From Akkermansia muciniphila (GTDB lineage Bacteria > Verrucomicrobiota > Verrucomicrobiia > Verrucomicrobiales > Akkermansiaceae), in NCBI GenBank assembly GCA_945888515.1, contig CAMDAD010000009.1, positions 62,001-126,000 on the forward strand: a stretch of 64,000 nucleotides of DNA, given 5' to 3'. The translations under genes were made by a program, and so were the position numbers. Below are positions 1-64,000 of the stretch, piece after piece (positions within the stretch are counted from its first letter, which is position 1; every line of letters begins with the position of its first letter). The notes under the pieces are model-generated. The model was not told the origin of the DNA. It made no database searches and saw nothing but the letters and a program-made list of their open reading frames with translations.

Positions 1-1592
1 TGGTGATTCTCGTGGGAGTGCCCACGGCATCGGTGATTTACTCGGGAGCCAAGGTGGTCTCGGTGTTTTTCCACGACATCTCGCTGCTAGGCTTGGACTT
101 CGGTTCGATCACAGTAGGCTGCTGGGTCATCGGCATCTGCGCGGCGGTGTATGTGTTCGTTGGCGGTCTCAAGGCCTGCGCATGGACCGACCTGATCTGG
201 GGCGCGGCTCTGATTGTCGGTGGTGCCGTGGTGATGTTTCTCGCATTCGGGGCGATGAAGAATGCCAACCCCGATGAACTGATTCTGACCAAGGTCGAAA
301 ACTCCACCGCCACCGTCGCCGACCTGAAAGACGCCGGCGCCTACGAGCGCTTCATGCTCTTGAACGATGGCAAGGACGGGGAGGCTGAGGCCATGGCTGG
401 TGAAAACCTTTCCGGCGGCAAACTGCACATGAAACGCCCCATCACCGATCCGGAAATCCCCTGGACGGCACTGATGCTCGGCCTGTGGATTCCGAACTTT
501 TTCTACTGGGGTCTGAACCAGTACATCGTCCAGCGCACGTTGGGATCGAAATCCTTGGCAGAGGGACAAAAGGGCATTGTCTTCGCGGCAGCCTTGAAGC
601 TGATCATTCCCTTCATCGTGGTGATCCCGGGCGTTCTCTGTTTCAATCTCTATCGCAATGACCTTGCCGCCGAGGCGATCAAGAAAAACTCCGTTGCCAT
701 CGAGGCGATCACTGCCGGAACGCAAACGGTGTATCCCTTCGCAGAAGACTTCGCCAAGACCTCTCCGGAGCAGGCACGAATGGTTCATGCGCACAACGCC
801 AGAGTCGCCGGTGTGACAACAGAGCTGCCCGCCGACGTGTCCGCCGCGGCACTGAGTGAAGCGAACCGGACCATTCTCGCCTCCACCAAGGCGGCTGTCG
901 GTAGCAAACTGATCGGCTACGATTACGATGCCGCTTTCCCGATTCTTCTGCGCAACCTCATGAAACCTGGCATCACCTGGTTCGTGCTCGCCGCGATTTT
1001 CGGCGCCGTGGTGTCGTCTCTGGCATCGATGCTCAACTCCGCCGCCACCATCGCGACGATGGACATCTATCAGAAAATGAACAAGGGCGCGTCGGAAACG
1101 CAGTTGGTCAACGCCGGCAAGGCCTTCACGGTGCTTTTCGTTCTGATCGCCTGCGTGATTGCGCCTTTTCTGGGCAATCCGGCCTTCGGTGGCATTTTCA
1201 CGGTGATCCAGGAGTTCCAGGGCTTCATCAGCCCCGGCATTCTGGCAGTGTTCCTCTTCGGCTTCCTCGCACCTCGCACGCCCCGCTACTTCGGCTGGGT
1301 CGGCATCCTGGTCAATATCGTCCTCTATGGCAGCATCAAGTGGTGGATTGGCCCCATGCTCTGCGCGCAAGGACTGTGGTTTTCGAATGAAATTTCATTC
1401 CTCGACCGCATGAGCCTTTGCTTCCTGACCGTGATCCTCATCGGCATCGTGCTAAACTTCGCCAATCCGCTGAAAACACCTGCCATATTGCCGGTGTCGG
1501 ATGTGGTTGCTCTTGAATCTTCGAAGACCGCCAAGATCGTAGGCGCAGGAGTGATCGTGGCGATGCTGGTGATGTATGTGATTTTCTGGTAA
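1..1592 (+). CDS. Sodium/solute symporter (SSS family), 5' end cut by window
   Basis: C-terminal roughly 530 residues of an inner-membrane sodium-coupled transporter of the SSS (SGLT-like) family; the reading frame runs off the left edge, so the first transmembrane helices are missing. Visible signs are a long series of hydrophobic helices, the family segment NFFYWGLNQYIVQRTLGSKS near residues 163-182 of the fragment, and a helix containing VVSSLASMLNSAAT, which matches the sodium-site helix of SGLT-type proteins with its adjacent serines. A hydrophilic stretch at about residues 80-150 is longer than I expect for a loop of this family and may be an extracytoplasmic insertion. The substrate cannot be read from sequence; sugars are the commonest in this subgroup. 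It is followed after about 120 bp by parE and is not obviously in its operon. Confidence 0.85.
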   Translation, partial: VILVGVPTASVIYSGAKVVSVFFHDISLLGLDFGSITVGCWVIGICAAVYVFVGGLKACAWTDLIWGAALIVGGAVVMFLAFGAMKNANPDELILTKVENSTATVADLKDAGAYERFMLLNDGKDGEAEAMAGENLSGGKLHMKRPITDPEIPWTALMLGLWIPNFFYWGLNQYIVQRTLGSKSLAEGQKGIVFAAALKLIIPFIVVIPGVLCFNLYRNDLAAEAIKKNSVAIEAITAGTQTVYPFAEDFAKTSPEQARMVHAHNARVAGVTTELPADVSAAALSEANRTILASTKAAVGSKLIGYDYDAAFPILLRNLMKPGITWFVLAAIFGAVVSSLASMLNSAATIATMDIYQKMNKGASETQLVNAGKAFTVLFVLIACVIAPFLGNPAFGGIFTVIQEFQGFISPGILAVFLFGFLAPRTPRYFGWVGILVNIVLYGSIKWWIGPMLCAQGLWFSNEISFLDRMSLCFLTVILIGIVLNFANPLKTPAILPVSDVVALESSKTAKIVGAGVIVAMLVMYVIFW

Positions 1593-1713
1593 GTCCGCCC
1601 TGACTCAGGCATACCATGGTCACGAACTGGCGCGGCGGCAGTGCGATTCCTTTGCATTCCGCGCTTGCACTGGCGAGTTGTCTGCCGTATCCATTGCTTA
1701 ACTTTTCCTAACT

Positions 1714-3570
1714 ATGGCCTCCTACACCGAAGACGACATCAAGAGCCTCGACTGGCGTGAGCACATCCGCATGCGCCCGGGCATGTACATTGGCAAGCTC
1801 GCCGACGGATCTTCCCCCGATGACGGCATCTACATCCTGCTCAAGGAAGCCATCGATAACTCAATCGACGAGCACATTATGGGATTCGGCAAGGAAATCC
1901 GCATCGATATCGATGACGAGGGTCGCGTGGAAGTGCGTGACTTTGGTCGTGGTATTCCGTTAGGAAAGCTCTACGACTGCGCCGCGCAGATCAATACAGG
2001 AGCGAAGTATGACAGCGAGGCGTTCAAAAAATCCGTAGGCCTCAACGGCGTCGGCATCAAGGCAGTAAATGCGCTTTCCACCTTCTTCGAAATCCAAGCC
2101 TGGCGCGAGGGACAGACGAAAGCCATCGAGTTCTCGCAGGGCAAGGTCACGCAGGACATGAAAAACCCGCGCGCGGAAGAAGCACCGAATGGCACACGCC
2201 TGTGCTTTGACATCGACCGCACCATTTTTCCCGCAAAGACAAAATTCCGCGAGGCCACGGTGGAAAAAATGTGTCGTTACTATTCCTACCTGAACCCGAA
2301 TCTCACGCTAGTTTTTAACGGAAAAAAATTCCGATCCAAGGATGGTTTGCTCGATCTGCTGCGTGAGGAGATGGAAAAAGCACCGCTCTATCCGCCCATC
2401 CACCTTGTCGGCAAGGACATCGAAATCGCCTTCACTCACAGCGAGGAAACCAGCGAAGAATACTACACCTTCGTCAACGGACAGAACACGTCCCAGGGCG
2501 GCACGCACTTGCAGGCTTTCCGCGAAGCTATCGTCAACGTGGTGCGCGGCTTCTTCAAAAAACAATGGGAACCCGCCGATATCCGCGCAGGCATCGAGGC
2601 CGCGATCTGCGTGCGCATCGAGGAGCCGGTCTTTGAATCGCAAACAAAAACCAAACTCGGCTCCGCCACCACCAAACCGAACGGCGGCGAATCCCTGCGC
2701 ACGTTCATCGGTAATTTCCTCAAGGAGCACCTCGATAACTACCTCCACAAAAACCCCCAATCAGCCGAGGCGATCCAAAAACGAATCCTCATGGCCGAGC
2801 GCGAGCGTAAGGACATGAAGGGCATCCAGAAGCTCGCCCGCGAGCGCTCCCGCCAGGCCAAGGTCCACAACAAAAAACTCCGCGACTGCCGCATCCACTT
2901 CGATACGAAACACAAGCGCCGCGAGGAATCCACGATCTTCATCACCGAGGGCGACTCCGCCTCCGGTTCGATCACCAAGTCCCGCGATGTCGAAACACAG
3001 GCGGTCTTTTCCCTGCGCGGCAAGCCCTTGAATACCTTCGGCCTCGCCCGCAAGATTGTCTACGAAAACGAGGAGTTCGCCCTGCTGCAAGCGGCGCTCA
3101 ATGTCGAGGAAGGCATCGAGGAGCTGCGCTACAACCGCGTCGTCATCGCCACCGATGCCGACGTCGATGGCATGCACATCCGCCTGCTCTTGCTCACGTT
3201 TTTCCTGCAATTTTTCCCCGAGCTGATCCGCGATGGTCACGTTTACATTTTGCAAACGCCGCTCTTCCGCGTCCGCAATAAAAAGGAAACAATCTACTGC
3301 TACAGCGAGGACGAGCGCGTGAAGGCGATTGCCAAACTCGGCAAGAACCCCGAAATCACCCGCTTCAAGGGCCTGGGAGAAATTTCTCCCGATGAGTTCA
3401 AGTACATGATCGATGCCAATATGCGCCTCGATCCCGTCAGTTACATCGAGGGCAAGGGCGTGAAGGAACTGTTGACTTTTTATATGGGTAAAAACACGCC
3501 GGATCGTCAGGAATACATCATCGAAAATCTGCGCGAAGACGTGGACCGCCAGATCGCGGTGTCTGCTTGA
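1714..3570 (+). CDS. parE: DNA topoisomerase IV subunit B (ParE-type)
   Basis: ATPase subunit of a type IIA topoisomerase, 618 residues, which with its partner A subunit decatenates and relaxes DNA. The GHKL ATPase domain shows the Asn/Glu motif [11 protein letters not shown] (about residues 44-54), GRGIPLG, and the lid motif [14 protein letters not shown]. The Toprim domain has [10 protein letters not shown] (about 410-419) and the metal-binding [10 protein letters not shown] (about 479), followed by RFKGLGE. The N-terminal wording ([19 protein letters not shown], then GSSPDDGIY) is closer to the ParE of Bacteroidetes-type bacteria as I remember it than to GyrB, and the length fits ParE (about 620-630) rather than GyrB (about 800). 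No parC or gyrA is in the window; folK follows 4 bp downstream. The ATG has no Shine-Dalgarno motif. Confidence 0.9.
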
Positions 3571-3574
3571 TGCC

Positions 3575-4078
3575 ATGAGTCACCTCGCCGTCATCGCCCT
3601 CGGCTCGAATCTCGGCGAGCGCCGCGCCCACTTACAACAAGCCTGCGCCCAGCTCCGGGCACTGGCCCTCGAAGGGACGTGGCAGCAGTCGAGCATCTAC
3701 CAAACCGCCCCCGTGCTCTGCCCGGATGGCTCCCCGGATTTTTACAACGCCGTGGTCTCCTTTCAATTCGAGGGCAGCGCCACCCAACTCCACGCGCAAA
3801 CCCGCGGCATCGAACAGGCCCTAGGCCGCGAGCGCAGCACGATCAACGCCCCACGCACCATCGACATCGATCTGTTGGCCTTTGGTCAGGAAATCATTGA
3901 CGAGCCCGACCTGCAAATCCCCCACCCCCGCCTCCACCAGCGCCGCTTCGTGCTTCAGCCTTTGGCAGAAATCCACCCGGACCTGCTCCTCCCGGGCCTC
4001 AGCAACTCTATCTCCCGGCAACTCCAAGCACTCCACTCGCCCGAGCCGGAACTGATGCGAATGGATGGCACGTGGTAG
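3575..4078 (+). CDS. folK: 2-amino-4-hydroxy-6-hydroxymethyldihydropteridine pyrophosphokinase
   Basis: HPPK, 167 residues, the normal length. It transfers pyrophosphate from ATP to 6-hydroxymethyl-dihydropterin in cytosolic folate synthesis. The N-terminal ALGSNLGERRAHL is the pterin-binding start of the family. The signature runs ALGRERS...APRTIDIDLLAFG, with the paired Asp residues that bind the two magnesium ions, followed by the usual PHPRLHQRRFVLQPLAEI. The start lies 4 bp after the parE stop, so the two genes are probably co-transcribed. It converges on the minus-strand gene ending at 4083, with only 4 bp between stops and no visible terminator. Confidence 0.95.
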   Translation: MSHLAVIALGSNLGERRAHLQQACAQLRALALEGTWQQSSIYQTAPVLCPDGSPDFYNAVVSFQFEGSATQLHAQTRGIEQALGRERSTINAPRTIDIDLLAFGQEIIDEPDLQIPHPRLHQRRFVLQPLAEIHPDLLLPGLSNSISRQLQALHSPEPELMRMDGTW

Positions 4079-4082
4079 CAGT

Positions 4083-4853
4083 TCACCGATACGGCGGATA
4101 CTCCGGCATGACGAAGGGGTGGATGCTGCCGTCAGCGCGGGGAATGAGGAGGAGGTAGCGGCGGTATTCGGTTTTACCGGGCCAGCGGGTGTCGCAAAAG
4201 GGTTCCCACTGGTCGCCCAATTGTTTTGCTAGGGTGATCTGTGCCATTTCGGCGGCTTGGTCAATGCCCGGCTCGATGATGGTTGATTGACCAGGCGCCA
4301 GCTTTGCTGACTTCCCACCGAAGAGACCGGCCACGGTGTGCGTGGTGAAATTTTGCACGAGAATTTTGCCATCTCCAAAGCGTTGTTTCTGTGCGTCAAT
4401 CAGAATGATCCGATAGGGTGACGCTTTCGGGGCACTATTGGTCACCAGGATCGCGGTGGCGGTATCGGAGTCGGGCAATTCAAATTCGATGATCGGTTGG
4501 ACGAGGAATTCTTCCTTGATCGGCGTGGCAGGACCGTTAAAGCCGCCCGCAGCCTGTGGAGGGGCGGGATCGATGGCGAGAGCCAGCTTACGCGTGCCGA
4601 AGCCCATCGCATCGGTGATGTAGGAAGAAGAAACTGTCAATCTCCAGCGTGCCAACCATCCCTGTTCCGTCTTTTCAGCTACGACTAGTTGTGTCGCCTT
4701 TTCTGCAGCTTCTACGCAAAGAAAACGCAGGCTGTGCGGGGCCTTTTTGACGGTGGCTGCGGGTGCTGTCGGAGTGGCTGGCTGAGCCGCAACGGGCCAC
4801 AGCGCGAGCATGGTTAAGCAGAGAATCCATTTCATGTGAGCAGAGAGAGTCAT
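4083..4853 (-). CDS. Secreted protein of unknown function
   Basis: A 256-residue protein I do not recognise. The N-terminus (Met-Lys-Trp-Ile-Leu-Cys-Leu..., then Ala-Ala-Gln-Pro-Ala) is a Sec signal peptide with likely cleavage near residue 23-25. A second in-frame ATG at 4835 would give a more typical signal peptide beginning MKWIL. The mature part is beta-rich with no cysteine pairs or catalytic motif that I can name. Its start is only 3 bp after the stop of the giant prepilin-like gene upstream, so the two are probably one transcription unit. That may mean it serves the same envelope or pseudopilin function, but this is inference from position only. Confidence 0.75.
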   Translation of the reverse strand: MTLSAHMKWILCLTMLALWPVAAQPATPTAPAATVKKAPHSLRFLCVEAAEKATQLVVAEKTEQGWLARWRLTVSSSYITDAMGFGTRKLALAIDPAPPQAAGGFNGPATPIKEEFLVQPIIEFELPDSDTATAILVTNSAPKASPYRIILIDAQKQRFGDGKILVQNFTTHTVAGLFGGKSAKLAPGQSTIIEPGIDQAAEMAQITLAKQLGDQWEPFCDTRWPGKTEYRRYLLLIPRADGSIHPFVMPEYPPYR

Positions 4854-4856
4854 AGG

Positions 4857-7800
4857 TCAGACGGAGGCACGTGGCAACCATTGGAACGAAAGAATTTGGA
4901 AACGACGACCAAACAAGCGATTGATCGGACGGGTCAGCGAGGCGAAAGGCAACTCTGCCGCATCAGCGGAGTCCACATAGGAAGCGACGCGCTGCACCAC
5001 CACCTCGCACCAGGCCTCCGCTGTAACGCGTTGATTAGCATCCAGTGCGGCACCATAGGCGCGGATGCGGAACGTATCGCCGCGCGCCGCTAATTCATTG
5101 GCAAAGGGGGCTAATACATCCGCCTGCATGATGGTGCCTGGGATGCCTGTAGAGCGAGAAAGCCCACCGCCGGCGGTGGCCACGCTAGCGCCGGGTAAAC
5201 CATTGAAATCTGCTGGGGTGACACTACGGTTTCCAGATTTCATCGCGCGATTCAATCCAGCCAACTCAATCGCCGCCTGCACGGTTCCCATTAAGGCCGT
5301 ATTGCCGGAGGCAGAAGGACGCCGATTGAGGAAATCCGCCAACGACAAAAACGGACCACGCGCCTTCACTTCTGTCACGATATTTTCCGCGAGAGTTTCG
5401 ATTTCCTGATCTGTCAGCGCGCGGAAGCCCGACCACTGTTGGCTCTCGGATGCAGTTGCGGCGGGTGTCGCCATGCCATCACTCGCGAGCCCCGATGCGC
5501 CTACGGGAGTGCGGTCGGTCATCGAGACACTTGCACCGTTCGAGGTCCGCTTGGCACTGTTGCGCGCAGTTGCTAGGACAGCCATCCATGCTTGTTTGCG
5601 GGTGGAGTTCACATTGAATGCACCATCTAGAAACACGTGCGCTGCCAGTCGGGAAATTGCCTCTGGATGCAGCGTCGTACCATTAAGCAAACGGGTGCGC
5701 GCCACATCCCACGAAGTCGCGGGTAGGATGCGATTGTTAAACAACTTCAACTGAGGGTCGCTTTGCGACTTGCTGAAAAAGTCAGTCATCACCGCAAGAG
5801 GTCGCCGCGTATCGATATAATAAGGCGCCGTGCGCGGGATCAGCGCGCCATCATGGATGCTGGAGCAAAACCAACTGTCGAACAACGCGGCATTCGAGAG
5901 ATATGAGTGGTCAAAGACAGGGTTGTTGTTCAAGTTAGCTAGGTTGTAAGGACCTGTGCCCACAACTCGATTGGGATTCAAAAAGGGGATGGCGTAAGAG
6001 TTTCCAATCGCTCGCTCCATTTGCGGTGCCGCATACGATACGTTAGAAAAAGCGATGTCGGTTGGTTCAAAGCGGAAGTTTCCAGTCAGGCCATCCGATT
6101 GCAATACATTGAGACCAGCGTTCGACCTCTCGAGAGCCTGCGCATAGCGATCGGAAGCACCATTGGCGGGAGCGTGCGTGAGCGACATCAGTGAAAGCGG
6201 AGGAGCAATGTCCAATTGACGTGTGGCGCAACGTGTCACTCCGAGCGAGACCGAGTGACTACCACCGAAGCGACCTTGATCGCGAGAATTGATATCGATG
6301 AGTGGTGAATCATAAGCCAGCGGCATGGGATCCGCGCGCCAGAATTCCTGAGCGGTGTTCATTTCCGTCGAACTCGTACCGCGAAAACTTCTGAGGCTCA
6401 TTGTCGAATTTGTCATCAAACGCGAGGCACTCGGAAAGGCGTCGCGTGTGCCTGGAGTCGGTTGCTCCACATTCATGTAGTGACCGAAAATCATAAACGG
6501 CTTGGGACTCGCATATTGTGCAACGCTCAAGCGCTGACTCGATCGAATCGTGGGAAAATACGCGGGATCTGGTGCGGCAAAGTTGATCGCAGTCAGCAAA
6601 TTGCTGGACCCAATAGCTAAGCCGCCATTGCCGCCCGAGGCTTGAGAGCCGTGCTGGCGTAACCCAATCCACTTATTGCAATAGGATCGATTGCCCGAAG
6701 AGCCGATCGAGTCAACATCAGGCGTGACGATAAACTCGATCATATCATTCGCATTCAAATTGCGCGCTCCGAAATTTGAGTTCACTAAATACTGTCGACC
6801 AGGCCCCCATCCCGGCGATAGATTCACATTCGGATCTCCCGAGCCGTTGCTGGTAATGTCGCGGTCATGTCCGAAAATCTTGCACTCGCCGGGTTCCAGC
6901 GTGTAACCATTGCTAAAGCCTGATTGGGCCAGACCTCCTACGTTGCCGCGGAGCCATTGAAAAGTGGGATGTCCAAAAGTGCCTGCGGAACTGGGCCAAT
7001 TGCCCCGATTGAGCGCGTAGGTGTTATTGCCTAAGGTCGACTGAGGCAGCGTTGTGGGATTTGGAGTACTGCTCGTGATCGACCACTGGACCTTGAATGG
7101 TACCGAGAGCAACTGCACGGAATAGCTCGCCCCGGGCGGCACGACAACCCGCACATTGTTCGGGTTCCAGACTTTCACTAAAGCATCCATCTGCATCAGC
7201 AGGCGGAATTTTGTCGGATCGTTGACTTCTGGGCGTGACACAAACGAGAAAACAAACTGAACGGCGGCAAAAACGGGCTTGCCGTAGTTAAACCAAGGAT
7301 CCGAGAGCGCGCGACGGCGGAAATCGCTGGATGATGGATTTTCGGCTCCCGTCATGGCCCTAAGAAAGGGAACATTGCCATTGTTATCCCATTGAATATT
7401 CCGATAGAGGTTCGCGTGAATCCACAATTCCTCCATGTTGATGCCTGGTTGCGTGGTGGGATTACCGAAGTTGGCTAATGGATTCGCTGCGAGCGCACGG
7501 AAATCCCCATCATTGTTGATACGGCCGTTGGTATTAATGAAATTATTGATACGGCCATCGGCGCGATACAAAGGTAGGTTCTCCACTTGAGTCCGCGGCA
7601 AGTGCGAAAACAGCGAAAAATCATACTTGAAACGGCGGCGCGTCACATCCACTGGCAATCCACGACTTACGGTTGTGACATCGTGAAACAAGGTCCGTGA
7701 CAGCTCGTTTTTCAGGGCCAATTGCGATTGGGAAATGTAGGACGTGCGTTCCGGAGCATTCACGGGCATCTCGCCGAGGTTATCCAAAATCCCCGCACTC

Positions 7801-8450
7801 GCCGTGATGCCAGCATTCGCCGCAATCAGTTCCTCGCTGCGCTCCAACTTAGGATTACGCGGCGAACCAGATGTTACATTGGCTTTCATCGACTCATCAG
7901 CGATCCACCATGCCGCCTGACCAAAGCCATTGTTCTGGGTAATGGGAATGCGAGGAACTGTCACAATATCGGCCGTATTAGTGGCCCCTACACTGCCGTT
8001 CCCGACAAGCGTCACCTCATTTCCCTGAGTTGAGCGCACCGATTCCCGCTGGCGTTGAGTCGCTTGAATGGGTGATCCGGCCATCCATTGCACAAAAGCA
8101 GGCGTAGGTCTCGTAGTGATGCCACGACTCGCATCCCAAGCATCATAGACGCCCAGCCAATTCGCATGCGGACCACTCACGCCCAGTTGTTCCGCGGGAG
8201 CGCAAACCCGCCCATCCGGACCCATGCTTTTCTGCAAATCACCCAACGCCATCATCATGGCCATTCGAGCTTGGCTGCGTGCGCGTGCCATCGCATCACC
8301 CTGCGCAGAGGAGCGCAATTGCAGGGTCGAGAGAGATAGCATGCCTATCGCTACGAGGGTCAGCAAGACCAGTAGACTGATCGTGATGACCAACGTGAAT
8401 CCGCGGTTGCGCGAAAAAGGCATGAAACGTAAAGAAACGAATCTTCTCAT
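4857..8450 (-). CDS. Giant prepilin-like protein, Verru_Chthon cassette protein A type
   Basis: A 1197-residue protein with an N-terminal type IV prepilin signal: basic residues, then RNRGFTLVITISLLVLL, with predicted cleavage after Gly17. The membrane helix is followed by a very long, Asn/Ser/Gly-rich extracytoplasmic region. The combination of prepilin leader and size above 1000 residues matches the family named Verru_Chthon cassette protein A in Verrucomicrobia. Position 5 after the cleavage site is Ile, not the Glu of classical pilins and pseudopilins. The family normally sits with three smaller prepilin-like genes (B, C, D); here its neighbours are a Xer recombinase and a secreted protein of 256 residues. 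C-terminal segments such as EIVTEVKARGPFLSLADFLNRR recall GspK-like helix-hairpin packing. The function of the family is unknown; surface or secretion machinery is likely. Confidence 0.8.
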   Translation of the reverse strand: MRRFVSLRFMPFSRNRGFTLVITISLLVLLTLVAIGMLSLSTLQLRSSAQGDAMARARSQARMAMMMALGDLQKSMGPDGRVCAPAEQLGVSGPHANWLGVYDAWDASRGITTRPTPAFVQWMAGSPIQATQRQRESVRSTQGNEVTLVGNGSVGATNTADIVTVPRIPITQNNGFGQAAWWIADESMKANVTSGSPRNPKLERSEELIAANAGITASAGILDNLGEMPVNAPERTSYISQSQLALKNELSRTLFHDVTTVSRGLPVDVTRRRFKYDFSLFSHLPRTQVENLPLYRADGRINNFINTNGRINNDGDFRALAANPLANFGNPTTQPGINMEELWIHANLYRNIQWDNNGNVPFLRAMTGAENPSSSDFRRRALSDPWFNYGKPVFAAVQFVFSFVSRPEVNDPTKFRLLMQMDALVKVWNPNNVRVVVPPGASYSVQLLSVPFKVQWSITSSTPNPTTLPQSTLGNNTYALNRGNWPSSAGTFGHPTFQWLRGNVGGLAQSGFSNGYTLEPGECKIFGHDRDITSNGSGDPNVNLSPGWGPGRQYLVNSNFGARNLNANDMIEFIVTPDVDSIGSSGNRSYCNKWIGLRQHGSQASGGNGGLAIGSSNLLTAINFAAPDPAYFPTIRSSQRLSVAQYASPKPFMIFGHYMNVEQPTPGTRDAFPSASRLMTNSTMSLRSFRGTSSTEMNTAQEFWRADPMPLAYDSPLIDINSRDQGRFGGSHSVSLGVTRCATRQLDIAPPLSLMSLTHAPANGASDRYAQALERSNAGLNVLQSDGLTGNFRFEPTDIAFSNVSYAAPQMERAIGNSYAIPFLNPNRVVGTGPYNLANLNNNPVFDHSYLSNAALFDSWFCSSIHDGALIPRTAPYYIDTRRPLAVMTDFFSKSQSDPQLKLFNNRILPATSWDVARTRLLNGTTLHPEAISRLAAHVFLDGAFNVNSTRKQAWMAVLATARNSAKRTSNGASVSMTDRTPVGASGLASDGMATPAATASESQQWSGFRALTDQEIETLAENIVTEVKARGPFLSLADFLNRRPSASGNTALMGTVQAAIELAGLNRAMKSGNRSVTPADFNGLPGASVATAGGGLSRSTGIPGTIMQADVLAPFANELAARGDTFRIRAYGAALDANQRVTAEAWCEVVVQRVASYVDSADAAELPFASLTRPINRLFGRRFQILSFQWLPRASV

Positions 8451-8570
8451 AAAAAAGTTGGGTTGAAAGTGAATTGCGGGGGTATCAGTGGAACAACCAT
8501 GTATATACCATCAGTATGACAGATTTCCAGAGGAAAATCAAAAAAACGCAAAACAGGCGCAAGGAAAGCC

Positions 8571-9476
8571 TTATCCGCGGGGGTGAAACGTTTTGTGGAT
8601 ACTTTTGAGGCGTTTTTGATCGACGTGTGTGTAGATTTGCGTTGTCGAGATATCGGCATGACCTAACAACTCTTGAATCACACGCAGGTCCGCGCCACCC
8701 TCTAACAAGTGAGTAGCAAATGAGTGTCGCAGCAAATGTGGATAGACGTTTTGCTCTAGGCCTGCCTGCGAGGCACGTTCCTTGACGATCTCTCGAACCC
8801 GAGCCGGCGATAAAGCTCCGCCCCGTATCGAAAGAAATAATTGTGAACTGGTGCGCTTTTTCACAAGAGTCGGGCGAGATACGGCGAGGTAGTGATCGAT
8901 CGCCTGGCAAGCCATCTCCCCCAACGGCACTAGGCGCGTTTTGTTGCCTTTTCCTGTGACACGCAAAAATTTTTCTTGCCTGTCGAGATGCTCCAATCTC
9001 GCACTGCAGAGCTCTGAGAGCCTAACGCCGGAGGAATAGAACAAATCGAGAATCGCTCGATCACGAGCACCGAGCGGAGTTGTGGTATCGATGCTTTCTA
9101 GCAACTGACGGCAGTCAGCGGCATGCAAGGTTTCCGGGAGAATTTTTTCTGGTTTGGGCGCATGAAGTGGCTCTGCGGGATCCATCGATAGGTGTCCCCT
9201 CCCCGCAAGCCAGCGGAAAAATACTTTTAAATGCACTGTCGTGATTCGCAGCGACGAAGCTCCTAACGATTCGTTTTTTCGCGTGGTGAGAAAGTGCGAT
9301 AGCTCATCCGTGCCCATATCCTGTAACCTGTAATGGAGACGATTGGACCACTCGCATAAAGCATCCAATGTCTGGCGAAGAGAGAGTTGATAAGCAGACG
9401 ACAGCCCGCGCTCGGTGGCAACATAGAGAAGGAAGTCGTCGATCTCCCGACCCAGCCATGAGGACATCGCACTCAT
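8571..9476 (-). CDS. Tyrosine recombinase of the XerC/XerD type
   Basis: A 301-residue site-specific recombinase that should act on DNA by the tyrosine mechanism, as in resolution of chromosome dimers at dif. The N-terminal SAM-like core-binding domain covers about residues 1-100. The catalytic residues are complete: Arg152 (SSGVRLSEL), Lys176 (VTGKGNKTR), His247 and Arg250 (HLLRHSFATHLL), His273 (LLGHADISTTQ) and Tyr282 (IYTHV). Length and the HSFATHLLEGGADLRVIQELLGH block are typical of Xer proteins rather than phage integrases. I chose the ATG at 9476 because it overlaps the TGA of the upstream lipoprotein gene as ATGA and gives the usual length; a longer in-frame start at 9641 would lie inside that gene. 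Whether it is XerC or XerD cannot be told here. No att sites or other mobile genes are seen. Confidence 0.9.
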   Translation of the reverse strand: MSAMSSWLGREIDDFLLYVATERGLSSAYQLSLRQTLDALCEWSNRLHYRLQDMGTDELSHFLTTRKNESLGASSLRITTVHLKVFFRWLAGRGHLSMDPAEPLHAPKPEKILPETLHAADCRQLLESIDTTTPLGARDRAILDLFYSSGVRLSELCSARLEHLDRQEKFLRVTGKGNKTRLVPLGEMACQAIDHYLAVSRPTLVKKRTSSQLFLSIRGGALSPARVREIVKERASQAGLEQNVYPHLLRHSFATHLLEGGADLRVIQELLGHADISTTQIYTHVDQKRLKSIHKTFHPRG

Positions 9477-10243
9477 GGTTGCGCCAGCTTGCCAGCATTC
9501 CTGCCAAACTGAGAGGATTCCACGCCCTGATGCACCAGAACAAAACCTTGTTTTTGCGCTTGCCGTATCAGCCCGTTGGCGCTGATGGCGGATTGGATCG
9601 ATATTTTCAAACCACAGGCTTCCAGGCTTTGACCAGTCCACACATTACAGATACGAGGAAAATAATACGAGTAATTCGAATCAAGCAAAAAGCCCTGACC
9701 CCAAGTAGAAGAGCCGATGATTCGTGGTGAGCCGCTTTCATCCATGCGATTGCTCGAGTTGAGAAACGATGCCAGCGCACGCCCCTGCTCGAGGGGGATT
9801 TCTTTTCGATAAATCCGTTGCTGGTAGCAGACCTCTTCCACCTTCCACGAAATCGGGATGATTTCCGTAACGGAATCCGAAGGCATGAATAGCGCATGAA
9901 CTACCTCATCCAGTCGCAACCAACGACGTTGCACATACGCCACGCGATCTCCCCAACTCATGACAACATAGCGTGTAGGACCACGCGGAAATGTCAAACC
10001 ACGCGGCGGCACGTAACCATTTTCCAAAAGCCAGTCATAAGGAACGGCAAGCGATGTGTGAAGGCTATCGGCGATGAGAAAGACCGCAACTTTTCCCTGA
10101 CTCACCGAATCCCTCGTCATCGAGCGCGTAGCGATTTGCTGCGGAGGAGCCGCAGGGCTAGGCATCCGAATGGCGCAAGAAGGGAAAAACAACGAACTGA
10201 CACAAAACAACAGCAGCAATCGAATGGAAATGACTCGGTTCAT
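9473..10243 (-). CDS. DUF2459-family lipoprotein
   Basis: About 256 residues from the ATG at 10243, chosen because it gives a clean signal peptide ending in the lipobox-like FPSC (Cys23); upstream in-frame codons add 24 residues without a signal. The protein should be anchored in the envelope by a lipid on that cysteine. The region from VFLIADSLHTSLAVP through YVVMSWGDRVAYVQR to CNVWTGQSLEACGLKIS matches the pattern of DUF2459, a family of unknown function sometimes found near urease genes; no urease gene is seen here. His and Cys residues are placed as in a cysteine-peptidase-like fold, which is only a suggestion. The TGA overlaps the start of the Xer gene, so the two are translationally coupled. 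Confidence 0.75.
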   Translation of the reverse strand: MNRVISIRLLLLFCVSSLFFPSCAIRMPSPAAPPQQIATRSMTRDSVSQGKVAVFLIADSLHTSLAVPYDWLLENGYVPPRGLTFPRGPTRYVVMSWGDRVAYVQRRWLRLDEVVHALFMPSDSVTEIIPISWKVEEVCYQQRIYRKEIPLEQGRALASFLNSSNRMDESGSPRIIGSSTWGQGFLLDSNYSYYFPRICNVWTGQSLEACGLKISIQSAISANGLIRQAQKQGFVLVHQGVESSQFGRNAGKLAQP

Positions 10244-10315
10244 GATGGATGCGCTTTGTGACTTATCACAGCGCCCCACTCTCGACGAGTCATTTTCGAG
10301 AAAAAGAATTGTCAC

Positions 10316-11278
10316 CTAACGGCGCGGCATCATTCGCAACTGAATTCCGTTCCCCGAAGTATCGATGTTAAGAGCATCCAAACGCTCACGCACGGGAGGC
10401 GGGGCGGCGGCTTTGTCCTGCGGCGTTTGATACGGTCCCGACCAAAGCAGTTCCCCTTGTTTGTCGAACACTTTCGCTTCACAAGATTCACCATCGCGAC
10501 TGATCTCGATATTACCTTCCTTATCCATCATTTTGAGGGTGCTTTTCATCTGCGCGGGGGCACCGGGTTGAATTTGCATCTGCATTCCCTGCATCATTTT
10601 TTCGACCCGCTTCTGCAGATCTGGCAAACCATTGCCATCCATCGGGAGGATCTGCGCGTCGCCGATCGCCCCATTGCCGCCCAGTGCCTTGAGGTTTTTC
10701 TCAATCGCGTCACGCATCTCCTTCGGTATGCCCTTCAACATCTCTTTCGGCAATGCAGCATCGAGATCCGCATCGGCATTCTCCGCAGCGATGCCGTCAT
10801 TAGGTCGCGCCGCGAGTTTGACGGATTGCTCCTGTGGTTGACCGCGATGGAGGAAGGAAATCTTGACCTCGTCACCAGACTGATGCTTTTCCATCAACTT
10901 GCTGAGGCACTCTTGGCTTTTGATTTTGACATCATCTACGCCGACGATGATATCGAACTCCTTGAGTCCTGCAGCAGCCGCGGGCCCATTCGGATCGAGG
11001 ATGCGAATCAGCGCGCACTCATCGGCATTCAAACCGAGGTGGTTAGAAAGTGCCTCGGGCATTGGTTCGAGGCCGAGACCGAGATACGCTTTTACTTTCC
11101 CGATCTGGGGCATTTTCTCGACGCCATCCGCTGCAACTTCTGTCTTCGCCTCTTCCTGCGGTTGCGCAGTAGGTGCTTGGTTTGGTGCGAGCGGCTCGAT
11201 TTTTTGCGGAGTCTCCAATGCAGAGACAGGCCAAACGATCAGGCCGGTTGCGAGAAGTGGAATCAGTTTCAATTTCAT
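10316..11278 (-). CDS. Secreted PDZ-domain protein
   Basis: About 320 residues from the ATG at 11278, which gives a signal peptide (MKLKLIPLLATGLIVWPVSA). After a Pro/Ala/Gln-rich linker, a single PDZ domain occupies about residues 60-150, with YLGLGLEPMPEALSNHL, the core GPAAAAGLKEFDIIVGVDD and VKISFLHRGQ. No protease domain is attached. The C-terminal half is Met- and Gln-rich with a short repeat-like region and a final segment that speaks of binding rather than catalysis. It directly follows the sigma factor and putative anti-sigma genes, with 43 bp between the anti-sigma stop and this start. A role as the envelope sensor or effector of that sigma system is therefore plausible, as PDZ proteins are in sigma-E-type pathways. 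That is inference from gene order. Confidence 0.8.
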   Translation of the reverse strand: MKLKLIPLLATGLIVWPVSALETPQKIEPLAPNQAPTAQPQEEAKTEVAADGVEKMPQIGKVKAYLGLGLEPMPEALSNHLGLNADECALIRILDPNGPAAAAGLKEFDIIVGVDDVKIKSQECLSKLMEKHQSGDEVKISFLHRGQPQEQSVKLAARPNDGIAAENADADLDAALPKEMLKGIPKEMRDAIEKNLKALGGNGAIGDAQILPMDGNGLPDLQKRVEKMMQGMQMQIQPGAPAQMKSTLKMMDKEGNIEISRDGESCEAKVFDKQGELLWSGPYQTPQDKAAAPPPVRERLDALNIDTSGNGIQLRMMPRR

Positions 11279-11321
11279 GGTTGTATAGGTTCGATGTGAT
11301 GGACGTGTCACCGGTCGGGCG

Positions 11322-11969
11322 CTAGTCCACTTTTTCAGGAACAACAAAAAGTTCTTCTCGTGGAATGAATAGCATACGGTCCACACCATTCTTATCACGC
11401 ACCAGAACACGGTCCTGGTATTGGAAACGCAGCACTCGCTTCGGTTGGTGATCTTGCGTCCAGATCACACCTTCGTCAGCAGCGCGTTCGATGCCTGTGC
11501 CGTAACTGGTAGCTACAATCCCATTGGCGGTAGAAGGTATTGGTTGATGGGGATAGGAAGCTGTTCCCGCCGCAACCGCGACTGGTTGCGATGGCTCACG
11601 TGCAGGAGTCCACAAAGCCGCGATACCACCAAGCGTGGCCACTGCGGCCATGGCCAACAGACGACGCAGGCGAGACTGCTGACGTGGTGAGGTAGCGACC
11701 ACTGTGCGCGCGCCGGGAAACAAAAGCACTTTGCGATCCAGCGCAAAGGGCACATCGCGCACGACATTCATCATCTGTCCGAGCTGCTTGTCCGAGAGAG
11801 CACGGGGTGTTTGCTTCTGCAGTTGTAATTCGATTGCCTCAAGCGAGGGATCAAGAACACATGATCCGTTCACCGCTTGTTCGAGACGAGCGACTGTCTG
11901 ATCGCTCAAACCAGCCGGTTCAAGAGAGCGCAACAGTAATTCCAGTTCTTTCCGATTCGTTTCCAACAT
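11322..11969 (-). CDS. Putative anti-sigma factor (single-pass membrane protein)
   Basis: A 215-residue protein encoded 27 bp after an ECF sigma factor gene. The first 110 residues are soluble and helical, with LEAIELQLQKQTPRALSDK. One membrane helix lies at about residues 100-120 (RLRRLLAMAAVATLGGIAALW), followed by an extracytoplasmic tail of about 95 residues. Gene order, size and topology are those of an anti-sigma factor that holds the sigma factor at the membrane. I do not see the zinc-binding His-x3-Cys-x2-Cys motif of ZAS-type anti-sigmas, so it would belong to another class. The C-terminal part contains LRFQYQDRVLVRDKNGVDRML, a short beta-rich module. The function is inferred mainly from context. 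Confidence 0.65.
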   Translation of the reverse strand: MLETNRKELELLLRSLEPAGLSDQTVARLEQAVNGSCVLDPSLEAIELQLQKQTPRALSDKQLGQMMNVVRDVPFALDRKVLLFPGARTVVATSPRQQSRLRRLLAMAAVATLGGIAALWTPAREPSQPVAVAAGTASYPHQPIPSTANGIVATSYGTGIERAADEGVIWTQDHQPKRVLRFQYQDRVLVRDKNGVDRMLFIPREELFVVPEKVD

Positions 11970-11996
11970 GAGTCACTTAGTGTGTATGGTATTTCA

Positions 11997-12602
11997 TTAG
12001 AGTGATAGATCGCCTTTGCTTTTGGATTCGATCAATTTGCGTTTGAGAATTTCAAGTCCGTAGCGATACCGTGAAGCGGCCGTGTTTTGTGAGATGTTTA
12101 GCATTTCGCCAATTTCGGCAAAGGTTTTGTCACCCCAGATTTTCAGGACGATGACCTCGGAAAACTTGCCAGGAAGCTCTTTCAGTCCCATTTCCAATTG
12201 AGAGCGCGTTTCCTCATCCGATGCCTCAGTTTCGAACCAGGGATCGAATTTTTGAGCAGCCTCCGACTCCATCTCGTCAGAAACGTAGTCTTCCCGTCTT
12301 CGACGACGATCGTCCTTACGCCCTAAATCGATGGAGAGGCGGCGGATAGTGGTATAAAGATAAGCCATCCACATTTCCTGACCACCGTCAAAAGAGGATG
12401 TGTTGATTTTTTCCACAAGCTTTACGAGTGCATCCTGCAGCACGTCCTCGGCATCCTGCGCATTGCGAGTCTGGTTTTTGGCAAACAACAACAGACGCGG
12501 ACCATTCGCGACAAGCCAGTCGCGCCAAGCCGAGGCAGAAGGTGACAAACTTACGGCAGCACTCATTGGATCTTCAGGATTCATCTGGGTAGCGTTATCC
12601 AT
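11997..12602 (-). CDS. ECF-type RNA polymerase sigma factor
   Basis: A 201-residue sigma-70 family protein of the extracytoplasmic-function group. Region 2 includes QDAEDVLQDALVKLVEKI and the following AYLYTTIRRLSIDLGRK. Region 4 is ELPGKFSEVIVLKIWGDKTFAEIGEMLNISQNTAASRYRYGLEILKR (shown here by its positions, about residues 140-190), a helix-turn-helix that reads the -35 element. No sigma 3 region is present. It lies 21 bp after uvrA and just before the putative anti-sigma gene. That order (sigma, membrane protein, PDZ protein) suggests an envelope-stress or surface-structure regulon. Its target promoters cannot be deduced from this window alone. Confidence 0.92.
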   Translation of the reverse strand: MDNATQMNPEDPMSAAVSLSPSASAWRDWLVANGPRLLLFAKNQTRNAQDAEDVLQDALVKLVEKINTSSFDGGQEMWMAYLYTTIRRLSIDLGRKDDRRRRREDYVSDEMESEAAQKFDPWFETEASDEETRSQLEMGLKELPGKFSEVIVLKIWGDKTFAEIGEMLNISQNTAASRYRYGLEILKRKLIESKSKGDLSL

Positions 12603-12623
12603 GCTCGGTTTTGTTTGAAATTC

Positions 12624-15452
12624 TCATTTCCCCTGAAGCCATTGCAGCAAGGCTTGACCGGTGGCTGACCCCGATGCGCTCGCAACCTGCTGAGGGGTGC
12701 CCTGCGCCACGATGGAACCACCATGCTCGCCACCGCCGGGCCCGAGATCGATCAACCAATCACAGGCCGCGATGACTTCTAGGTTGTGCTCTACCACGAG
12801 CACTGTATGTCCGGCATCGCGCAGACGCTGCAGAGCATGAAAGAGCTTTTGCACATCGCCAAAATGCAAGCCGGTAGTCGGCTCATCGAACAAATAAAAC
12901 GTCTGAGCCGATGCGGGTCGCGATAGCTCCACCGCCAGTTTGAGTCGCTGCGCCTCGCCGCCAGAGAGCGTGTTTGCCGCCTGACCTAACGAAACATACC
13001 CCAGCCCTAGATCGCGCAGAATGCCTAGCAAATGATGCGCTTTCGGCACTGGCTGAAACAGATCCGCTGCTTGATCCACACTGCATTCCAGAATATCGGC
13101 GATGCTGTGACCCTTGTATAAAATTTCTAATGTTTCACGATTAAAGCGTTTTCCTAGACAGGCACTGCATGTGACCCAACCGTCAGGAAGAAAATGCATT
13201 TCCACCTTGATGCGACCGGCACCTTCGCAGCGCTCACATCGGCCACCACGCACATTGAAACTGAATCGACTCGCCTGATAGCCGCGCTGTCGCGATAGAG
13301 GCAATTTGGCAAAAAGCTCACGAATCCAATCGAAAAGACCGGTATAAGTCGCGGGATTCGAGCGTGGGCTCTTTCCGATCGCGCTTTGATCCAAGAGAAT
13401 GACCTTGCTCAATCGCTCGACGCCCTCCATGCCCGCATGAGCACCTGGCGTCTCGCCACTGCGGGAAAAGTGCCGAGCCAGTGCGCGCGCGATGACGTCT
13501 TCGGCCAGTGTGGACTTCCCGCTGCCGCTGGGGCCGGTGAGACCTACGATTTTCCCTAACGGAATTCGCACATCAATCTCTCGCAAATTGCGCTCCGTGA
13601 CCTGCCAAAATGTCAACCATGGTCCGCTCGCGGTAACACTCTTGCTTTCGGGCCATTGACGTGCCTGTTGCAACCAGCGCACGGTAGGCAGTTGAGGCAA
13701 ATCCCACAAGGGGCCCGAGCCTAACAACTCACCTCCTTGACGTCCCGCGCCCGGTCCCAACTCGATCAACCAATCAGCGGCTCGGATCACCGCTTCATCG
13801 TGCTCCACCACTACCACAGTGTTGCCGAGATCGCGCAAATGCAGCAGGGTGTTGATCAATCGCCCTGTATCGCGCGGGTGCAGGCCGATGCTCGGCTCAT
13901 CGAGCACATATAAAACACCGGAGAGTCCGGAGCCAAGCTGCGAGGCCAGCCGAATCCGCTGCGCCTCCCCACCAGAGAGAGTGCCACTGCTGCGGTTTAA
14001 TGCCAAATAGCCCAAGCCCACATTCTGTAAAAATCCGAGTCGTTGAAAAAGATCATCCACCACGCGCTGAATCATGGCTTGTTTTTCACGATCAATGATC
14101 AATCCCGTAAGCCACTCGTCTGCTCTCTCCACTGGCAAGGAACAAAACTCCTGAATGCCTAGCCACTGACTTTTCGCACCACACAACTTCACCGCGCGGA
14201 TGGAGTGCTTCAAACGTGCGCCCCCACAGGCGCGACACAGACGATGCGCCATCACTCGCATCAAGCGTCGACGTGCTGCTTCCGATTTCACTTCCCGCAC
14301 CTTGCGCTCCGCCTCGGGGCAGAGTCCTTCGATCGCTTTGACTTGCTTGCGTTTCTCTGGGCTCACTTTCCCTCTGCTATCGATCTCACCACCTTCTAAC
14401 AATAGAGTGCGGATGTCCTCAGGCAATGCCAGCCATGCGGTATCCGGATCGATTTGCCGCGATGCAAGCAGAGCCTTCGCCTCACGTAAAAACTGCGCCT
14501 CACGCGGTCCTTTCGGTTTCCACCAACCACAAACGGCTCCCGCCCCTACAGACTTGGATCCATCCGCCAGCAGCAGCGACGGATCACAAAACATCTCTGT
14601 GCCTAAGCCTTCACAAGCATCACAGGCACCAAGGTGTGAGTTGTAGGAGAAATGTTTGGGCGAGAGCTCCCCCATGACAAAGCCCGTGCTCGGGTTTCGA
14701 TAACTCGTTTGAAACGATAACTCGTCCCATGACTCATGCCCCGGCGCTTGCAGTAAGGATTTCGCTTCATTGCCACAAAGACGAAGGCAGGCCTCAACGC
14801 TATCCGCTACACGCGACTCCACACCGGGACGAATCACAAGCCGATCCACCACGATTTCTAACGAGCGAATGGCCATCTCGGATGAAATTTCCTCCAGCTC
14901 AATCAGCTCACCATTGAGACGAACTCGCACAAAACCTTGCCGCCGCAGATCCGACCATAAAGTCGATGCATTCGACCAAGCCCCCTTCTCGACCGGAGCC
15001 AGCAGGATCACCTTGGATCCCTCCTCTAGGGCTAACAAATGCTCCACAATATCGGCAGCGCTCATGCGCACTAGACGCTCTCCTGTCTGCGGATCATGTG
15101 GGACGCCAACAGCCGACCACAAGACGCGTAGATAATCATAAATTTCCGTTGCCGTAGCTACAGTCGAACGCGGGTTCAAGCCGCCGCCGCGCTGTTCGAT
15201 CGCTATCGCCGGACATAAGCCATCGATGCGATCAACATCCGGTTTTTCCAGTTGTTCCATGAACTGCCGTGCGTATGCCGACAGCGATTCCACGTATCGA
15301 CGCTGCCCCTCCGCATAAAGCGTATGAAACGCCAGAGACGACTTACCGCAACCGCTGGGCCCCGTGATGACCACGAGTTTCCCCTTGGGAATCTCCAGAG
15401 AAAGATTCCGCAAATTATGCTGCCGCGCGCCTTGGATCGAAATCACTTCCAC
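12624..15452 (-). CDS. uvrA: UvrA-family excinuclease ABC subunit A
   Basis: A 942-residue double ATPase of nucleotide excision repair, which scans DNA for damage and loads UvrB. Both Walker A motifs are present ([20 protein letters not shown] near residue 31 and [19 protein letters not shown] in the second half), as are both ABC signatures ([18 protein letters not shown] and [18 protein letters not shown]). The C-terminal zinc module is intact: CERCEGAG...CSACLGKRF. The N-terminal zinc module has only its second pair ([10 protein letters not shown], about residues 273-279); the usual first Cys-x2-Cys pair is replaced by [14 protein letters not shown]. Length fits UvrA, but this feature may mark a paralogue, so the symbol is less certain than the family. 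The start is GTG at 15452. Confidence 0.85.
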
Positions 15453-15511
15453 ACCGAGAGTAAATTCGATTTTTCACCAAGAGAAAACCCTATTTTCACA
15501 GAAGGGCCGAT

Positions 15512-16222
15512 TCACTTTTTCGAACGCAGTTCGTTGAGCAGCTCAATCTGTATTTCCTGAATTTCTAACAGCCGATCCCACTGATGAGAAAGCAAGTGGT
15601 CGATTTTTTGATGCAATTGTCGGATTTCCAATTCAGCTTTCAGATTGACCTGGTAGTCGTGCAGGGAGCGCAAGCGATCACGTGCTTCCTGCCTGTTCTG
15701 GCTCATCATGATCAGCGGCGCTTGAATGGAGGCGAGTGCGGAGAGAAACAAATTGAGCAGAATGAAAGGATACGGATCAAAGGGCCGCGTGGCCAGCACC
15801 ACCACATTGAGGATAACCCACAGAGCCAACACAGCGCAAAACGATAGAATAAAGCGCCAACTCCCGCCGAACGAAGCAATGCGATCAGCCACTCGATCGC
15901 CGAGGGTGGCAGCGGTGTCATCCTCGTCTTCATGCAGCGGATTCCAAGCTGTTAGTTCGTGATCGCGGATGTCTTCGAGCACCTCATGCTCCAACGCAGT
16001 CAGCTCGCCTTTTTCCTGTCGCAATAAATTGTGCACGTAGATCTGCTGGTATTTCTGCATATCGTCCAGGCAAACCCAGCCATCTTCCTCCCACCGCTCC
16101 TGATCTTTCTCCATCAACTGTCGGAGGGCTGGTCGGACTACGGCAGCACGACGCAAATGAGATCGTTCATCGGAGCCACATACCTGACAACGCCGCGCTT
16201 CGTGGTTCTTCGTATCATTCAT
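15512..16222 (-). CDS. DUF1003 membrane protein
   Basis: A 236-residue inner-membrane protein of the DUF1003 family, function unknown. The N-terminus holds a zinc-ribbon-like Cys-x2-Cys (CQVCGSDERSHLRR). The family core begins at RVADRIASFGGSWRFILSF and continues through two membrane helices (about residues 115-165) into LSALASIQAPLIMMSQNRQE. The C-terminal 70 residues form a predicted coiled coil (SLHDYQVNLKAELEIRQLHQ and onwards). It is transcribed divergently from the PSD1 cytochrome-like gene with about 190 bp between starts, so the intergenic space should hold promoters for both. Nothing in the sequence indicates a substrate. Confidence 0.88.
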   Translation of the reverse strand: MNDTKNHEARRCQVCGSDERSHLRRAAVVRPALRQLMEKDQERWEEDGWVCLDDMQKYQQIYVHNLLRQEKGELTALEHEVLEDIRDHELTAWNPLHEDEDDTAATLGDRVADRIASFGGSWRFILSFCAVLALWVILNVVVLATRPFDPYPFILLNLFLSALASIQAPLIMMSQNRQEARDRLRSLHDYQVNLKAELEIRQLHQKIDHLLSHQWDRLLEIQEIQIELLNELRSKK

Positions 16223-16409
16223 GGAAAAAATTTCTTACTCAATGATGCTGCCACGGAAAAGAAAATTCCGATTCTCAAAAATACAGCCAAGCCATGCTCT
16301 CCCCAATTCTACCATTGTCAGAAATATCCATTGTATGCGAATCGCGGCAGTCTTTCATAAAGGAGAAAGTTTCTTTGCATCACCCCGTATAGAGTGTAAA
16401 TCAATCATC

Positions 16410-18962
16410 ATGTGTTCACGTTTTATTGCTCTCGTTTTTCTTTTTGCCACAACCCTGCGCGCCAGTGCTGGGGAGGTAAAAGTCAGCTTTAATCGCGATA
16501 TTCGTCCCATCCTCTCGGAAAATTGCTATTACTGCCATGGACCGGACGAAAAAAATCGAGAGGAAGATCTCCGCCTCGACATCCGTGCTGATGCCATTGA
16601 GGCGGGGGCCATCGTGCCGGGCAAGCCGGAGGAGAGTGACTTAATCGAAAGGATTTTCACTAACGAAGAGGATGATATCATGCCTCCACCCAAGACGCAC
16701 AAAGTCATAAACGATCGTCAGAAAGAATTGCTCAAGCGCTGGATCGCTGAGGGTGCGGAGTATGAGGAACACTGGGCTTTTGTCGCGCCGAAGCGCCCCG
16801 AAGTGCCGTCGGTGAAAAGCAAAGGGGCCGCTTTTGGGAATACGATCGATGCCTTCATTTTGCATAAACTTGAGCAAGCCCAGGCGCAGCTATCCCCACC
16901 CGCCGATCCGCATACACTGATCCGTCGCGTCACACTCGATCTTACAGGGTTTCCTCCGAATCCGGCAGAGGTCGAGGCCTTTGCGCAAGCCTGTCGTAGT
17001 GCTGATGGGGCAGGCTACACCATTTCGAAAGATGCCTATGAGGCCTTAGTCGATCGCTTGCTTGCATCGCCTGCCTACGGTGAACACATGGCGACAACAT
17101 GGTTGGACTACGCTCGATATGCTGATAGCCACGGCTTCCAGAGCGACAGCTCGCGCGTGATGTGGCCTTGGCGCGATTGGGTAATCCGCGCATTTAATGA
17201 GAACAAACCGTTTGATCAATTTACCATCGAACAACTCGCTGGCGACTTATTGCCTCAACCGACCAATGCGCAGCTCGTGGCAACGGGCTTCCATCGCAAT
17301 CACCGACTCAATGGCGAGGGAGGCCTGATTCCGGAAGAATGGCATGTGGAAAACGTAATCGATCGCACCGATACCACCGGCGCGACCTGGCTCGGACTGA
17401 CCCTCGGTTGCGCGCGATGCCATGATCACAAATACGATCCTGTTTCACAAAAGGAATTTTACCAGATGTATGCATTTTTTAATAACATCAACGAAACAGG
17501 AGTCGCTGTCGGTGCAAAAAACCGCTCCGGTGGTAATTTCGATCCCGTCATCCGTGTTGGCACGCCTGAGCAATTGAAGCGATCCAAAGAGCTCGAAACC
17601 AAAATCGCCGAGCTCAGCGCAGCGATGGCAAAAGACAATAAAGCCATCGCCAAAGCGCAGAGCGACTGGGAGAAAAACACGCGAGTTCATTCCCAAACAC
17701 CCGCCAACATCAAAAAAATCATCGAGATCGCCGCGAACAAGCGAGACAAAAAACAAGCGGAGCAACTCAGTAAGTATTTTCGCGACAACATTGATCACCC
17801 GGGAAAACAAAAAGCAGCAGAGCTGGCGGACATACAGAGACAATTGACGCAGCTTGATCAGCTAACGCCCATCACCATGGTGATGGAGGAGTTGCCGAAA
17901 CCACGTCCCGCATACATTTTGCATCGCGGACAATACACGGACAAAGGCGAGGAAGTCTTCGCCAACACGCCTGCTATGCTACCATCACTCCCCTCCCATG
18001 CCCCGCGCAACCGACTGACTCTCGCGAAGTGGATCGTATCACCACAAAATCCCCTCACCGCTCGCGTCTGGGTCAATCGTCAGTGGGAACGATTTTTCGG
18101 CAATGGTATCGTCAAGAGCAGTGAAAATTTCGGCATGCAGTCCGAACCTCCTAGTCACCCGGAATTGCTCGATTGGCTCGCTACAGAATTTGTAAGAAGC
18201 GGCTGGGACATGAAAGCGATACAAAAACGCATCGTCATGAGCGCGACCTACAGACAATCCTCTAACGTCAGAGGGATGTCTCCCGCTCTTCTCGAACAAG
18301 ACCCCTACAATCGATTGCTCGCTCGAGCTCCACGACTTCGCCTTCCTGCAGAATCCGTGCGCGATCAGGCTCTTTTGATTAGCGGGTTGCTCGACCAGAA
18401 AATCGGTGGCCCCAGCGTGCGCCCCTACATGCCGAATGGAGTCTGGGATGAGACAAGCGTCTATGGCGATTTACGCAACTACAAACACGATCCCAATGGC
18501 GGCTTATACCGTCGCACCCTATACACCATTCGCAAACGCACTTCGGCACCTCCCACCATGCTTCTATTTGATGCCCCCACTCGCGAAATTTGCACGGTCA
18601 AACGATCGAATACAAACACACCACTCCAAGCCCTCTCTCTCTTGAATGAAGTCACCTACGTCGAAGCCGCCCGAATGCTAGCACAACGAATGATTAAGGA
18701 AGGTGGCTCAGATGTGCCAACTCGCCTGTCCTGGGCTTTCCGACAAGCCACGCTGCGCGAACCAAGTCCATCAGAGTTATCGGTCTTGGAAAAAAGCCAT
18801 GCGCGCCATCTCTCCACCTATCGGAACGCACCGCAGGAAGCCGCAAAGCTGATCGATGCTGGCGATGCTCCTGTCGCTCCTCTCGATCCAGCAGAACTCG
18901 CTGCTTACACCGTGTGCGCTAATGTGATTCTCAACCTCGATGAGGTCATCACCCGTGACTAA
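16410..18962 (+). CDS. PSD1 (DUF1549/DUF1553) c-type cytochrome-like secreted protein
   Basis: An 850-residue exported protein of the type abundant in Planctomycetes and Verrucomicrobia. The ATG at 16410 gives a signal peptide ending near ASA-GEV. The planctomycete cytochrome c domain follows at once with a haem motif Cys39-x-x-Cys42-His43 (NCYYCHGPDEK). DUF1549 begins near residue 120 and includes TWLDYARYADSHGFQSD and a second CARCHDHKYDP. A lysine/glutamate-rich coiled coil of about 100 residues separates it from DUF1553 (LTARVWVNRQWERFFG...SENFGMQSEPPSHPELLDWL and on). The pair with the DUF1501 protein 18 bp downstream is the standard gene arrangement of these families. Their biochemical role is not established; links to polysaccharide or sulfated-glycan use are often proposed. 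The upstream in-frame codons back to 16221 lack coding character. Confidence 0.9.
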   Translation: MCSRFIALVFLFATTLRASAGEVKVSFNRDIRPILSENCYYCHGPDEKNREEDLRLDIRADAIEAGAIVPGKPEESDLIERIFTNEEDDIMPPPKTHKVINDRQKELLKRWIAEGAEYEEHWAFVAPKRPEVPSVKSKGAAFGNTIDAFILHKLEQAQAQLSPPADPHTLIRRVTLDLTGFPPNPAEVEAFAQACRSADGAGYTISKDAYEALVDRLLASPAYGEHMATTWLDYARYADSHGFQSDSSRVMWPWRDWVIRAFNENKPFDQFTIEQLAGDLLPQPTNAQLVATGFHRNHRLNGEGGLIPEEWHVENVIDRTDTTGATWLGLTLGCARCHDHKYDPVSQKEFYQMYAFFNNINETGVAVGAKNRSGGNFDPVIRVGTPEQLKRSKELETKIAELSAAMAKDNKAIAKAQSDWEKNTRVHSQTPANIKKIIEIAANKRDKKQAEQLSKYFRDNIDHPGKQKAAELADIQRQLTQLDQLTPITMVMEELPKPRPAYILHRGQYTDKGEEVFANTPAMLPSLPSHAPRNRLTLAKWIVSPQNPLTARVWVNRQWERFFGNGIVKSSENFGMQSEPPSHPELLDWLATEFVRSGWDMKAIQKRIVMSATYRQSSNVRGMSPALLEQDPYNRLLARAPRLRLPAESVRDQALLISGLLDQKIGGPSVRPYMPNGVWDETSVYGDLRNYKHDPNGGLYRRTLYTIRKRTSAPPTMLLFDAPTREICTVKRSNTNTPLQALSLLNEVTYVEAARMLAQRMIKEGGSDVPTRLSWAFRQATLREPSPSELSVLEKSHARHLSTYRNAPQEAAKLIDAGDAPVAPLDPAELAAYTVCANVILNLDEVITRD

Positions 18963-18980
18963 CAGAAATTTTACAATGCT

Positions 18981-20438
18981 ATGAATCCCTTTATTTTACA
19001 CGCTCAGGATGCGATCAATCGCCGCACCTTCCTCACCAGCACGTCTTCCTTGTTAGGACTCACGGCATTGAACTCGCTCCTGTCACCGAATCTTCTACAA
19101 GCCGCCAGCACTCCCAGTGTGATTAGCGGCTTTCCGCATTTGCCCACCAAGGCGAAACGCGTGATCTATCTCTTCCAGTCCGGTGCTCCCTCGCAAATGG
19201 ATTTGTTCGATCCCAAGCCGCAGATGGTGAAAATGTTCGGAAAGGATCTGCCGGATTCGATCCGACAAGGCCAACGCCTCACTGGGATGACGTCCAAGCA
19301 GAAAAATTTTCCCGTTGCACCCAGCATTTTCAAGTTCGCCGAGCATGGCGAAAGCCGAGCTACCATCAGCGAACTGATGCCGCATATTTCTGGTATCGCC
19401 GATGAATTGTGCTTCATCAAAACCATGCACACCGAGGCAATCAATCATGATCCCGCGATCACCTTTTTCCAAACTGGTCGCCAAATCGCCGGCTACCCGA
19501 GCATGGGCTCGTGGCTGAGCTACGGTCTGGGCAGCGAAAACAAAGACCTTCCGGCTTTTGTGGTCATGACTTCTTTTGGCAGTGGTCGCCGCGATGATCA
19601 ACCACTCTACGATCGACTCTGGGGCAGCGGCTTTTTACCCGCACAGCATCAGGGGGTAAAATTCCGCAATTCGGGTGATCCGGTACTTTACCTGTCGAAC
19701 CCGAACGGTATGTCCGCAGCTACGCGCCGTGCCACCTTGGACGACCTCAACTCGCTCAATCAACAGCGCTTTGGCGTCGTTGGCGATCCAGAGATCGAGG
19801 CACGCATCGCTCAATACGAAATGGCTTTCCGTATGCAAACCAGCGTGCCGGAGCTCACCGACTTTTCCAAAGAGCCACAACACATCCTCGACATGTATGG
19901 CCCCGATGTGAAGCGCCCTGGCAGCTACGCGGCGAACTGCCTGCTAGCGCGTCGCCTCGCCGAGCGCGATGTGCGATTTGTGCAACTCTTCCACATGGGC
20001 TGGGACCTACATGGTCAGCTCCCCAAGGCCATACGCGGACAATGCCAGGATACCGATCAACCTACAGCCGCACTGATCAAAGACCTCAAGGAAAGAGGTT
20101 TGTTAGAAGATACTCTCATCGTCTGGGGTGGCGAATTTGGTCGAACAATCTACTCCCAAGGTGCTCTCACCCAAGACAACTATGGACGCGACCATCACCC
20201 TCGCTGCTTCACTATTTTCCTCGCCGGTGGCGGCATTAAGCCCGGCATGACCGTGGGCGAGACCGATGACTTCTGCTACAACATCGTTCGCGATCCCGTC
20301 AGCATCTTCGATCTGCATGCCACTATGCTGAATCGACTTGGTATCGATCACGAGCGCTTCACCCATAAATTCCAAGGCCTGGATGCCAAACTCACTGGTG
20401 TGGAAAAAGCCCATGCGGTGAAATCCATCTTGTTGTAA
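18981..20438 (+). CDS. DUF1501 exported protein
   Basis: A 485-residue protein of the DUF1501 family, which has an alkaline-phosphatase/sulfatase-like fold. The N-terminus shows a twin-arginine-like export signal (NRRTFLTSTSSLLGLTALNSLL), suggesting folded export by Tat. Family landmarks are AKRVIYLFQSGAPSQMDLFDPKP, INHDPAITFFQTGRQIAGYPSMGSW (read as positions 154-178), LFHMGWDLHGQLPK and VWGGEFGRT near the C-terminus, followed by GRDHHPRCFTIFLAGGGIKPG. It starts 18 bp after the PSD1 gene and should share its operon; such pairs are thought to work together, but the substrate is unknown. No terminator is evident after its stop. Confidence 0.9.
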   Translation: MNPFILHAQDAINRRTFLTSTSSLLGLTALNSLLSPNLLQAASTPSVISGFPHLPTKAKRVIYLFQSGAPSQMDLFDPKPQMVKMFGKDLPDSIRQGQRLTGMTSKQKNFPVAPSIFKFAEHGESRATISELMPHISGIADELCFIKTMHTEAINHDPAITFFQTGRQIAGYPSMGSWLSYGLGSENKDLPAFVVMTSFGSGRRDDQPLYDRLWGSGFLPAQHQGVKFRNSGDPVLYLSNPNGMSAATRRATLDDLNSLNQQRFGVVGDPEIEARIAQYEMAFRMQTSVPELTDFSKEPQHILDMYGPDVKRPGSYAANCLLARRLAERDVRFVQLFHMGWDLHGQLPKAIRGQCQDTDQPTAALIKDLKERGLLEDTLIVWGGEFGRTIYSQGALTQDNYGRDHHPRCFTIFLAGGGIKPGMTVGETDDFCYNIVRDPVSIFDLHATMLNRLGIDHERFTHKFQGLDAKLTGVEKAHAVKSILL

Positions 20439-20771
20439 CAGGAATAATTTTTGCGAAATCAACTTGCCAGAGTGGATGGTTGGCGGTAAGCTTAGGAACT
20501 GCTGTGTGCGTTCGTATAAGGTTTGCAAGCCCGATCCGATGCGTTATATCCGGGGCGCGAACCGTCCGATGATGTCATGCCTTCCTAGGAAGACAAATTC
20601 TGGCGTTAGACCCCACATTTGGAGAGCTTACAGGAACGAGGCTCTTTGCTCCTTGAACGGCACAGCGGTATTTTTTCTTTTTTTGTGTTCCATGTTTTTC
20701 TCCAACCAATCGCGATTTTTGATTCCCTTCGCATTTCCTAAACAATTTTCTGAAATTTTCTGTTTGTTGTG
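20439..20771. other. Intergenic region before rpmH, no gene seen
   Basis: About 420 bp separate the DUF1501 stop from rpmH. A 12-bp palindrome (CTTCCTAGGAAG) lies near 20582. The right half is rich in T and A. An in-frame stretch of about 100 codons on the plus strand has no recognisable content. I looked for DnaA boxes, because rpmH is often near oriC, and saw none. Confidence 0.5.
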
Positions 20772-20799
20772 TTGACATTGTCGCCTATTTGACTAAGAT
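20772..20799 (+). promoter_or_regulatory. Sigma-70-like promoter of the rpmH operon
   Basis: TTGACA at 20772-20777 and TAAGAT at 20794-20799 with a 16-bp spacer make a good housekeeping promoter about 60 bp before the rpmH start. Transcription would begin near 20806, giving a leader of roughly 55 nt. The leader holds TGCTTAACTTT followed by TAAC, a word also found just before parE. Confidence 0.6.
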
Positions 20800-20861
20800 C
20801 CGCGCCCCGACCGCTGGTCACCCCGCATTTTCTGCTTAACTTTACGTAACCACATTCTGCC

Positions 20862-21047
20862 ATGAGCCCTACTTATCGTCCATCTAAGCGCACCCGCAAA
20901 CAACAGCACGGTTTCCGTGCCCGCATGGCTACCAAAGGAGGTCGCGCGATCCTTAGCCGCCGTCGCCAAAAAGGCCGCAAACGCCTGATGGGCAAAGGTT
21001 GCGAAGTGCAATTCAAACGCCATACTCAACAACATACTTCACATTAA
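20862..21047 (+). CDS. rpmH: 50S ribosomal protein L34 with C-terminal extension
   Basis: A 61-residue basic protein of the large ribosomal subunit. The core [20 protein letters not shown] and [16 protein letters not shown] is unmistakable L34. Typical bacterial L34 has 44-46 residues and ends just after GRKRL; here about 15 extra residues follow ([15 protein letters not shown] and a final TSH). The gene is first in the conserved rpmH-rnpA-yidD-yidC order. It is preceded by a good promoter and has no Shine-Dalgarno sequence. Confidence 0.95.
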
Positions 21048-21067
21048 TTGAAGTCTCTTCCCCGCTG

Positions 21068-21436
21068 ATGCGCCTTCCTCGGAAGCACACCATGAAAAAG
21101 CGGGCCGACTTCCAGAAGGTCCGCGAGACCGGCCGCTCCAAAGCTGGCCGGTTTCTCGTTTTAAGCACATTGGAAGATAACGAGCTGCCGCATTTTATGG
21201 TTGCCTTCATTACCACCAAAAAAGTCGGCAAGGCCCATGATCGTTCTCTCCTGCGCCGTCGATTCCGTAGCATCGTGCAAGCCCATTGGCCTCGCGTGTG
21301 CCCCTCACTCCGCTATCTAGTGATCATTGCCCGCTACAATACGATCACCGCCACATATGCCGAGTTGGAACAAGATTGGTTGAAAATTGCCACAAAGCTT
21401 GGCATGCTTCGCCCGCTCACCACGCCCACCTCATGA
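21068..21436 (+). CDS. rnpA: Ribonuclease P protein component
   Basis: A 122-residue basic protein that binds RNase P RNA and helps mature tRNA 5' ends. It opens MRLPRKHTMKKRADFQKVRETG, as RnpA does, and carries the RNR-type signature in a variant form (KVGKAHDRSLLRRRFRSIVQ), followed by YLVIIARYNTITATYAELEQD. I chose the ATG at 21068, 20 bp after rpmH; an earlier in-frame start at 20999 would overlap rpmH and adds non-conserved residues. The gene is part of the rpmH-rnpA-yidD-yidC operon, with yidD starting 3 bp after its stop. Confidence 0.93.
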   Translation: MRLPRKHTMKKRADFQKVRETGRSKAGRFLVLSTLEDNELPHFMVAFITTKKVGKAHDRSLLRRRFRSIVQAHWPRVCPSLRYLVIIARYNTITATYAELEQDWLKIATKLGMLRPLTTPTS

Positions 21437-21439
21437 CCC

Positions 21440-21721
21440 ATGCTTTCTCGGGCCACCACCCATCTGATACGTCTGCTCATCCGCTTCTACCAGCGCTTGA
21501 TCAGCCCGGCGCTGAAAGTCGCTTTCGGCCCGCATTCGGGGTGTCGGTATCAACCGACCTGCTCGCATTATTTTTTACAAGCCGTCGAGGTTCACGGTCC
21601 GCTGCGCGGTTCATGGCTGGGGCTACGGCGCATTCTCCGCTGCCATCCCTGGGGTGGTTTCGGCGAAGACCCGGTGCCACCTCTTTCTCACTCACATCAT
21701 TCTCCTAACCATCATTCTTGA
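21440..21721 (+). CDS. yidD: Membrane protein insertion efficiency factor
   Basis: A 93-residue YidD protein, a small membrane-associated factor that helps YidC insert membrane proteins. The N-terminal amphipathic helix ([17 protein letters not shown]) is followed by the family signature [20 protein letters not shown] and [18 protein letters not shown]. The gene lies between rnpA and yidC, overlapping the first possible yidC start codon by a few bases; the standard order of the locus supports the call. Confidence 0.95.
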
Positions 21722-21726
21722 TTCTT

Positions 21727-23604
21727 ATGTACGATAAAAAAACTTGGGTCGTCGTCACCCTGTGCAGCGTCCTGCTCGCCTTTCTGTTTTTCGATTCCCA
21801 GAAAAAAGCACGTATCGCTTACGAGGCAGAACAAAAACAGAACGCTTACCTGAAGCAGGCCGAAGAAGCGAAAAAGGCCGCCGACCCCGTGGTAGCCAAT
21901 CCTACCGACCCCGCCGCGCCAACTCCCGAAATTCCCGCCAAGGTCGAGGAAAAAACCGTTACTCTGGAGACCTCGGAAGTATCCTTCGTGCTCACCAATA
22001 TCGGTGCGGGCATCAAGTATGCAGCGCTGAAACATCAGTTCGAGGTCGGCGATAAAAAAATCCCCATCCGTGTCAATCAAGAAGACATCAATCCTGTCGG
22101 CGCGCTGACCCGTGGCGTGAATACGACCGACTCGCTCGTTTATGCCTACATGCCGGACCAGTCCGTGCCGGAAAAGTCCGCCGTGTTCATCGCGAAAACC
22201 GCCGACGGCCTACTCGTCAAAAAAACCTATCGCATCATGGAAGACGCCAGTAAGCCGGGCGCGGCTTACTTGCTGGATTTCGATATCGTGATCGAAAACG
22301 CCAATACCACCCCGGTCAATCTCAGCCAGTGGACTCTCGCATTAGGATCCACAGGACCGATTCACGCGAAGGAATGGCCGAATCAGACGACCTACTTTTT
22401 CCACGATGACGGCACCTACGAATACATCGAAGTGCCCGAATTCAAAGGCGGGATTTTCGGTAGCGATAAGGCATCCGACGAACGCGTCATGAAAAACGTG
22501 GAACTCGCTGGCGTCTGCGATCAGTTCTTCACCATTGCCCTGCAAACGAAACAACCTTACGCCAGCAGCCTGGTCGCGTCTCCTTACGACATCCGTTTTG
22601 CCGATGTGGAAAAACCACTGCAAGGCGTGAGTGCTCACTTGCGCTTGCCCGGCGAGTCGCTCGGTCAAGGCGAACAGAAAAAGATCAGCTACCAGATCTA
22701 CATGGGGCCCAAGAACAACAACATGCTTCGGAAGATGGGCGAAAAATGGGGCAATATCATGAACTACGGGTGGTTCTCTCCCATCAGTCGACTGCTTAAC
22801 TGGGTGCTGCACTGGATTCACGAAGTGATAGCCAAAGTATCTAACACTTGGTCCTGGGGCATCTCGATCGTCTTGCTCACCCTCTGCGTGCGCACCGCGA
22901 TCTGGCCGCTTTATAACAAATCGAATCGCTCGATGAAGCGGATGGCCAAGCTCAAGCCTGAGATGGACAAGATCAAGGAAAAATACCCTGACGATCCGAC
23001 CAAGATGAATCAGGAGGTGATGAAGCTATACAAAAAATTCGGCGTCAACCCCATCGGCGGCTGCCTGCCCATGCTGCTGCAAATCCCCATTTTCTTTGGC
23101 TTCTACCGCATGCTGCAATACGCGGTTGAGCTTCGGCACGAACCTTTTCTATGGTGGGTGCAGGACCTTTCTCAGCCTGATACCATCGGCCATGTCATGG
23201 GCTTTCCGATCAATCTGCTGCCCATCATCATGACCCTGACCAGCTTTGCCCAGATGGCGATGATGCCTAAGACCGGCGACAAGATGCAACAGCGCCTAAT
23301 GATGTTCATGCCCTTCATGTTCCTCTTCTTCTGTTACTCATTTGCCTCGGCACTGGCGCTCTACTGGACCACGCAAAACCTCTTCACGATCTTCCAAACT
23401 TGGCTCACTGCTAAACTGCCCGAGCCGCAATTAAAGGAAAAAGAGGAAGATCCCAGCAAGCCGAAGAAAAAAGGTTTTATGGAGCGCATGATCGAAAAAC
23501 AAGAGGAACTCCAGCGCGCCCAAGCCGCCAAATCCCAAGGCAATGCTTCTAACCTCCGCGACGTCACGCCCTCGAAAAAACGTCCACCCAAAACCGGTGG
23601 TTGA
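21727..23604 (+). CDS. yidC: Membrane protein insertase YidC
   Basis: About 625 residues; inserts and folds inner-membrane proteins alone or with SecYEG. One N-terminal helix (TWVVVTLCSVLLAFLFF) is followed by a short charged, Ala-rich linker, then a periplasmic beta domain of about 280 residues. The C-terminal 60KD_IMP domain has its first helix at SWGISIVLLTLCVRTAIWPLY and carries MAKLKPEMDKIKEKYPDD and the coiled hairpin typical of YidC. The C-terminal tail is basic (KKGFMERM...PSKKRPPKTG), as expected for ribosome binding. I prefer the ATG at 21727 to a TTG nine bases earlier. No jag or mnmE gene follows; the operon gives way to a repeat-bearing non-coding stretch. Confidence 0.95.
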   Translation: MYDKKTWVVVTLCSVLLAFLFFDSQKKARIAYEAEQKQNAYLKQAEEAKKAADPVVANPTDPAAPTPEIPAKVEEKTVTLETSEVSFVLTNIGAGIKYAALKHQFEVGDKKIPIRVNQEDINPVGALTRGVNTTDSLVYAYMPDQSVPEKSAVFIAKTADGLLVKKTYRIMEDASKPGAAYLLDFDIVIENANTTPVNLSQWTLALGSTGPIHAKEWPNQTTYFFHDDGTYEYIEVPEFKGGIFGSDKASDERVMKNVELAGVCDQFFTIALQTKQPYASSLVASPYDIRFADVEKPLQGVSAHLRLPGESLGQGEQKKISYQIYMGPKNNNMLRKMGEKWGNIMNYGWFSPISRLLNWVLHWIHEVIAKVSNTWSWGISIVLLTLCVRTAIWPLYNKSNRSMKRMAKLKPEMDKIKEKYPDDPTKMNQEVMKLYKKFGVNPIGGCLPMLLQIPIFFGFYRMLQYAVELRHEPFLWWVQDLSQPDTIGHVMGFPINLLPIIMTLTSFAQMAMMPKTGDKMQQRLMMFMPFMFLFFCYSFASALALYWTTQNLFTIFQTWLTAKLPEPQLKEKEEDPSKPKKKGFMERMIEKQEELQRAQAAKSQGNASNLRDVTPSKKRPPKTGG

Positions 23605-23639
23605 TCGAGGTTTTCCTCAATTCTGACAAGCTCGCATCT

Positions 23640-23842
23640 TGAGGCAATCTGTGGTTGATGTTTTTTCACCACGTATTGCACAGAATGCACGGAGTGGGGA
23701 ATTTTTTACAGAAGGAAAGAAAGGAAACGAAGGTTTCCAATACTCTGTTCCCTCCTGTCCCATCCACCTAGGACAGGAAAAAACTCCTCTTCATTCCGTG
23801 TGTTCCGTGCCCTCTGTGGTTGATTTTTTTCACCGCGCACAC
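23640..23842. repeat. Non-coding inverted pair of CACAGA/CACGGA-type phrases
   Basis: Two related phrases face each other between yidC and the next gene. The left one on the plus strand reads TTGCACAGAATGCACGGAGTG (positions 23678-23698, given here as its key words CACAGA and CACGGA), then a purine-rich GAAGGAAAGAAAGG. The right one is reversed: on the minus strand it reads CAACCACAGAGGGCACGGA and then ACACACGGAATGAAG. Between them is a hairpin, TCCTGTCC and GGACAGGA around a 10-nt loop (near 23755-23780). Phrases of this kind (CACAGAG spaced by about 9-10 nt) recur between genes in several environmental bacteria from memory, but I cannot check that here. No open frame covers it. Confidence 0.6.
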
Positions 23843-23892
23843 TGCCCCTATTTGATTGAAATTTTTCATCATTCCCCAGCGTTCTGATCTTT

Positions 23893-25212
23893 GTGTTCTC
23901 TGCCATTCATCACTGTTTTTCTCGCCGCTTTCGCCTTCGTGAACTGTCGCTCGTCGGCTCGATGATGCTGCTCATCGCTGGGATGACGGGTCTTTCCGCG
24001 CAGGACAGCACGCCTTTTCCGCAACCGCCTTCGATCAAGGGCTTGCAGGTGCAGATGGTCGATGACGCCATCGCTCTCGGCATTCATCACGCGGGAGTGA
24101 ATATCAACATCACGGCTCTGGTGGATCGTGAAAAAAAACCGCAGAACCCGAAGCGAACGGTCGATGGATTCGAATTCAGTTTTCAGGAGAGCTACCTGAA
24201 AAGCCTCGACCGCCAGATCAAGCCGCTCTCGGACAAAGGCATTCTCATCTATCTCATCGTCATCGCTTACCCTTCCAAAAATCCTGACATCGATGGGCTG
24301 GTGATCCATCCGGACGCGCGCAAGGATTACAAGTACACCGTGGGTGGCTTCAATGCGGCAACGCCAGAAGGCAAGGCATGGCTCCGCGCGGTCAGCGAGG
24401 AAATGTCATCGCGCTGGAGTGGTGCACGCCCCGAATGCGGCAGGGTCTGGGGCTGGATCGTGGGCAATGAGGTGAACTCTCACTGGATGTGGTCAAACAT
24501 GGGTAAAAAATCGTTAGATCAAGCCACCTCGGCTTACGCTGGCGCTTTTCGCATCATTCATAACAGCGTGCGCGCGGCATCAAAAAACGCGAGACTCTAC
24601 GTTTCCTTCGATCACCACTGGGGCGTAGGCATGCATGGTATCAGTGCGGAGGAAGCCGTGGGAGGACGCGCGTTTCTCGATTCCTTTGCCAAACTCACTA
24701 ACGATCTCGACTGGCATGTGGCGTGGCATCCGTATCCCGAGGATCTCGGCAATCCACGAGCGTGGGCTGACAAAACAGTTACTCATGATGACAACTCGAA
24801 CAAGGTCACGTTCAAGAATCTGGAAGTTCTGTGCCGTCATCTGCGCCAACCGCAACTCCTTTACGAGGGAAAACCACGCCGCGTGATTTTGTCCGAGCAG
24901 GGATTTCACACACTACTCACCCCCGAGGGCGAATCGCTGCAAGCCGCAGCGTTTGCCTATGCTTGGGAAAAATGCAGACGCCTTCCTCTGGTAGATGCTT
25001 TCATTTACCATCGCCATGTCGATCATGCCAAGGAAGGCGGCCTGCGACTCGGACTGTGGCGAAATGCCCCGCATTCCATCGCTGATCCTCACAGCAAAAA
25101 ACAAATCTGGAACTTACTGCAGAAGGCGGGCACTCCTGAGTGGGATGCAGCGGCGGCACCCTTATTGCCGGTTACGGGACTTACGTCTTGGAGTGATCTG
25201 GCAAAAGAATAA
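23893..25212 (+). CDS. Exported glycoside-hydrolase-like protein (DUF5722-like)
   Basis: A 439-residue protein with an N-terminal signal segment (LVGSMMLLIAGMTGLSA). The body has the layout of a clan GH-A (beta/alpha)8 glycosidase: an Asn-Glu pair in WIVGNEVNSHW (Glu193, the usual acid/base position) and a second Glu at the end of a strand in RVILSEQGFH (Glu335, the usual nucleophile). Trp and His residues line the pocket (WHVAWHPYPEDL, FIYHRHVDH). The overall wording resembles DUF5722 proteins of Bacteroidetes and Verrucomicrobia, though I give this from memory. The substrate is unknown. The start is a GTG at 23893; internal ATG codons near residue 23 are alternatives. The TRIC-type channel gene begins 10 bp downstream. 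Confidence 0.75.
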   Translation: MFSAIHHCFSRRFRLRELSLVGSMMLLIAGMTGLSAQDSTPFPQPPSIKGLQVQMVDDAIALGIHHAGVNINITALVDREKKPQNPKRTVDGFEFSFQESYLKSLDRQIKPLSDKGILIYLIVIAYPSKNPDIDGLVIHPDARKDYKYTVGGFNAATPEGKAWLRAVSEEMSSRWSGARPECGRVWGWIVGNEVNSHWMWSNMGKKSLDQATSAYAGAFRIIHNSVRAASKNARLYVSFDHHWGVGMHGISAEEAVGGRAFLDSFAKLTNDLDWHVAWHPYPEDLGNPRAWADKTVTHDDNSNKVTFKNLEVLCRHLRQPQLLYEGKPRRVILSEQGFHTLLTPEGESLQAAAFAYAWEKCRRLPLVDAFIYHRHVDHAKEGGLRLGLWRNAPHSIADPHSKKQIWNLLQKAGTPEWDAAAAPLLPVTGLTSWSDLAKE

Positions 25213-25222
25213 CATTCCGCTT

Positions 25223-25834
25223 ATGCCTCCTTGGATTGAATATTCTGCCTGCGCGGTCTGCGCGATCTCAGGTGTTCTGGCCGCTGAGGGCAAACGCATT
25301 GACCTCTTCGGTGTGCTGGTGCTGGCACTGGTCACGGCGGTGGGCGGAGGCACCATTCGCGATATCTGTCTCGACACACAAGTCTTCTGGTTGAAAAATC
25401 CAGGAACGATACTCGCCTCCACCCTGGCTGCGCTATTCGCTTTTCTTGCCGTGCGCTACATCTGCATGCCCAGCCGCGCCTTATTGATCGCCGATGCCTT
25501 CGGTCTAGCTATGTTTGGCATCGTGGGCACGGAAAAGGCTCTCATTCTCGGGGCCAGCAAAGTAGCAGCTATTCTGCTAGGCATCGTCACTGGTGTGGCT
25601 GGTGGAGTCCTTCGTGATGTCCTCCGCAGCGAAATCCCTTGGGTTTTTCGAGCAGAAGTGCATCTATATGCAACCACCGTTTTTGTAGGATCAATCGTTT
25701 TTGTATTGCTTGATAGTTGGTTTCCTCATAATGAAAGCAACCGGTTCATTGGTATGCTAGCGATCTTGTTGCTGCGATTGCTTGCGATGCACTTCGGTCT
25801 TCGCCTCCCAGCCTTCCGCATGCGCGCGCATTGA
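25223..25834 (+). CDS. TRIC/UPF0126 family membrane channel protein
   Basis: A 203-residue integral membrane protein with about seven hydrophobic helices, belonging to the trimeric intracellular cation channel (TRIC, UPF0126, YicG-like) family. The two glycine-rich repeats typical of the family are visible: VTAVGGGTIRDICLDTQVFWL and VTGVAGGVLRDVLRSEIPWVF (about residues 35-55 and 120-140). Each contains the conserved GGG/GGV-x-RD motif. Bacterial members conduct cations such as potassium in vitro; the physiological role is unclear. The ATG at 25223 was chosen because it begins right before the first helix. It lies 10 bp after the glycosidase-like gene. Confidence 0.9.
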   Translation: MPPWIEYSACAVCAISGVLAAEGKRIDLFGVLVLALVTAVGGGTIRDICLDTQVFWLKNPGTILASTLAALFAFLAVRYICMPSRALLIADAFGLAMFGIVGTEKALILGASKVAAILLGIVTGVAGGVLRDVLRSEIPWVFRAEVHLYATTVFVGSIVFVLLDSWFPHNESNRFIGMLAILLLRLLAMHFGLRLPAFRMRAH

Positions 25835-25856
25835 TTTGTTTATTTCAAAATACTAG

Positions 25857-27560
25857 ATGAATCTGTTAGAAAATTTGCGATTCTGCTTTTCCATCCCATG
25901 CGCTTTGCTCTGGATGATTATGTGCGCAAATCCATGTCGAGCAATCACACTAAACGCAAAGGACTTTGGCCTTATCGCCGATGGCAAGTCCGATGACGGT
26001 CCTGCAATTTTGAAATTAATCGATGCAGCCAAAGCCTCTGCTCAACCAGTGACTCTCGTCTTTCCTCCTGAGAAAATCATCTTCGCCGCCACCGCACGGA
26101 AAGGCTATTTGTTTTCCCTGCGCGACTGCCATAACATCGCTATCGATGGCAATGGCTCCACATTTCTGTTAGATCCCAGCATCCGTATGGCCGACATGCA
26201 TTTCGCCCGTAATGTTGTTCTGAAGCATTGCAATGTCGACTTCACCACAAGCATGTTTGCCGAGACGACTGTGCGGGCCGTTGATACCGCACGAAGTTTC
26301 GTCGATGTAAGCCTTCGCGATGCTGGCGATGCCATCGACCTAGGCGGTCCCACAAAGCAAGAGGGAGAGCAATGGTTTGGTGGATTTCTCTGGTGTGAAA
26401 ACGGCACTCACCCGAAAGCCGCTAGGCATTTTGCCGTGAAACGTGTGGATAAACTCGAGAACGGCCTGATGCGCGTGCATTATGGTGAAGGGACGTTCAG
26501 CAAATCCATCGCGGACACCATCATTCCCGGAAAAACGGCTTTCAGTGTGCCGCGTGCCGGAGTCGCTCATCGTAGTGGCGCGGGTGCCCTGTTTGAAATC
26601 CATGATGCCACGGACGTGACACTGGAGAAAGTCCATGTCTGGGGCGCACCATGGTTTACTTTCAGCATCTATCGCTGCGAGGGAACTTGTCGATTCATCG
26701 ATGTTGATGTGAAACCCAAACCTAACAGCCAGCGACTCATGAGCGGTTGTCGCGATGCCTTCCACGTCACCGCAAACCGCGCGAAGCTGTTGTTCGAGGG
26801 ATGCGATACCGGCGGCATAGGCGACGATGACTACAACTTCTGCGTTCTATCATCCTCGATCCGTAAAGTCGTTTCACCTAACGAAATCATCATCCGCCAA
26901 AAATTCCCCATCCAATACAATCCCATGCGCGTTGGCGAAACTTTGCAGGTGATGAATGCGGAAAACATCGTGCTGGGCAGTGCAAAAATCACGCACTACA
27001 CGGAAACATCACCCAAAGACGGCAGCGCTATCGTGTCAGGCGGATCTTGTCCGGAAGTAACCGTAAGCCTCGATCGTACTATCACTGGGCTCAGCTCAGG
27101 TCTTACCGTTTGGGCGAAAGAAGCCGCGAATCCTGATACCACGATGCGGCATTGCACCACCACGTTCAGCATCCGCGCACAGACCTCCTTGAAGATCGAA
27201 GATTGCCAATTAAGCTGCTACATCACCTCGTATGGTATGTCTGCACGACAGGAAAATGTCGAGGGACCAGGTCCGGAATCGATTTGGATCAAAAACACAA
27301 ATTTCCTCACGGGTCGCGGCTCAGGCTACTTCGCACAAAGTGGCGGCGCCGGACCGCTGGAACACACCCGCATCCAGAACATCCACATCGAAGGCTGCAC
27401 CTTCCACGCCCCGCTGCGCATCACCAAGGCGCGCACTATTACCCTGCTCAACAACCGTTTCCATGGTGAGGCGAGCATTGGGGAACATCGATCGCTCGAA
27501 ATGCGTGGTAACACAAAAAACAGTCATCCGTTTCTCCTACAGCAAAAACAAGAGGAATAA
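25857..27560 (+). CDS. Secreted right-handed beta-helix (pectate-lyase-like) protein
   Basis: A 567-residue protein with a signal peptide (residues 1-29, ending PCRA). The mature N-terminus, ITLNAKDFGLIADGKSDDGPAI, is the standard opening of the pectate-lyase-3 superfamily, where a short strand and Asp-rich turn precede the beta-helix. Repeating turns with HCN, GCDTGG, CQLSC and GCTFHAP patterns continue to the C-terminus. No complete catalytic set for a known polysaccharide lyase or GH28 enzyme is evident, so activity is unassigned; binding or cleavage of a glycan is likely. It starts 22 bp after the TRIC-type gene and may belong to the same transcript. Confidence 0.75.
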   Translation: MNLLENLRFCFSIPCALLWMIMCANPCRAITLNAKDFGLIADGKSDDGPAILKLIDAAKASAQPVTLVFPPEKIIFAATARKGYLFSLRDCHNIAIDGNGSTFLLDPSIRMADMHFARNVVLKHCNVDFTTSMFAETTVRAVDTARSFVDVSLRDAGDAIDLGGPTKQEGEQWFGGFLWCENGTHPKAARHFAVKRVDKLENGLMRVHYGEGTFSKSIADTIIPGKTAFSVPRAGVAHRSGAGALFEIHDATDVTLEKVHVWGAPWFTFSIYRCEGTCRFIDVDVKPKPNSQRLMSGCRDAFHVTANRAKLLFEGCDTGGIGDDDYNFCVLSSSIRKVVSPNEIIIRQKFPIQYNPMRVGETLQVMNAENIVLGSAKITHYTETSPKDGSAIVSGGSCPEVTVSLDRTITGLSSGLTVWAKEAANPDTTMRHCTTTFSIRAQTSLKIEDCQLSCYITSYGMSARQENVEGPGPESIWIKNTNFLTGRGSGYFAQSGGAGPLEHTRIQNIHIEGCTFHAPLRITKARTITLLNNRFHGEASIGEHRSLEMRGNTKNSHPFLLQQKQEE

Positions 27561-27646
27561 CGAGAGAATGCCAGAGACGACAAACCTCTCCGCTTGCTCA
27601 CAATATGCTTTTCCCATAAGCATTTATCCCCTATCCTCGAAGCGCT

Positions 27647-29005
27647 ATGTGGAAAGGTCGTTTTACGCAGGATACTTCATCGTTGGTGCAGCAGTTTGGT
27701 GAGTCGGTTTCGTATGATTGGCGCTTATTTCCTCACGACATCGCCGGTTCCATCGCCCATGCCCGAGCCCAGAAAGTGGCAGGCTATTTGACCGAGGAGG
27801 AATTTTCCGCGATCGAAGCCGGACTGCTAGACATCCGTGCCGACATTGAGGCCGGGCAGTTCGAATTCAAAACCTCGCTGGAGGACATCCATATGAACAT
27901 CGAGTCCGAGCTGACACGCCGCATCGGGCCGGCAGGTGCGAAGCTCCACACCGCACGTTCGCGAAATGATCAGGTGGCGACCGATACCCGACTCTATTGT
28001 CGCACACAGATTGACGCTCTGGTAGAAAGCCTCCGCGGCCTACAGCGGGCTTTGGTGAATCGGGCGGAAGCCTATGCTGAATCGGTCATGCCCGGCTACA
28101 CCCACCTGCAACGCGGTCAACCAGTCACGGCCGGTCACCATTTTCTTGCCTACGTGGAAATGCTCGAGCGCGACGCCTCGCGCCTCCTCGATGCGCGCAA
28201 GCGCCTCAACATTTCGCCTCTCGGTTCGGGAGCATTGGCGGGTTCCACCATCAACCTCGACCGACATGCAATCGCGGCTGAGTTAGGCTTCGATAGTGTC
28301 ACGACCAACTCGATGGATGCCATCGCCGATCGCGACTACATCGCTGAAATTTTGTTTGTGATCGCCCTGTGCGGCGTTCACCTTTCACGCCTCAGCGAGG
28401 ATCTCATTCTCTGGTGCAGTGCGGAGTTCGCCTTCGCCGCTCTTGCGGATGCGCACACCACTGGCTCATCGCTGATGCCGCAGAAAAAAAATCCCGACGT
28501 CTGTGAACTGACACGTGGGAAGACCGGTCGCCTCGTCGGTAATCTTGTCGCCATTCTCACCGCCATCAAAGGACTGCCACTTACTTACAACCGCGACCTG
28601 CAAGAGGACAAAGAGCCGCTTTTTGATTCCATCGATACCCTGCACCTGACACTCGCTGTGAATACCGAAATGATGCTCGCACTGACCTTGCGCGAGGATG
28701 TTTGCGCGGCGGCAGCGGCGGATCCTATGTTGCTTGCTACCGACCTCGCCGACTACCTAGTGAAAAAAGGAGTGCCCTTCCGTCAGGCGCATGAGTTGGT
28801 AGGAAAAGCGGTAGCATTGGCTATCGAAACGAAAACGCCTCTAGACAAAATCGATCTCACCACCATCAGCGAGCACTACGGCAACGACACCGGGGAAATT
28901 TTCCATCTCAAACGCGCTCTGGATGCTCGCACCAATCCCGGATGTCCGAACCCACGCATTGTGCGTGAGCAAATCGCGCGTTGGCAGAAACTCCTGAGTG
29001 TCTAA
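27647..29005 (+). CDS. argH: Argininosuccinate lyase
   Basis: A 452-residue enzyme of the fumarase/aspartase superfamily, which splits argininosuccinate into arginine and fumarate in the cytosol. It begins MWKGRFTQDTSSLVQQFGESVSYD, typical of ArgH, and has EDIHMNIESELTRRIG, HTARSRNDQVATDTRLY, the catalytic GYTHLQRGQPVT loop and the superfamily signature GSSLMPQKKNPDVCELTRGK with its catalytic Ser. The length is standard. No other arg gene is nearby; it is followed after 3 bp by a small membrane protein and then by a RibD-type reductase domain gene. Confidence 0.97.
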   Translation: MWKGRFTQDTSSLVQQFGESVSYDWRLFPHDIAGSIAHARAQKVAGYLTEEEFSAIEAGLLDIRADIEAGQFEFKTSLEDIHMNIESELTRRIGPAGAKLHTARSRNDQVATDTRLYCRTQIDALVESLRGLQRALVNRAEAYAESVMPGYTHLQRGQPVTAGHHFLAYVEMLERDASRLLDARKRLNISPLGSGALAGSTINLDRHAIAAELGFDSVTTNSMDAIADRDYIAEILFVIALCGVHLSRLSEDLILWCSAEFAFAALADAHTTGSSLMPQKKNPDVCELTRGKTGRLVGNLVAILTAIKGLPLTYNRDLQEDKEPLFDSIDTLHLTLAVNTEMMLALTLREDVCAAAAADPMLLATDLADYLVKKGVPFRQAHELVGKAVALAIETKTPLDKIDLTTISEHYGNDTGEIFHLKRALDARTNPGCPNPRIVREQIARWQKLLSV

Positions 29006-29008
29006 CGA

Positions 29009-29542
29009 ATGAACCTGAAGTTCGACCCTGTTGACGTCGTCGGCGCCGGATGCTGGGACATGCTCTCGCGCCTATTTCTGTTCATCACGGCGATTTTCAT
29101 CGGCTGCGGCATCGGCTCGTGGTCGCTGCATGTGGATGAAATCTTTTCCTCTCCCGAAGAGCCGCTCTTTATGTTCCTCATCGGGCCCGTTTACCTACTA
29201 TCATCCTGGGCCGTGATTTCCCTGCCACTTCTCCTGGCGTTTCTGGGGATTTTTGTCCGCACGGAAAAAGAACTCGCTCCGCGCTGGGCTGGGCTCGCCA
29301 TCAGCATGGCGATTTTTTGCCTCTGCGGTTATTTCAAGGAGGCCCACTGGATCGCATGGCCGCTGTGCTTGCTACTTTGTGCCATGCTCGCCACCGCGAC
29401 GTGGTTCTTCATGCAGTGGTCGCGCAACCACTGGATTCAGGAAATGGCGGAACTCAAGGCCGAGAATCAACAACGCCGGTTAGAGCTTCAGGAAAAATTC
29501 GGTACCGTGGCGACAAACATGTATAGCGACGATGAAGCCTGA
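29009..29542 (+). CDS. Small membrane protein of unknown function
   Basis: A 177-residue protein with four hydrophobic helices (about residues 20-42, 52-82, 92-108 and 112-134), then a short charged coiled coil (EMAELKAENQQRRLELQEKF). I do not recognise a family. It starts 3 bp after argH and overlaps the next gene by 11 bp, so it is clearly co-expressed with argH and the RibD-type gene. The cytoplasmic coiled-coil tail suggests contact with another protein. Confidence 0.75.
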   Translation: MNLKFDPVDVVGAGCWDMLSRLFLFITAIFIGCGIGSWSLHVDEIFSSPEEPLFMFLIGPVYLLSSWAVISLPLLLAFLGIFVRTEKELAPRWAGLAISMAIFCLCGYFKEAHWIAWPLCLLLCAMLATATWFFMQWSRNHWIQEMAELKAENQQRRLELQEKFGTVATNMYSDDEA

Positions 29543-30185
29543 GGCCCTCCAACAACTCAAGATCTCCGCGAACTTCGCCGTCTCGGCGGATGGGAAAATT
29601 TCGTCGTTAGATCACCGACCTTCCGGCTGGACCTCGCGTGCCGATTTCCTTCGCCTTCTTGCACTGCGTCGCGATGCCGATGCCATTCTGATCGGGCGGC
29701 GGACCTTATTGATCGACAACATGAGCCTCACGGTGCCTGACGCCGCGCGTCAACCACTGCGCTGCATTGCCAGCGCCTCTGGGGCTCTCACTGGGGAGGA
29801 AAAAGTCTTTCGCACACCGGGTGGTGCCATCCATCTCTGGTGCCAAACAATGCCTACCCCTGATCTCCCCGACACAACGCTTCATCATGGGTCAATGGAA
29901 AATTTTTTGTTAGAACTTCATCAGCAGCACGGCGTGCAGCACCTCCACTGCGAGGGCGGCGGCACGCTGTTACGTCAGTTGTTAGAAATTGATTGCCTCG
30001 ATGAACTACATCTCACCTGGGCGGCACATACCTTATTCGGCGGAGCAGAGGCACCGACGTTGTCAGGAGTGCCGGGCATTCCTCTCTCGCAATCACGCCA
30101 CTTCCAGCTCGTGCATTTCGAGCCACTGGAGTCCGAGGGTGAAGTATTTTTAAGCTATGTGCGGGGCGATGCCGCACATCAATGA
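29532..30185 (+). CDS. RibD C-terminal-domain reductase
   Basis: A 217-residue protein of the RibD_C/dihydrofolate-reductase-like fold, as in the NADPH-dependent reductase step of riboflavin synthesis. It contains ISANFAVSADGKISSLDH near the N-terminus, RRDADAILIGRRTLLIDN as nucleotide-binding segment, and LHCEGGGTLLRQLLE, the conserved Gly-Gly-x-x-L turn. The N-terminal deaminase domain of full RibD is absent, and no other rib gene is nearby, so a reductase acting on another pyrimidine- or pterin-like substrate is possible. It overlaps the preceding membrane-protein gene by 11 bp. Its last codons overlap those of a convergent tiny gene on the other strand. Confidence 0.82.
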   Translation: MKPEALQQLKISANFAVSADGKISSLDHRPSGWTSRADFLRLLALRRDADAILIGRRTLLIDNMSLTVPDAARQPLRCIASASGALTGEEKVFRTPGGAIHLWCQTMPTPDLPDTTLHHGSMENFLLELHQQHGVQHLHCEGGGTLLRQLLEIDCLDELHLTWAAHTLFGGAEAPTLSGVPGIPLSQSRHFQLVHFEPLESEGEVFLSYVRGDAAHQ

Positions 30186-30358
30186 GCGGCTTTTTCCTCG
30201 ACGTGGCTGTCACCATGGGCCTCGCCATGCGCACCATGAGCGTCACCATGATCCGCACCGTGGGATTCATGCAGCACTTTCACGTCTTCAAACTTGTGAC
30301 GCTCACAGGACGTGACGCCGAAGGATGTGAGAGACAAGAATAAGAGGGCAAATTTCAT
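30179..30358 (-). CDS. 59-residue His-rich lipoprotein
   Basis: A short gene on the minus strand. The protein begins MKFALLFLSLTSFGVTSCER, a lipoprotein signal with a TSC lipobox (Cys18), and has a tail of His, Gly, Ala and acidic residues in which GADHGDAHGAH is followed by GEAHGDSH. Nine His lie in 59 residues, so metal binding (zinc, copper or nickel) at the cell surface or periplasm is likely. The stop overlaps the last codons of the RibD-type gene by 7 bp. lpxB lies 13 bp upstream on the same strand, so the two are probably co-transcribed. No longer homologue is known to me; function is inferred from composition. Confidence 0.65.
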   Translation of the reverse strand: MKFALLFLSLTSFGVTSCERHKFEDVKVLHESHGADHGDAHGAHGEAHGDSHVEEKAAH

Positions 30359-30370
30359 CGCGGCGCAGTA

Positions 30371-31546
30371 TTAGACCAGCGCAGCCCGCTTGGCAATAGC
30401 AGAGACGGAAATTTTTCGTTCGCCGCGCAGCCATTCCCCCACCACCTCCGCCGCCCGCTCATGCGCTCCAGGACCGCCTAACAACTCGGCTGTCTCTTGC
30501 AGTCGAGCGATCATCTGCTCACGATCATCTCCGCTTCTAAGCAATCGACGCAATTCTTCGACAATCTTGTCAGATTTTGCATCCGACTGAATTAGTTCTT
30601 TCACCACCGCCCTGCCCGCGAGGATGTTGACGAGGCCGATAAAATCAATTTTCACTAACATCTTGCCAAGCCAATAGGTAGGCCAAGCTACCTTATAAAT
30701 GAGCACATACGGCAAACTAAAGTAAGCTGCCTCCAATGTCGCTGTCCCGCTGGCAATCACCCCACACATCGCCCGTTGCATCAGGTCGAGACTACCACCA
30801 TCGGTCACCTCGACCGCATTGCCCAGACCGCGCGATCGCACTTGCTCACGCATCATCACGGCTAATTTGGGAGACGCAGCTGGCGCAGAAAATCGCAGAG
30901 AAGCGTCATCCGCCAGCAAATTCTCTGCAGCATCAAGCATGACAGGAAACAGACGCGTAACTTCGCGCTCGCGGCTGCCAGGAAACAATCCCAATAACTT
31001 CTCCGCACGCTGATGAGGCGCGCGCGCCGCTTCTAACTCGTCGACCAAGGGGTGCCCTACAAATGTGGTGCGCAGTCCTGCAGAGGAAAAAATTTCATGC
31101 TCGAACGGAAAAAGACACATCATCTCATCGAGAGTCCGTGCCATCATCGGGATGCGACCGCGATTCCAAGCCCAAACTTGAGGGCTGATATAGTAAATGA
31201 TTTTGATCGCCGGATGCCGTTGTTTCACCGCTTTCGCAAAGCGCAAATTGAATCCGGGATAATCAATGAGCAGCAACACCTGGGGCTGCAGATCGGCAAT
31301 TTCCTCCAGCATTTGCCGAAATTGTTCCCGAAACCAGCGATAGTGCTTGAGAACCTCCCAAAGCCCCATCACCGCCGCGTCTTCCACCCAATCTCGCAAC
31401 TCGCCGCCCGCCATTTCCTTCATCTGCGGGCCGCCGGCGCCCCCGATCCGCAAATCGGGACATGACAACCGCAATGCTCGCAGTAAGCCAGCTCCATGCG
31501 CGTCTCCACTCAATTCCCCAGCGATGACGTATAGCGAAGTTGGCAT
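30371..31546 (-). CDS. lpxB: Lipid-A-disaccharide synthase
   Basis: A 391-residue GT19 glycosyltransferase that joins UDP-2,3-diacylglucosamine and lipid X at the inner membrane in lipid A synthesis. Landmarks are SLYVIAGELSGDAHGAGLLRAL at the N-terminus, GGPQMKEMAG, LLIDYPGFNLRFAK, YYISPQVWAWNRGRIPMM and FVGHPLVDEL, then GLFPGSREREVTRLFPVML and the GTATLEAA donor-site motif. I chose the ATG at 31546 (MPTSLYVIAG), six codons inside the longest frame, since the first strand begins there. Its presence shows the organism makes lipid A. It diverges from the TPR protein gene with about 110 bp between starts. Confidence 0.95.
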   Translation of the reverse strand: MPTSLYVIAGELSGDAHGAGLLRALRLSCPDLRIGGAGGPQMKEMAGGELRDWVEDAAVMGLWEVLKHYRWFREQFRQMLEEIADLQPQVLLLIDYPGFNLRFAKAVKQRHPAIKIIYYISPQVWAWNRGRIPMMARTLDEMMCLFPFEHEIFSSAGLRTTFVGHPLVDELEAARAPHQRAEKLLGLFPGSREREVTRLFPVMLDAAENLLADDASLRFSAPAASPKLAVMMREQVRSRGLGNAVEVTDGGSLDLMQRAMCGVIASGTATLEAAYFSLPYVLIYKVAWPTYWLGKMLVKIDFIGLVNILAGRAVVKELIQSDAKSDKIVEELRRLLRSGDDREQMIARLQETAELLGGPGAHERAAEVVGEWLRGERKISVSAIAKRAALV

Positions 31547-31655
31547 CCGCGCAAACGTTATCAATCACCTGCATCGACGTCCACTCTCAAACCAACGGAA
31601 AATGCAAATTTCCGATTGATTTTCTTGGCAATGAGGAGCAATCTTTTTCTTGCAC

Positions 31656-32468
31656 ATGTCCGATCCATCTTCACAACCATTACCCATTGGCGAAATCGTC
31701 CAGGGTCCAAGTGCTTTCGAGCAATTTTTGGAGAATCACCAAAAATTGATCGCTGTATCTGCCGTAGCCATCGCTCTTAGTATCGGTGGATTCATGGTTT
31801 ACCGCACGATTCAAAAGGACCATGCGGCTGATGCAGGTGCCGCTCTCTCCGCTGCCAAAGACATTGCGGCATTAGAAAAAGTCAAAGTCGATTTCTCTGA
31901 CACGCCCTCCGCCATCACGGCCGCCGTGGGAATCGCGGACAAGCTCTGGAGCAACGGCCAGCAGGATGAAGCCATTTCTACGCTGCGCGAAATCATCGAG
32001 AAATTCGCCAATCACCCCGCCGCCGTCGTTGCTCAAAATGCACTTGGGTATCGATTGCTGGCCCAAGGGAAAACAGACGATGCAAGCCAAGTATTCCAGG
32101 CCGTGATTGATCGTGAGGACGGTCGCTATCTCGCCCCCGCAGCCACCATCGCACTGGGTGATATCGCCAAAAAGTCCGGTGATCTTGAGAAAGCCGCATC
32201 GCTCTACAAAAAAGTTTCCTCTGAGTATAACGACAGTCCTTTTGCTACTGTCGCGGCAGATCGCACCAAGTTTCTGAACTTTACTGCACCAGTGGAGGTC
32301 GAGCCACCTCCCGCAGTCACCGAGCCACCTGCTAGCCTCACCAAGCCTGACGATCTCCCAAGCACAAATCCTTCTAACGCTAATCCTTTACTCGAAAATC
32401 TGAATCAATCTGGCGCAAAAGCTGAGCCAGAAGCTACCCAGCCTACCACACCTGTCACGCCACCCTAA
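31656..32468 (+). CDS. Membrane-anchored TPR protein (YfgM-like)
   Basis: About 270 residues. A short cytoplasmic N-terminus is followed by one membrane helix (about residues 28-48, KLIAVSAVAIALSIGGFMVY). A periplasmic tetratricopeptide region follows, in which YRLLAQGKTDDASQVFQAVID and DIAKKSGDLEKAASLYKKVSS are clear TPR units, and the C-terminal 60 residues are rich in Pro, Glu and Thr. The layout resembles YfgM/TPR_21 proteins, which contact the Sec translocon and periplasmic chaperones. It lies 27 bp before the bactofilin gene, so the pair may be linked to envelope or cell-shape scaffolding. The ATG at 31656 is preferred over a TTG two codons earlier. Confidence 0.8.
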   Translation: MSDPSSQPLPIGEIVQGPSAFEQFLENHQKLIAVSAVAIALSIGGFMVYRTIQKDHAADAGAALSAAKDIAALEKVKVDFSDTPSAITAAVGIADKLWSNGQQDEAISTLREIIEKFANHPAAVVAQNALGYRLLAQGKTDDASQVFQAVIDREDGRYLAPAATIALGDIAKKSGDLEKAASLYKKVSSEYNDSPFATVAADRTKFLNFTAPVEVEPPPAVTEPPASLTKPDDLPSTNPSNANPLLENLNQSGAKAEPEATQPTTPVTPP

Positions 32469-32495
32469 TCACACAACCACTCACCTACCCTTTCT

Positions 32496-33041
32496 ATGTT
32501 CCAAAAAGTCATTGGTAAAAATACAAGCGAGCCAAGTCCATCCAGCACCACGCCCATTCAGCCCACACCTGCTTCTCCTTCACCCATCCATCCCGGACAC
32601 TTGGGTGGCAACCCGTCGTCCGTTTCTTCAGCACCAGCCCCAGTTCGCGCCACAGCCGCAGCTACTCGCAACGTGCTCTCCACAGATGTCGAGGTCAAAG
32701 GAATTCTGAAGTTCACTAACGACTTGATCGTCGATGGCCGGATCGAGGGTGAAATTCACTCGGATGGTAATCTCACCATCGGAGAAAATGCTCGCATCAA
32801 AGCGGAAATCCGCACGGCTACCGTTATCATTCACGGCAAAGTCCACGGTAATATCACGGCAACCGATCGCGTCGACCTCAAAGCTGGTGCGGAAATCGTC
32901 GGCGATATCAAGTCAAAGGTTCTATCGATGGAAGCCGGAGCCGTATTTGTGGGCAAGTCCACCATTGGTGCCAGCGCACCTGCAGCGAACACTCCCGCAT
33001 CGGCACCCGCTCCTGTCGCCAAGACCGCAGAGAAAGCGTAA
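32496..33041 (+). CDS. Bactofilin
   Basis: A 181-residue bactofilin (polymer-forming cytoskeletal protein). A Pro/Ser/Thr-rich disordered N-terminus of about 65 residues precedes the beta-helical core: VEVKGILKFTNDLIVDGRIEG, EIHSDGNLTIGENARIKAEI, VHGNITATDRVDLKAGAEI and VGDIKSKVLSMEAGAVFVGK, each turn about 18 residues. The tail is Ala/Pro-rich. Bactofilins assemble without nucleotide into membrane-associated filaments that position cell-wall enzymes or shape the cell. No M23 peptidase is next to it here; the upstream TPR protein is the likely partner. It ends at a strong terminator. Confidence 0.95.
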   Translation: MFQKVIGKNTSEPSPSSTTPIQPTPASPSPIHPGHLGGNPSSVSSAPAPVRATAAATRNVLSTDVEVKGILKFTNDLIVDGRIEGEIHSDGNLTIGENARIKAEIRTATVIIHGKVHGNITATDRVDLKAGAEIVGDIKSKVLSMEAGAVFVGKSTIGASAPAANTPASAPAPVAKTAEKA

Positions 33042-33060
33042 GTGATGCATCCATTTATCA

Positions 33061-33094
33061 TACCCACACGTTTTTCACGTGTGGGTATTTTTTT
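33061..33094 (+). terminator. Rho-independent terminator after bactofilin
   Basis: An 11-bp perfect stem (TACCCACACGT at 33061-33071 with ACGTGTGGGTA at 33077-33087) and a 5-nt loop are followed by seven T residues. It lies 20 bp after the bactofilin stop and just before the convergent DUF58 gene end. Confidence 0.9.
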
Positions 33095-33096
33095 AC

Positions 33097-34404
33097 TCAT
33101 AACGATCCCGCCGCTTTGATATCTAGATAGCGGTTTGCTACGCTTACAGCAAGTTGGTTCGCCGTGGTATCGAGAGTGAGTATGCCATGCGATTGCAAAT
33201 GAGCTAGCACGTCTTTGCGCTCGCCCATGTATTGTCGCGCCGCCACATGCTGCAGTGCCGATGAAAAATCCGTAACAGGATTTTCAATCGCATCACGCAC
33301 CGAGCCCTCGCACAAACTGGCTAACAAAACCAAATGCCTAGCCTGGAGGGACCGCAATGCAGGAATGATCTCCTCCGCATCTTCCCCACGCAGGTTGGTC
33401 ATCACGATGACCAGTGCGCGACGCTGGAATCGCATCATCAAACGCTCTGCCGCTTCGCTGAAATCACTGGGAGCCTGTGATGTTTCCGCATCATACAAAT
33501 GCTCGAGAATTGTTGCCATAGAGTGAATCCCTTTGACAGGTGACAACCAACGATCCGCCCCACCAAAACTCTGCACCGCAATGTGGTCACCCTGCCGTAG
33601 CGCGACATAACTCACCATCAACAACGCATTGAGGCAGTGATCAAAATGCTGTGCTTCACCGTCTAAAGCCCGCATGCGGCGACCACTATCTAACAAAAAA
33701 ACAACCTGCTGATTGCGTTGCTCTTGATAATCACGACTGATCAGTTGCAATCGACGTGACGTGGATTTCCAATCGATCTGTGATAGACTGTCGCCTTGTC
33801 GGTAATCGCGTAGTTGATGAAAATCACGACTACTACCGCTGCGAGGTCGTCGCACAATGCCCATCTGGTCTTGCCGATGCTGTGTTGCCAATAACGAGAG
33901 ACGCATCACAGGCGCGTAATTCGGGTAGACTTTCACCTGTTGCTCCAATGGCACATCATAAGCACGCCAAGATAAGCGCAGCGGTCCCAGCACTCGGAGG
34001 TTCACCGTATGAAATGTCGATTCACCTCTCTGAGAGATTGTCGCATGATAACGCACATGTGCGGTGATTCCGGCCGGGATCTCTCCTTGCCACGGCATGG
34101 CAGACGCGTCGGCCTCGGCGGGAATGCCATCAAAAACGATCACACGCAATGCGTTACGGTTGGGATTGTGAAGACTGAGATGGATTTCCCCTTTTTCTCC
34201 TACCGCAAAACGATTCGGTAACTCGCGTGTGATAGACAAGGGGCGATGAGTAAACAGCATGACAGTATCAATCAGCCAGAAGCAAAGCAACGTCGCGCCT
34301 AAGCATAGCCATAGCGCTGCAAAGCTTGGCAAAAAAGCAACGGGAATCGAACTCAACGCCCATGCCAACAGCACTTGCATGCCGAACCGTGAGGGAGTCA
34401 CCAT
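33097..34404 (-). CDS. DUF58 domain protein of a MoxR operon
   Basis: A 435-residue membrane-anchored protein with two N-terminal helices (residues 5-55), a beta-rich domain, and the DUF58 signature: RRPRSGSSRDFHQLRDYRQGDSLSQIDWKSTSRR (about residues 185-218), followed by a von Willebrand-A-like domain. The metal site normally reads Asp-x-Ser-x-Ser; here the strand ends LLDSGRRM, so the MIDAS is incomplete, as in many DUF58 proteins. Such proteins are encoded next to MoxR AAA ATPases and are thought to be their partners in assembling or activating protein complexes. Its ATG overlaps the MoxR stop as ATGA, and it is last in the five-gene operon. Confidence 0.9.
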   Translation of the reverse strand: MVTPSRFGMQVLLAWALSSIPVAFLPSFAALWLCLGATLLCFWLIDTVMLFTHRPLSITRELPNRFAVGEKGEIHLSLHNPNRNALRVIVFDGIPAEADASAMPWQGEIPAGITAHVRYHATISQRGESTFHTVNLRVLGPLRLSWRAYDVPLEQQVKVYPNYAPVMRLSLLATQHRQDQMGIVRRPRSGSSRDFHQLRDYRQGDSLSQIDWKSTSRRLQLISRDYQEQRNQQVVFLLDSGRRMRALDGEAQHFDHCLNALLMVSYVALRQGDHIAVQSFGGADRWLSPVKGIHSMATILEHLYDAETSQAPSDFSEAAERLMMRFQRRALVIVMTNLRGEDAEEIIPALRSLQARHLVLLASLCEGSVRDAIENPVTDFSSALQHVAARQYMGERKDVLAHLQSHGILTLDTTANQLAVSVANRYLDIKAAGSL

Positions 34405-35405
34405 CAGAGGCGGGGCGCTGGAACGTTTTCGATGATGCCACGCAGAATATCATCCAATACCTGTCCACTGATGGAAATTTCTGGAGTCAACTGCACTCGA
34501 TGCCGCAGCACAGGCAGGGCTACAGCTTTGATGTCGTCAGGGGTAACGAAACGTCGCCCGTTCATGACCGCGAGCGCTTTACCGACGCGCACGAGACTGA
34601 TCGCACCGCGTGTGCCAGCACCTAACGAAATGGCACGAGATTCACGTGTTGCCCGCACCAGATCAACGGCATAGGCAATGAGCTCGTCCACCGCCTGCAC
34701 CTGCGCCGTTTCCTCCTGAGCTCGAATGATGTCTTGCACGGAGCAAACCACACGCAAGGACGCGAGCGAAGAAGATTGCCTTACGGATGAAGCCATGGAG
34801 ACGATGCTGGATTCATCGATGTGATCGGGATAATCGATCATGATCTTCATCAAAAAGCGATCGAGCTGTGCTTCTGGTAAAGGATAAGTTCCTTCGTGCT
34901 CGACCGGGTTCTGCGTTGCCAACGTCATAAAGGGAGCACTCAGCGTCAAGGTCTCTCCGTCGATAGTCACCTGCTGTTCCTGCATCACCTCTAGCAATGC
35001 GGCCTGAGTCTTTGCAGGAGCTCGGTTGATTTCATCAGCTAACAACAAGTTGCTGAACACAGGACCCTTGCGCAGCTCGAATGACTGGCTTTTCATATCG
35101 TAGAGACGAAAGCCGGTAACGTCCGAGGGCATCAGGTCAGGCGTGAACTGAATCCGTCCGAAGCCCCCACCAAAAGTGCGCGCCAAAGCTAACACAAGGT
35201 GGGTTTTTCCTAGCCCAGGTTTTCCTTCTAACAGAACATGTCCCCCTGCCAGTAAGGCGGCGAGCACCTGACCAGCCACTTCATCCTGACCAATGAACAC
35301 TTTTTTCAATTCCTCACGGATCTCGTGAAAAATGCGCGCCGCCTCGGGAGGAGGTTCGACGGGTGGAAGGTGGGAAATCTCCTCATTTATCGTTTCTTCA
35401 TTCAT
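34404..35405 (-). CDS. MoxR-family AAA+ ATPase
   Basis: A 333-residue AAA+ protein of the MoxR group. Walker A is LLEGKPGLGKTHLVLALA (about residues 55-72), Walker B is LLLADEINRAPAKTQAALLE, and the sensor regions follow (FMTLATQNPVEHEGTYPLPEAQLDRFL, about residues 155-181). MoxR ATPases act as chaperones for partner complexes, commonly vWA proteins such as the DUF58 protein encoded next door. The start overlaps the stop of the DUF4350 gene as ATGA, and its stop overlaps the DUF58 start the same way, so translation is tightly coupled. Confidence 0.95.
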   Translation of the reverse strand: MNEETINEEISHLPPVEPPPEAARIFHEIREELKKVFIGQDEVAGQVLAALLAGGHVLLEGKPGLGKTHLVLALARTFGGGFGRIQFTPDLMPSDVTGFRLYDMKSQSFELRKGPVFSNLLLADEINRAPAKTQAALLEVMQEQQVTIDGETLTLSAPFMTLATQNPVEHEGTYPLPEAQLDRFLMKIMIDYPDHIDESSIVSMASSVRQSSSLASLRVVCSVQDIIRAQEETAQVQAVDELIAYAVDLVRATRESRAISLGAGTRGAISLVRVGKALAVMNGRRFVTPDDIKAVALPVLRHRVQLTPEISISGQVLDDILRGIIENVPAPRL

Positions 35406-36496
35406 GCAAATGCCTTTCGTATATGTTGTAAATCCGCAACAATGCGGGAGAATATCATGTTATCGCGGACCTTGGGGTCCGTCATCGCGCGCTCCACTCG
35501 CTCTACAGGAAGGTTCGCGCGCAGCGCCATCACGTCGAACAATCGCTCATCAAGCCTGCCGTTTTTCGTTTGCCAGTAATGGCACAGCTCCTGAATTTCC
35601 TGCCGCAGGGGTTGCAAGAGGGAATTCCCTTGATCTAGGCGCCAATGAAAATCGCCAATCATTTCCAAATGGTGATCATAGGCGCGGATTTGATCCTCAC
35701 GCATCCCTCGTTGGAGCGGACCAAAGCGAGGAATGTGCCGCAGCAGCCACGCTATCATCCATACCACCACAGCAATCAATACCATCCACCCCTTTGTCCA
35801 AAGCAATCTCCAAAACGAGATGCCCACTCCACGCAGGAAAATGATTTTACCGACACGCTTCACTGACATCACATGACTGAGTAGCTCAATGTGCTCTTTC
35901 TGATCAATCCAACGGTTGCGCAACAAACGCGCATCACTGACCCAAGTCACAACTCCATCGCCCCACTCCTGCATCAGCAGTGCTTGGGCCTTTTTGTCCC
36001 CATCACGCACCACGACGCGCGATGTCATTTCAATCTCATATGGTTCATCTTGAAATTCGACTGTATCGTATTTTTGTGGTGTATCGACAAATTCGATATT
36101 TCCATTCATTCGTTTGGCCCAATCGATTAGAGGATCTGGCAATTCAACCGCTGTAGACCAAGAGTCCCAATCGCTGGAATACATATCGGCGTGATCAAGC
36201 AAAATGATCGCATGACCTCCCTGCTCGACCCATTGTTCCAATTGATCGATACTGAATCGGCTTGCTAACTGATCTGCCGTCAAAAGGATCATCGCTTCAG
36301 AATCATCGAGCGCTGGCCAAGAAGACTGCACCACCAGAGCTTCTTCATCATGCTGCTCCACGAAACGCTCGAACGCCAAATACGGATTGCTGCGCGCTTT
36401 CCCGCGGTAGCCGACCTCCCGCTCTTTCTCCACCCCTTTTTCGCAATGCGCGAGACAAAGGACACCGAAAAGAATCATCAAAAGTCTCACCATCAT
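35402..36496 (-). CDS. DUF4350-type lipoprotein in the MoxR operon
   Basis: About 364 residues from the ATG at 36496, chosen because it overlaps the preceding stop as ATGA and gives a lipoprotein signal ending LAHC. The N-terminal half is a DUF4350-like (GATase-like) domain: RSNPYLAFERFVEQHDEEA, ILLTADQLASRFSIDQLEQWVEQGGHAIILLD (about residues 75-106) and RDGDKKAQALLMQEWGDGVVTWVSDARLLRN (about 175-205). One membrane helix near residue 245 (GWMVLIAVVVWMIAWLLRH) precedes a cytoplasmic helical tail. It is the usual companion of MoxR and DUF58 in this cluster; no activity is known. Confidence 0.8.
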   Translation of the reverse strand: MMVRLLMILFGVLCLAHCEKGVEKEREVGYRGKARSNPYLAFERFVEQHDEEALVVQSSWPALDDSEAMILLTADQLASRFSIDQLEQWVEQGGHAIILLDHADMYSSDWDSWSTAVELPDPLIDWAKRMNGNIEFVDTPQKYDTVEFQDEPYEIEMTSRVVVRDGDKKAQALLMQEWGDGVVTWVSDARLLRNRWIDQKEHIELLSHVMSVKRVGKIIFLRGVGISFWRLLWTKGWMVLIAVVVWMIAWLLRHIPRFGPLQRGMREDQIRAYDHHLEMIGDFHWRLDQGNSLLQPLRQEIQELCHYWQTKNGRLDERLFDVMALRANLPVERVERAMTDPKVRDNMIFSRIVADLQHIRKAFA

Positions 36497-37926
36497 GAAG
36501 ACCTCCTTCCTGCAAACGGCCATCGGTGGCACAAGTCCGCCCATGTTTCCTGTGAAGGGAATGTTTTCGCATACGCCCCCAAGACCCAGGCCTGCGTTAG
36601 CGTCTGAAAATACGATGCATGCGGATGGTGTATCTCTATCACCCGACTCAGGCAGTCACCCTCGGTATCAGACTCTTGAATGGCCACGCCTGCCTGATCG
36701 ATCCACCACGCGAGCGCACCACGGTAGAGAAGGCTCATGGCTGGTAAACTGTTCCCTGCAGACCAAAATTCTTGTGCCTTGGCCAGTAAATCTTCTGGCA
36801 AAGAAGACGCGGTAACCTTCATTCCCATGACGACACGAGCTTTGTCCACAGCGACGGTTTTAATCGAATCACGCGACCGCATCCAGCGCGCGCGATATAA
36901 TAACCAAGCGATGCCACCGAACAATACAAGCAGAAATACACCCAAAATTACATGTCCCAGTGCCTGAAACACCTCTAACAAAGCGGCAGGCGGCGTGAGG
37001 GAATATCCGCTGCTTGAAGACGACTGATAGTCCACATACTTCTCCTTGTGAATCGTAAAATCCTCATGACTTTTCACTTCCTCGATCATCTCACTCGCTG
37101 ACAATGACTTGCCTGCTTCCTTTGCTAGAGCCATCGGAGCGTCAAACAACAACAGCAGACCCAGCAGAATGATGAAGTGATTTTTCAGACGATTCGCCAT
37201 GCGCTTGAATGCGAGTTCGATGTCCCAGCCCTCGATCCACGTCCGACTGTTCACATAGAGCCCAAACCCAGCGCCCGTGATAAAGACATCCATCAAAGAG
37301 CAAGCCATCATGATGCAAGATATCAGCAACCACACATACCCGTGACTATCAAACAATCGATCGGGATCAAACGACTCTTCCCAACGTTCGCTCGCAGCCT
37401 CAGGCAAAAACATCAACCCGGTCATGAAGATGCCGAAAGCCAGCCATACCACTCCGAGTGCCGAAATCAGAGTTAACAGCAGAGAAGTGCCCTCACCTTT
37501 TCGCGTGATCAAGCTCATGCGCAGCCTGAATTTCTCCCCTCGAAGTCCCTCCAGTTCCTCGACCGCAGCCGATAGAGGTTTCCATGGCGAACAACGAGCC
37601 CAAAGCATGCGATAAAAAAATCGGCGACCCCATGCACGGGGGATCTCACGCCACAAGGCAGACCAGGAGGGATTTTCTCCAAAGAGACGGCGACTCAATT
37701 GATACAGAACCATGCGGCAGCCAACCCATTTGGCCCACAACAGCAGGATGATACAGAGAAAGGGAATCTCTCGCAGAGGATAGATCAGCGCTAACACCGG
37801 AAGCATGCAAAGCCACCAAAGACACCAACAACGCCAAAAATCACGTCGCGCCAGTGCCAGTCCCGAATCAACCGCTTCCCAGTCGGTGCGGGGACGAATC
37901 TCCATGGTGACATCTTCCAACTTCAT
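36493..37926 (-). CDS. DUF4129-like membrane protein in the MoxR operon
   Basis: About 477 residues from the ATG at 37926, which overlaps the SpoIIM-like stop as ATGA. Several helices make an N-terminal membrane part (about residues 30-75, 150-185, 200-230 and 255-275). A periplasmic stretch with a Ser-rich run follows, then another helix (ALGHVILGVFLLVLFGGIAWLLY) and a C-terminal cytoplasmic DUF4129-like module that ends in SMLSLLYRGALAWWIDQAGV-type helices (read here as LPAMSLLYRGALAWWID). The final residues RRSS are coupled to the next start. DUF4129 proteins are regular members of these operons; function unknown. Confidence 0.75.
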   Translation of the reverse strand: MKLEDVTMEIRPRTDWEAVDSGLALARRDFWRCWCLWWLCMLPVLALIYPLREIPFLCIILLLWAKWVGCRMVLYQLSRRLFGENPSWSALWREIPRAWGRRFFYRMLWARCSPWKPLSAAVEELEGLRGEKFRLRMSLITRKGEGTSLLLTLISALGVVWLAFGIFMTGLMFLPEAASERWEESFDPDRLFDSHGYVWLLISCIMMACSLMDVFITGAGFGLYVNSRTWIEGWDIELAFKRMANRLKNHFIILLGLLLLFDAPMALAKEAGKSLSASEMIEEVKSHEDFTIHKEKYVDYQSSSSSGYSLTPPAALLEVFQALGHVILGVFLLVLFGGIAWLLYRARWMRSRDSIKTVAVDKARVVMGMKVTASSLPEDLLAKAQEFWSAGNSLPAMSLLYRGALAWWIDQAGVAIQESDTEGDCLSRVIEIHHPHASYFQTLTQAWVLGAYAKTFPSQETWADLCHRWPFAGRRSS

Positions 37927-38900
37927 GCGGCCCCCTCTTCCCCTCGCCTCCCTAAGGCGAGAAAATACACCACATGCAGAACCCAGAAAAAGATTCCCAC
38001 ACCGTATTTCCAGGCATCGGGCCATTCCCCCGCCGACCAAAACCCCTCGATCACGGCGGCCAAAGCCGTCATCAACGAGCCTCCAAACAACAAAGGCATT
38101 GCCTGAACGGTTGATTCGCGTAGTGCTCGTTTGCGAGGCAGTCGTCCGGGCTTAATCAGACCCAGCCCCATGCGCATGCCTGCCATCCCAACCACGCACA
38201 TACCGAGCAATTCGAAGGAAGAATGACCACTGACAAAAGTCCAAAAAGAAGAGGGATTGCACGCATAATTGGCATAACCAGCAGATGCCCCGATCATTAC
38301 ACCATTGACCAGCAGAAAGAAGATCGTGCCCAGCCCGGCCAAAATCCCGCCGGCAAACAGACGGAAATCAATGCCCACATTATTCTGAATGTAATGCGCG
38401 AACATTTGGAAATTTGAACCAAACTGGGAGCGTAAGTGCGTGACCTGAGAAGCGCCATCGCCACCATACATTCTTTCCATACTCGCCATACCCTCTTGGC
38501 CCAGAATGCTTTGCACCCAGCTGATGTCGAAGTAAACCGATACCATCAATCCAAAAAAAGGGATCCAGAACAGCGCATTGCTCAGCCAGAACAAACGCCA
38601 CTCGCGCCGAACTACCTGAGGAAATGTGAATAACAAAAAGCGCGCGCAGGTCTCCAACCCGACCGAGCGTCCCCGATAAAGAATTTTATAGCCACGGATC
38701 ACACGGTCGTTCAAGCCATGCACCAAGCGCTGCCCATACATCCGATGCTGTGCCAGGGCCAAGTCTGCACACACTTGGCGGAATAAACGAGGTAGCGAGC
38801 GCACATCCACGCCCTGCTGCTTCTTCTCCACCGCTGTCATCAGCACATCCATCTCACACCAGCGCGGCGCATTTTTTTTTTCAAAACTCCCCGGTGTCAT
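37923..38900 (-). CDS. SpoIIM-like (DUF95) membrane protein
   Basis: A 325-residue membrane protein of the stage II sporulation protein M family, first in the operon. The cytoplasmic N-terminus includes LPRLFRQVCADLALAQHRMYG and PQVVRREWRLFWLSNALFWIPFFG, a stretch typical of the family. Helices then follow, with NVGIDFRLFAGGILAGLGTIF, GVMIGASAGYA and HSSFELLGMCVVGMAGMRMGLGLI, the last marking the C-terminal SpoIIM motif. The organism shows no other sporulation genes; in Gram-negative bacteria this family accompanies MoxR/DUF58/DUF4129 clusters. The stop is coupled to the next gene by ATGA. Confidence 0.88.
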   Translation of the reverse strand: MTPGSFEKKNAPRWCEMDVLMTAVEKKQQGVDVRSLPRLFRQVCADLALAQHRMYGQRLVHGLNDRVIRGYKILYRGRSVGLETCARFLLFTFPQVVRREWRLFWLSNALFWIPFFGLMVSVYFDISWVQSILGQEGMASMERMYGGDGASQVTHLRSQFGSNFQMFAHYIQNNVGIDFRLFAGGILAGLGTIFFLLVNGVMIGASAGYANYACNPSSFWTFVSGHSSFELLGMCVVGMAGMRMGLGLIKPGRLPRKRALRESTVQAMPLLFGGSLMTALAAVIEGFWSAGEWPDAWKYGVGIFFWVLHVVYFLALGRRGEEGAA

Positions 38901-39027
38901 GGCATTTCAATGTCGCTCGTCGCGAACACATGTCATGTCAGCACATTCACGCCGTGTCGTCCATGGCAAATCCCCAATGAGTCGTATTTCAGCCATGGTT
39001 CAAGATCACAATCACGCCTTGCTATGT

Positions 39028-39846
39028 CTAACAAAGCCTTACCATGTCCTTGAGAAATTGCCCCCAAAGATAAAAAAGCCCTTTGGTGCTGTAGCTAAAA
39101 TAGCCATCTCCTGCGAATTCTATAATTCCGTGATCGAGGTTGTGCTCGATCATTTCCTGCATTTCCTCCTCGATCATTTCCTCCAAATGATCTGGATCGA
39201 TAGCGAGCAACTGATCCGAAACGAGTCCGCATTTCCTCAGATGATCATGATGGCTGTTGAGAATCTGGCGAAAGCAGTGACGCGTGCAAGGAACATGATT
39301 CCATCGAAATTTTTTCGGATATTTCAGTGTGGGAGCAAAGGGATAGTTGGTGGTGCGAAGCAATACTCCTTCTTGCGTGATGGAGGTAATCGATACAAAG
39401 GAAAACACGACATCCGACTGCTCACACAGGCAAAGAGTAGCCACAGTCTTGCTGTCAGCATGAAAGAACAAACGGTAATGCTGTTTCATTCCTGACCACT
39501 CCCAGGCGCAGTCAGAAGTATGCTCAAAATGTTCCCGCTCCATCGTCTCGACGGTCTCCTGCGCGTTGGGGAAAAATGCGGGATTCGGGGCCGAGCGGTA
39601 GCGAAGGCGATTATCCATGGGCAACTTCATGCGCTTCACGCGAGTGAGGAGCTCGAACCATGGCAGAAAAAACCACAGTACCACGCCTAAGACCCCGCCC
39701 CACCAGGCACCGATCAAAAAATAAAAGAGCGTGTAGCTGGCACCGAGAAATGCAATGGCGCCCAGCTTTCTCACCCAGGCTCTGCGTGCTGTTCGCAGAG
39801 CAAACGCGATCAATAAAATTCCTAGAACGATGAGGCAGGGCCGCAT
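39028..39846 (-). CDS. Membrane protein of unknown function
   Basis: A 272-residue protein with two or three hydrophobic helices in its first 65 residues (LIVLGILLIAFAL, LGAIAFLGASYTLFYFLIGA, LGVVLWFFLPWF), then a soluble domain. That domain holds FAGDGYFSYSTKGLFYLWGQ near its end and a His/Cys-rich segment (PCTRHCFRQILNSHHDHLRKC) that could bind a metal. Beta strands in the middle (HYRLFFHADSKTVATLCLCE, VVFSFVSITSITQEGVLLRT) recall YcxB-like domains, but I cannot assign a family. It lies between the MoxR operon and htpG on the same strand with more than 90 bp on each side, so it may stand alone. Confidence 0.7.
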   Translation of the reverse strand: MRPCLIVLGILLIAFALRTARRAWVRKLGAIAFLGASYTLFYFLIGAWWGGVLGVVLWFFLPWFELLTRVKRMKLPMDNRLRYRSAPNPAFFPNAQETVETMEREHFEHTSDCAWEWSGMKQHYRLFFHADSKTVATLCLCEQSDVVFSFVSITSITQEGVLLRTTNYPFAPTLKYPKKFRWNHVPCTRHCFRQILNSHHDHLRKCGLVSDQLLAIDPDHLEEMIEEEMQEMIEHNLDHGIIEFAGDGYFSYSTKGLFYLWGQFLKDMVRLC

Positions 39847-39942
39847 ATGGGTGGCTTTTTTGGGATACGGTAAGATTTGACCTACAACGCTACTACCTAT
39901 CGATCAGTTTCTCTGTTTGTCCAGTAAAGACTCGCCTCTACT

Positions 39943-41772
39943 TTAGAGAATTTTTTCGAGTATTTCATTCATGCGGGAAGCCAACTGCTGCGGGTGCTCC
40001 ACCAACCCTGCTGATAGCATGGCTTGATCAACCAATTGTTGCGCGACCAACCCGGCAATTTCAGGCTTTTCCGTGCGCAGTGATGCAAGTTTCTTCACCA
40101 AGGGATGACGTGGATTGATTTCCAACACGGGCTTTACCGATGGTATCTCCTGCCCCATCGCCTTCATCATGGCACGCATCTGAGGATTCGGAGAGTCCTC
40201 CGGAACCAATGCTACCACGGGACTTCCGATCAAACGCATCCCAGTTTTGACTTCCTTCAGCTGCTCTCCCATGGACTCCTTCCACCACGATTGCAGGGCC
40301 TCGACATCACTCGCCGCCATGGACTCGCCCTCGAGCGCTGTCTCTTCTAATTCAATGTCCGCTTGGTCGGCCCGAACGAGTTTTTTATCACGATAATTAC
40401 CGAGCGATTCGAAAACAAATTCATCTACGCCTTCGGTGAAGTAGGCCACTTCCAACCCACGTGCTTTGAAAGCTTCCAAGTATGGTCCAGATTCCATCAC
40501 GGCACGACTGGTGCCCGCGAGATAATAAATGTCGCTTTGCCCATCTTTCATTCGCGCGATGTAGTCATCGAAAGAACTCAAGGAGTCGCCCTCTGTCATC
40601 GAGCTCTCGAAGCGCAACAGCCCCGCCAGTGCCTCACGGTGCTCATGCGAGCTGACGATGCCCTCTTTGATAAATCGCGAGAATCCTTGATAAAAATCAC
40701 GATACGGCTCGGGATCATCCGAAGCTTTTTTCTCCAAAAATTTCAGTAACCGCTTCGTCACCACTTGCCCGAGTTTTTTGACCAAGGCGCTGTCCTGCAT
40801 CGATTCACGTGAAATATTCAGCGGCAGATCAGCAGAGTCAATCACCCCTCGCACAAAACGCAGCCACTCTGGCAATAAGCCTTCTGGTTGCGGGTCAATC
40901 AGCACGCGTTTGCAATACAAAGCCACACCTGGTTGCACCGCTCCGAAACCAAAACGCTCCTGATTTTCCTCAGGGAGAAACAAGAGAGCGTGGATGTCGA
41001 GAGGGGCATCAGCGGTAAAGTGCATGGTGAATCGCGGCTTGTCCCATGCCTTTGCGGTGAATTGATAAAAATCCTCGTATTCCTTATCGCTCACCTCGCC
41101 CTTCGCTTTCAGCCATAGTGCCTCCACTTGATTCACCCGCTCGCCGTTGAGCAGAATCGGGAAGGCAACAAAATTGGAGTATTTGTTCAGCAAATCCTTG
41201 ATGCGCGACTCTTTAGCGTATTCGGCATACTCCTCTTTCAGGTGAATCACCATGCGCGCACCTCGCGATTGGGACTCCACTTCTTCGATCTCATAGCCCT
41301 CTCTTCCATCGCTAGACCAGCGCAGGGAAGGCTCTCCGGTGCGCCATGAATGAGTGAAAACATCTACGCGATCGGCAACCATGAAAACGCTATAAAATCC
41401 CACGCCGAACTGACCGATCATCCCACCATTCTGCGTGCCCTTTTCTTTCATGTTTTGCAAAAAGGCCTTGGTGCCAGAATGAGCGATCGTGCCGAGGTTC
41501 TGCACCAATTCTTCGCGAGTCATACCAATGCCACGGTCTGCGATGATCAACTGACGATTTTCCTCGTCTGTGGTGATCTCGATTTGCAAAGGCTGCTCGG
41601 GCTCGTAAATGTCAGACTCAGTCAACTGCAGTAGCTTGAGCTTTTCGAGCGCATCAGAGGCATTTGACACCAATTCACGAGTGAAAATTTCCCGGTCGGT
41701 GTAGAGGGAATGAATGACGATGTCCAATAATTGTCTAACTTCCGCTTGAAACGACTGATGTTCGCAATTCAT
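39943..41772 (-). CDS. htpG: Chaperone HtpG (Hsp90)
   Basis: A 609-residue Hsp90-family ATP-dependent chaperone, near the usual 620-630. The GHKL ATPase domain has ELVSNASDALEKLKLLQLTE, IADRGIGMTREELVQNLGTI and the lid with GQFGVGFYSVFMVADRVDV. The middle domain carries GVIDSADLPLNISRESMQ, and the C-terminal dimerisation domain ends with QLASRMNEILEKIL. The ATG at 41772 (MNCEHQSFQAEVRQLLDIVI) is the standard HtpG start; an earlier in-frame ATG adds 18 unlikely residues. No CIRCE-type inverted repeat is seen upstream; the word AACCTAT precedes the start by 4 nt. The gene diverges from cdaA. Confidence 0.97.
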   Translation of the reverse strand: MNCEHQSFQAEVRQLLDIVIHSLYTDREIFTRELVSNASDALEKLKLLQLTESDIYEPEQPLQIEITTDEENRQLIIADRGIGMTREELVQNLGTIAHSGTKAFLQNMKEKGTQNGGMIGQFGVGFYSVFMVADRVDVFTHSWRTGEPSLRWSSDGREGYEIEEVESQSRGARMVIHLKEEYAEYAKESRIKDLLNKYSNFVAFPILLNGERVNQVEALWLKAKGEVSDKEYEDFYQFTAKAWDKPRFTMHFTADAPLDIHALLFLPEENQERFGFGAVQPGVALYCKRVLIDPQPEGLLPEWLRFVRGVIDSADLPLNISRESMQDSALVKKLGQVVTKRLLKFLEKKASDDPEPYRDFYQGFSRFIKEGIVSSHEHREALAGLLRFESSMTEGDSLSSFDDYIARMKDGQSDIYYLAGTSRAVMESGPYLEAFKARGLEVAYFTEGVDEFVFESLGNYRDKKLVRADQADIELEETALEGESMAASDVEALQSWWKESMGEQLKEVKTGMRLIGSPVVALVPEDSPNPQMRAMMKAMGQEIPSVKPVLEINPRHPLVKKLASLRTEKPEIAGLVAQQLVDQAMLSAGLVEHPQQLASRMNEILEKIL

Positions 41773-41836
41773 AATGATAGGTTCGGTAATGCGTGGAAAA
41801 AATAGCGATCTTTCTCGATCACGCAAGTCCGCATTT

Positions 41837-41869
41837 GCGAAATCTCATGGTCGCCGTAGCGAATTTCGC
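41837..41869. promoter_or_regulatory. Inverted repeat between htpG and cdaA (possible operator)
   Basis: GCGAAAT at 41837-41843 and ATTTCGC at 41863-41869 are inverted copies 19 bp apart, and the second is itself part of the palindrome GCGAATTTCGC (41859-41869). The element sits in the 144-bp divergent space and could serve either gene. Evidence is symmetry only. Confidence 0.25.
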
Positions 41870-41916
41870 GAGAATCGAAGTGACACAAGCAAGGCGATCG
41901 TTTACATTGTTTCCAC

Positions 41917-42720
41917 ATGGCGGATATTGGCAAATGGATCGCGGAGCACTGGAGCAATGCAGTCGAGATTTTGATACTTGCGCTGGGTGTCTATCAAATT
42001 TTTCGCGCTTTCAAATCGACTCGTGGCGCACGCATACTTGTCGGTCTGGCTTCGATCTTGATTTTCCTCACGCTGATCTCGCAACTGTTTTCCTTCCAAG
42101 TCATTGGCTGGATTATCACCCGAACGGCAGCAGCTCTCGCGTTGGCATTGATCGTCATTTTCCAACCCGAATTGCGCAACGCGCTCGCCAAGCTCGGCAG
42201 CAGTCGGTTGTTCCTATTTTCTACCAATCGCAAACTCGCCTTCCTGGAAACATTTGCGGATGCCGTCATCACGCTCTCGAAAAAACGCATTGGCGCACTT
42301 TTCGCGATCGAGAGGGGCATCAGCCTGCGGCAGTACTTGGACACGGGGGTGAAAATGGATGCCATTTTTTCACCGGAACTCGCCCTCGCCGTATTTCACC
42401 CGAAAGCGCCATTACACGATGGAGCCATGATCATTGCGCAGGATCGTGTCGCAGGAGCAGCCTGCGTTTTTCCTGTCAGTCAAAAAGAACTGGGAGATCG
42501 CTCAATCGGCCTCCGCCACCGCGCGGCGATTGGTGTCTCAGAAGAATCTGACTGCGTTGTGGTGATTGTCTCCGAAGAAACCGGCACGATCTCCTTGTGC
42601 TTCGATGGAGAACTGATTCGCACCACGAACGCGGAAGATTTCCGCAGTCGTCTTGAAGCATTATTTCTTTCCAACCCCGCCTCTGATGATATCCGCACTG
42701 ACAAAGAACTGGCCAGCTAA
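41917..42720 (+). CDS. cdaA: Diadenylate cyclase CdaA
   Basis: A 267-residue membrane enzyme that makes cyclic di-AMP from two ATP. Three N-terminal helices (about residues 14-30, 40-58 and 62-84) precede a linker helix and the DAC domain. Catalytic motifs are exact: DGA at 168-170 (PLHDGAMII) and RHR at 200-202 (GLRHRAAIGVSEESD). QPELRNALAKLG after the third helix is also typical. The next gene overlaps its 3' end by 35 bp and encodes a short membrane protein in the place usually held by the regulator CdaR. A c-di-AMP hydrolase (pgpH) is encoded 13 kb downstream. glmM, the usual third gene of the cda operon, is absent. Confidence 0.96.
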   Translation: MADIGKWIAEHWSNAVEILILALGVYQIFRAFKSTRGARILVGLASILIFLTLISQLFSFQVIGWIITRTAAALALALIVIFQPELRNALAKLGSSRLFLFSTNRKLAFLETFADAVITLSKKRIGALFAIERGISLRQYLDTGVKMDAIFSPELALAVFHPKAPLHDGAMIIAQDRVAGAACVFPVSQKELGDRSIGLRHRAAIGVSEESDCVVVIVSEETGTISLCFDGELIRTTNAEDFRSRLEALFLSNPASDDIRTDKELAS

Positions 42721-42991
42721 AATCGCTTCACTGGTCGCCGCCTATGCCATTTGGTATGTGATTCACCAACACATACATGAAGGCGTGGGTTTCCGTTTTA
42801 GCAGTGAGCAGGCACGTGACCAGCAAATGCAGCAAGAACTGTTGCAGCGGGAGATGCAGCAAAAACTCCTTGAAGTATCGATTTTGCAACAAAAAATTGA
42901 CAAAACGATGACGGAGAATGCACCTAAAGCGCGGGTAGTGACCGAAGAGGAGGAAACCAAAGAAACCGATCCCCTTCCGCCTAATCCCTAA
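42686..42991 (+). CDS. Short CdaR-like membrane protein without YbbR domains
   Basis: About 101 residues from the ATG at 42686; a TTG 11 codons earlier is possible. The N-terminus, LTKNWPAKIASLVAAYAIWYVIHQHI, has the same layout as the start of CdaR/YbbR proteins: a short cytoplasmic piece with a basic turn, then one membrane helix with Trp and Val near its end. After the helix come about 50 residues of Gln-rich coiled coil (QQMQQELLQREMQQKLLEV) and an acidic, Pro-ending tail. The extracytoplasmic YbbR repeats of true CdaR (about 300 residues) are missing. It overlaps cdaA by 35 bp, so the pair is translationally linked. A role in tethering or controlling CdaA is inferred from position and topology. 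Confidence 0.7.
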   Translation: MISALTKNWPAKIASLVAAYAIWYVIHQHIHEGVGFRFSSEQARDQQMQQELLQREMQQKLLEVSILQQKIDKTMTENAPKARVVTEEEETKETDPLPPNP

Positions 42992-43006
42992 CCGTTACTC
43001 ATCAAT

Positions 43007-43636
43007 ATGAATTGTTTCATCGCCGGCACCGATACAGGCGTGGGAAAAACCCATGTAACCAAAATTTTGTTAGAATCACTGCGCGCTGATGGCTTCGATG
43101 CCGTAGGCTACAAGCCGATCGTTTGCGGCGATCGCGATGACGCACATATTCTTGCTGCGGCGTCTGGGGGACTATCGTTAGATCAAGTCAATCCTCTCTG
43201 GTTAAAAACTCCTGTCGCTCCCTGGGTGGCGGCCCAGTTGGAAAATGTCAGGATCGATGTCGATTCGATCATTTCTGGCTATGAGACTCTTGCCGCACAG
43301 CACGAGATCGTTCTCGTGGAAGGCTGTGGCGGCTGGGAAGTGCCTATTTCGGAAAATTTCTCTACTGCCGATCTCGCCACAGCACTGGGCATCCCGGTAG
43401 TCTTGGTCGTGGCTAACCGTCTCGGTGCGATCAATCACACAGTCCTATCCTGTCTCGCCATCCGCGCCAGACATGTCGATCTCCGTGGATTGATTCTCAA
43501 TCATTTGGTAGATGAACTCGATACAGCCACAATCTCTAACAAAAACTGCATTCCTCAATGCGCAAAAGCACCATTGCTGACGGAAGTCATCTACTCGCAG
43601 GACTGGATCGATACCGAATGGCTCACCGATGCGTAA
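43007..43636 (+). CDS. bioD: Dethiobiotin synthetase
   Basis: A 209-residue ATP-dependent carboxylase that closes the ureido ring in biotin synthesis. The P-loop is FIAGTDTGVGKTHVTKILLE at the N-terminus, followed by YKPIVCGDRDD, with the catalytic Lys and substrate loop, and the conserved VEGCGGWEVPI, where BioD normally has VEGAGG. LGIPVVLVVANRLGAINHTVLSC is the nucleotide-base side. It lies 15 bp after the CdaR-like gene on the same strand. The biotin-dependent accC and accB genes lie just beyond, in the opposite direction. No other bio gene is present in the window. Confidence 0.93.
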   Translation: MNCFIAGTDTGVGKTHVTKILLESLRADGFDAVGYKPIVCGDRDDAHILAAASGGLSLDQVNPLWLKTPVAPWVAAQLENVRIDVDSIISGYETLAAQHEIVLVEGCGGWEVPISENFSTADLATALGIPVVLVVANRLGAINHTVLSCLAIRARHVDLRGLILNHLVDELDTATISNKNCIPQCAKAPLLTEVIYSQDWIDTEWLTDA

Positions 43637-43671
43637 GATCACAGATCACCCACGCAATGCGAGATATTCTG

Positions 43672-45027
43672 TCAACTTAGTTTTTTCTCCTCTAAGTAGC
43701 GACCTACCCAACCGATGTCATAGTTCCCACTGATGAAATCCGGATGATCGAGAATTTCCTGTTGGAAAGGAATCGTAGTCTTGATGCCACGGATCATGAA
43801 CTCGGCCAACGCACGCTTCATCCGAGCAATCGCAATCTCGCGAGTGGCCGCCGTGACGATGAGTTTTGCGATCATCGAATCATAGTAAGGAGGCACGCTG
43901 TAACCGGAATATACGTGGGTATCCACTCGCACGCCCTTGCCACCCGGTGCATACCACAGGTCGATCTTGCCGGGGCTAGGCGTGAAGTTGTTATAAGGGT
44001 CCTCTGCATTGATACGGCACTCGATCGAATGCCCGCGCGGCGTGGCGTTCAATACGTGTTCCGAAAGCGGCATCCCAGCGGCGATGCGGATCTGCTCTTT
44101 AATCAACTCGCAACCCATCACTTCTTCTGTCACCGGATGCTCCACCTGGATGCGGGTGTTCATCTCCATAAAGTAGAAATTTTTACCCGTGGAATCGACG
44201 AGATACTCGATGGTGCCCGCATTTTCGTAACCGATCGCTTTGATCAGCTTCACCGAGGCATCGCCCATGCGCTTGCGCATATCAGCATCGATCAAGGGCG
44301 AGGGACATTCCTCGATGATCTTCTGGTTGCGACGTTGCATGGAGCAATCGCGCTCGCCGAGATGCAAGAAGTTACCATGCGTGTCCGCAATGATCTGGAA
44401 CTCGATGTGATGCGGATTAAGCACCAGCTTTTCCAAGTAGCATTCGCCATTGCCGAAACAAGCCATCGCTTCATTCGATGCCGCGACAAATAGCGAGTGG
44501 AACTCTTCTTCCTTGAAACAAGGCCGCATGCCGCGCCCACCACCACCGGCGGTAGCCTTGATCATCACGGGGAAACCAATCTCTTTGGCTTTCGCGAATG
44601 CCTCATCGGCATCAATGATGATATCCGAACCCGGCGTAATAGGAACACCGTTCGCAACCGCATTTGCACGCGCGGTGGCTTTGTCGCCCATCATCGAAAT
44701 GACTTTCGCCGAAGGGCCGATGAACTTGATGCCGGAGGAGGTGCAGATTTCCGCAAAACGAGCGTTTTCCGATAGGAAGCCATAGCCCGGATGAATTGCC
44801 TCTGCATTGGTGATTTCACAGGCTGCGATGATCCGGTCGGGCTTGAGGTAGCTGTCCTTGGACGGGCCTTTACCGATGCAGACAGCGTGATCAGCCAACT
44901 GGACATGCATCGAATCCACATCCGCTTCGGAGTATACAGCGACGGATTCGACGTCGAGCTCTCGACAGGCGCGAATGATACGAAGGGCGATCTCCCCGCG
45001 GTTAGCGACTAAAACACGTTTGAACAT
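43672..45027 (-). CDS. accC: Acetyl-CoA carboxylase, biotin carboxylase subunit
   Basis: A 451-residue ATP-grasp enzyme that carboxylates biotin on BCCP in the first step of fatty acid synthesis. It starts MFKRVLVANRGEIALRIIRAC, has the Gly-rich ATP loop KATAGGGGRGMRPC, the EKLVLNPHHIEFQI segment, ERDCSMQRRNQKIIEECPSP, the metal and catalytic site FMEMNTRIQVEHPVTEEVMG, and the C-terminal HSIECRINAEDPYNNFTPSPGKI. Length and order are fully canonical. It follows accB after 18 bp on the minus strand, the common accBC operon; its end is convergent with bioD at 35 bp. Confidence 0.98.
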   Translation of the reverse strand: MFKRVLVANRGEIALRIIRACRELDVESVAVYSEADVDSMHVQLADHAVCIGKGPSKDSYLKPDRIIAACEITNAEAIHPGYGFLSENARFAEICTSSGIKFIGPSAKVISMMGDKATARANAVANGVPITPGSDIIIDADEAFAKAKEIGFPVMIKATAGGGGRGMRPCFKEEEFHSLFVAASNEAMACFGNGECYLEKLVLNPHHIEFQIIADTHGNFLHLGERDCSMQRRNQKIIEECPSPLIDADMRKRMGDASVKLIKAIGYENAGTIEYLVDSTGKNFYFMEMNTRIQVEHPVTEEVMGCELIKEQIRIAAGMPLSEHVLNATPRGHSIECRINAEDPYNNFTPSPGKIDLWYAPGGKGVRVDTHVYSGYSVPPYYDSMIAKLIVTAATREIAIARMKRALAEFMIRGIKTTIPFQQEILDHPDFISGNYDIGWVGRYLEEKKLS

Positions 45028-45045
45028 GAGGATGAGGAGATAGTA

Positions 45046-45507
45046 TTAGGCAATGCGGAAAAGCACATCGCCGTATTGCACTGGGGTGGCGTCTTCCGCG
45101 ACGACGGCCGTGATCGTGCCGGACTTCTCCGCTTTGATCTCGTTCATCACTTTCATCGCCTCGATGATACAAAGCGTCTGACCTACGCTCACCGCATCTC
45201 CTACCTTGACGAATTCTGGAACATCGGGTGAGGCTTTTCGATAAAATGTGCCGACCATAGGCGAAGTGATTTCGGATCCTGCAGGTGCGGCAACCGCCGG
45301 AGCGGGAGCGGAACCAGAAGAGGGAGCTACAGCGGTAGGAGCCGACACAGGAGCAAAAGACGCAGCAGACAAAGCACCGCGCAGCGCATCCAGATCCGCG
45401 CCTTTTTTCAAGCGCAAGTGCACGCCATCGGCAGTAGTCATGTCAAAATATGAAAGTTCATGCTCCTGCATGAGTTCGACGATTTTGCGAATTTGATCGA
45501 GTTCCAC
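45046..45507 (-). CDS. accB: Biotin carboxyl carrier protein of acetyl-CoA carboxylase
   Basis: A 153-residue carrier with an N-terminal dimer-helix segment (MELDQIRKIVELMQEHELSY), an Ala/Pro-rich linker (about residues 45-78), and a biotinyl domain with the target Lys119 in CIIEAMKVMNEI. It starts at a GTG, 45505-45507. The leader reads AACCTATACCACC immediately before the GTG, almost the same as the leader of the PDZ gene at 11278. accC follows 18 bp downstream. The gene feeds the biotin carboxylase and the (unseen) carboxyltransferase. Confidence 0.96.
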   Translation of the reverse strand: MELDQIRKIVELMQEHELSYFDMTTADGVHLRLKKGADLDALRGALSAASFAPVSAPTAVAPSSGSAPAPAVAAPAGSEITSPMVGTFYRKASPDVPEFVKVGDAVSVGQTLCIIEAMKVMNEIKAEKSGTITAVVAEDATPVQYGDVLFRIA

Positions 45508-45672
45508 GGTGGTATAGGTTGATGATGAGAAGGTAGCAGGCTTGCTGCGGAGAAATTGCGAAATTTTCCGGTCTTGGTCAAGTCATCAATGTGGGTGGCA
45601 GCGAAGACGCTCGATTCAGAACCAATTCTTTACGAGAGGGAAAATTTTTGATGTTCTATGGGCGCAAACACC

Positions 45673-45867
45673 ATGCACAAATCACAGCGCATCCCCTCTT
45701 TTGCCCGCCAACGCCGCAGCGCTTGTGCTGACGCAGCGCTGAAGGCGGAAATCGAGCGGGTCAAAAAAATGCCTGTCCGGGAGCGCATGCTTGAAGCGCT
45801 CGCCTTGGGAAATGAGCTGCAAGCATTGATTCGTTTTGATCAAAAAACTCCGGATCATGGAAAGTAA
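45673..45867 (+). CDS. Small basic protein upstream of a nucleotidyltransferase
   Basis: A 64-residue protein (a start 5 codons earlier is possible). The N-terminus is Arg-rich (SQRIPSFARQRRSACADAAL) and the C-terminal half reads EIERVKKMPVRERMLEALALGNELQAL, an amphipathic helix of the kind found in short proteins encoded ahead of AbiEii-like nucleotidyltransferases. It overlaps that gene by 11 bp, so the two are translationally coupled. By analogy with two-gene toxin-antitoxin modules it might be the antitoxin or a substrate adapter, but I have no motif that proves it. Confidence 0.6.
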   Translation: MHKSQRIPSFARQRRSACADAALKAEIERVKKMPVRERMLEALALGNELQALIRFDQKTPDHGK

Positions 45868-46438
45868 GATCGCGAACACGCTAGCTGAGGCCGAGAGAAT
45901 CGGGGCAATTTTAGCAAAAGAAGACGTTCCGGTCCTCATTATCGGAGCCATCGCGCTTGCCGCACACCATTTTATCCGATCTACAAAAGACGTGGATCTC
46001 GGGGGCAATATCGACCTGAAGAAGCTAAAGCACATTCACAAACTCTTACAAAATTCAGGTTACCAAGCGGAATTGCATCTTCCAGACTTACAAGATTCTC
46101 TCGGTGGCCTTATTGATATAGAAGGGCCTTTTGGACTCGTGCAAATCGTGAATTTTGGCGATCGCTTTCCCGCCGCCATCGAGGATTCTTTGAGTCAACA
46201 AGACAAGCACAACAGCAGCATCACTACTCTAGCCATCGCGCCCCTGCCACTATTGATCGCGTTGAAGCTCTACGCAGGCAGTTGGAAATCCCTAGCCGAT
46301 GTGACGGAACTGCTTCGGCGAAATCCTGATGCCGATCTTGAGGCCATCGGCAAAATCTGTCGCAAATATCGATTGCGCGGCTGGAAACAAGTCATGAACG
46401 AACTACAAGGTGAGTGTGATTGCACTCATCGCCATTGA
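45857..46438 (+). CDS. Nucleotidyltransferase-fold protein (AbiEii/MNT-like)
   Basis: A 193-residue protein from the ATG at 45857. The N-terminal half has the nucleotidyltransferase signature: a helix, then VLIIGAIALAAHHFIRSTKDVDLGG (about residues 23-47), where the Gly/Ala turn and Asp-x-Asp (D-V-D) pair match the metal-binding strand of the Pol-beta fold. LGGLIDIEGPFGLVQIVNFGD may supply the third acidic residue (Asp near 97). The C-terminal half is helical with a conserved-looking LLIALKLYAG segment. Such proteins occur as toxins of type IV or MNT/HEPN-type systems or as stand-alone enzymes. The coupled small gene upstream favours a two-component module. Confidence 0.7.
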   Translation: MESKIANTLAEAERIGAILAKEDVPVLIIGAIALAAHHFIRSTKDVDLGGNIDLKKLKHIHKLLQNSGYQAELHLPDLQDSLGGLIDIEGPFGLVQIVNFGDRFPAAIEDSLSQQDKHNSSITTLAIAPLPLLIALKLYAGSWKSLADVTELLRRNPDADLEAIGKICRKYRLRGWKQVMNELQGECDCTHRH

Positions 46439-46474
46439 CACCCTGCTCATTTTCGGAAAAAAGCTCTCTGACAA

Positions 46475-47089
46475 ATGGCGAAAGGTGTGAAACTCCAGGA
46501 CATCGAGGCGGGACTGTTTGTGCCGCAGGATTACTTTGCCCGCATTTCCCCGCAGGCGATCTTCCCCGGCGAAGCCCCCTTCGAGGTCGATCTCGGCTGT
46601 GGCGATGGCGCTTTTCTCCTAGCGATGGCACGGCAATATCCGGAGCGGAATTTTCTCGGCGTCGAACGACTGCTCGGCCGCGTGCGCAAGGTCGCGCGAG
46701 ATATCACCCGCGCCGGTCTCACCAACGCCAAAGTTTTGCGACTGGAGAGCAAATACACCATCGAGTGGTTGTTGGAAAAAAATTCGATCAATCGCCTCCA
46801 CCTGCTTTGCCCTGATCCATGGCCGAAGGGCAAGCATCACCCGCGTCGACTCGTGCAGCAGGATTTTTTGCAGTCACTGTGGGAGTCTCTCAAGCCGGGC
46901 GGCGAATTTTTATTCAAGACCGACCACGAGGAATACTACGAATGGGTCTGCCGAGAGGTTTCGGAATTCGGAAGTTTCACCCAAACGCCATGGGAAGACG
47001 AAGATTTTTTCTACCCAAAAACCGACTTCCAACTCCTCTGGGAAAGTCAAGGCAAGGTCCTGCAGTCGCTGCGCTGCGTGAAGAGATAG
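46475..47089 (+). CDS. trmB: tRNA (guanine-N7-)-methyltransferase
   Basis: A 204-residue class I methyltransferase that makes m7G46 in the variable loop of tRNA. The SAM site is FEVDLGCGDGAFLLAMARQY and the acidic strand follows in RNFLGVERLLGRVRKVARDI. The TrmB hallmark CPDPWPKGKHHPRRLVQQDF is exact, with its Pro-Asp-Pro-Trp-Pro and Lys residues. FLFKTDHEEYYEW is the substrate-side motif. It follows the nucleotidyltransferase gene by 36 bp but is probably independent of it. An imperfect hairpin (TGCCAA-CGC with GCGTTGGCA) lies just after its stop, without a clear T-run. Confidence 0.95.
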   Translation: MAKGVKLQDIEAGLFVPQDYFARISPQAIFPGEAPFEVDLGCGDGAFLLAMARQYPERNFLGVERLLGRVRKVARDITRAGLTNAKVLRLESKYTIEWLLEKNSINRLHLLCPDPWPKGKHHPRRLVQQDFLQSLWESLKPGGEFLFKTDHEEYYEWVCREVSEFGSFTQTPWEDEDFFYPKTDFQLLWESQGKVLQSLRCVKR

Positions 47090-47323
47090 TGACCCCAGCC
47101 TGCCAAGACGCTTTCCCGCGTTGGCAAGCTGCGTTGGACTGCTGCGAATAGTCGCAGCGATTCTTGGATGCCTGGCGGCGTGCGTATATCAGCAACGCAA
47201 TTCCCCGATCCCATCCGCTCCATGTGATGATCGGAAATACGAACGTTTTTGAAAATTTCTTAGCCGTATCATGGGATTTCTGGTTTTCTGTCCAGCGCAA
47301 TGCTCACTTGATATAGCGATCAG

Positions 47324-48334
47324 ATGAGATACGATTCAATTCTGTTAGCTTTAATGAACTCAGAACGCCCGAAATCCAAACCACCCATTACTTTCCTCAT
47401 TATCTGTGGTGTCGCTCTCCTCTACGGGCTATTCGCCCGCCTTCTCTTTGCTTCTAGAGCCTTCGAAAACTACGGTTCCATCGTCTCATGGTCCTTTATC
47501 TGTGTCCTCCCTTTCGCATTTGGGGCCCTCGTCACTTTCCTCGGCTTCAAACTCGTCGGTCCATCCACTTTCTGGAGAATTGGGGCACCGTTTATCGTCA
47601 TCACTCTCGCCTTTTTCATTTCGATTATCACTGACCTCGAAGCCATCCTCTGCGTCATCGTCGCCATCCCCATCATGGCTCCCTCAGCCATGATCGGAGG
47701 AATCATCATGGCATTCTTGCTCAAAAAGTCATCTGGTAATCTCCAAGTCAGCTTTATCGCTTTTCTACCCTTTCTCTCCGCCCCAATCGAAAACATCTGG
47801 CAAAAACCCCACCAACAAGTCGCCATCACAGATACCATCGAAATCGATGCTACCCCCGAACAAGTCTGGGCAAAAATTGTTTCGGTCCCCGCCATTCAAT
47901 TAGAAGAACTTCCCTCACAATGGATCTACCTACTCGACTTTCCTAAACCCATCGCCGCAGAAATCGATCACCACGCCGTCGGCGGTAAACGCCTCGCCAC
48001 ATTCGAACGCGACGTCTCATTCTTCGAAGTCGTTACCGAATTCAAACCCAACAAAAAACTATCCTTCACCATCGAAGCCGACCCCGAATTCATCCCTCAC
48101 ACGGCCTTTGACCAACACATCATCGTCGGCGGGAGATTCTACGACGTTCTTAACGGTTCTTACACGATCGAGACCACCAAAACTGGCTGCAAGCTCATCC
48201 TCACCAGCAACCACCGACTCTCAACTCCCTTCAACAGTTACGCTGGTGTCTGGTCAAAATGGACCATGAACCAAATCCAAAACTCCATCCTCACCGTGAT
48301 CAAAAATCGTGCCGAATCTTCGACCTCTTTCTAG
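47324..48334 (+). CDS. Membrane protein with C-terminal SRPBCC-like domain
   Basis: A 336-residue protein. The first 160 residues contain about five hydrophobic helices (PITFLIICGVALLYGLFARL, SWSFICVLPFAFGALVTFLG, APFIVITLAFFISII, AILCVIVAIPIMAPSAMIG and AFLLKKSS as cap). The second half looks like a START/SRPBCC lipid-binding fold: ITDTIEIDATPEQVWAKIVS opens it, as in polyketide-cyclase-like proteins, and KTGCKLILTSNHRLSTPFN and WTMNQIQNSILTVIKNR close it. No function is known to me. Codon choice (many AAC, CTC, ATC, TCA, AAA) looks somewhat unlike the neighbours, and it lies beside a stretch without recognisable genes, so recent acquisition is possible. Confidence 0.65.
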   Translation: MRYDSILLALMNSERPKSKPPITFLIICGVALLYGLFARLLFASRAFENYGSIVSWSFICVLPFAFGALVTFLGFKLVGPSTFWRIGAPFIVITLAFFISIITDLEAILCVIVAIPIMAPSAMIGGIIMAFLLKKSSGNLQVSFIAFLPFLSAPIENIWQKPHQQVAITDTIEIDATPEQVWAKIVSVPAIQLEELPSQWIYLLDFPKPIAAEIDHHAVGGKRLATFERDVSFFEVVTEFKPNKKLSFTIEADPEFIPHTAFDQHIIVGGRFYDVLNGSYTIETTKTGCKLILTSNHRLSTPFNSYAGVWSKWTMNQIQNSILTVIKNRAESSTSF

Positions 48335-48991
48335 AAGAAACCTAAGAAGCTAAATGGGTCCCAGGGAGTGATTAGCTCGCGAGGTCTTCGTATGGCGCCG
48401 TATAGAGCGGTTCCCAGCAGTTTCCCTATGCTTGCTCAGGTAGTAAAGAGCGATCCAGATGGCTCTCATATCTGGAACTCCTTGTTTCTCAAAGTCTTCC
48501 TTCCTCGGATCGGTTACCCTTCCCGAGTTGGCCTCCGAGCGTAGTTTGTTCATTTTCATGTTTGGTATTCCTACAGGGGACATGAACCCCATTTATAACG
48601 TGCTCATGCTGGGCACACAGAAGACGGTGGTGGACAACCGGCCGCCCGCCCCGAGTCGCAATGAGCGTGTGACTTCTCGCTTTGGTAGCTCTTCGCTTTT
48701 CCGGTATTCTGTCGATGCCTTGATTGCACTAAGAGAATGGTATCGCATTTTAAGGCTGGGAAGGTAATCAGGTCTCACAAGTTATGTGATGAGATCGAGC
48801 CAATAAGACACTCCATGGTTTGTGATCGCAGCAAGCTCTATTTGTTTCTTGGCGAGTGCAAAACGCGGTGACATCATACAGGATCAACAACAGACCCAAA
48901 CGAAGCGTAAAAGACGCTCGTGGCAGCGGGCGATCACGTCCTTCTTAAATTCGAGCTTCCACTTCGCCGGTGCGCGCACATCAAACGTTGA
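48335..48991. other. 650-bp stretch without a recognisable gene
   Basis: Frames of 61-102 codons exist on both strands between the SRPBCC-type gene and plsC, but none shows a start context, conserved motif or coding-like composition. GTGGTGGACAACCGGCCGCC around 48630-48650 is a GC-rich block in an otherwise mixed stretch. It could be decayed coding or mobile DNA; nothing firm can be said. Confidence 0.4.
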
Positions 48992-49591
48992 CTACAACGC
49001 CGCGATTTCCTCCATGATGCGGTCGGCGATTTTTTGGTAGCCTTCTTTGCCTTTGTAATCCTGGCCGGAAAAATCAATCGCCGGGCCCACGGTCATGGTG
49101 ATGCGAGCGAACTTGATGCGACCAGAACCGCGCGGGAGGGCATCGATGGCACCACGAATGCGCACGGGCTGCACCTTCACGCCCGCTTTCGCGACGATCA
49201 ATCCGATGCCCGGCTGGGCTGTTCCCAGCGCGCCGGATTCACTGCGCTCGCCCTCGGGAAACACTAACACTTTTTCTCCTTGATGCAACAGCTTCACCAT
49301 GGTCTTCAGGCTGGCCATGTCGGGGCGCTCTTGATCGACGGGGATCGCATTCCATTGTTTATACAACCACTTGCCGAGGCCAACGAACAAGGTCTTGCGT
49401 GCGAGGAAATACATTTCTTCCTGATACAAATTTCCGATTAACGGTGGATCGAGAAAACTCTGGTGATTCGCAGCCACAAGCACAGGACCCTCAGTGATAA
49501 GATTCTCTCGCCCCTCAATGCGCAGGCCAAACAGCGTGCGGTAGGCAGCGCCGAAGCTCATCCATCCCAACCAGTAAATCCATCGCATCAT
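48992..49591 (-). CDS. plsC: 1-acyl-sn-glycerol-3-phosphate acyltransferase
   Basis: A 199-residue PlsC-family enzyme that adds the second acyl chain to make phosphatidic acid at the inner membrane. The four family blocks are present: NHQSFLDPPLIG with the catalytic His-x4-Asp, LFVGLGKWLYKQWNAIPVDQ, VFPEGERSESGALG, and the later VKVQPVRIRGA. The N-terminal helix (WIYWLGWMSFGAAYRTLFGL) anchors it to the membrane. It is the last gene of aroA-cmk-plsC, 17 bp after cmk. Confidence 0.93.
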   Translation of the reverse strand: MMRWIYWLGWMSFGAAYRTLFGLRIEGRENLITEGPVLVAANHQSFLDPPLIGNLYQEEMYFLARKTLFVGLGKWLYKQWNAIPVDQERPDMASLKTMVKLLHQGEKVLVFPEGERSESGALGTAQPGIGLIVAKAGVKVQPVRIRGAIDALPRGSGRIKFARITMTVGPAIDFSGQDYKGKEGYQKIADRIMEEIAAL

Positions 49592-49608
49592 ATCAGTAAA
49601 AAAAATGA

Positions 49609-50268
49609 TCAGTCATGCATCGCCAATCCCTGGCTTCGCAAAATATCCAGCGCAGCAGCTACAGCAGATGCCACCGTATGATCGGAGTTATCTAGCACCA
49701 CAGCACCCTCCGCCACGATCAATGGTGAATTGTTGCGATTGCTGTCGGCCTTGTCGCGCGCGGCCACGCTATCGGTGACTCCCTCTGCAGATCGACGTGC
49801 AGCGCGAACTTCCTCCGAGGCGTCAACGTAAATTTTATATGGTGTATCAGGAAAAACGATGGATCCAATATCACGACCTTCCATCACCAAGCTGGTATGA
49901 TTCAGGTAGTCGCGCTGCAGTTGAACAAGCATGTTACGCACGGCGGGGATTGCCGCGATGATCGATACCGATTGGTTGACGATCGTTTCGCGCAGCTCCT
50001 CATCTAATACCTTGCCGTCCAGCGAGACAGTGGAATAATTCCCTGACACACCGCAGGACAGTTGCAGTAATGGCAATGCCGCCACGATTGCGGTAGCATC
50101 CTGTGGGTCGATTCCCATCTGTAAAATTTTCCACGTCACCGCTCGATACATGGCACCAGAGTTCACCATCACTAGGCCCAGTTCACGAGCGAGACATTTG
50201 GCGATGGTGCTTTTTCCTGAAGCAGCAGGGCCATCGATGGCAATGGCAAAATGAGAGTGCGTCTGCAT
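49609..50268 (-). CDS. cmk: Cytidylate kinase
   Basis: A 219-residue cytosolic kinase that makes CDP and dCDP. The P-loop is AIDGPAASGKSTIAKCLARE; MVNSGAMYRAVTWKIL is the NMP-binding segment, VMEGRDIGSIVFPDTPYKIY the CMP-specific block, and VTDSVAARDKADSNRNNSPL the LID region with its Arg and Asp. The ATG overlaps the aroA stop by one base (TGATG), and aroA-cmk is a common order that often continues to rpsA; here plsC follows instead. Confidence 0.96.
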   Translation of the reverse strand: MQTHSHFAIAIDGPAASGKSTIAKCLARELGLVMVNSGAMYRAVTWKILQMGIDPQDATAIVAALPLLQLSCGVSGNYSTVSLDGKVLDEELRETIVNQSVSIIAAIPAVRNMLVQLQRDYLNHTSLVMEGRDIGSIVFPDTPYKIYVDASEEVRAARRSAEGVTDSVAARDKADSNRNNSPLIVAEGAVVLDNSDHTVASAVAAALDILRSQGLAMHD

Positions 50269-51626
50269 CAGTGGCTAGGGGATAGAATCGGAATTTGATA
50301 GGCCTGCGGATCGGTAGACTCCTGCATCACCGCGGCAAGATGACGGGCGAATCCAGGATAGGACGTGTTCACACAATCGGTGTTTTCCATCACGGTTTCG
50401 CCACTGGCAAACAAGCCCGCGATCGCGAAGGCCATCGCGATGCGGTGATCGCCATAACTTTGCATCACCGCGCCGTGCAAGGGGTGACCGCCGGTGATCA
50501 CCATGCCGTCCTCAAACTCTTCCACCTCGCCGCCCATGCTGCGCAGGTTGTTGACCACAGTCGTGATGCGGTCGGTTTCTTTCACACGCAGTTCCTTGGC
50601 ATTGCGAATGACCGTTTTCCCCTGAGCCATCGCCGCGGCCACGGCAATCACGGGAATTTCATCGATCAGATTCGGCACCTCCTGCGGGAAAATTTCTGTT
50701 CCCGTGAGCGCTGCGCCACAAATTTCCAAGTCTCCCATCGGCTCGCCGTCTTGGGAAGACGAAGAAACGACCGTGATCTTCGCGCCCATGCGTCTGATGA
50801 CATCGATGACCGCCGTGCGTGTCGAATTGAGCCCGACATTGCGAATCAGCAATCGTGAACCCGGCATCGCCGCCGCAGCCACGATCCAGAACGCGGCGCT
50901 GGAAATATCGCCCGGCACTCGGAAATCGCGCGCTAGGGGAATCTGCCCGCCCGAAAGGTGAATCGCCTGTCCTTCGCGCTCGGTCTTCACGCCAAAGGCT
51001 TCGAGCATGCGCTCGGTGTGGTCGCGTGTTTCCGCAGGTTGCACGACCGTGGTCACGCCCTCGCAAAACAATCCCGCCAGCAACACCGCGCTTTTCACCT
51101 GCGCGCTGGCCACCGGCATCGTATAGGTCGTAGGCTGTAGCATTTTTCCATGAATCCGCAACGGCGCGCATCCCGGCTTTTCCCCCATCGCCTCGATCTC
51201 CGCGCCCATCTGAGACAGTGGCGTGATCACCCGCCCCATCGGTCGCGACGACAGCGATTCATCACCGAAAAGCTCGCACGTGAATGGCTGCGCCGCGAGC
51301 AAGCCCGCGAGCAAACGCATGCCGGTTCCCGAGTTGCCACAGTCGATCGGATTCTGCGGAGCCTGCAATTTTCCCTTGCGTCCGTGAATACGCAGCGCCG
51401 TGGGGCCATAGCCTTCCAGTTCTTCGAGGACATCATATTCCACACCTGCCGCCGCCATCGCATGCAAGGTATTCAGGCAGTCCTCGCTGGGCAAAAAATT
51501 CCGGATCACGGAATCTCCCTGTGCCAGGCCGGCGATGATCGCCGCCCGGTGCGACATGCTCTTGTCCCCCGGCACGCTCAGTTCCGCGTGCAGGCTGTTA
51601 ATGGCTTTGACGATAAAGTGACTCAT
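50268..51626 (-). CDS. aroA: 3-phosphoshikimate 1-carboxyvinyltransferase
   Basis: A 452-residue EPSP synthase of the shikimate pathway, joining phosphoenolpyruvate to shikimate-3-phosphate. The N-terminal site VPGDKSMSHRAAIIAGLAQGDS, then NCGNSGTGMRLLAGLLA-type block (DCGNSGTGMRLLAGLLAAQP), the SAQVKSAVLLAGLFCEGVT and the C-terminal LRVKETDRITTVVNNLRSMGGE and SYGDHRIAMAFAIAG are all canonical. The motif around the inhibitor-binding Gly (NSGTG) is of the sensitive-looking or class II type; I cannot class it further. I chose the ATG at 51626 (MSHFIVKAINSLHAEL). Confidence 0.96.
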   Translation of the reverse strand: MSHFIVKAINSLHAELSVPGDKSMSHRAAIIAGLAQGDSVIRNFLPSEDCLNTLHAMAAAGVEYDVLEELEGYGPTALRIHGRKGKLQAPQNPIDCGNSGTGMRLLAGLLAAQPFTCELFGDESLSSRPMGRVITPLSQMGAEIEAMGEKPGCAPLRIHGKMLQPTTYTMPVASAQVKSAVLLAGLFCEGVTTVVQPAETRDHTERMLEAFGVKTEREGQAIHLSGGQIPLARDFRVPGDISSAAFWIVAAAAMPGSRLLIRNVGLNSTRTAVIDVIRRMGAKITVVSSSSQDGEPMGDLEICGAALTGTEIFPQEVPNLIDEIPVIAVAAAMAQGKTVIRNAKELRVKETDRITTVVNNLRSMGGEVEEFEDGMVITGGHPLHGAVMQSYGDHRIAMAFAIAGLFASGETVMENTDCVNTSYPGFARHLAAVMQESTDPQAYQIPILSPSH

Positions 51627-51798
51627 TCGCAAGTTCGATTGATACTGGATACCCAGCGGGAACCCATCCAAGCGGAGCAGACGAGAATTGCAAGCGCATT
51701 CAAAACCGAGTTGGCGTTTTTCATCAAAGCGTTTGGATGTCTAAGGAAACTTCGTCTAACCTGATTTTATGATCGCCTAGGAGAAAGGATTTTGGGAA

Positions 51799-52986
51799 AT
51801 GTCTTCCATGCGCCTGCTATTCCTTTCGTTGTCCCTCATCAACTGCCAGCTTGTCGCATCGGAAACGAAAATGCCAGAGGCGATAAGCGCCGTTTGCGCG
51901 CGCGCTGGTCAGCATGGGGAGGAACTGAAAAGAGCCTGGGACCAGTGCCCCGCCGATCAGAAAAATGGTATGGGCTTCCTGCTCACTCACATGCCACCGC
52001 GCGATGTCACCACGCTAAAAGCGGACTTTTTGTTAGAAAATGTCAAGCTGGCTTATCAGGCGCGCAGCGAGATGCCCTGGGGCAAGGACATCCCCGAGGA
52101 ACTTTTTTTCAACGACGTGCTTCCCTACGCCGTGCTCGATGAAACGCGCGACAACTGGCGCGCCGATTTTTACCAACGCTTCAAAAAGATTGTTGGCAAT
52201 GCTACTAGCGCCTCGCAGGCACTGGAACAGATCAATGCTGCCATCGCCCGAGAAGTCGGTGTGGAATACAACACCAAACGCCGCGCACCGAACCAAGGCC
52301 CCTACGAGTCCATGCAGCTGAAAATGGCATCGTGCACGGGTCTCTCGATTTTGCTAGCCGATGCGTTGCGTTCCGTCTGCATCCCCTGCCGCATCGCCGG
52401 CACCGCCATGTGGACAACGAAAGAAGGCAATCACAACTGGAACGAGGTCTGGCTCCCCGAGCACAAGCGCTGGCTGCTCACCGAATACCATCCCGACAAA
52501 AAAGGTCTCGACCACGCCTGGTTTATTGCCGATGCCGCGCGTGGCATCCCGGGCTCTGTGGCCCATGGCGTCTATGCGACCTCTTGGGAAAAGACCAAAC
52601 AGCATTTCCCCATGGTCTGGAACATGCGAGACACCACCGTGCCAGGGGTTGATGTCACCCAGCGATACATCGACCTCGGAGCCAAGACCATGATCAAGCC
52701 CGGCGAGTGCGAACTGCGCATCGATGCCTTTCTGATCCAGGCCGATGGCACGAAAAAGCGCGAGCCTCTCGACGTCGAGGTCCGTCAATTCGACGTAGTA
52801 GTGGCCAAAGGAAAAACCCCCTACGCCACCGCCGACATGAACGAGTTTCTGAGCATACGCGTCCCCCAAGGCGTGCGCTACCAAGTGGTAATCCCCACAG
52901 AAAACCCTAACAGCCCCCGCGCGATCGAAGCCATCGCCCCGAAGCACAAAGAAGAGTTTCTGCGGGTCAAGCTGGAGATGAAGTAA
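51799..52986 (+). CDS. Exported transglutaminase-like protein
   Basis: A 395-residue protein with a signal peptide (MSSMRLLFLSLSLINCQLVAS), or a lipoprotein with Cys near residue 16. The central domain is transglutaminase-like: the Cys is in KMASCTGLSILLADALRSVCIPCR (about residues 175-198), the His in KEGNHNWNEVWLPEHKRWLL, and an acidic residue follows in TEYHPD, which together fit a Cys-His-Asp triad. The C-terminal 90 residues form a beta-rich domain resembling CarboxypepD_reg or Big-type modules. Such proteins often act as cysteine peptidases or cross-linkers in the envelope. It stands alone, diverging from aroA. Confidence 0.82.
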   Translation: MSSMRLLFLSLSLINCQLVASETKMPEAISAVCARAGQHGEELKRAWDQCPADQKNGMGFLLTHMPPRDVTTLKADFLLENVKLAYQARSEMPWGKDIPEELFFNDVLPYAVLDETRDNWRADFYQRFKKIVGNATSASQALEQINAAIAREVGVEYNTKRRAPNQGPYESMQLKMASCTGLSILLADALRSVCIPCRIAGTAMWTTKEGNHNWNEVWLPEHKRWLLTEYHPDKKGLDHAWFIADAARGIPGSVAHGVYATSWEKTKQHFPMVWNMRDTTVPGVDVTQRYIDLGAKTMIKPGECELRIDAFLIQADGTKKREPLDVEVRQFDVVVAKGKTPYATADMNEFLSIRVPQGVRYQVVIPTENPNSPRAIEAIAPKHKEEFLRVKLEMK

Positions 52987-53378
52987 CGTGAGAGAGGCGT
53001 CTCGCCTCACGCCTTGCTCGGCCTGGCGGCTAGATACTGCCGCCACGATCACGACTCACTCATTTTATCCATCGCCGAGTCCGGTTGCGCATCCAATCTT
53101 TTTTTCGACGAGACCCGAACGTCGACAGCCTCCGCGAGATCAATGGATTACTCGTATATGCTGCCATGTTCAGATTTGCTAGACTATGCACACCAGCCTA
53201 GGCGGAACGATTCGATTCAAGTTTTTAATTTGACTGGATAAACCGACATCAACGATTATCATAAAAAAACCATTGTGTCATATTTTTACAATAATATTGC
53301 ACGCATCAATTGAGTGATTGAAAAAATAGTGCCATGTTACAAATGCGCTCTAGCCGTCGCGGTGGCTCTCACTGAAAC
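52987..53378. other. Intergenic region, AT-rich on its right side
   Basis: A short inverted repeat (GAGGCG-TCT-CGCCTC) follows the transglutaminase-like stop at about 52992-53006. From about 53210 to 53340 the DNA is clearly AT-richer than the surrounding genes, with runs such as ATAAAAAAACC and ATTTTTACAATAATATTG. No gene or RNA is recognised in it. Confidence 0.4.
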
Positions 53379-53410
53379 AAAAAACCCCGCGACCCGAAGG
53401 TGGCGAGGTT
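53379..53410 (-). terminator. Rho-independent terminator of the rpsM-rpsK-rpsD operon
   Basis: On the minus strand AACCTCGC pairs with GCGGGGTT (one mismatch) around a 12-nt loop, followed by TTTTTTG. It lies 22 bp after the rpsD stop, so the ribosomal operon ends here without rpoA or rplQ. Confidence 0.75.
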
Positions 53411-53432
53411 GTTTGATTCGTTGCGCGAACGA

Positions 53433-54044
53433 TTAGCGGGAGTAAAGCTCCACGATCAACTGCTCGTTGACCATTGGATCTACGTCTGAACGCTCTGGCA
53501 CGCGGGAGATGGTGCCTTCGAGCGCATTGCGATCGAGAGTCAACCAGTCCACCAAAGGCACCGCTTGGGTGAGGTCCAGCATGCGCAGGCCCATTTGCTG
53601 CGAGGAAGGCTTGGCGGCGAGTTTGATCACGTCACCGGCTTTGCACTCGTAGCTGGCGATGTCCACCACGTGACCGTTCACCAGCACGTGGCCGTGATTG
53701 ACCAACTGACGGGCTGCCTGACGGGTGTTACCGAAGCCGAGGCGGTAGCAAACATTGTCGAGGCGGAGCTCGAGCAATTGCAGGATGATTTCACCGGTGA
53801 TGCCACGACGACGAGCTGCCTCTTCGTAGTAACCGCGGAATTGTTTTTCGAGAACACCGTATTGGAAACGGAGTTTTTGTTTTTCACCAAGAGCTACCGA
53901 GTATTCACTCTTCTTCTTACGACCGGCGCGGATGCCGTGCTGGCCGGGTGGGAAATTGCGACGCTCCAACGACTTGTTGGAACCAAACAAAGGCACACCG
54001 AAGCGGCGGCTGATTCTTGTGCGGGGACCTGTATAACGTGCCAT
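53433..54044 (-). CDS. rpsD: 30S ribosomal protein S4
   Basis: A 203-residue 16S rRNA-binding protein that nucleates the body of the small subunit. It begins MARYTGPRTRISRRFGVPLF, carries RRNFPPGQHGIRAGRKKKSEY, LREKQ-like GEKQKLRFQYGVLEKQFRGYYEEA (about residues 55-77) and the S4 RNA-binding fold LELRLDNVCYRLGFGNTRQAARQLVNHGHVLVNG (about residues 98-131). I chose the ATG at 54044, which gives the standard start; upstream in-frame codons overlap rpsK. No Cys-x-Cys zinc pair is present (the C-minus type). It is last in its operon. Confidence 0.97.
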   Translation of the reverse strand: MARYTGPRTRISRRFGVPLFGSNKSLERRNFPPGQHGIRAGRKKKSEYSVALGEKQKLRFQYGVLEKQFRGYYEEAARRRGITGEIILQLLELRLDNVCYRLGFGNTRQAARQLVNHGHVLVNGHVVDIASYECKAGDVIKLAAKPSSQQMGLRMLDLTQAVPLVDWLTLDRNALEGTISRVPERSDVDPMVNEQLIVELYSR

Positions 54045-54070
54045 GATCTTGTAAGTGTAAAAATTGGGGA

Positions 54071-54595
54071 TTAGACGCGACGAGCTTTTTTCGGACGGCA
54101 ACCGTTGTGGGGAACGGGGGTCACGTCGTCGATAGAGATAATTTCGATGCCGATGGTTTGCACGGCACGCACAGCGGACTCGCGGCCAGAACCCGGACCT
54201 TTCACGCGCACTTCCGCCTCGCGGAGGCCGTGACCCATGGCTTGGCGGCAGGCATCTTGGCACACGACCTGAGCCGCATACGCCGTGCTCTTGCGTGAAC
54301 CTTTAAAGCCCATCTTACCAGCGCTGGACCAGCCGAGCGCGTTGCCCAGCGCATCCGTCACGGAAACGAGAGTGTTGTTGAAGGTGGAGGTGACGTGAAC
54401 AATACCTTTGGTAATGTTTTTCGAACCCTTGGCCTTGTGAATCTTGACCACTTGCTCTTCGCCACCAGCGATTTCAGCAAAGATGTCGCGACGCTCTTCT
54501 TTTTTAGGAGCCACGGCCTCGGCGGCGGCAGCAGGCGCTTCTACGGCAGGAGCTGCCACTTGTGGTTCGATCGAATTGTTTGTTTCCTCAGACAT
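54071..54595 (-). CDS. rpsK: 30S ribosomal protein S11 with N-terminal extension
   Basis: A 174-residue protein. The S11 core starts near residue 50 ([20 protein letters not shown]) and has the usual [34 protein letters not shown] and the C-terminal [18 protein letters not shown]. Ordinary S11 has 125-130 residues, so about 45 are extra: [20 protein letters not shown], then more Ala/Pro/Glu and [15 protein letters not shown]. The extension is acidic and low-complexity, the reverse of the basic tails usual in ribosomal proteins. It lies between rpsM and rpsD, with 16 bp to rpsM and 26 bp to rpsD. Confidence 0.96.
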
Positions 54596-54611
54596 AGTAA
54601 TGGAGATCTAA

Positions 54612-54980
54612 TTATTTCTTAACGCCCACGGTTTTCTTCTTACCTTTGCGAGTGCGTGCGTTGGTGCGGGTGCGCTGACCACGCACGGGCAAGCCGCGCT
54701 TGTGGCGGATGCCGCGGTAGCAGTTGATCGACGTCAAGCGCTTCAGCGAAACCTGACGCTCACGACGAAGGTCACCTTCGATGGCGATGCCGTTGCTCTG
54801 GATCGCTTGGGCGATTTTCACGAGTTGCTCCTCGGAAAGTTGCCCCGTGCGGATGTCGGGATCAATCCCGGCTTGCTCAAGGATCTTCGTGGCAGTCGGA
54901 CGACCGATGCCATAAATGAACGGAAGAGAAGCTTCGATGCGCTTCTCATTTGGAATTTCAATACCGAAAATGCGGGCCAT
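54612..54980 (-). CDS. rpsM: 30S ribosomal protein S13
   Basis: A 122-residue small-subunit head protein. The start [21 protein letters not shown] is standard for S13, as are [20 protein letters not shown], the helix-two-turn-helix [20 protein letters not shown] and the basic tail [20 protein letters not shown]. The ATG at 54980 gives the normal length; a longer frame upstream is not conserved. It opens the rpsM-rpsK-rpsD unit. The usual neighbours rpmJ and infA are not upstream; ybeY is. Confidence 0.97.
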
Positions 54981-55113
54981 GATGTTTGCGTAGATTCGCG
55001 TTAAAGCGCATGCGACAGAGTTGGTGAAGCGATGCGGGGCGGCGTTGATACCAGAGATTGACACACTGGCAAGCATGAAATGAAAAAAAAATCATTTTTT
55101 CTGCATCCAGAGC

Positions 55114-55617
55114 TCATTTTCCGAAAAATTTGGCATTTTCCTCCGCAAAAACCCCAAAATCCTCTCGCATCCAGAACTCCTCCACTAAACGCTCTTGAAT
55201 CGCCTCCATAACGATCTTTCGGCTTTCCTGATCATCAAGATAACCTGCCAAATGGAGCATGCCATGGATGATATAGCGAAGCAGTTCACGCAACACCGGC
55301 TCGCCATGTTCCGCAGCTTGGGCCGCTGCTACCGCCGGGCAAATGACCAACTCGCCATGCAAAAATGTGATCACATCCGTCTCGCCCGCCACGTCCATGA
55401 ACTCGCGATGGATGCGATCCGAATCCGCACGACTGACAAAAGCAATCTCCAGCTCGTCGATGTCTAACAAATGATGAGCCTCACACGCATGTTCCACCAC
55501 CATCGTCCATGCCTGAGATGTCGCATCACGAAGCGCCTGTTGCCACTCTTGAGGCAGGGCCACTTCTTGCTGATGGTCGATCATCTCGACAGCGAAAAGC
55601 TCTTTTCTCATGTGCAT
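55114..55617 (-). CDS. ybeY: Endoribonuclease YbeY
   Basis: A 167-residue metal-dependent RNase for 16S rRNA 3' maturation and ribosome quality control. The family landmarks are INE/LDIDELEIAFVSRADSDRIHREFMDVAGETDVITF (about residues 50-88) and the metal site RYIIHGMLHLAGYLDDQE. The consensus is His-Gly-x-Leu-His-Leu-x-Gly-Tyr-Asp-His; here the first two His are present and the third ligand position is Asp (GYLDD). It follows pgpH by 2 bp. The pgpH-ybeY pairing is familiar from other phyla and supports the call. Start codons at 55617, 55611 and 55584 are all possible. Confidence 0.9.
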   Translation of the reverse strand: MHMRKELFAVEMIDHQQEVALPQEWQQALRDATSQAWTMVVEHACEAHHLLDIDELEIAFVSRADSDRIHREFMDVAGETDVITFLHGELVICPAVAAAQAAEHGEPVLRELLRYIIHGMLHLAGYLDDQESRKIVMEAIQERLVEEFWMREDFGVFAEENAKFFGK

Positions 55618-55619
55618 CC

Positions 55620-57257
55620 TCAGGACTCAATGAATTCTTTTTTCTCCACTGCAGCCTTTCCCCCACTCGTCTTGCGATCTAACGGATCCTCCGTTTTTGT
55701 GTAGCTGATCCGGCTATGCAACATGCTGCGCAGCGTATTGGCGAAACTATCTCGCACTTTCGTTAATTCGCGCAAGGTCAGCGTGCAGTCATCGAGTTGA
55801 CCATCCGCCCAGCGCTTGCGCACGATGTCATCCACGAGTCCGCGGATCTTAATCGGGTTCGGTTTTTTCAGAGTGCGGGAAGCGCTTTCGATTGCATCAG
55901 CCAAGCTCAAAATGCCCGTCTCCTTGGACCTTGGTCGCGGGCCTGGATAGCGGAAATTTTTGTCATCGATCTGTGGCAAGTCCTCGGCATTCTCCAATCC
56001 CTTGCCCACCTTATCCTCCTCCTGAGCCTTCTGCTCTTGGCATTTTCGATAGAAAAAATATACCATCGAGTCGCCATGATGCTCGAGGATGGCATCAATG
56101 ATACGAGGGTTCAGCTTGTGTTTCAGCGCCATGTCCACGCCATCCTTGACATGAGCGATGATCACCAGCGCACTCATCGTAGGTGTAAGGGCATCGTGCG
56201 GATTCTCCATCCCATCGGCTTGATTCTCGATGAAATACTCCGGTTTCTTCAACTTACCCACATCGTGAAAATACGCACAGGCACGACACAGTGCCGCATT
56301 AGCACCGATGGCTTCCGCGGCCGATTCCGCCAATGATGCCATCACGAGACTGTGGTGAAACGTCCCAGGGGCGTCCAATTGCATTTGCTTGAGCAGCGGG
56401 TGATTGAGATCGCATAACTCGAGCCAACTGATATTGGTCGTTAGAGAAAACGCCCCTTCCAACAAAGGCAGCAGTCCACTCACGATGAGTGCCGTGATGA
56501 AACCGACTCCGAAGGCAACGGCAAACATGGCACCGTCAGAAAGCAGTCGATCTTGCCCAGCCAATGCGGACGGTTGGAGGATCTCTCCGTAAATGATGGC
56601 AAATAGCAGCGAGAGTCCTCCGGCATAAATCCCCGCCCGCAGCAACTGCGCCCGTTTGCGAACACGACTGGTCAAAATCACCACCGCCATGCAGCATGCG
56701 AGACTCATGATCAGATAGACCACCATCTCGGAGGCTGGAACCAGCAATGTGCCAGCGATGCTCACAAAAATCGCACTAAAGGTTCCCGCCCTGCGCCCCA
56801 AGAGTATTGAGTGCACCATCGGCGCGAGCGCGAAAGGAATTAGCAGCAGTTTATACTCACTGCGCCAATGATAAGTATCCACCCCGTATGAAATCAAACA
56901 AACCAGACTCAGATGCAAAAGCAAACCTCCCAGCAAAAGTAATACTACACCATTTTTCCGCATCAATTCACGATGATTCAGTCGCAGCATGATGACCGCA
57001 GTGACTGCCACCACGGCCGCGCTAATCACTTGTTGCCAAGCATGGGAAGCCCACTTATCGATATCCGCATGGGGTTGGCGCACGACCAGTGCGATCAAAT
57101 AAACCACAAAGGCCACGATGAGAAGCCAGTGCACCCACTGAGCACTGCCGAGGAAGGCGGTAAAACGATCTTCCGCATCATAAACACGACGTTTTTTACC
57201 GGAAGATAGCCCTTGCTGAGCCAACTTCCATCGTTTGAACGCATCCCAAAATCCCAC
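55620..57257 (-). CDS. pgpH: HD-domain c-di-AMP phosphodiesterase (PgpH-like)
   Basis: A 545-residue membrane protein with about seven helices between residues 40 and 300 (the 7TMR-HD arrangement) and a C-terminal cytoplasmic HD domain. Metal and catalytic residues are visible in GTFHHSLVMASLAESAAEAIG, RACAYFHDVGKLKKPEYF (His-Asp pair), MSALVIIAHVKDGVDMA and AILEHHGDSMVYFFYRK. PgpH cleaves c-di-AMP to pApA. Firmicute PgpH is about 700 residues with a large extracytoplasmic 7TM-7TMR-HDED domain before the helices; here that domain is absent, since the first helix begins near residue 40. It starts at a GTG (57255-57257), sits next to ybeY as in other phyla, and a 16-bp palindrome lies about 100 bp upstream. 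Confidence 0.9.
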   Translation of the reverse strand: MGFWDAFKRWKLAQQGLSSGKKRRVYDAEDRFTAFLGSAQWVHWLLIVAFVVYLIALVVRQPHADIDKWASHAWQQVISAAVVAVTAVIMLRLNHRELMRKNGVVLLLLGGLLLHLSLVCLISYGVDTYHWRSEYKLLLIPFALAPMVHSILLGRRAGTFSAIFVSIAGTLLVPASEMVVYLIMSLACCMAVVILTSRVRKRAQLLRAGIYAGGLSLLFAIIYGEILQPSALAGQDRLLSDGAMFAVAFGVGFITALIVSGLLPLLEGAFSLTTNISWLELCDLNHPLLKQMQLDAPGTFHHSLVMASLAESAAEAIGANAALCRACAYFHDVGKLKKPEYFIENQADGMENPHDALTPTMSALVIIAHVKDGVDMALKHKLNPRIIDAILEHHGDSMVYFFYRKCQEQKAQEEDKVGKGLENAEDLPQIDDKNFRYPGPRPRSKETGILSLADAIESASRTLKKPNPIKIRGLVDDIVRKRWADGQLDDCTLTLRELTKVRDSFANTLRSMLHSRISYTKTEDPLDRKTSGGKAAVEKKEFIES

Positions 57258-57358
57258 AGCGGTATTGACTAGAGTTTGTAAAGCGCCTGAGACCTAGGAG
57301 AAACAGGTGCGGGAGTGAGAAAGTAAGGCCAGAAAAGAATTCTGGCAAGTCCATAAGC

Positions 57359-57374
57359 TCAAACGATCGTTTGA
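57359..57374. promoter_or_regulatory. Perfect 16-bp palindrome upstream of pgpH
   Basis: TCAAACGATCGTTTGA reads the same on both strands with no spacer. It lies 102 bp before the pgpH start and 49 bp after the stop of the small gene ending at 57423. That position suits an operator of a dimeric repressor rather than a terminator, since no T-run follows on the minus strand. Confidence 0.4.
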
Positions 57375-57422
57375 TAATCTGCTACAGACAAAAGACCATA
57401 CAGAAAAAGCGCAAGGACGATA

Positions 57423-57647
57423 TCAGGCGGCGATATCGTAAATCTCCGCGATCTTCTTGAAGATCCGGTCGCGACGCTCGCGGGCTTTTTCCACATCCTT
57501 TGTTTTGAGAGAAAACCGCATTCTTTCTGAAGTAGCATCTGATTTGTGTATCGTCACATGGCACCACCAAATGCCGCGGTTATTCCAAAGATGATGATTT
57601 TCATTTCCATCGTTGATTTTCATAACGATTTTAGAAGTCTTCTTCAT
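57423..57647 (-). CDS. Small integrase-arm-like protein, copy 2
   Basis: A 74-residue basic protein (ATG at 57647; an earlier ATG at 57665 is possible). The central motif is NENHHLWNNRGIWWCHVTIH, then SERMRFSLKTKDVEKARER and RDRIFKKIAEI. Two or three beta strands followed by a long charged helix, with a Thr-Lys-Asp-x-Glu-Lys-Ala-Arg turn, is the layout of the N-terminal arm-binding (AP2-like) domain of tyrosine integrases, here without any catalytic domain. It is a close paralogue of the gene ending at 57732, with about 43 of 69 aligned residues identical. DNA binding is inferred. Confidence 0.65.
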   Translation of the reverse strand: MKKTSKIVMKINDGNENHHLWNNRGIWWCHVTIHKSDATSERMRFSLKTKDVEKARERRDRIFKKIAEIYDIAA

Positions 57648-57686
57648 GCCAGCAACGAATAACACACTTGTATGACAACAGCAACT

Positions 57687-57724
57687 AAAAAAACAAAAAA
57701 AAGTACAGATCTAGCAATCAGTAC
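57687..57724 (-). terminator. Terminator between the twin small genes
   Basis: On the minus strand GTACTGAT pairs with ATCTGTAC (one mismatch) around TGCTAG, followed by TTTTTTTTGTTTTTTT. It ends transcription after the small gene ending at 57732, so the second copy must have its own promoter. Confidence 0.7.
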
Positions 57725-57731
57725 AGTCGAG

Positions 57732-57974
57732 TCAAGCCGCGCAATGCGGCATATCGCTCAATTGCTGAAAAATCCGATCACGGCGAATGCGTGCTTTTTC
57801 CAACTCGCGTGTTTTTAGCGAAAAGCGCATGCGTTTGGCAGTTCCGTCCGATTGATGAATGGTAAGATGACACCACCAAACACCACGGTTGTTCCACAAA
57901 TGATGATTTTCGTTGGTCTCATTCACGCGAAGTGAAAGTTTGGAAAATTGGAGTGTCATCTTGTCTGTATTCAT
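57732..57974 (-). CDS. Small integrase-arm-like protein, copy 1
   Basis: An 80-residue protein (ATG at 57974; a longer frame to 58064 has no similarity to the paralogue). It repeats the pattern of its neighbour: NENHHLWNNRGVWWCHLTIH, then AKRMRFSLKTRELEKARIRR and DRIFQQLSDM, and ends Cys-Ala-Ala. The Trp-Trp-Cys-His strand and the basic helix are strictly shared. It lies between the cystathionine gamma-synthase-like gene and a strong terminator. Stand-alone arm-like domains could act as small DNA-binding regulators; no target or mobile element is identified. Confidence 0.65.
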   Translation of the reverse strand: MNTDKMTLQFSKLSLRVNETNENHHLWNNRGVWWCHLTIHQSDGTAKRMRFSLKTRELEKARIRRDRIFQQLSDMPHCAA

Positions 57975-58064
57975 AGTGCGCTCCCAGAGCATAGATCTCA
58001 CCCCGAAGATGTCCATGTGACATTGCGCAAAAGAATTGTGTTTTTGCGCAACTCCTGTGATCAC

Positions 58065-59573
58065 TCAGATCTCATCCAATGCCGCCTGAAAAGTATCACA
58101 GATTTTCTGCGATCCCTCTGTACCGACGCTGACACGCAACAAGTGACCAGGCACACCGCAACCCTCAGCCCACGGAAGTTCGCGATAGTGCGCTAACTGC
58201 GTGTAAGGACAGATGAGAGTGAAAGGAGTGCCGAATGATGGCCCTTTGCAAACTTGCAGCATATCGTAGAGTCTGGCGGTTTTTTTTGCCGCTTTGAGAG
58301 TGAACGAGAGCAACCCTCCATAACCGCCCTGCGGCCTGCGCAAAGCATCGTATTCCGATCGACAGGTAACAGACGGATGCCAGACCTTGTCGACAGCGGG
58401 ATGCGATTGCAACAACCCAACCAAGGCCAATGCACTTTCATTTGCACTGCTCCACAACGGTTCACTGTGACGAAGATTCGATAATAGCGCGAGACCATCC
58501 CCCGCATAAAGCGGCGCGCACTCAGAGACCTCACCTGCGAGAGATACTGAGAAATCAGCACTGAAGGGGCTATCCTCGCGCACACAGGCCATGCCTGCCA
58601 TCACATCACCTGCTCCTGAAATCCATTTGGTGAGGCTGGTCGTGACGACATCGGCATAGCGCAGCACATCCACATTACCCGGACAAGCGGTAGAATCATC
58701 AACGATCAACGGCGTGCCGCTCAGGCGACAGGCCTCTGAGATCATGGGCAAGTTCACCGTGCGCAGCAGAGGATTGCTCGGCACCTCAAGGAACACACCC
58801 GCAAATTCCCCCTGGCGCACCCGATGCAGCGCCTCATCCAAAGATTCACCGGAGCCTTGGTTTAGAAACACCACGCCGTTGCCGAACATTTCCTGCACCT
58901 TAAGGCAATCCACATAAGGGAATTCAATCTGTAAGGTTTTTTTGCCCATGCGCAGGCCAGGCAAGCTGCGCAACACCGAGGTGCAGGCCGCCATGCCGCT
59001 GGCAAAAACAAAAATCTGATCCTTACCGACGCCCACAATCTTGCCAATTTTCGCACGCAAGATTTTCGATCGCCCCGAAGGCGCTGAATTACCATCGAGA
59101 ATATCGATCGCTTGGCGACTGCTCACGACTTCACCCGAAAAACGCCAGTAATCGACTGCTACAGCGCTTGCTTTGTCGGGAACAATCAATGCCTGCAAGC
59201 CATGGAAACTCGCGATACGCGCAGCCACTTCGGCGCGCCGTTCCACAAACCGTTGCGCCCGCTGCGCCGAGACCCGCGAGGGAAACAGCACCACTGAGTG
59301 ACCTTCACTGGCCAACTCTTTTTTTGCCACCTCAAACAATCGCTCGACAGCAGGATGTCGGAAAAACCGCGGATAGCCTGCTCGCATCTTACGCACCACT
59401 CTGTCGCGGCCCTCTTCGTAATCGATTACCGCTTTCCAGTTCGGCAAGCAAACCGAGACGGCGTGAAGGGAATCCGGGAGGGCAATGCCCAAGTCTTCTT
59501 CGCTCCACGCTGGATTCTCTATTAGGTTACGCATTGCCGAAAATGGTATAACAGTCGCTTGCTTTCGTGCCAA
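58065..59573 (-). CDS. PLP-dependent cystathionine gamma-synthase-like enzyme
   Basis: A 502-residue protein of the Cys/Met metabolism PLP family. The catalytic domain has the PLP-lysine Lys316 in VTTSLTKWISGAGDVMAG, the Asp of the pyridine nitrogen in PLIVDDSTACPGNVD, and the phosphate loop FASGMAACTSVLRSL. The first 150 residues (LPDSLHAVSVCLPNWKAVIDYEEG and on) form an extra N-terminal domain not found in the usual bacterial enzymes of about 390 residues, but present in fungal-type cystathionine gamma-synthases as far as I recall. The C-terminus (PGHLLRVSVGTEGSQKICDT) is the standard end of the family. Likely role: transsulfuration toward methionine; other gamma-replacement reactions cannot be excluded. 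A start at 59534 is possible. Confidence 0.82.
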   Translation of the reverse strand: MARKQATVIPFSAMRNLIENPAWSEEDLGIALPDSLHAVSVCLPNWKAVIDYEEGRDRVVRKMRAGYPRFFRHPAVERLFEVAKKELASEGHSVVLFPSRVSAQRAQRFVERRAEVAARIASFHGLQALIVPDKASAVAVDYWRFSGEVVSSRQAIDILDGNSAPSGRSKILRAKIGKIVGVGKDQIFVFASGMAACTSVLRSLPGLRMGKKTLQIEFPYVDCLKVQEMFGNGVVFLNQGSGESLDEALHRVRQGEFAGVFLEVPSNPLLRTVNLPMISEACRLSGTPLIVDDSTACPGNVDVLRYADVVTTSLTKWISGAGDVMAGMACVREDSPFSADFSVSLAGEVSECAPLYAGDGLALLSNLRHSEPLWSSANESALALVGLLQSHPAVDKVWHPSVTCRSEYDALRRPQGGYGGLLSFTLKAAKKTARLYDMLQVCKGPSFGTPFTLICPYTQLAHYRELPWAEGCGVPGHLLRVSVGTEGSQKICDTFQAALDEI

Positions 59574-59611
59574 GCAAAATCGTGCTCTCTAGCAGAACGA
59601 CGAGAGTATGA

Positions 59612-60355
59612 TCAATCGCGACGTCCCAGCAACTGCAAAAGGTAATACATCAACATCGCAATCGAGCCCACGGCAGCGGCCACATAGGTCATCGCAGCCC
59701 AGAACAAAGCGTTCTTTGCGCGATCGTGCTCCATGCTATTAGCCAAGCCGCTGCTCTCCAGCCATATCATGGCGCGTCGACTCGCATCGAACTCCACCGG
59801 CAAGGTCACCAATGAAAAGGCCGTAGTGACACCGAGGCAAGCCACGATCACCCAGATCAGCATGCCATTACCCATGGCGAACATTCCGACAAATCCCAAA
59901 AACATCACCATATTCATCAACTGACTGGCTAGGTTTACCACGGGAACCATGCGCGAGCGGAAGCCGAGCCATGCGTAGGCTTGCTGGTGTTGCACCGCAT
60001 GTCCGCACTCGTGTGCCGCCACTGCCGCAGCCGCCACGCTGTTCATGTGGTAGACGGACTCGCTGAGGTTGACGGTTTTTTGCATGGGATCGTAATGATC
60101 GGTGAGGTGGCCGTTCACTTGAATCACTTTGACGTCGCGAATTCCGTGACTGCGCAACATCATCTCCGCCACCTCAGCACCAGTGACCCGTAGCGGGATC
60201 TTTGAGTATTCATTAAATCTCCGTTTGAGTGTAGAGCTAATCAGATAACTCAAGAGCATGGTGCCACCCATGATGACCCAGTAGCCCATGCCGATTCCCA
60301 TGAAGCCGGTGTGCGACTCCACGCTTGATTGCAATAACATCGATAAGTTTATCAT
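59612..60355 (-). CDS. YugP-type zinc metallopeptidase (membrane)
   Basis: About 247 residues, predicted membrane protein of the neutral zinc metallopeptidase family 2 (YugP). A first helix (GYWVIMGGTMLLSYLISSTL) is followed by PLRVTGAEVAEMMLRSHGI and then LTDHYDPMQKTVNLSESVYH, a block always seen ahead of the active site in this family. The zinc motif is His115-Glu-Cys-Gly-His119 in AAHECGHAVQHQQAY. Three further helices follow, with VEFDASRRAMIWLES between the last two, another family block. Substrate unknown. It is separated from its minus-strand neighbours by fewer than 80 bp on the downstream side, so an operon is possible. The ATG at 60355 was preferred over one at 60430. Confidence 0.9.
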   Translation of the reverse strand: MINLSMLLQSSVESHTGFMGIGMGYWVIMGGTMLLSYLISSTLKRRFNEYSKIPLRVTGAEVAEMMLRSHGIRDVKVIQVNGHLTDHYDPMQKTVNLSESVYHMNSVAAAAVAAHECGHAVQHQQAYAWLGFRSRMVPVVNLASQLMNMVMFLGFVGMFAMGNGMLIWVIVACLGVTTAFSLVTLPVEFDASRRAMIWLESSGLANSMEHDRAKNALFWAAMTYVAAAVGSIAMLMYYLLQLLGRRD

Positions 60356-60430
60356 AACTGGAGAAAAGAATAACCGAAATCGGCAACTCTGCAAGAAGGA
60401 GCGCGTGAGAAAATACGGAGAATTTTCCAA

Positions 60431-61510
60431 TCACTTGACATCCAGCAAGAGAGCATCGGCTGTCAACTCGACAAAAGAACCTGGATTCCCGACATACTGG
60501 ATCTTGCGTTCGTGATCGAGCACGTAACAAAACGGCAGACTCTGAACGCGATACTGCCTAGCGAGCTCTCCTTTCGGATCGAGAAAATTGCGCCATGTGA
60601 CGACGCCCTCAGCCTTCATAGCTCGCAAAGAAGCAAGGCTATCATTGGTGACACCGATCAAAACAAAAGGCTTACCAGCCATTTTTTTGACCAAATTGCG
60701 CTGTATTTCTAAGACTCGCTCGTATTCAGAAACCGCAGAGTTCCAGAACATCAGCACCACGACTTTACCAGCACAGTCGGAAAGCTTTCCCGCCAATCCT
60801 GTTTCATCGATCCCCGCAAGATCGGGTGCAACGCGATTTTTCGTTAGATAGCGGATCACATACAATTGGTCATCGGCGATCTTGGCCACGGTGATGCCAT
60901 CGATTTCCACATGGGCACTCTCAATGATGGCCTTGCGGATCAGCGTCAGGCGTCGCTTCATATTTTCTGGGTCTTCGCTCAGGTCTTGCAGGTAAGTGGC
61001 AATGGCCAATGCCGCGACTCCCTGCACGCTGCGATCGGGATTTTCTTTTTCGATGCGCTCGAGCAACTTGAGCGCTAGCGAATCGCGCACTGCCACGAGA
61101 CCGAGACACATGGGAGCCAATTTTGCGCTGCGCAGATGCTGCCGCTCCACGGATGCCAGAATTTGCAAAATGATTTCCTTGCGCATCTCCAGCGCTTCAG
61201 GAGCGGTGCCTTCTGCGGGGAAGGAGCAAACCAGCTTCAACAGCCACGAACATGGTTCGATCGTCCAGTCTTGCGCCAATTGCGGCTTTAGCGCCGCCCA
61301 CAACTTAGTGGCGTAGAGCGCGGCATCAGGGCGTTGAGACCACATTTTCTGCTGTGCCTCGGCCGTGGCGGTCGCCTGCATGGATTGTGTCCACAACTCC
61401 ATTTTTGCCTTATATTCCTCACGCAAACCATTGACAAGCAGAGGGGTGTTTGCCTGCAGAGGTAGATGGGAGAAAACGATGAAGAAAAGAAGCGAGGCGA
61501 AAAAGCGCAT
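60431..61510 (-). CDS. Exported thioredoxin-fold protein without a CxxC
   Basis: About 359 residues from the ATG at 61510, which gives a good signal peptide (MRFFASLLFFIVFSHLPLQA). The first 230 residues are helical with no family I know. The last 120 form a TlpA/AhpC-like thioredoxin fold: GKVVVLMFWNSAVSEYERVL, PFVLIGVTNDSLASLRAMK, GVVTWRNFLDPKGELARQYR and LPFCYVLDHERKIQYVG (the cis-Pro segment). The redox pair expected after Phe-Trp is replaced by Asn-Ser-Ala-Val, so the domain should be redox-inactive and perhaps binds a partner. It follows deoA, with the stop of that gene 53 bp before this start. Confidence 0.75.
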   Translation of the reverse strand: MRFFASLLFFIVFSHLPLQANTPLLVNGLREEYKAKMELWTQSMQATATAEAQQKMWSQRPDAALYATKLWAALKPQLAQDWTIEPCSWLLKLVCSFPAEGTAPEALEMRKEIILQILASVERQHLRSAKLAPMCLGLVAVRDSLALKLLERIEKENPDRSVQGVAALAIATYLQDLSEDPENMKRRLTLIRKAIIESAHVEIDGITVAKIADDQLYVIRYLTKNRVAPDLAGIDETGLAGKLSDCAGKVVVLMFWNSAVSEYERVLEIQRNLVKKMAGKPFVLIGVTNDSLASLRAMKAEGVVTWRNFLDPKGELARQYRVQSLPFCYVLDHERKIQYVGNPGSFVELTADALLLDVK

Positions 61511-61563
61511 GAGCGTGATTGTAGGAATCATCGCAATAGTTGGCAAGCTTGCATTGCAAGGGC

Positions 61564-62796
61564 TCAACCGACAGACAGAGAGGACAATAAAGCGACGGCT
61601 GCACGCTCGGCAGAAAGTTCATCCGCTGCATGCACCCTTGCGATGCGATCCCCTGTTGCCACAGGTTGGCCAACTTTGATCAAGGCATCGAAGCCAACGC
61701 GCGGATCGATACGATCGCTGGCTTTGCCCCTACCCGCGCCCAACTCCAGCGCAGCTTGACCGACTTGACCAGCATCGACACGCAAGACCACTCCACTGGC
61801 CGCTGAGAACACATCCCGCACTACAGGAGCAGCTTGAATCTTGGCGAGATCGCTCAACGAAGAAGCATCACCGCCTTGGGCTGTGACGAGCTTTGAGAAC
61901 ATTTCGAATACCATTCCCGATTGCAGCATACCCGCCAGTTTTTCCTGCGACACGCCGGTGATGGTTTCGGTCTGAGCAAGCACCAAGGCCACCAAATCAG
62001 GCGGACCCTCGCCGCGCATGGTGGCGAGCGACTCCACAACCTCCAGAGCATTACCCACCGCATGGCCCAGCGGTTCTTCCATCGGATTGATATGTGCCAT
62101 GACGTGAACTCCCATTTTCTCGCCTACCGCTTTCATCGCCGCCGCCAACTCCTCCGCTTGCGAGCGGGTTTTCATAAAAGCTCCACTACCAAATTTCACA
62201 TCCAGCACCAATCGATCCAGTGACTCTGCTAGTTTTTTGGACATGATAGAAGCGGTAATCAGCGGGATCGACGGCACCGTTCCTGTGACGTCGCGTAGGG
62301 CATAAAGTTTTTTGTCCGCTGGGCAAAATTGCTCGGTCTGCCCCATCATCACCACACCCATTTGCTTCAGTTGCTCTTGCGCCTCCTCGATTCTCAGCCC
62401 GACGCGAAATCCAGGAATCGATTCGAGCTTATCCAGAGTTCCGCCCGTGATGCCCAAGCCCCGCCCTGATACCATCGGAATCCAGCAGTCGCAGCACGCC
62501 ACAAGCGGTGCGAGAATCAGCGAAACTTTATCGCCTATGCCACCAGTAGAATGTTTATCCACGACAGGGGGATGCTCGCCCGCAAAACAAAATCGCTCAC
62601 CACTTTCCAGCATCGCGGAGGTAAGTATCGCAGTCTCCGTCACGGTCATGCCACGGAAAAAAATCGCCATCGCCAAAGCGGACATTTGCGCCTCTGTCAC
62701 GTCACCTGCGACAAAACCACGGATCAACCAACGAATGTCCTTTTCCGCTAATATCCCGCCGTCGCGTTTATGAGCAATCAATGACGGAACGTGCAT
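61564..62796 (-). CDS. Pyrimidine-nucleoside (thymidine) phosphorylase
   Basis: A 410-residue enzyme that splits thymidine or other pyrimidine nucleosides into base and (deoxy)ribose-1-phosphate. The family features are IAHKRDGGILAEKDIRWLIRGFVAGDVTEAQMSALAMAI near the N-terminus (about residues 7-45), VDKHSTGGIGDKVSLILAPL (phosphate site), MVSGRGLGITGGTLDKLES, and YALRDVTGTVPSIPLITASIMSKKLAES with the Arg and Lys of the base site. VKFGSGAFM and the C-terminal barrel-sandwich domain follow. Thymidine and pyrimidine phosphorylases cannot be told apart safely by eye, so no symbol is given. It may be co-transcribed with the following thioredoxin-fold gene. Confidence 0.92.
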   Translation of the reverse strand: MHVPSLIAHKRDGGILAEKDIRWLIRGFVAGDVTEAQMSALAMAIFFRGMTVTETAILTSAMLESGERFCFAGEHPPVVDKHSTGGIGDKVSLILAPLVACCDCWIPMVSGRGLGITGGTLDKLESIPGFRVGLRIEEAQEQLKQMGVVMMGQTEQFCPADKKLYALRDVTGTVPSIPLITASIMSKKLAESLDRLVLDVKFGSGAFMKTRSQAEELAAAMKAVGEKMGVHVMAHINPMEEPLGHAVGNALEVVESLATMRGEGPPDLVALVLAQTETITGVSQEKLAGMLQSGMVFEMFSKLVTAQGGDASSLSDLAKIQAAPVVRDVFSAASGVVLRVDAGQVGQAALELGAGRGKASDRIDPRVGFDALIKVGQPVATGDRIARVHAADELSAERAAVALLSSLSVG

Positions 62797-62817
62797 GCTA
62801 ATTTTGTTAGATACGAT

Positions 62818-63468
62818 TTATTTTGGGAAGCGATCGTTTACATAGCGTTGATCGTCCGCTGACAGCTTATCGAAGTCATACAGCACCTCGACGCCATCTT
62901 CTTTGACAAGACGGACCTTACGCTTGCCATCGGCAGTGATTGATCCAACGCATTTTGCGGTGAGTTTTTTGCCCTCGGCATTGATCCACTCGCGCATCAC
63001 AGTCACGGGTTCTTCTGCAGTCTTTTTCTCAGGTGACGCAGCGGGGTCATTTTTCGCCTTAAGTTTTTCCTTCGCCTCCTCCCCTGCTTCGAGCAGTTTT
63101 TTCTCTAGTGCTTCTTTTTGGAGAAATGCCTCGTCCAGCCACGACTTGGGCGGCGGGTCATAAAGGAACCAGCCCACCGCCAGCGTGAGGATCAAACCCC
63201 ACACCTTGGCGGAGAAAAAGAGGAACTTGTGCGGCATTTCCACGATCGTCGTCTCCTCAGTCTTCACATCCATGACTTCTTTGACGGTCGTGTTGCCGAG
63301 CGTGATGGAGAAAACCCAGACGAATATCGTGCCTAACAAGTGCCCAACGGTCACGATCCATTTTTCTGGCACAAAACCATTGGTAAAATGATTGACCCAG
63401 TAGAACACGACAAAGCCCATCAGCCATAATATCGGTATCAATATCCCCCAACGCGTCCAAAGTGTCAT
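62818..63468 (-). CDS. Membrane protein with C-terminal SHD1-like domain
   Basis: About 216 residues from the ATG at 63468, 36 codons inside the longest frame, chosen because a helix follows at once (MTLWTRWGILIPILWLMGF). Three hydrophobic helices (the third AKVWGLILTLAVGWFLYDPP) precede a charged coiled coil rich in Lys, Glu and Ala. The C-terminal 55 residues, REWINAEGKKLTAKCVGSIT...VRLVKEDGVEVLYDFDKLSADDQRYV (read by position, about residues 160-212), fit the SLA1-homology-domain-1-like module common in Planctomycetes and Verrucomicrobia. Its role there is unknown; binding of proteins is assumed. It lies 21 bp upstream of the nucleoside phosphorylase. Confidence 0.75.
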   Translation of the reverse strand: MTLWTRWGILIPILWLMGFVVFYWVNHFTNGFVPEKWIVTVGHLLGTIFVWVFSITLGNTTVKEVMDVKTEETTIVEMPHKFLFFSAKVWGLILTLAVGWFLYDPPPKSWLDEAFLQKEALEKKLLEAGEEAKEKLKAKNDPAASPEKKTAEEPVTVMREWINAEGKKLTAKCVGSITADGKRKVRLVKEDGVEVLYDFDKLSADDQRYVNDRFPK

Positions 63469-63615
63469 GAATCGAATCAGACACGCCTCCGATCTCTTGT
63501 AAATCAAAAAGCGCGAAACGGTTGCGTTACGCCGCATTTTTTTCACCTTTGCGGTTGCCGCTGAGTGGGTTCGCACGTAGTCTCATGCCCGATGAGTAAT
63601 TGCCATGGACCGCAG

Positions 63616-64000
63616 ATGAAAATGGACCCGACTCTCCACCTAGAGCGCAAGCCTGATTGGATTAAGGTGCGCTTGCCGAACAACCCGGCTTTCTGGTCCA
63701 CCAAATCTCTGATCACCGACCTAAAACTCGTCACCGTCTGCGAGGAAGCTCAGTGCCCTAATCGCTGGGAATGCTGGGGTCAAGGCACTGCTACTTTCAT
63801 GATTGCTGGGGAAAAGTGCACGCGTGCCTGCGGCTTCTGCGCGGTCAAAACCGCTAAGCCAGATGCCCTGGAAGACGACGAACCACTGCGCGTCGCTGAG
63901 GCTACCAGACGCATGAAATTACGACACGTCGTCATTACCGCCGTCGCCCGTGACGACCTACGCGATGGTGGGGCAGAACATTTCCAAAAAACCATCGAGG
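63616..64000 (+). CDS. lipA: Lipoyl synthase, 3' end beyond the window
   Basis: The first 128 residues of a radical-SAM enzyme that adds two sulfurs to octanoyl groups to make lipoate. It begins MKMDPTLHLERKPDWIKVRL. The auxiliary iron-sulfur cluster motif is complete: CEEAQCPNRWECW (Cys-x4-Cys-x5-Cys), followed by GTATFMIAGEKCTRACGFCA with the radical-SAM Cys-x3-Cys-x2-Cys. RHVVITAVARDDLRDGGAEHF is the next conserved block. The frame continues past base 64000. The start at 63616 (or 63622) lies about 150 bp from the divergent SHD1-type gene. Confidence 0.95.
   Translation, partial: MKMDPTLHLERKPDWIKVRLPNNPAFWSTKSLITDLKLVTVCEEAQCPNRWECWGQGTATFMIAGEKCTRACGFCAVKTAKPDALEDDEPLRVAEATRRMKLRHVVITAVARDDLRDGGAEHFQKTIE

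Follow-up and report, generated by a model that had tools for sequence, protein, structure and literature searches.

The window (the whole stretch of 64,000 nucleotides that was analysed) carries two small tandem genes, here called A and B, whose products are stand-alone homologs of the N-terminal arm domain of tyrosine integrases. The reading that best explains them, which we hold with somewhat more confidence than doubt, is that they belong to a vertically inherited Verrucomicrobiota family of stand-alone arm proteins, domesticated as small DNA-binding regulators for SAM and methionine homeostasis. Because the gene is under SAM riboswitch control in most relatives, the family seems to be a domesticated regulator of sulfur and methyl metabolism and not phage debris. 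The first-pass annotation had suggested small transcription factors derived from integrases; descent from an integrase arm stands, and the regulatory role is the likeliest reading, one that we infer.

Genes A and B and the arm family

The features of the region are the following (window positions).

57423 to 57647, minus strand: gene A, stand-alone arm-type protein of 74 aa, MKKTSKIVMKINDG..., start ATG at 57647; orthologue of the single-copy gene of the sister species
57732 to 57974, minus strand: gene B, tandem paralogue of 80 aa, MNTDKMTLQFSKLSL..., read as the derived copy
57656 to 57684, minus strand: putative promoter of A, TTGCnn-n17-TA(n)nnT with TGTCATA within; footprint over ten genus loci, read by eye
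57702 to 57725, minus strand: direct repeat TGTACT-n12-TGTACT upstream of A, candidate operator; kept in genomes G000, G002, G004, G006, G008 and G009
58023 to 58051, minus strand: perfect inverted repeat TTGCGCAAAA-9-TTTTGCGCAA upstream of B, candidate operator from sequence and genus comparison
58065 to 59573, minus strand: upstream neighbour, PLP enzyme of Cys/Met metabolism, cystathionine gamma-synthase / BesB type (PF01053, E 6e-36)
55620 to 57257: downstream neighbour of A and B, 7TM-HD gene

Genes A and B are separated by 84 bp, and their products are identical at 44 of 70 aligned residues, in good agreement with the paralogues of 75-80 residues sharing 43 of 69 positions that had been described earlier. 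They have in common the block NENHHLWNNRG(I/V)WWCH(V/L)TIH. Compared with its orthologue in G009, gene A has a dN of 0.023 and a dS of 0.99; the corresponding values for gene B and its G001 orthologue are 0.073 and 1.54, and in several other pairs dS is saturated with dN below 0.1. Such low dN relative to dS marks both as coding genes under strong purifying selection. Gene A is identical at 71 of 74 residues to the single-copy gene at locus L018, and gene B occurs in part of the window's genus (G000, G001, G002, G003, G006 and G009); by sequence comparison, A is the conserved copy and B the faster, derived tandem copy. The WWCH core had been called strictly kept and hence selected; the selection is confirmed by dN/dS, but the Cys is not strict, as it varies outside the Akkermansiaceae branch of the family. 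The near-invariant set across the family is HHLWNN.G.W...H.T, R.R.SL.T and A...RD.

All of 14 diverse family members matched the Pfam family DUF6538 (PF20172; best E 2.2e-5), the two window proteins scoring 20 and 19 bits, under the curated gathering cut-off of 27 bits. The family profile aligned to integrase N-termini over 49 columns with an hhalign probability of 98% (E 2.1e-13); the partner consisted of the N-termini of eight frames from the same phylum with integrase-type N-terminal domains, most of them full tyrosine integrases of 350-415 aa. AlphaFold2 predicted for A three strands (20-23, 26-34 and 40-46) and a helix (52-69), with core pLDDT above 90. Integrase arm domains and AP2 domains are known to have this beta-beta-beta-alpha order. 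Given the predicted fold and the profile match to real integrase N-termini, the designation of a stand-alone integrase arm is right, and the proposed resemblance to the DNA-binding arm of a tyrosine integrase is upheld, as is the lack of a catalytic part: the two proteins have only 74-80 aa, family frames are all short, and there is no C-terminal catalytic domain that would make them tyrosine recombinases or integrases themselves. A sequence search against solved structures gave nothing below E 0.7, and Foldseek with VIA-align against the PDB gave no significant match and middling Z values, with no arm or AP2 structure among the matches listed, an absence that does not count against the arm reading.

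Conservation was computed for 37 cores sharing less than 80% identity, in an alignment anchored on a motif, so that the first His and the Gly are constant by design and the columns between the two are constrained. Positions 28, 30, 32 and 34 of strand 2 (W/F, H, T, H) and 42, 44 and 46 of strand 3 (R, R, S) are conserved, and positions 29, 31, 33, 43 and 45 are variable in the same cores. This alternation is as expected if, in the modelled sheet, strands 2 and 3 turn conserved residues outward and greasy ones inward.

In profile surveys, which covered Verrucomicrobiota, the family was found at E<=1e-9 in 112 of 284 Verrucomicrobiae genomes, every time in short open frames, and was missing from 172. 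It was present in 22 of 38 relatives' genomes, and 90 of 388 phylum genomes gave matches, including a few weak integrase matches; true integrases form a separate weak tail of the search (E 1e-5 to 1e-3). A scan of public-genome contigs with short peptides of gene B, which reaches close relatives only, returned 80 stand-alone loci, including Akkermansia muciniphila, A. glycaniphila, Haloferula, Luteolibacter and Rubritalea. Five genomes (G205, G216 with loci L242-L247, G492, G496 and G502) hold three or four diverged arm paralogues each, and, apart from L243, no copy examined in G205 or G216 has a detectable riboswitch. Stand-alone arm-like proteins at L325, L326 and L317 (G281, G336), more distant and with HHLRRNRGCWQLRF-type cores, are possibly another subfamily. 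On the viral contig L260, a stand-alone arm gene (3983-4291) lies 0.7 kb beyond a 383-aa integrase (2105-3256), perhaps a prophage end beside a chromosomal, host-side arm gene.

A SAM-I/IV riboswitch ahead of the arm gene in relatives

SAM riboswitches usually precede metabolic genes. In the outer relatives of the window, a repeated leader was identified by Rfam as the SAM-I/IV riboswitch (RF01725), several copies scoring above the gathering score. Among the 38 relatives, 9 of 11 SAM-I/IV matches lie just upstream of a stand-alone arm gene on the same strand. Among the 388 phylum genomes, a tally combining separate surveys of arm genes and of riboswitches placed 25 of 64 matches closely upstream of an arm gene on the same strand; for the families of the window's class other than its own, the same tally gave 21 of 24. 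We estimate that chance would put a riboswitch within 300 bp upstream of one of the few arm genes about once in ten thousand. A custom model built from 23 riboswitch-arm leaders recovered nine more arm loci that had been missed by Rfam's fast filters.

An intrinsic terminator stands between aptamer and arm gene in 27 of 39 leaders, and 33 of the 39 contain a stretch of at least 6 nt complementary to the 5' P1 strand of the aptamer, typically CTGATGC inside the terminator hairpin. Judged by its sequence, this layout is that of a SAM-OFF transcription switch; with a terminator and an anti-P1 strand in the leader, the arm gene should be expressed at low SAM. The heptamer TATGACA precedes the riboswitch at 26 of 39 loci, compared with 2.6% of control windows. 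With few exceptions its orientation is the same, and most copies fall into two position classes, 47-51 and 56-63 nt ahead of the aptamer, about one helical turn apart. The heptamer is a candidate operator.

Outside the window's class, genes read from sequence as MetY-type O-acetylhomoserine sulfhydrylase (six loci) and as the SAM synthetase MetK (one locus) follow this riboswitch, so in this phylum it is a genuine methionine-pathway switch. Also in other classes, a second family of 150-190 aa, starting NVPxxxRNWAxC and without a Pfam match above cut-off, lies directly behind SAM-I/IV riboswitches (L162, L168, L170, L172 and L176). Three species of the window's genus have a second, riboswitch-linked arm subtype, present as tandem pairs in G003, G004 and G006. 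At L123 and L131 (G006 and G003) its copies are about 700 bp apart, the second having no riboswitch of its own, and the pair is followed by a conserved gene, MKTKATYRNHPLLPLMQLL....

The window's branch, its upstream regions and the search for targets

The window and its genome gave no SAM-I/IV match with Rfam, and the custom model found none in the window or in the searched Akkermansiaceae loci of the main type. The Akkermansiaceae clade without the riboswitch (23 rows of the tree) is nested beside riboswitch-linked genes of sister families, and six state changes suffice for the presence and absence of the riboswitch. The simplest reading would be one loss at the base of the Akkermansiaceae, from counts that cannot orient the change and a short alignment that leaves many forks open.

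In the window and at 15 public loci (the window's genus and Haloferula/Luteolibacter-type), the cystathionine-gamma-synthase-like PLP enzyme lies directly ahead of the arm gene; its best NCBIfam models are BesB and CGS, with scores under their cut-offs. In Akkermansia, the arm gene is instead directly downstream of rpmB. Among 54 rpmB-arm leaders (L058-L121, with L024 included; for example L092, 3790-3988), 44 carry TTGAAC and GTC[T/C/A] at identical spacing, an arrangement resembling an ECF-sigma promoter in sequence. The pattern TTTTTGAACG-N13-17-GTCT has 38 matches in 950 kb of rpmB-arm loci, counting both strands. A hairpin in the same leader was rejected as not convincing, with a consensus energy of only -2.0 kcal/mol and 2 covarying pairs. 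Elsewhere in the window, at 20493-20675 on the plus strand, a 6S RNA (RF00013) scores 48.6 bits, just over its gathering score.

Each of the two window genes has its own conserved upstream region, which agrees with the separate transcription units assigned to them in the first-pass annotation. The terminator placed between them, however, was not detected by an intrinsic-terminator search; what lies there is A+T-rich sequence that forms the promoter region of A and is conserved across the genus. By eye, the genus loci keep TGTACT-n12-TGTACT, a T tract, a TTGC element and a second element 17 nt on. The putative promoter ends about 8 nt ahead of the ATG, as in a leaderless gene, and was not confirmed by a consensus promoter scan. 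The 3.36 Mb genome has a single copy of the TGTACT repeat. The perfect palindrome said to follow the second gene is real, but its position had been misread: with both genes read from the minus strand, it precedes B, in that gene's promoter region. It also reads as two direct repeats TTGCGCAAnnnCACA with a period of 21, kept in the genus.

Genome searches for TGTACT-n-TGTACT and TGCGCAA-n-TTGCGC gave no recurrent second site, and the neighbours of riboswitch-linked arm genes include none that is both metabolic and widespread. No target gene or regulon came out of these searches. The upstream regions of metK and metF have no Rfam RNA and no excess of TATGACA. Ahead of metK (L261-L287) and metF (L288-L310) there is a common SahR/SamR-like palindrome such as ACATATCAAC...GTTGATAT, of the ATC-n-GAT type (compare the SahR/SamR sites in PMC4239095). 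Because metK and metF carry this palindrome and not an arm-gene motif, the main control of these two genes probably lies with a regulator other than the arm protein. The Akkermansiaceae metK appears divergent from an ArsR-like gene.

Possible function, alternatives and comparison with known systems

In most lineages, bound SAM would let P1 form, so that the intrinsic terminator stops transcription of the arm gene; when SAM falls, the 5' P1 strand would pair with the CTGATGC of the terminator and the arm protein would be made. The protein would then read DNA through its exposed sheet face (W/F28, H30, T32, H34, R42, R44 and S46) and, once bound, adjust the transcription of target genes. In the window's family, where the riboswitch is absent and the arm gene sits behind the cystathionine-gamma-synthase-like gene, the Akkermansiaceae may keep a related duty by other means. 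A duplication in the window's genus would have given rise to A and B, each with its own promoter footprint, which suggests auto- or cross-regulation. We infer the DNA binding, the targets, the sign of regulation and, for the window copies without a riboswitch, the same role. Tentatively, the scheme may be a two-step SAM relay typical of Verrucomicrobiota, in which the riboswitch gates an arm transcription factor that directs the low-SAM response, and which was later uncoupled in the Akkermansia family.

It is unlikely that the arm proteins are instead general nucleic-acid-binding small proteins, nucleoid-associated or RNA/ribosome-associated, with SAM only throttling their amount. Their very small size, their richness in Arg and His, their extreme conservation, the position behind rpmB in Akkermansia, and weak fold matches that include ribosome-associated beta-alpha proteins (at an uninformative Z) are in keeping with this idea, but control by a single-metabolite riboswitch would be unusual for a housekeeping nucleoid protein, more than half of the class genomes surveyed do without the family, and the conserved residues lie on the sheet face that arm and AP2 domains use to read sequence. 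Quite improbable, too, is a purely local function, with each protein acting on its own promoter and perhaps on the adjacent Cys/Met enzyme gene and having no wider regulon. The private direct repeats upstream of A (in a single genomic copy) and of B fit this, as does the conserved PLP-enzyme neighbour; most lineages, however, have no conserved metabolic neighbour, so that a target in trans is needed.

We regard as very improbable a role in regulating or helping a mobile element or site-specific recombination, as an excisionase-like protein or a competitor for arm sites. The origin in an integrase arm domain speaks for it, along with the tandem pairs of the second subtype and the one member near a prophage-type integrase on a viral contig; yet the family is single-copy and vertical in pattern in many genera, a SAM riboswitch would make no sense for such a function, and no match was found in 50,697 phage or 72,556 plasmid records. 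The earlier suggestion of mobile-element regulators is not supported, the genes being chromosomal and vertically inherited. Remnants of broken integrases can be dismissed: the homology is indeed limited to the N-terminal domain, but dN/dS is far below 1 and the family is stand-alone across the phylum, with its own motif and regulation and discrete from the integrases, so it does not consist only of integrase pieces.

If the SAM-linked regulator reading is correct, an integrase arm domain has become a free-standing cellular regulator across a phylum to which the gut commensal Akkermansia belongs, and the target of a metabolite riboswitch is in this case a regulator instead of an enzyme. The family would gain a concrete signal, low SAM, and would be a candidate for coordinating methionine and methylation in these little-studied bacteria. 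The arm domain and the SAM-I/IV riboswitch are known parts; for the family and the combination, no description was found in the accessible literature. A literature search, mostly without subscription papers, found no paper mentioning DUF6538 and none joining SAM riboswitches with Opitutaceae regulators, and Verrucomicrobia are not mentioned in the main text of the 2010 variant-riboswitch paper (PMC2864571).

Among known systems, the arm family shares with DUF6538 the signature G..[YW][YW]....R(V/I)R.SL.T.....A...RD and a predicted beta-beta-beta-alpha order; it differs in its extra invariant HHLWNN block and, in comparison with DUF6538 integrases, in standing alone without a core-binding or catalytic domain. 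Its predicted three-stranded sheet and helix, with Trp and Arg on the reading face, resemble the known topology of the AP2/ERF domain; AP2 (PF00847) was matched by only one of 14 members, at E 0.11. The aptamers of the relatives match the Rfam model of SAM-I/IV (RF01725), the variant class of Weinberg et al. (2010; PMC2864571). Unlike the usual SAM riboswitches, those of the arm-gene relatives control a candidate regulator, and the window copies have no riboswitch. The expected role of the arm protein resembles that of MetJ, SahR and SamR in linking the SAM level to transcription. Those regulators, however, are ribbon-helix-helix or ArsR winged-helix proteins, whereas in the arm-gene case SAM would be sensed by RNA and not by protein.
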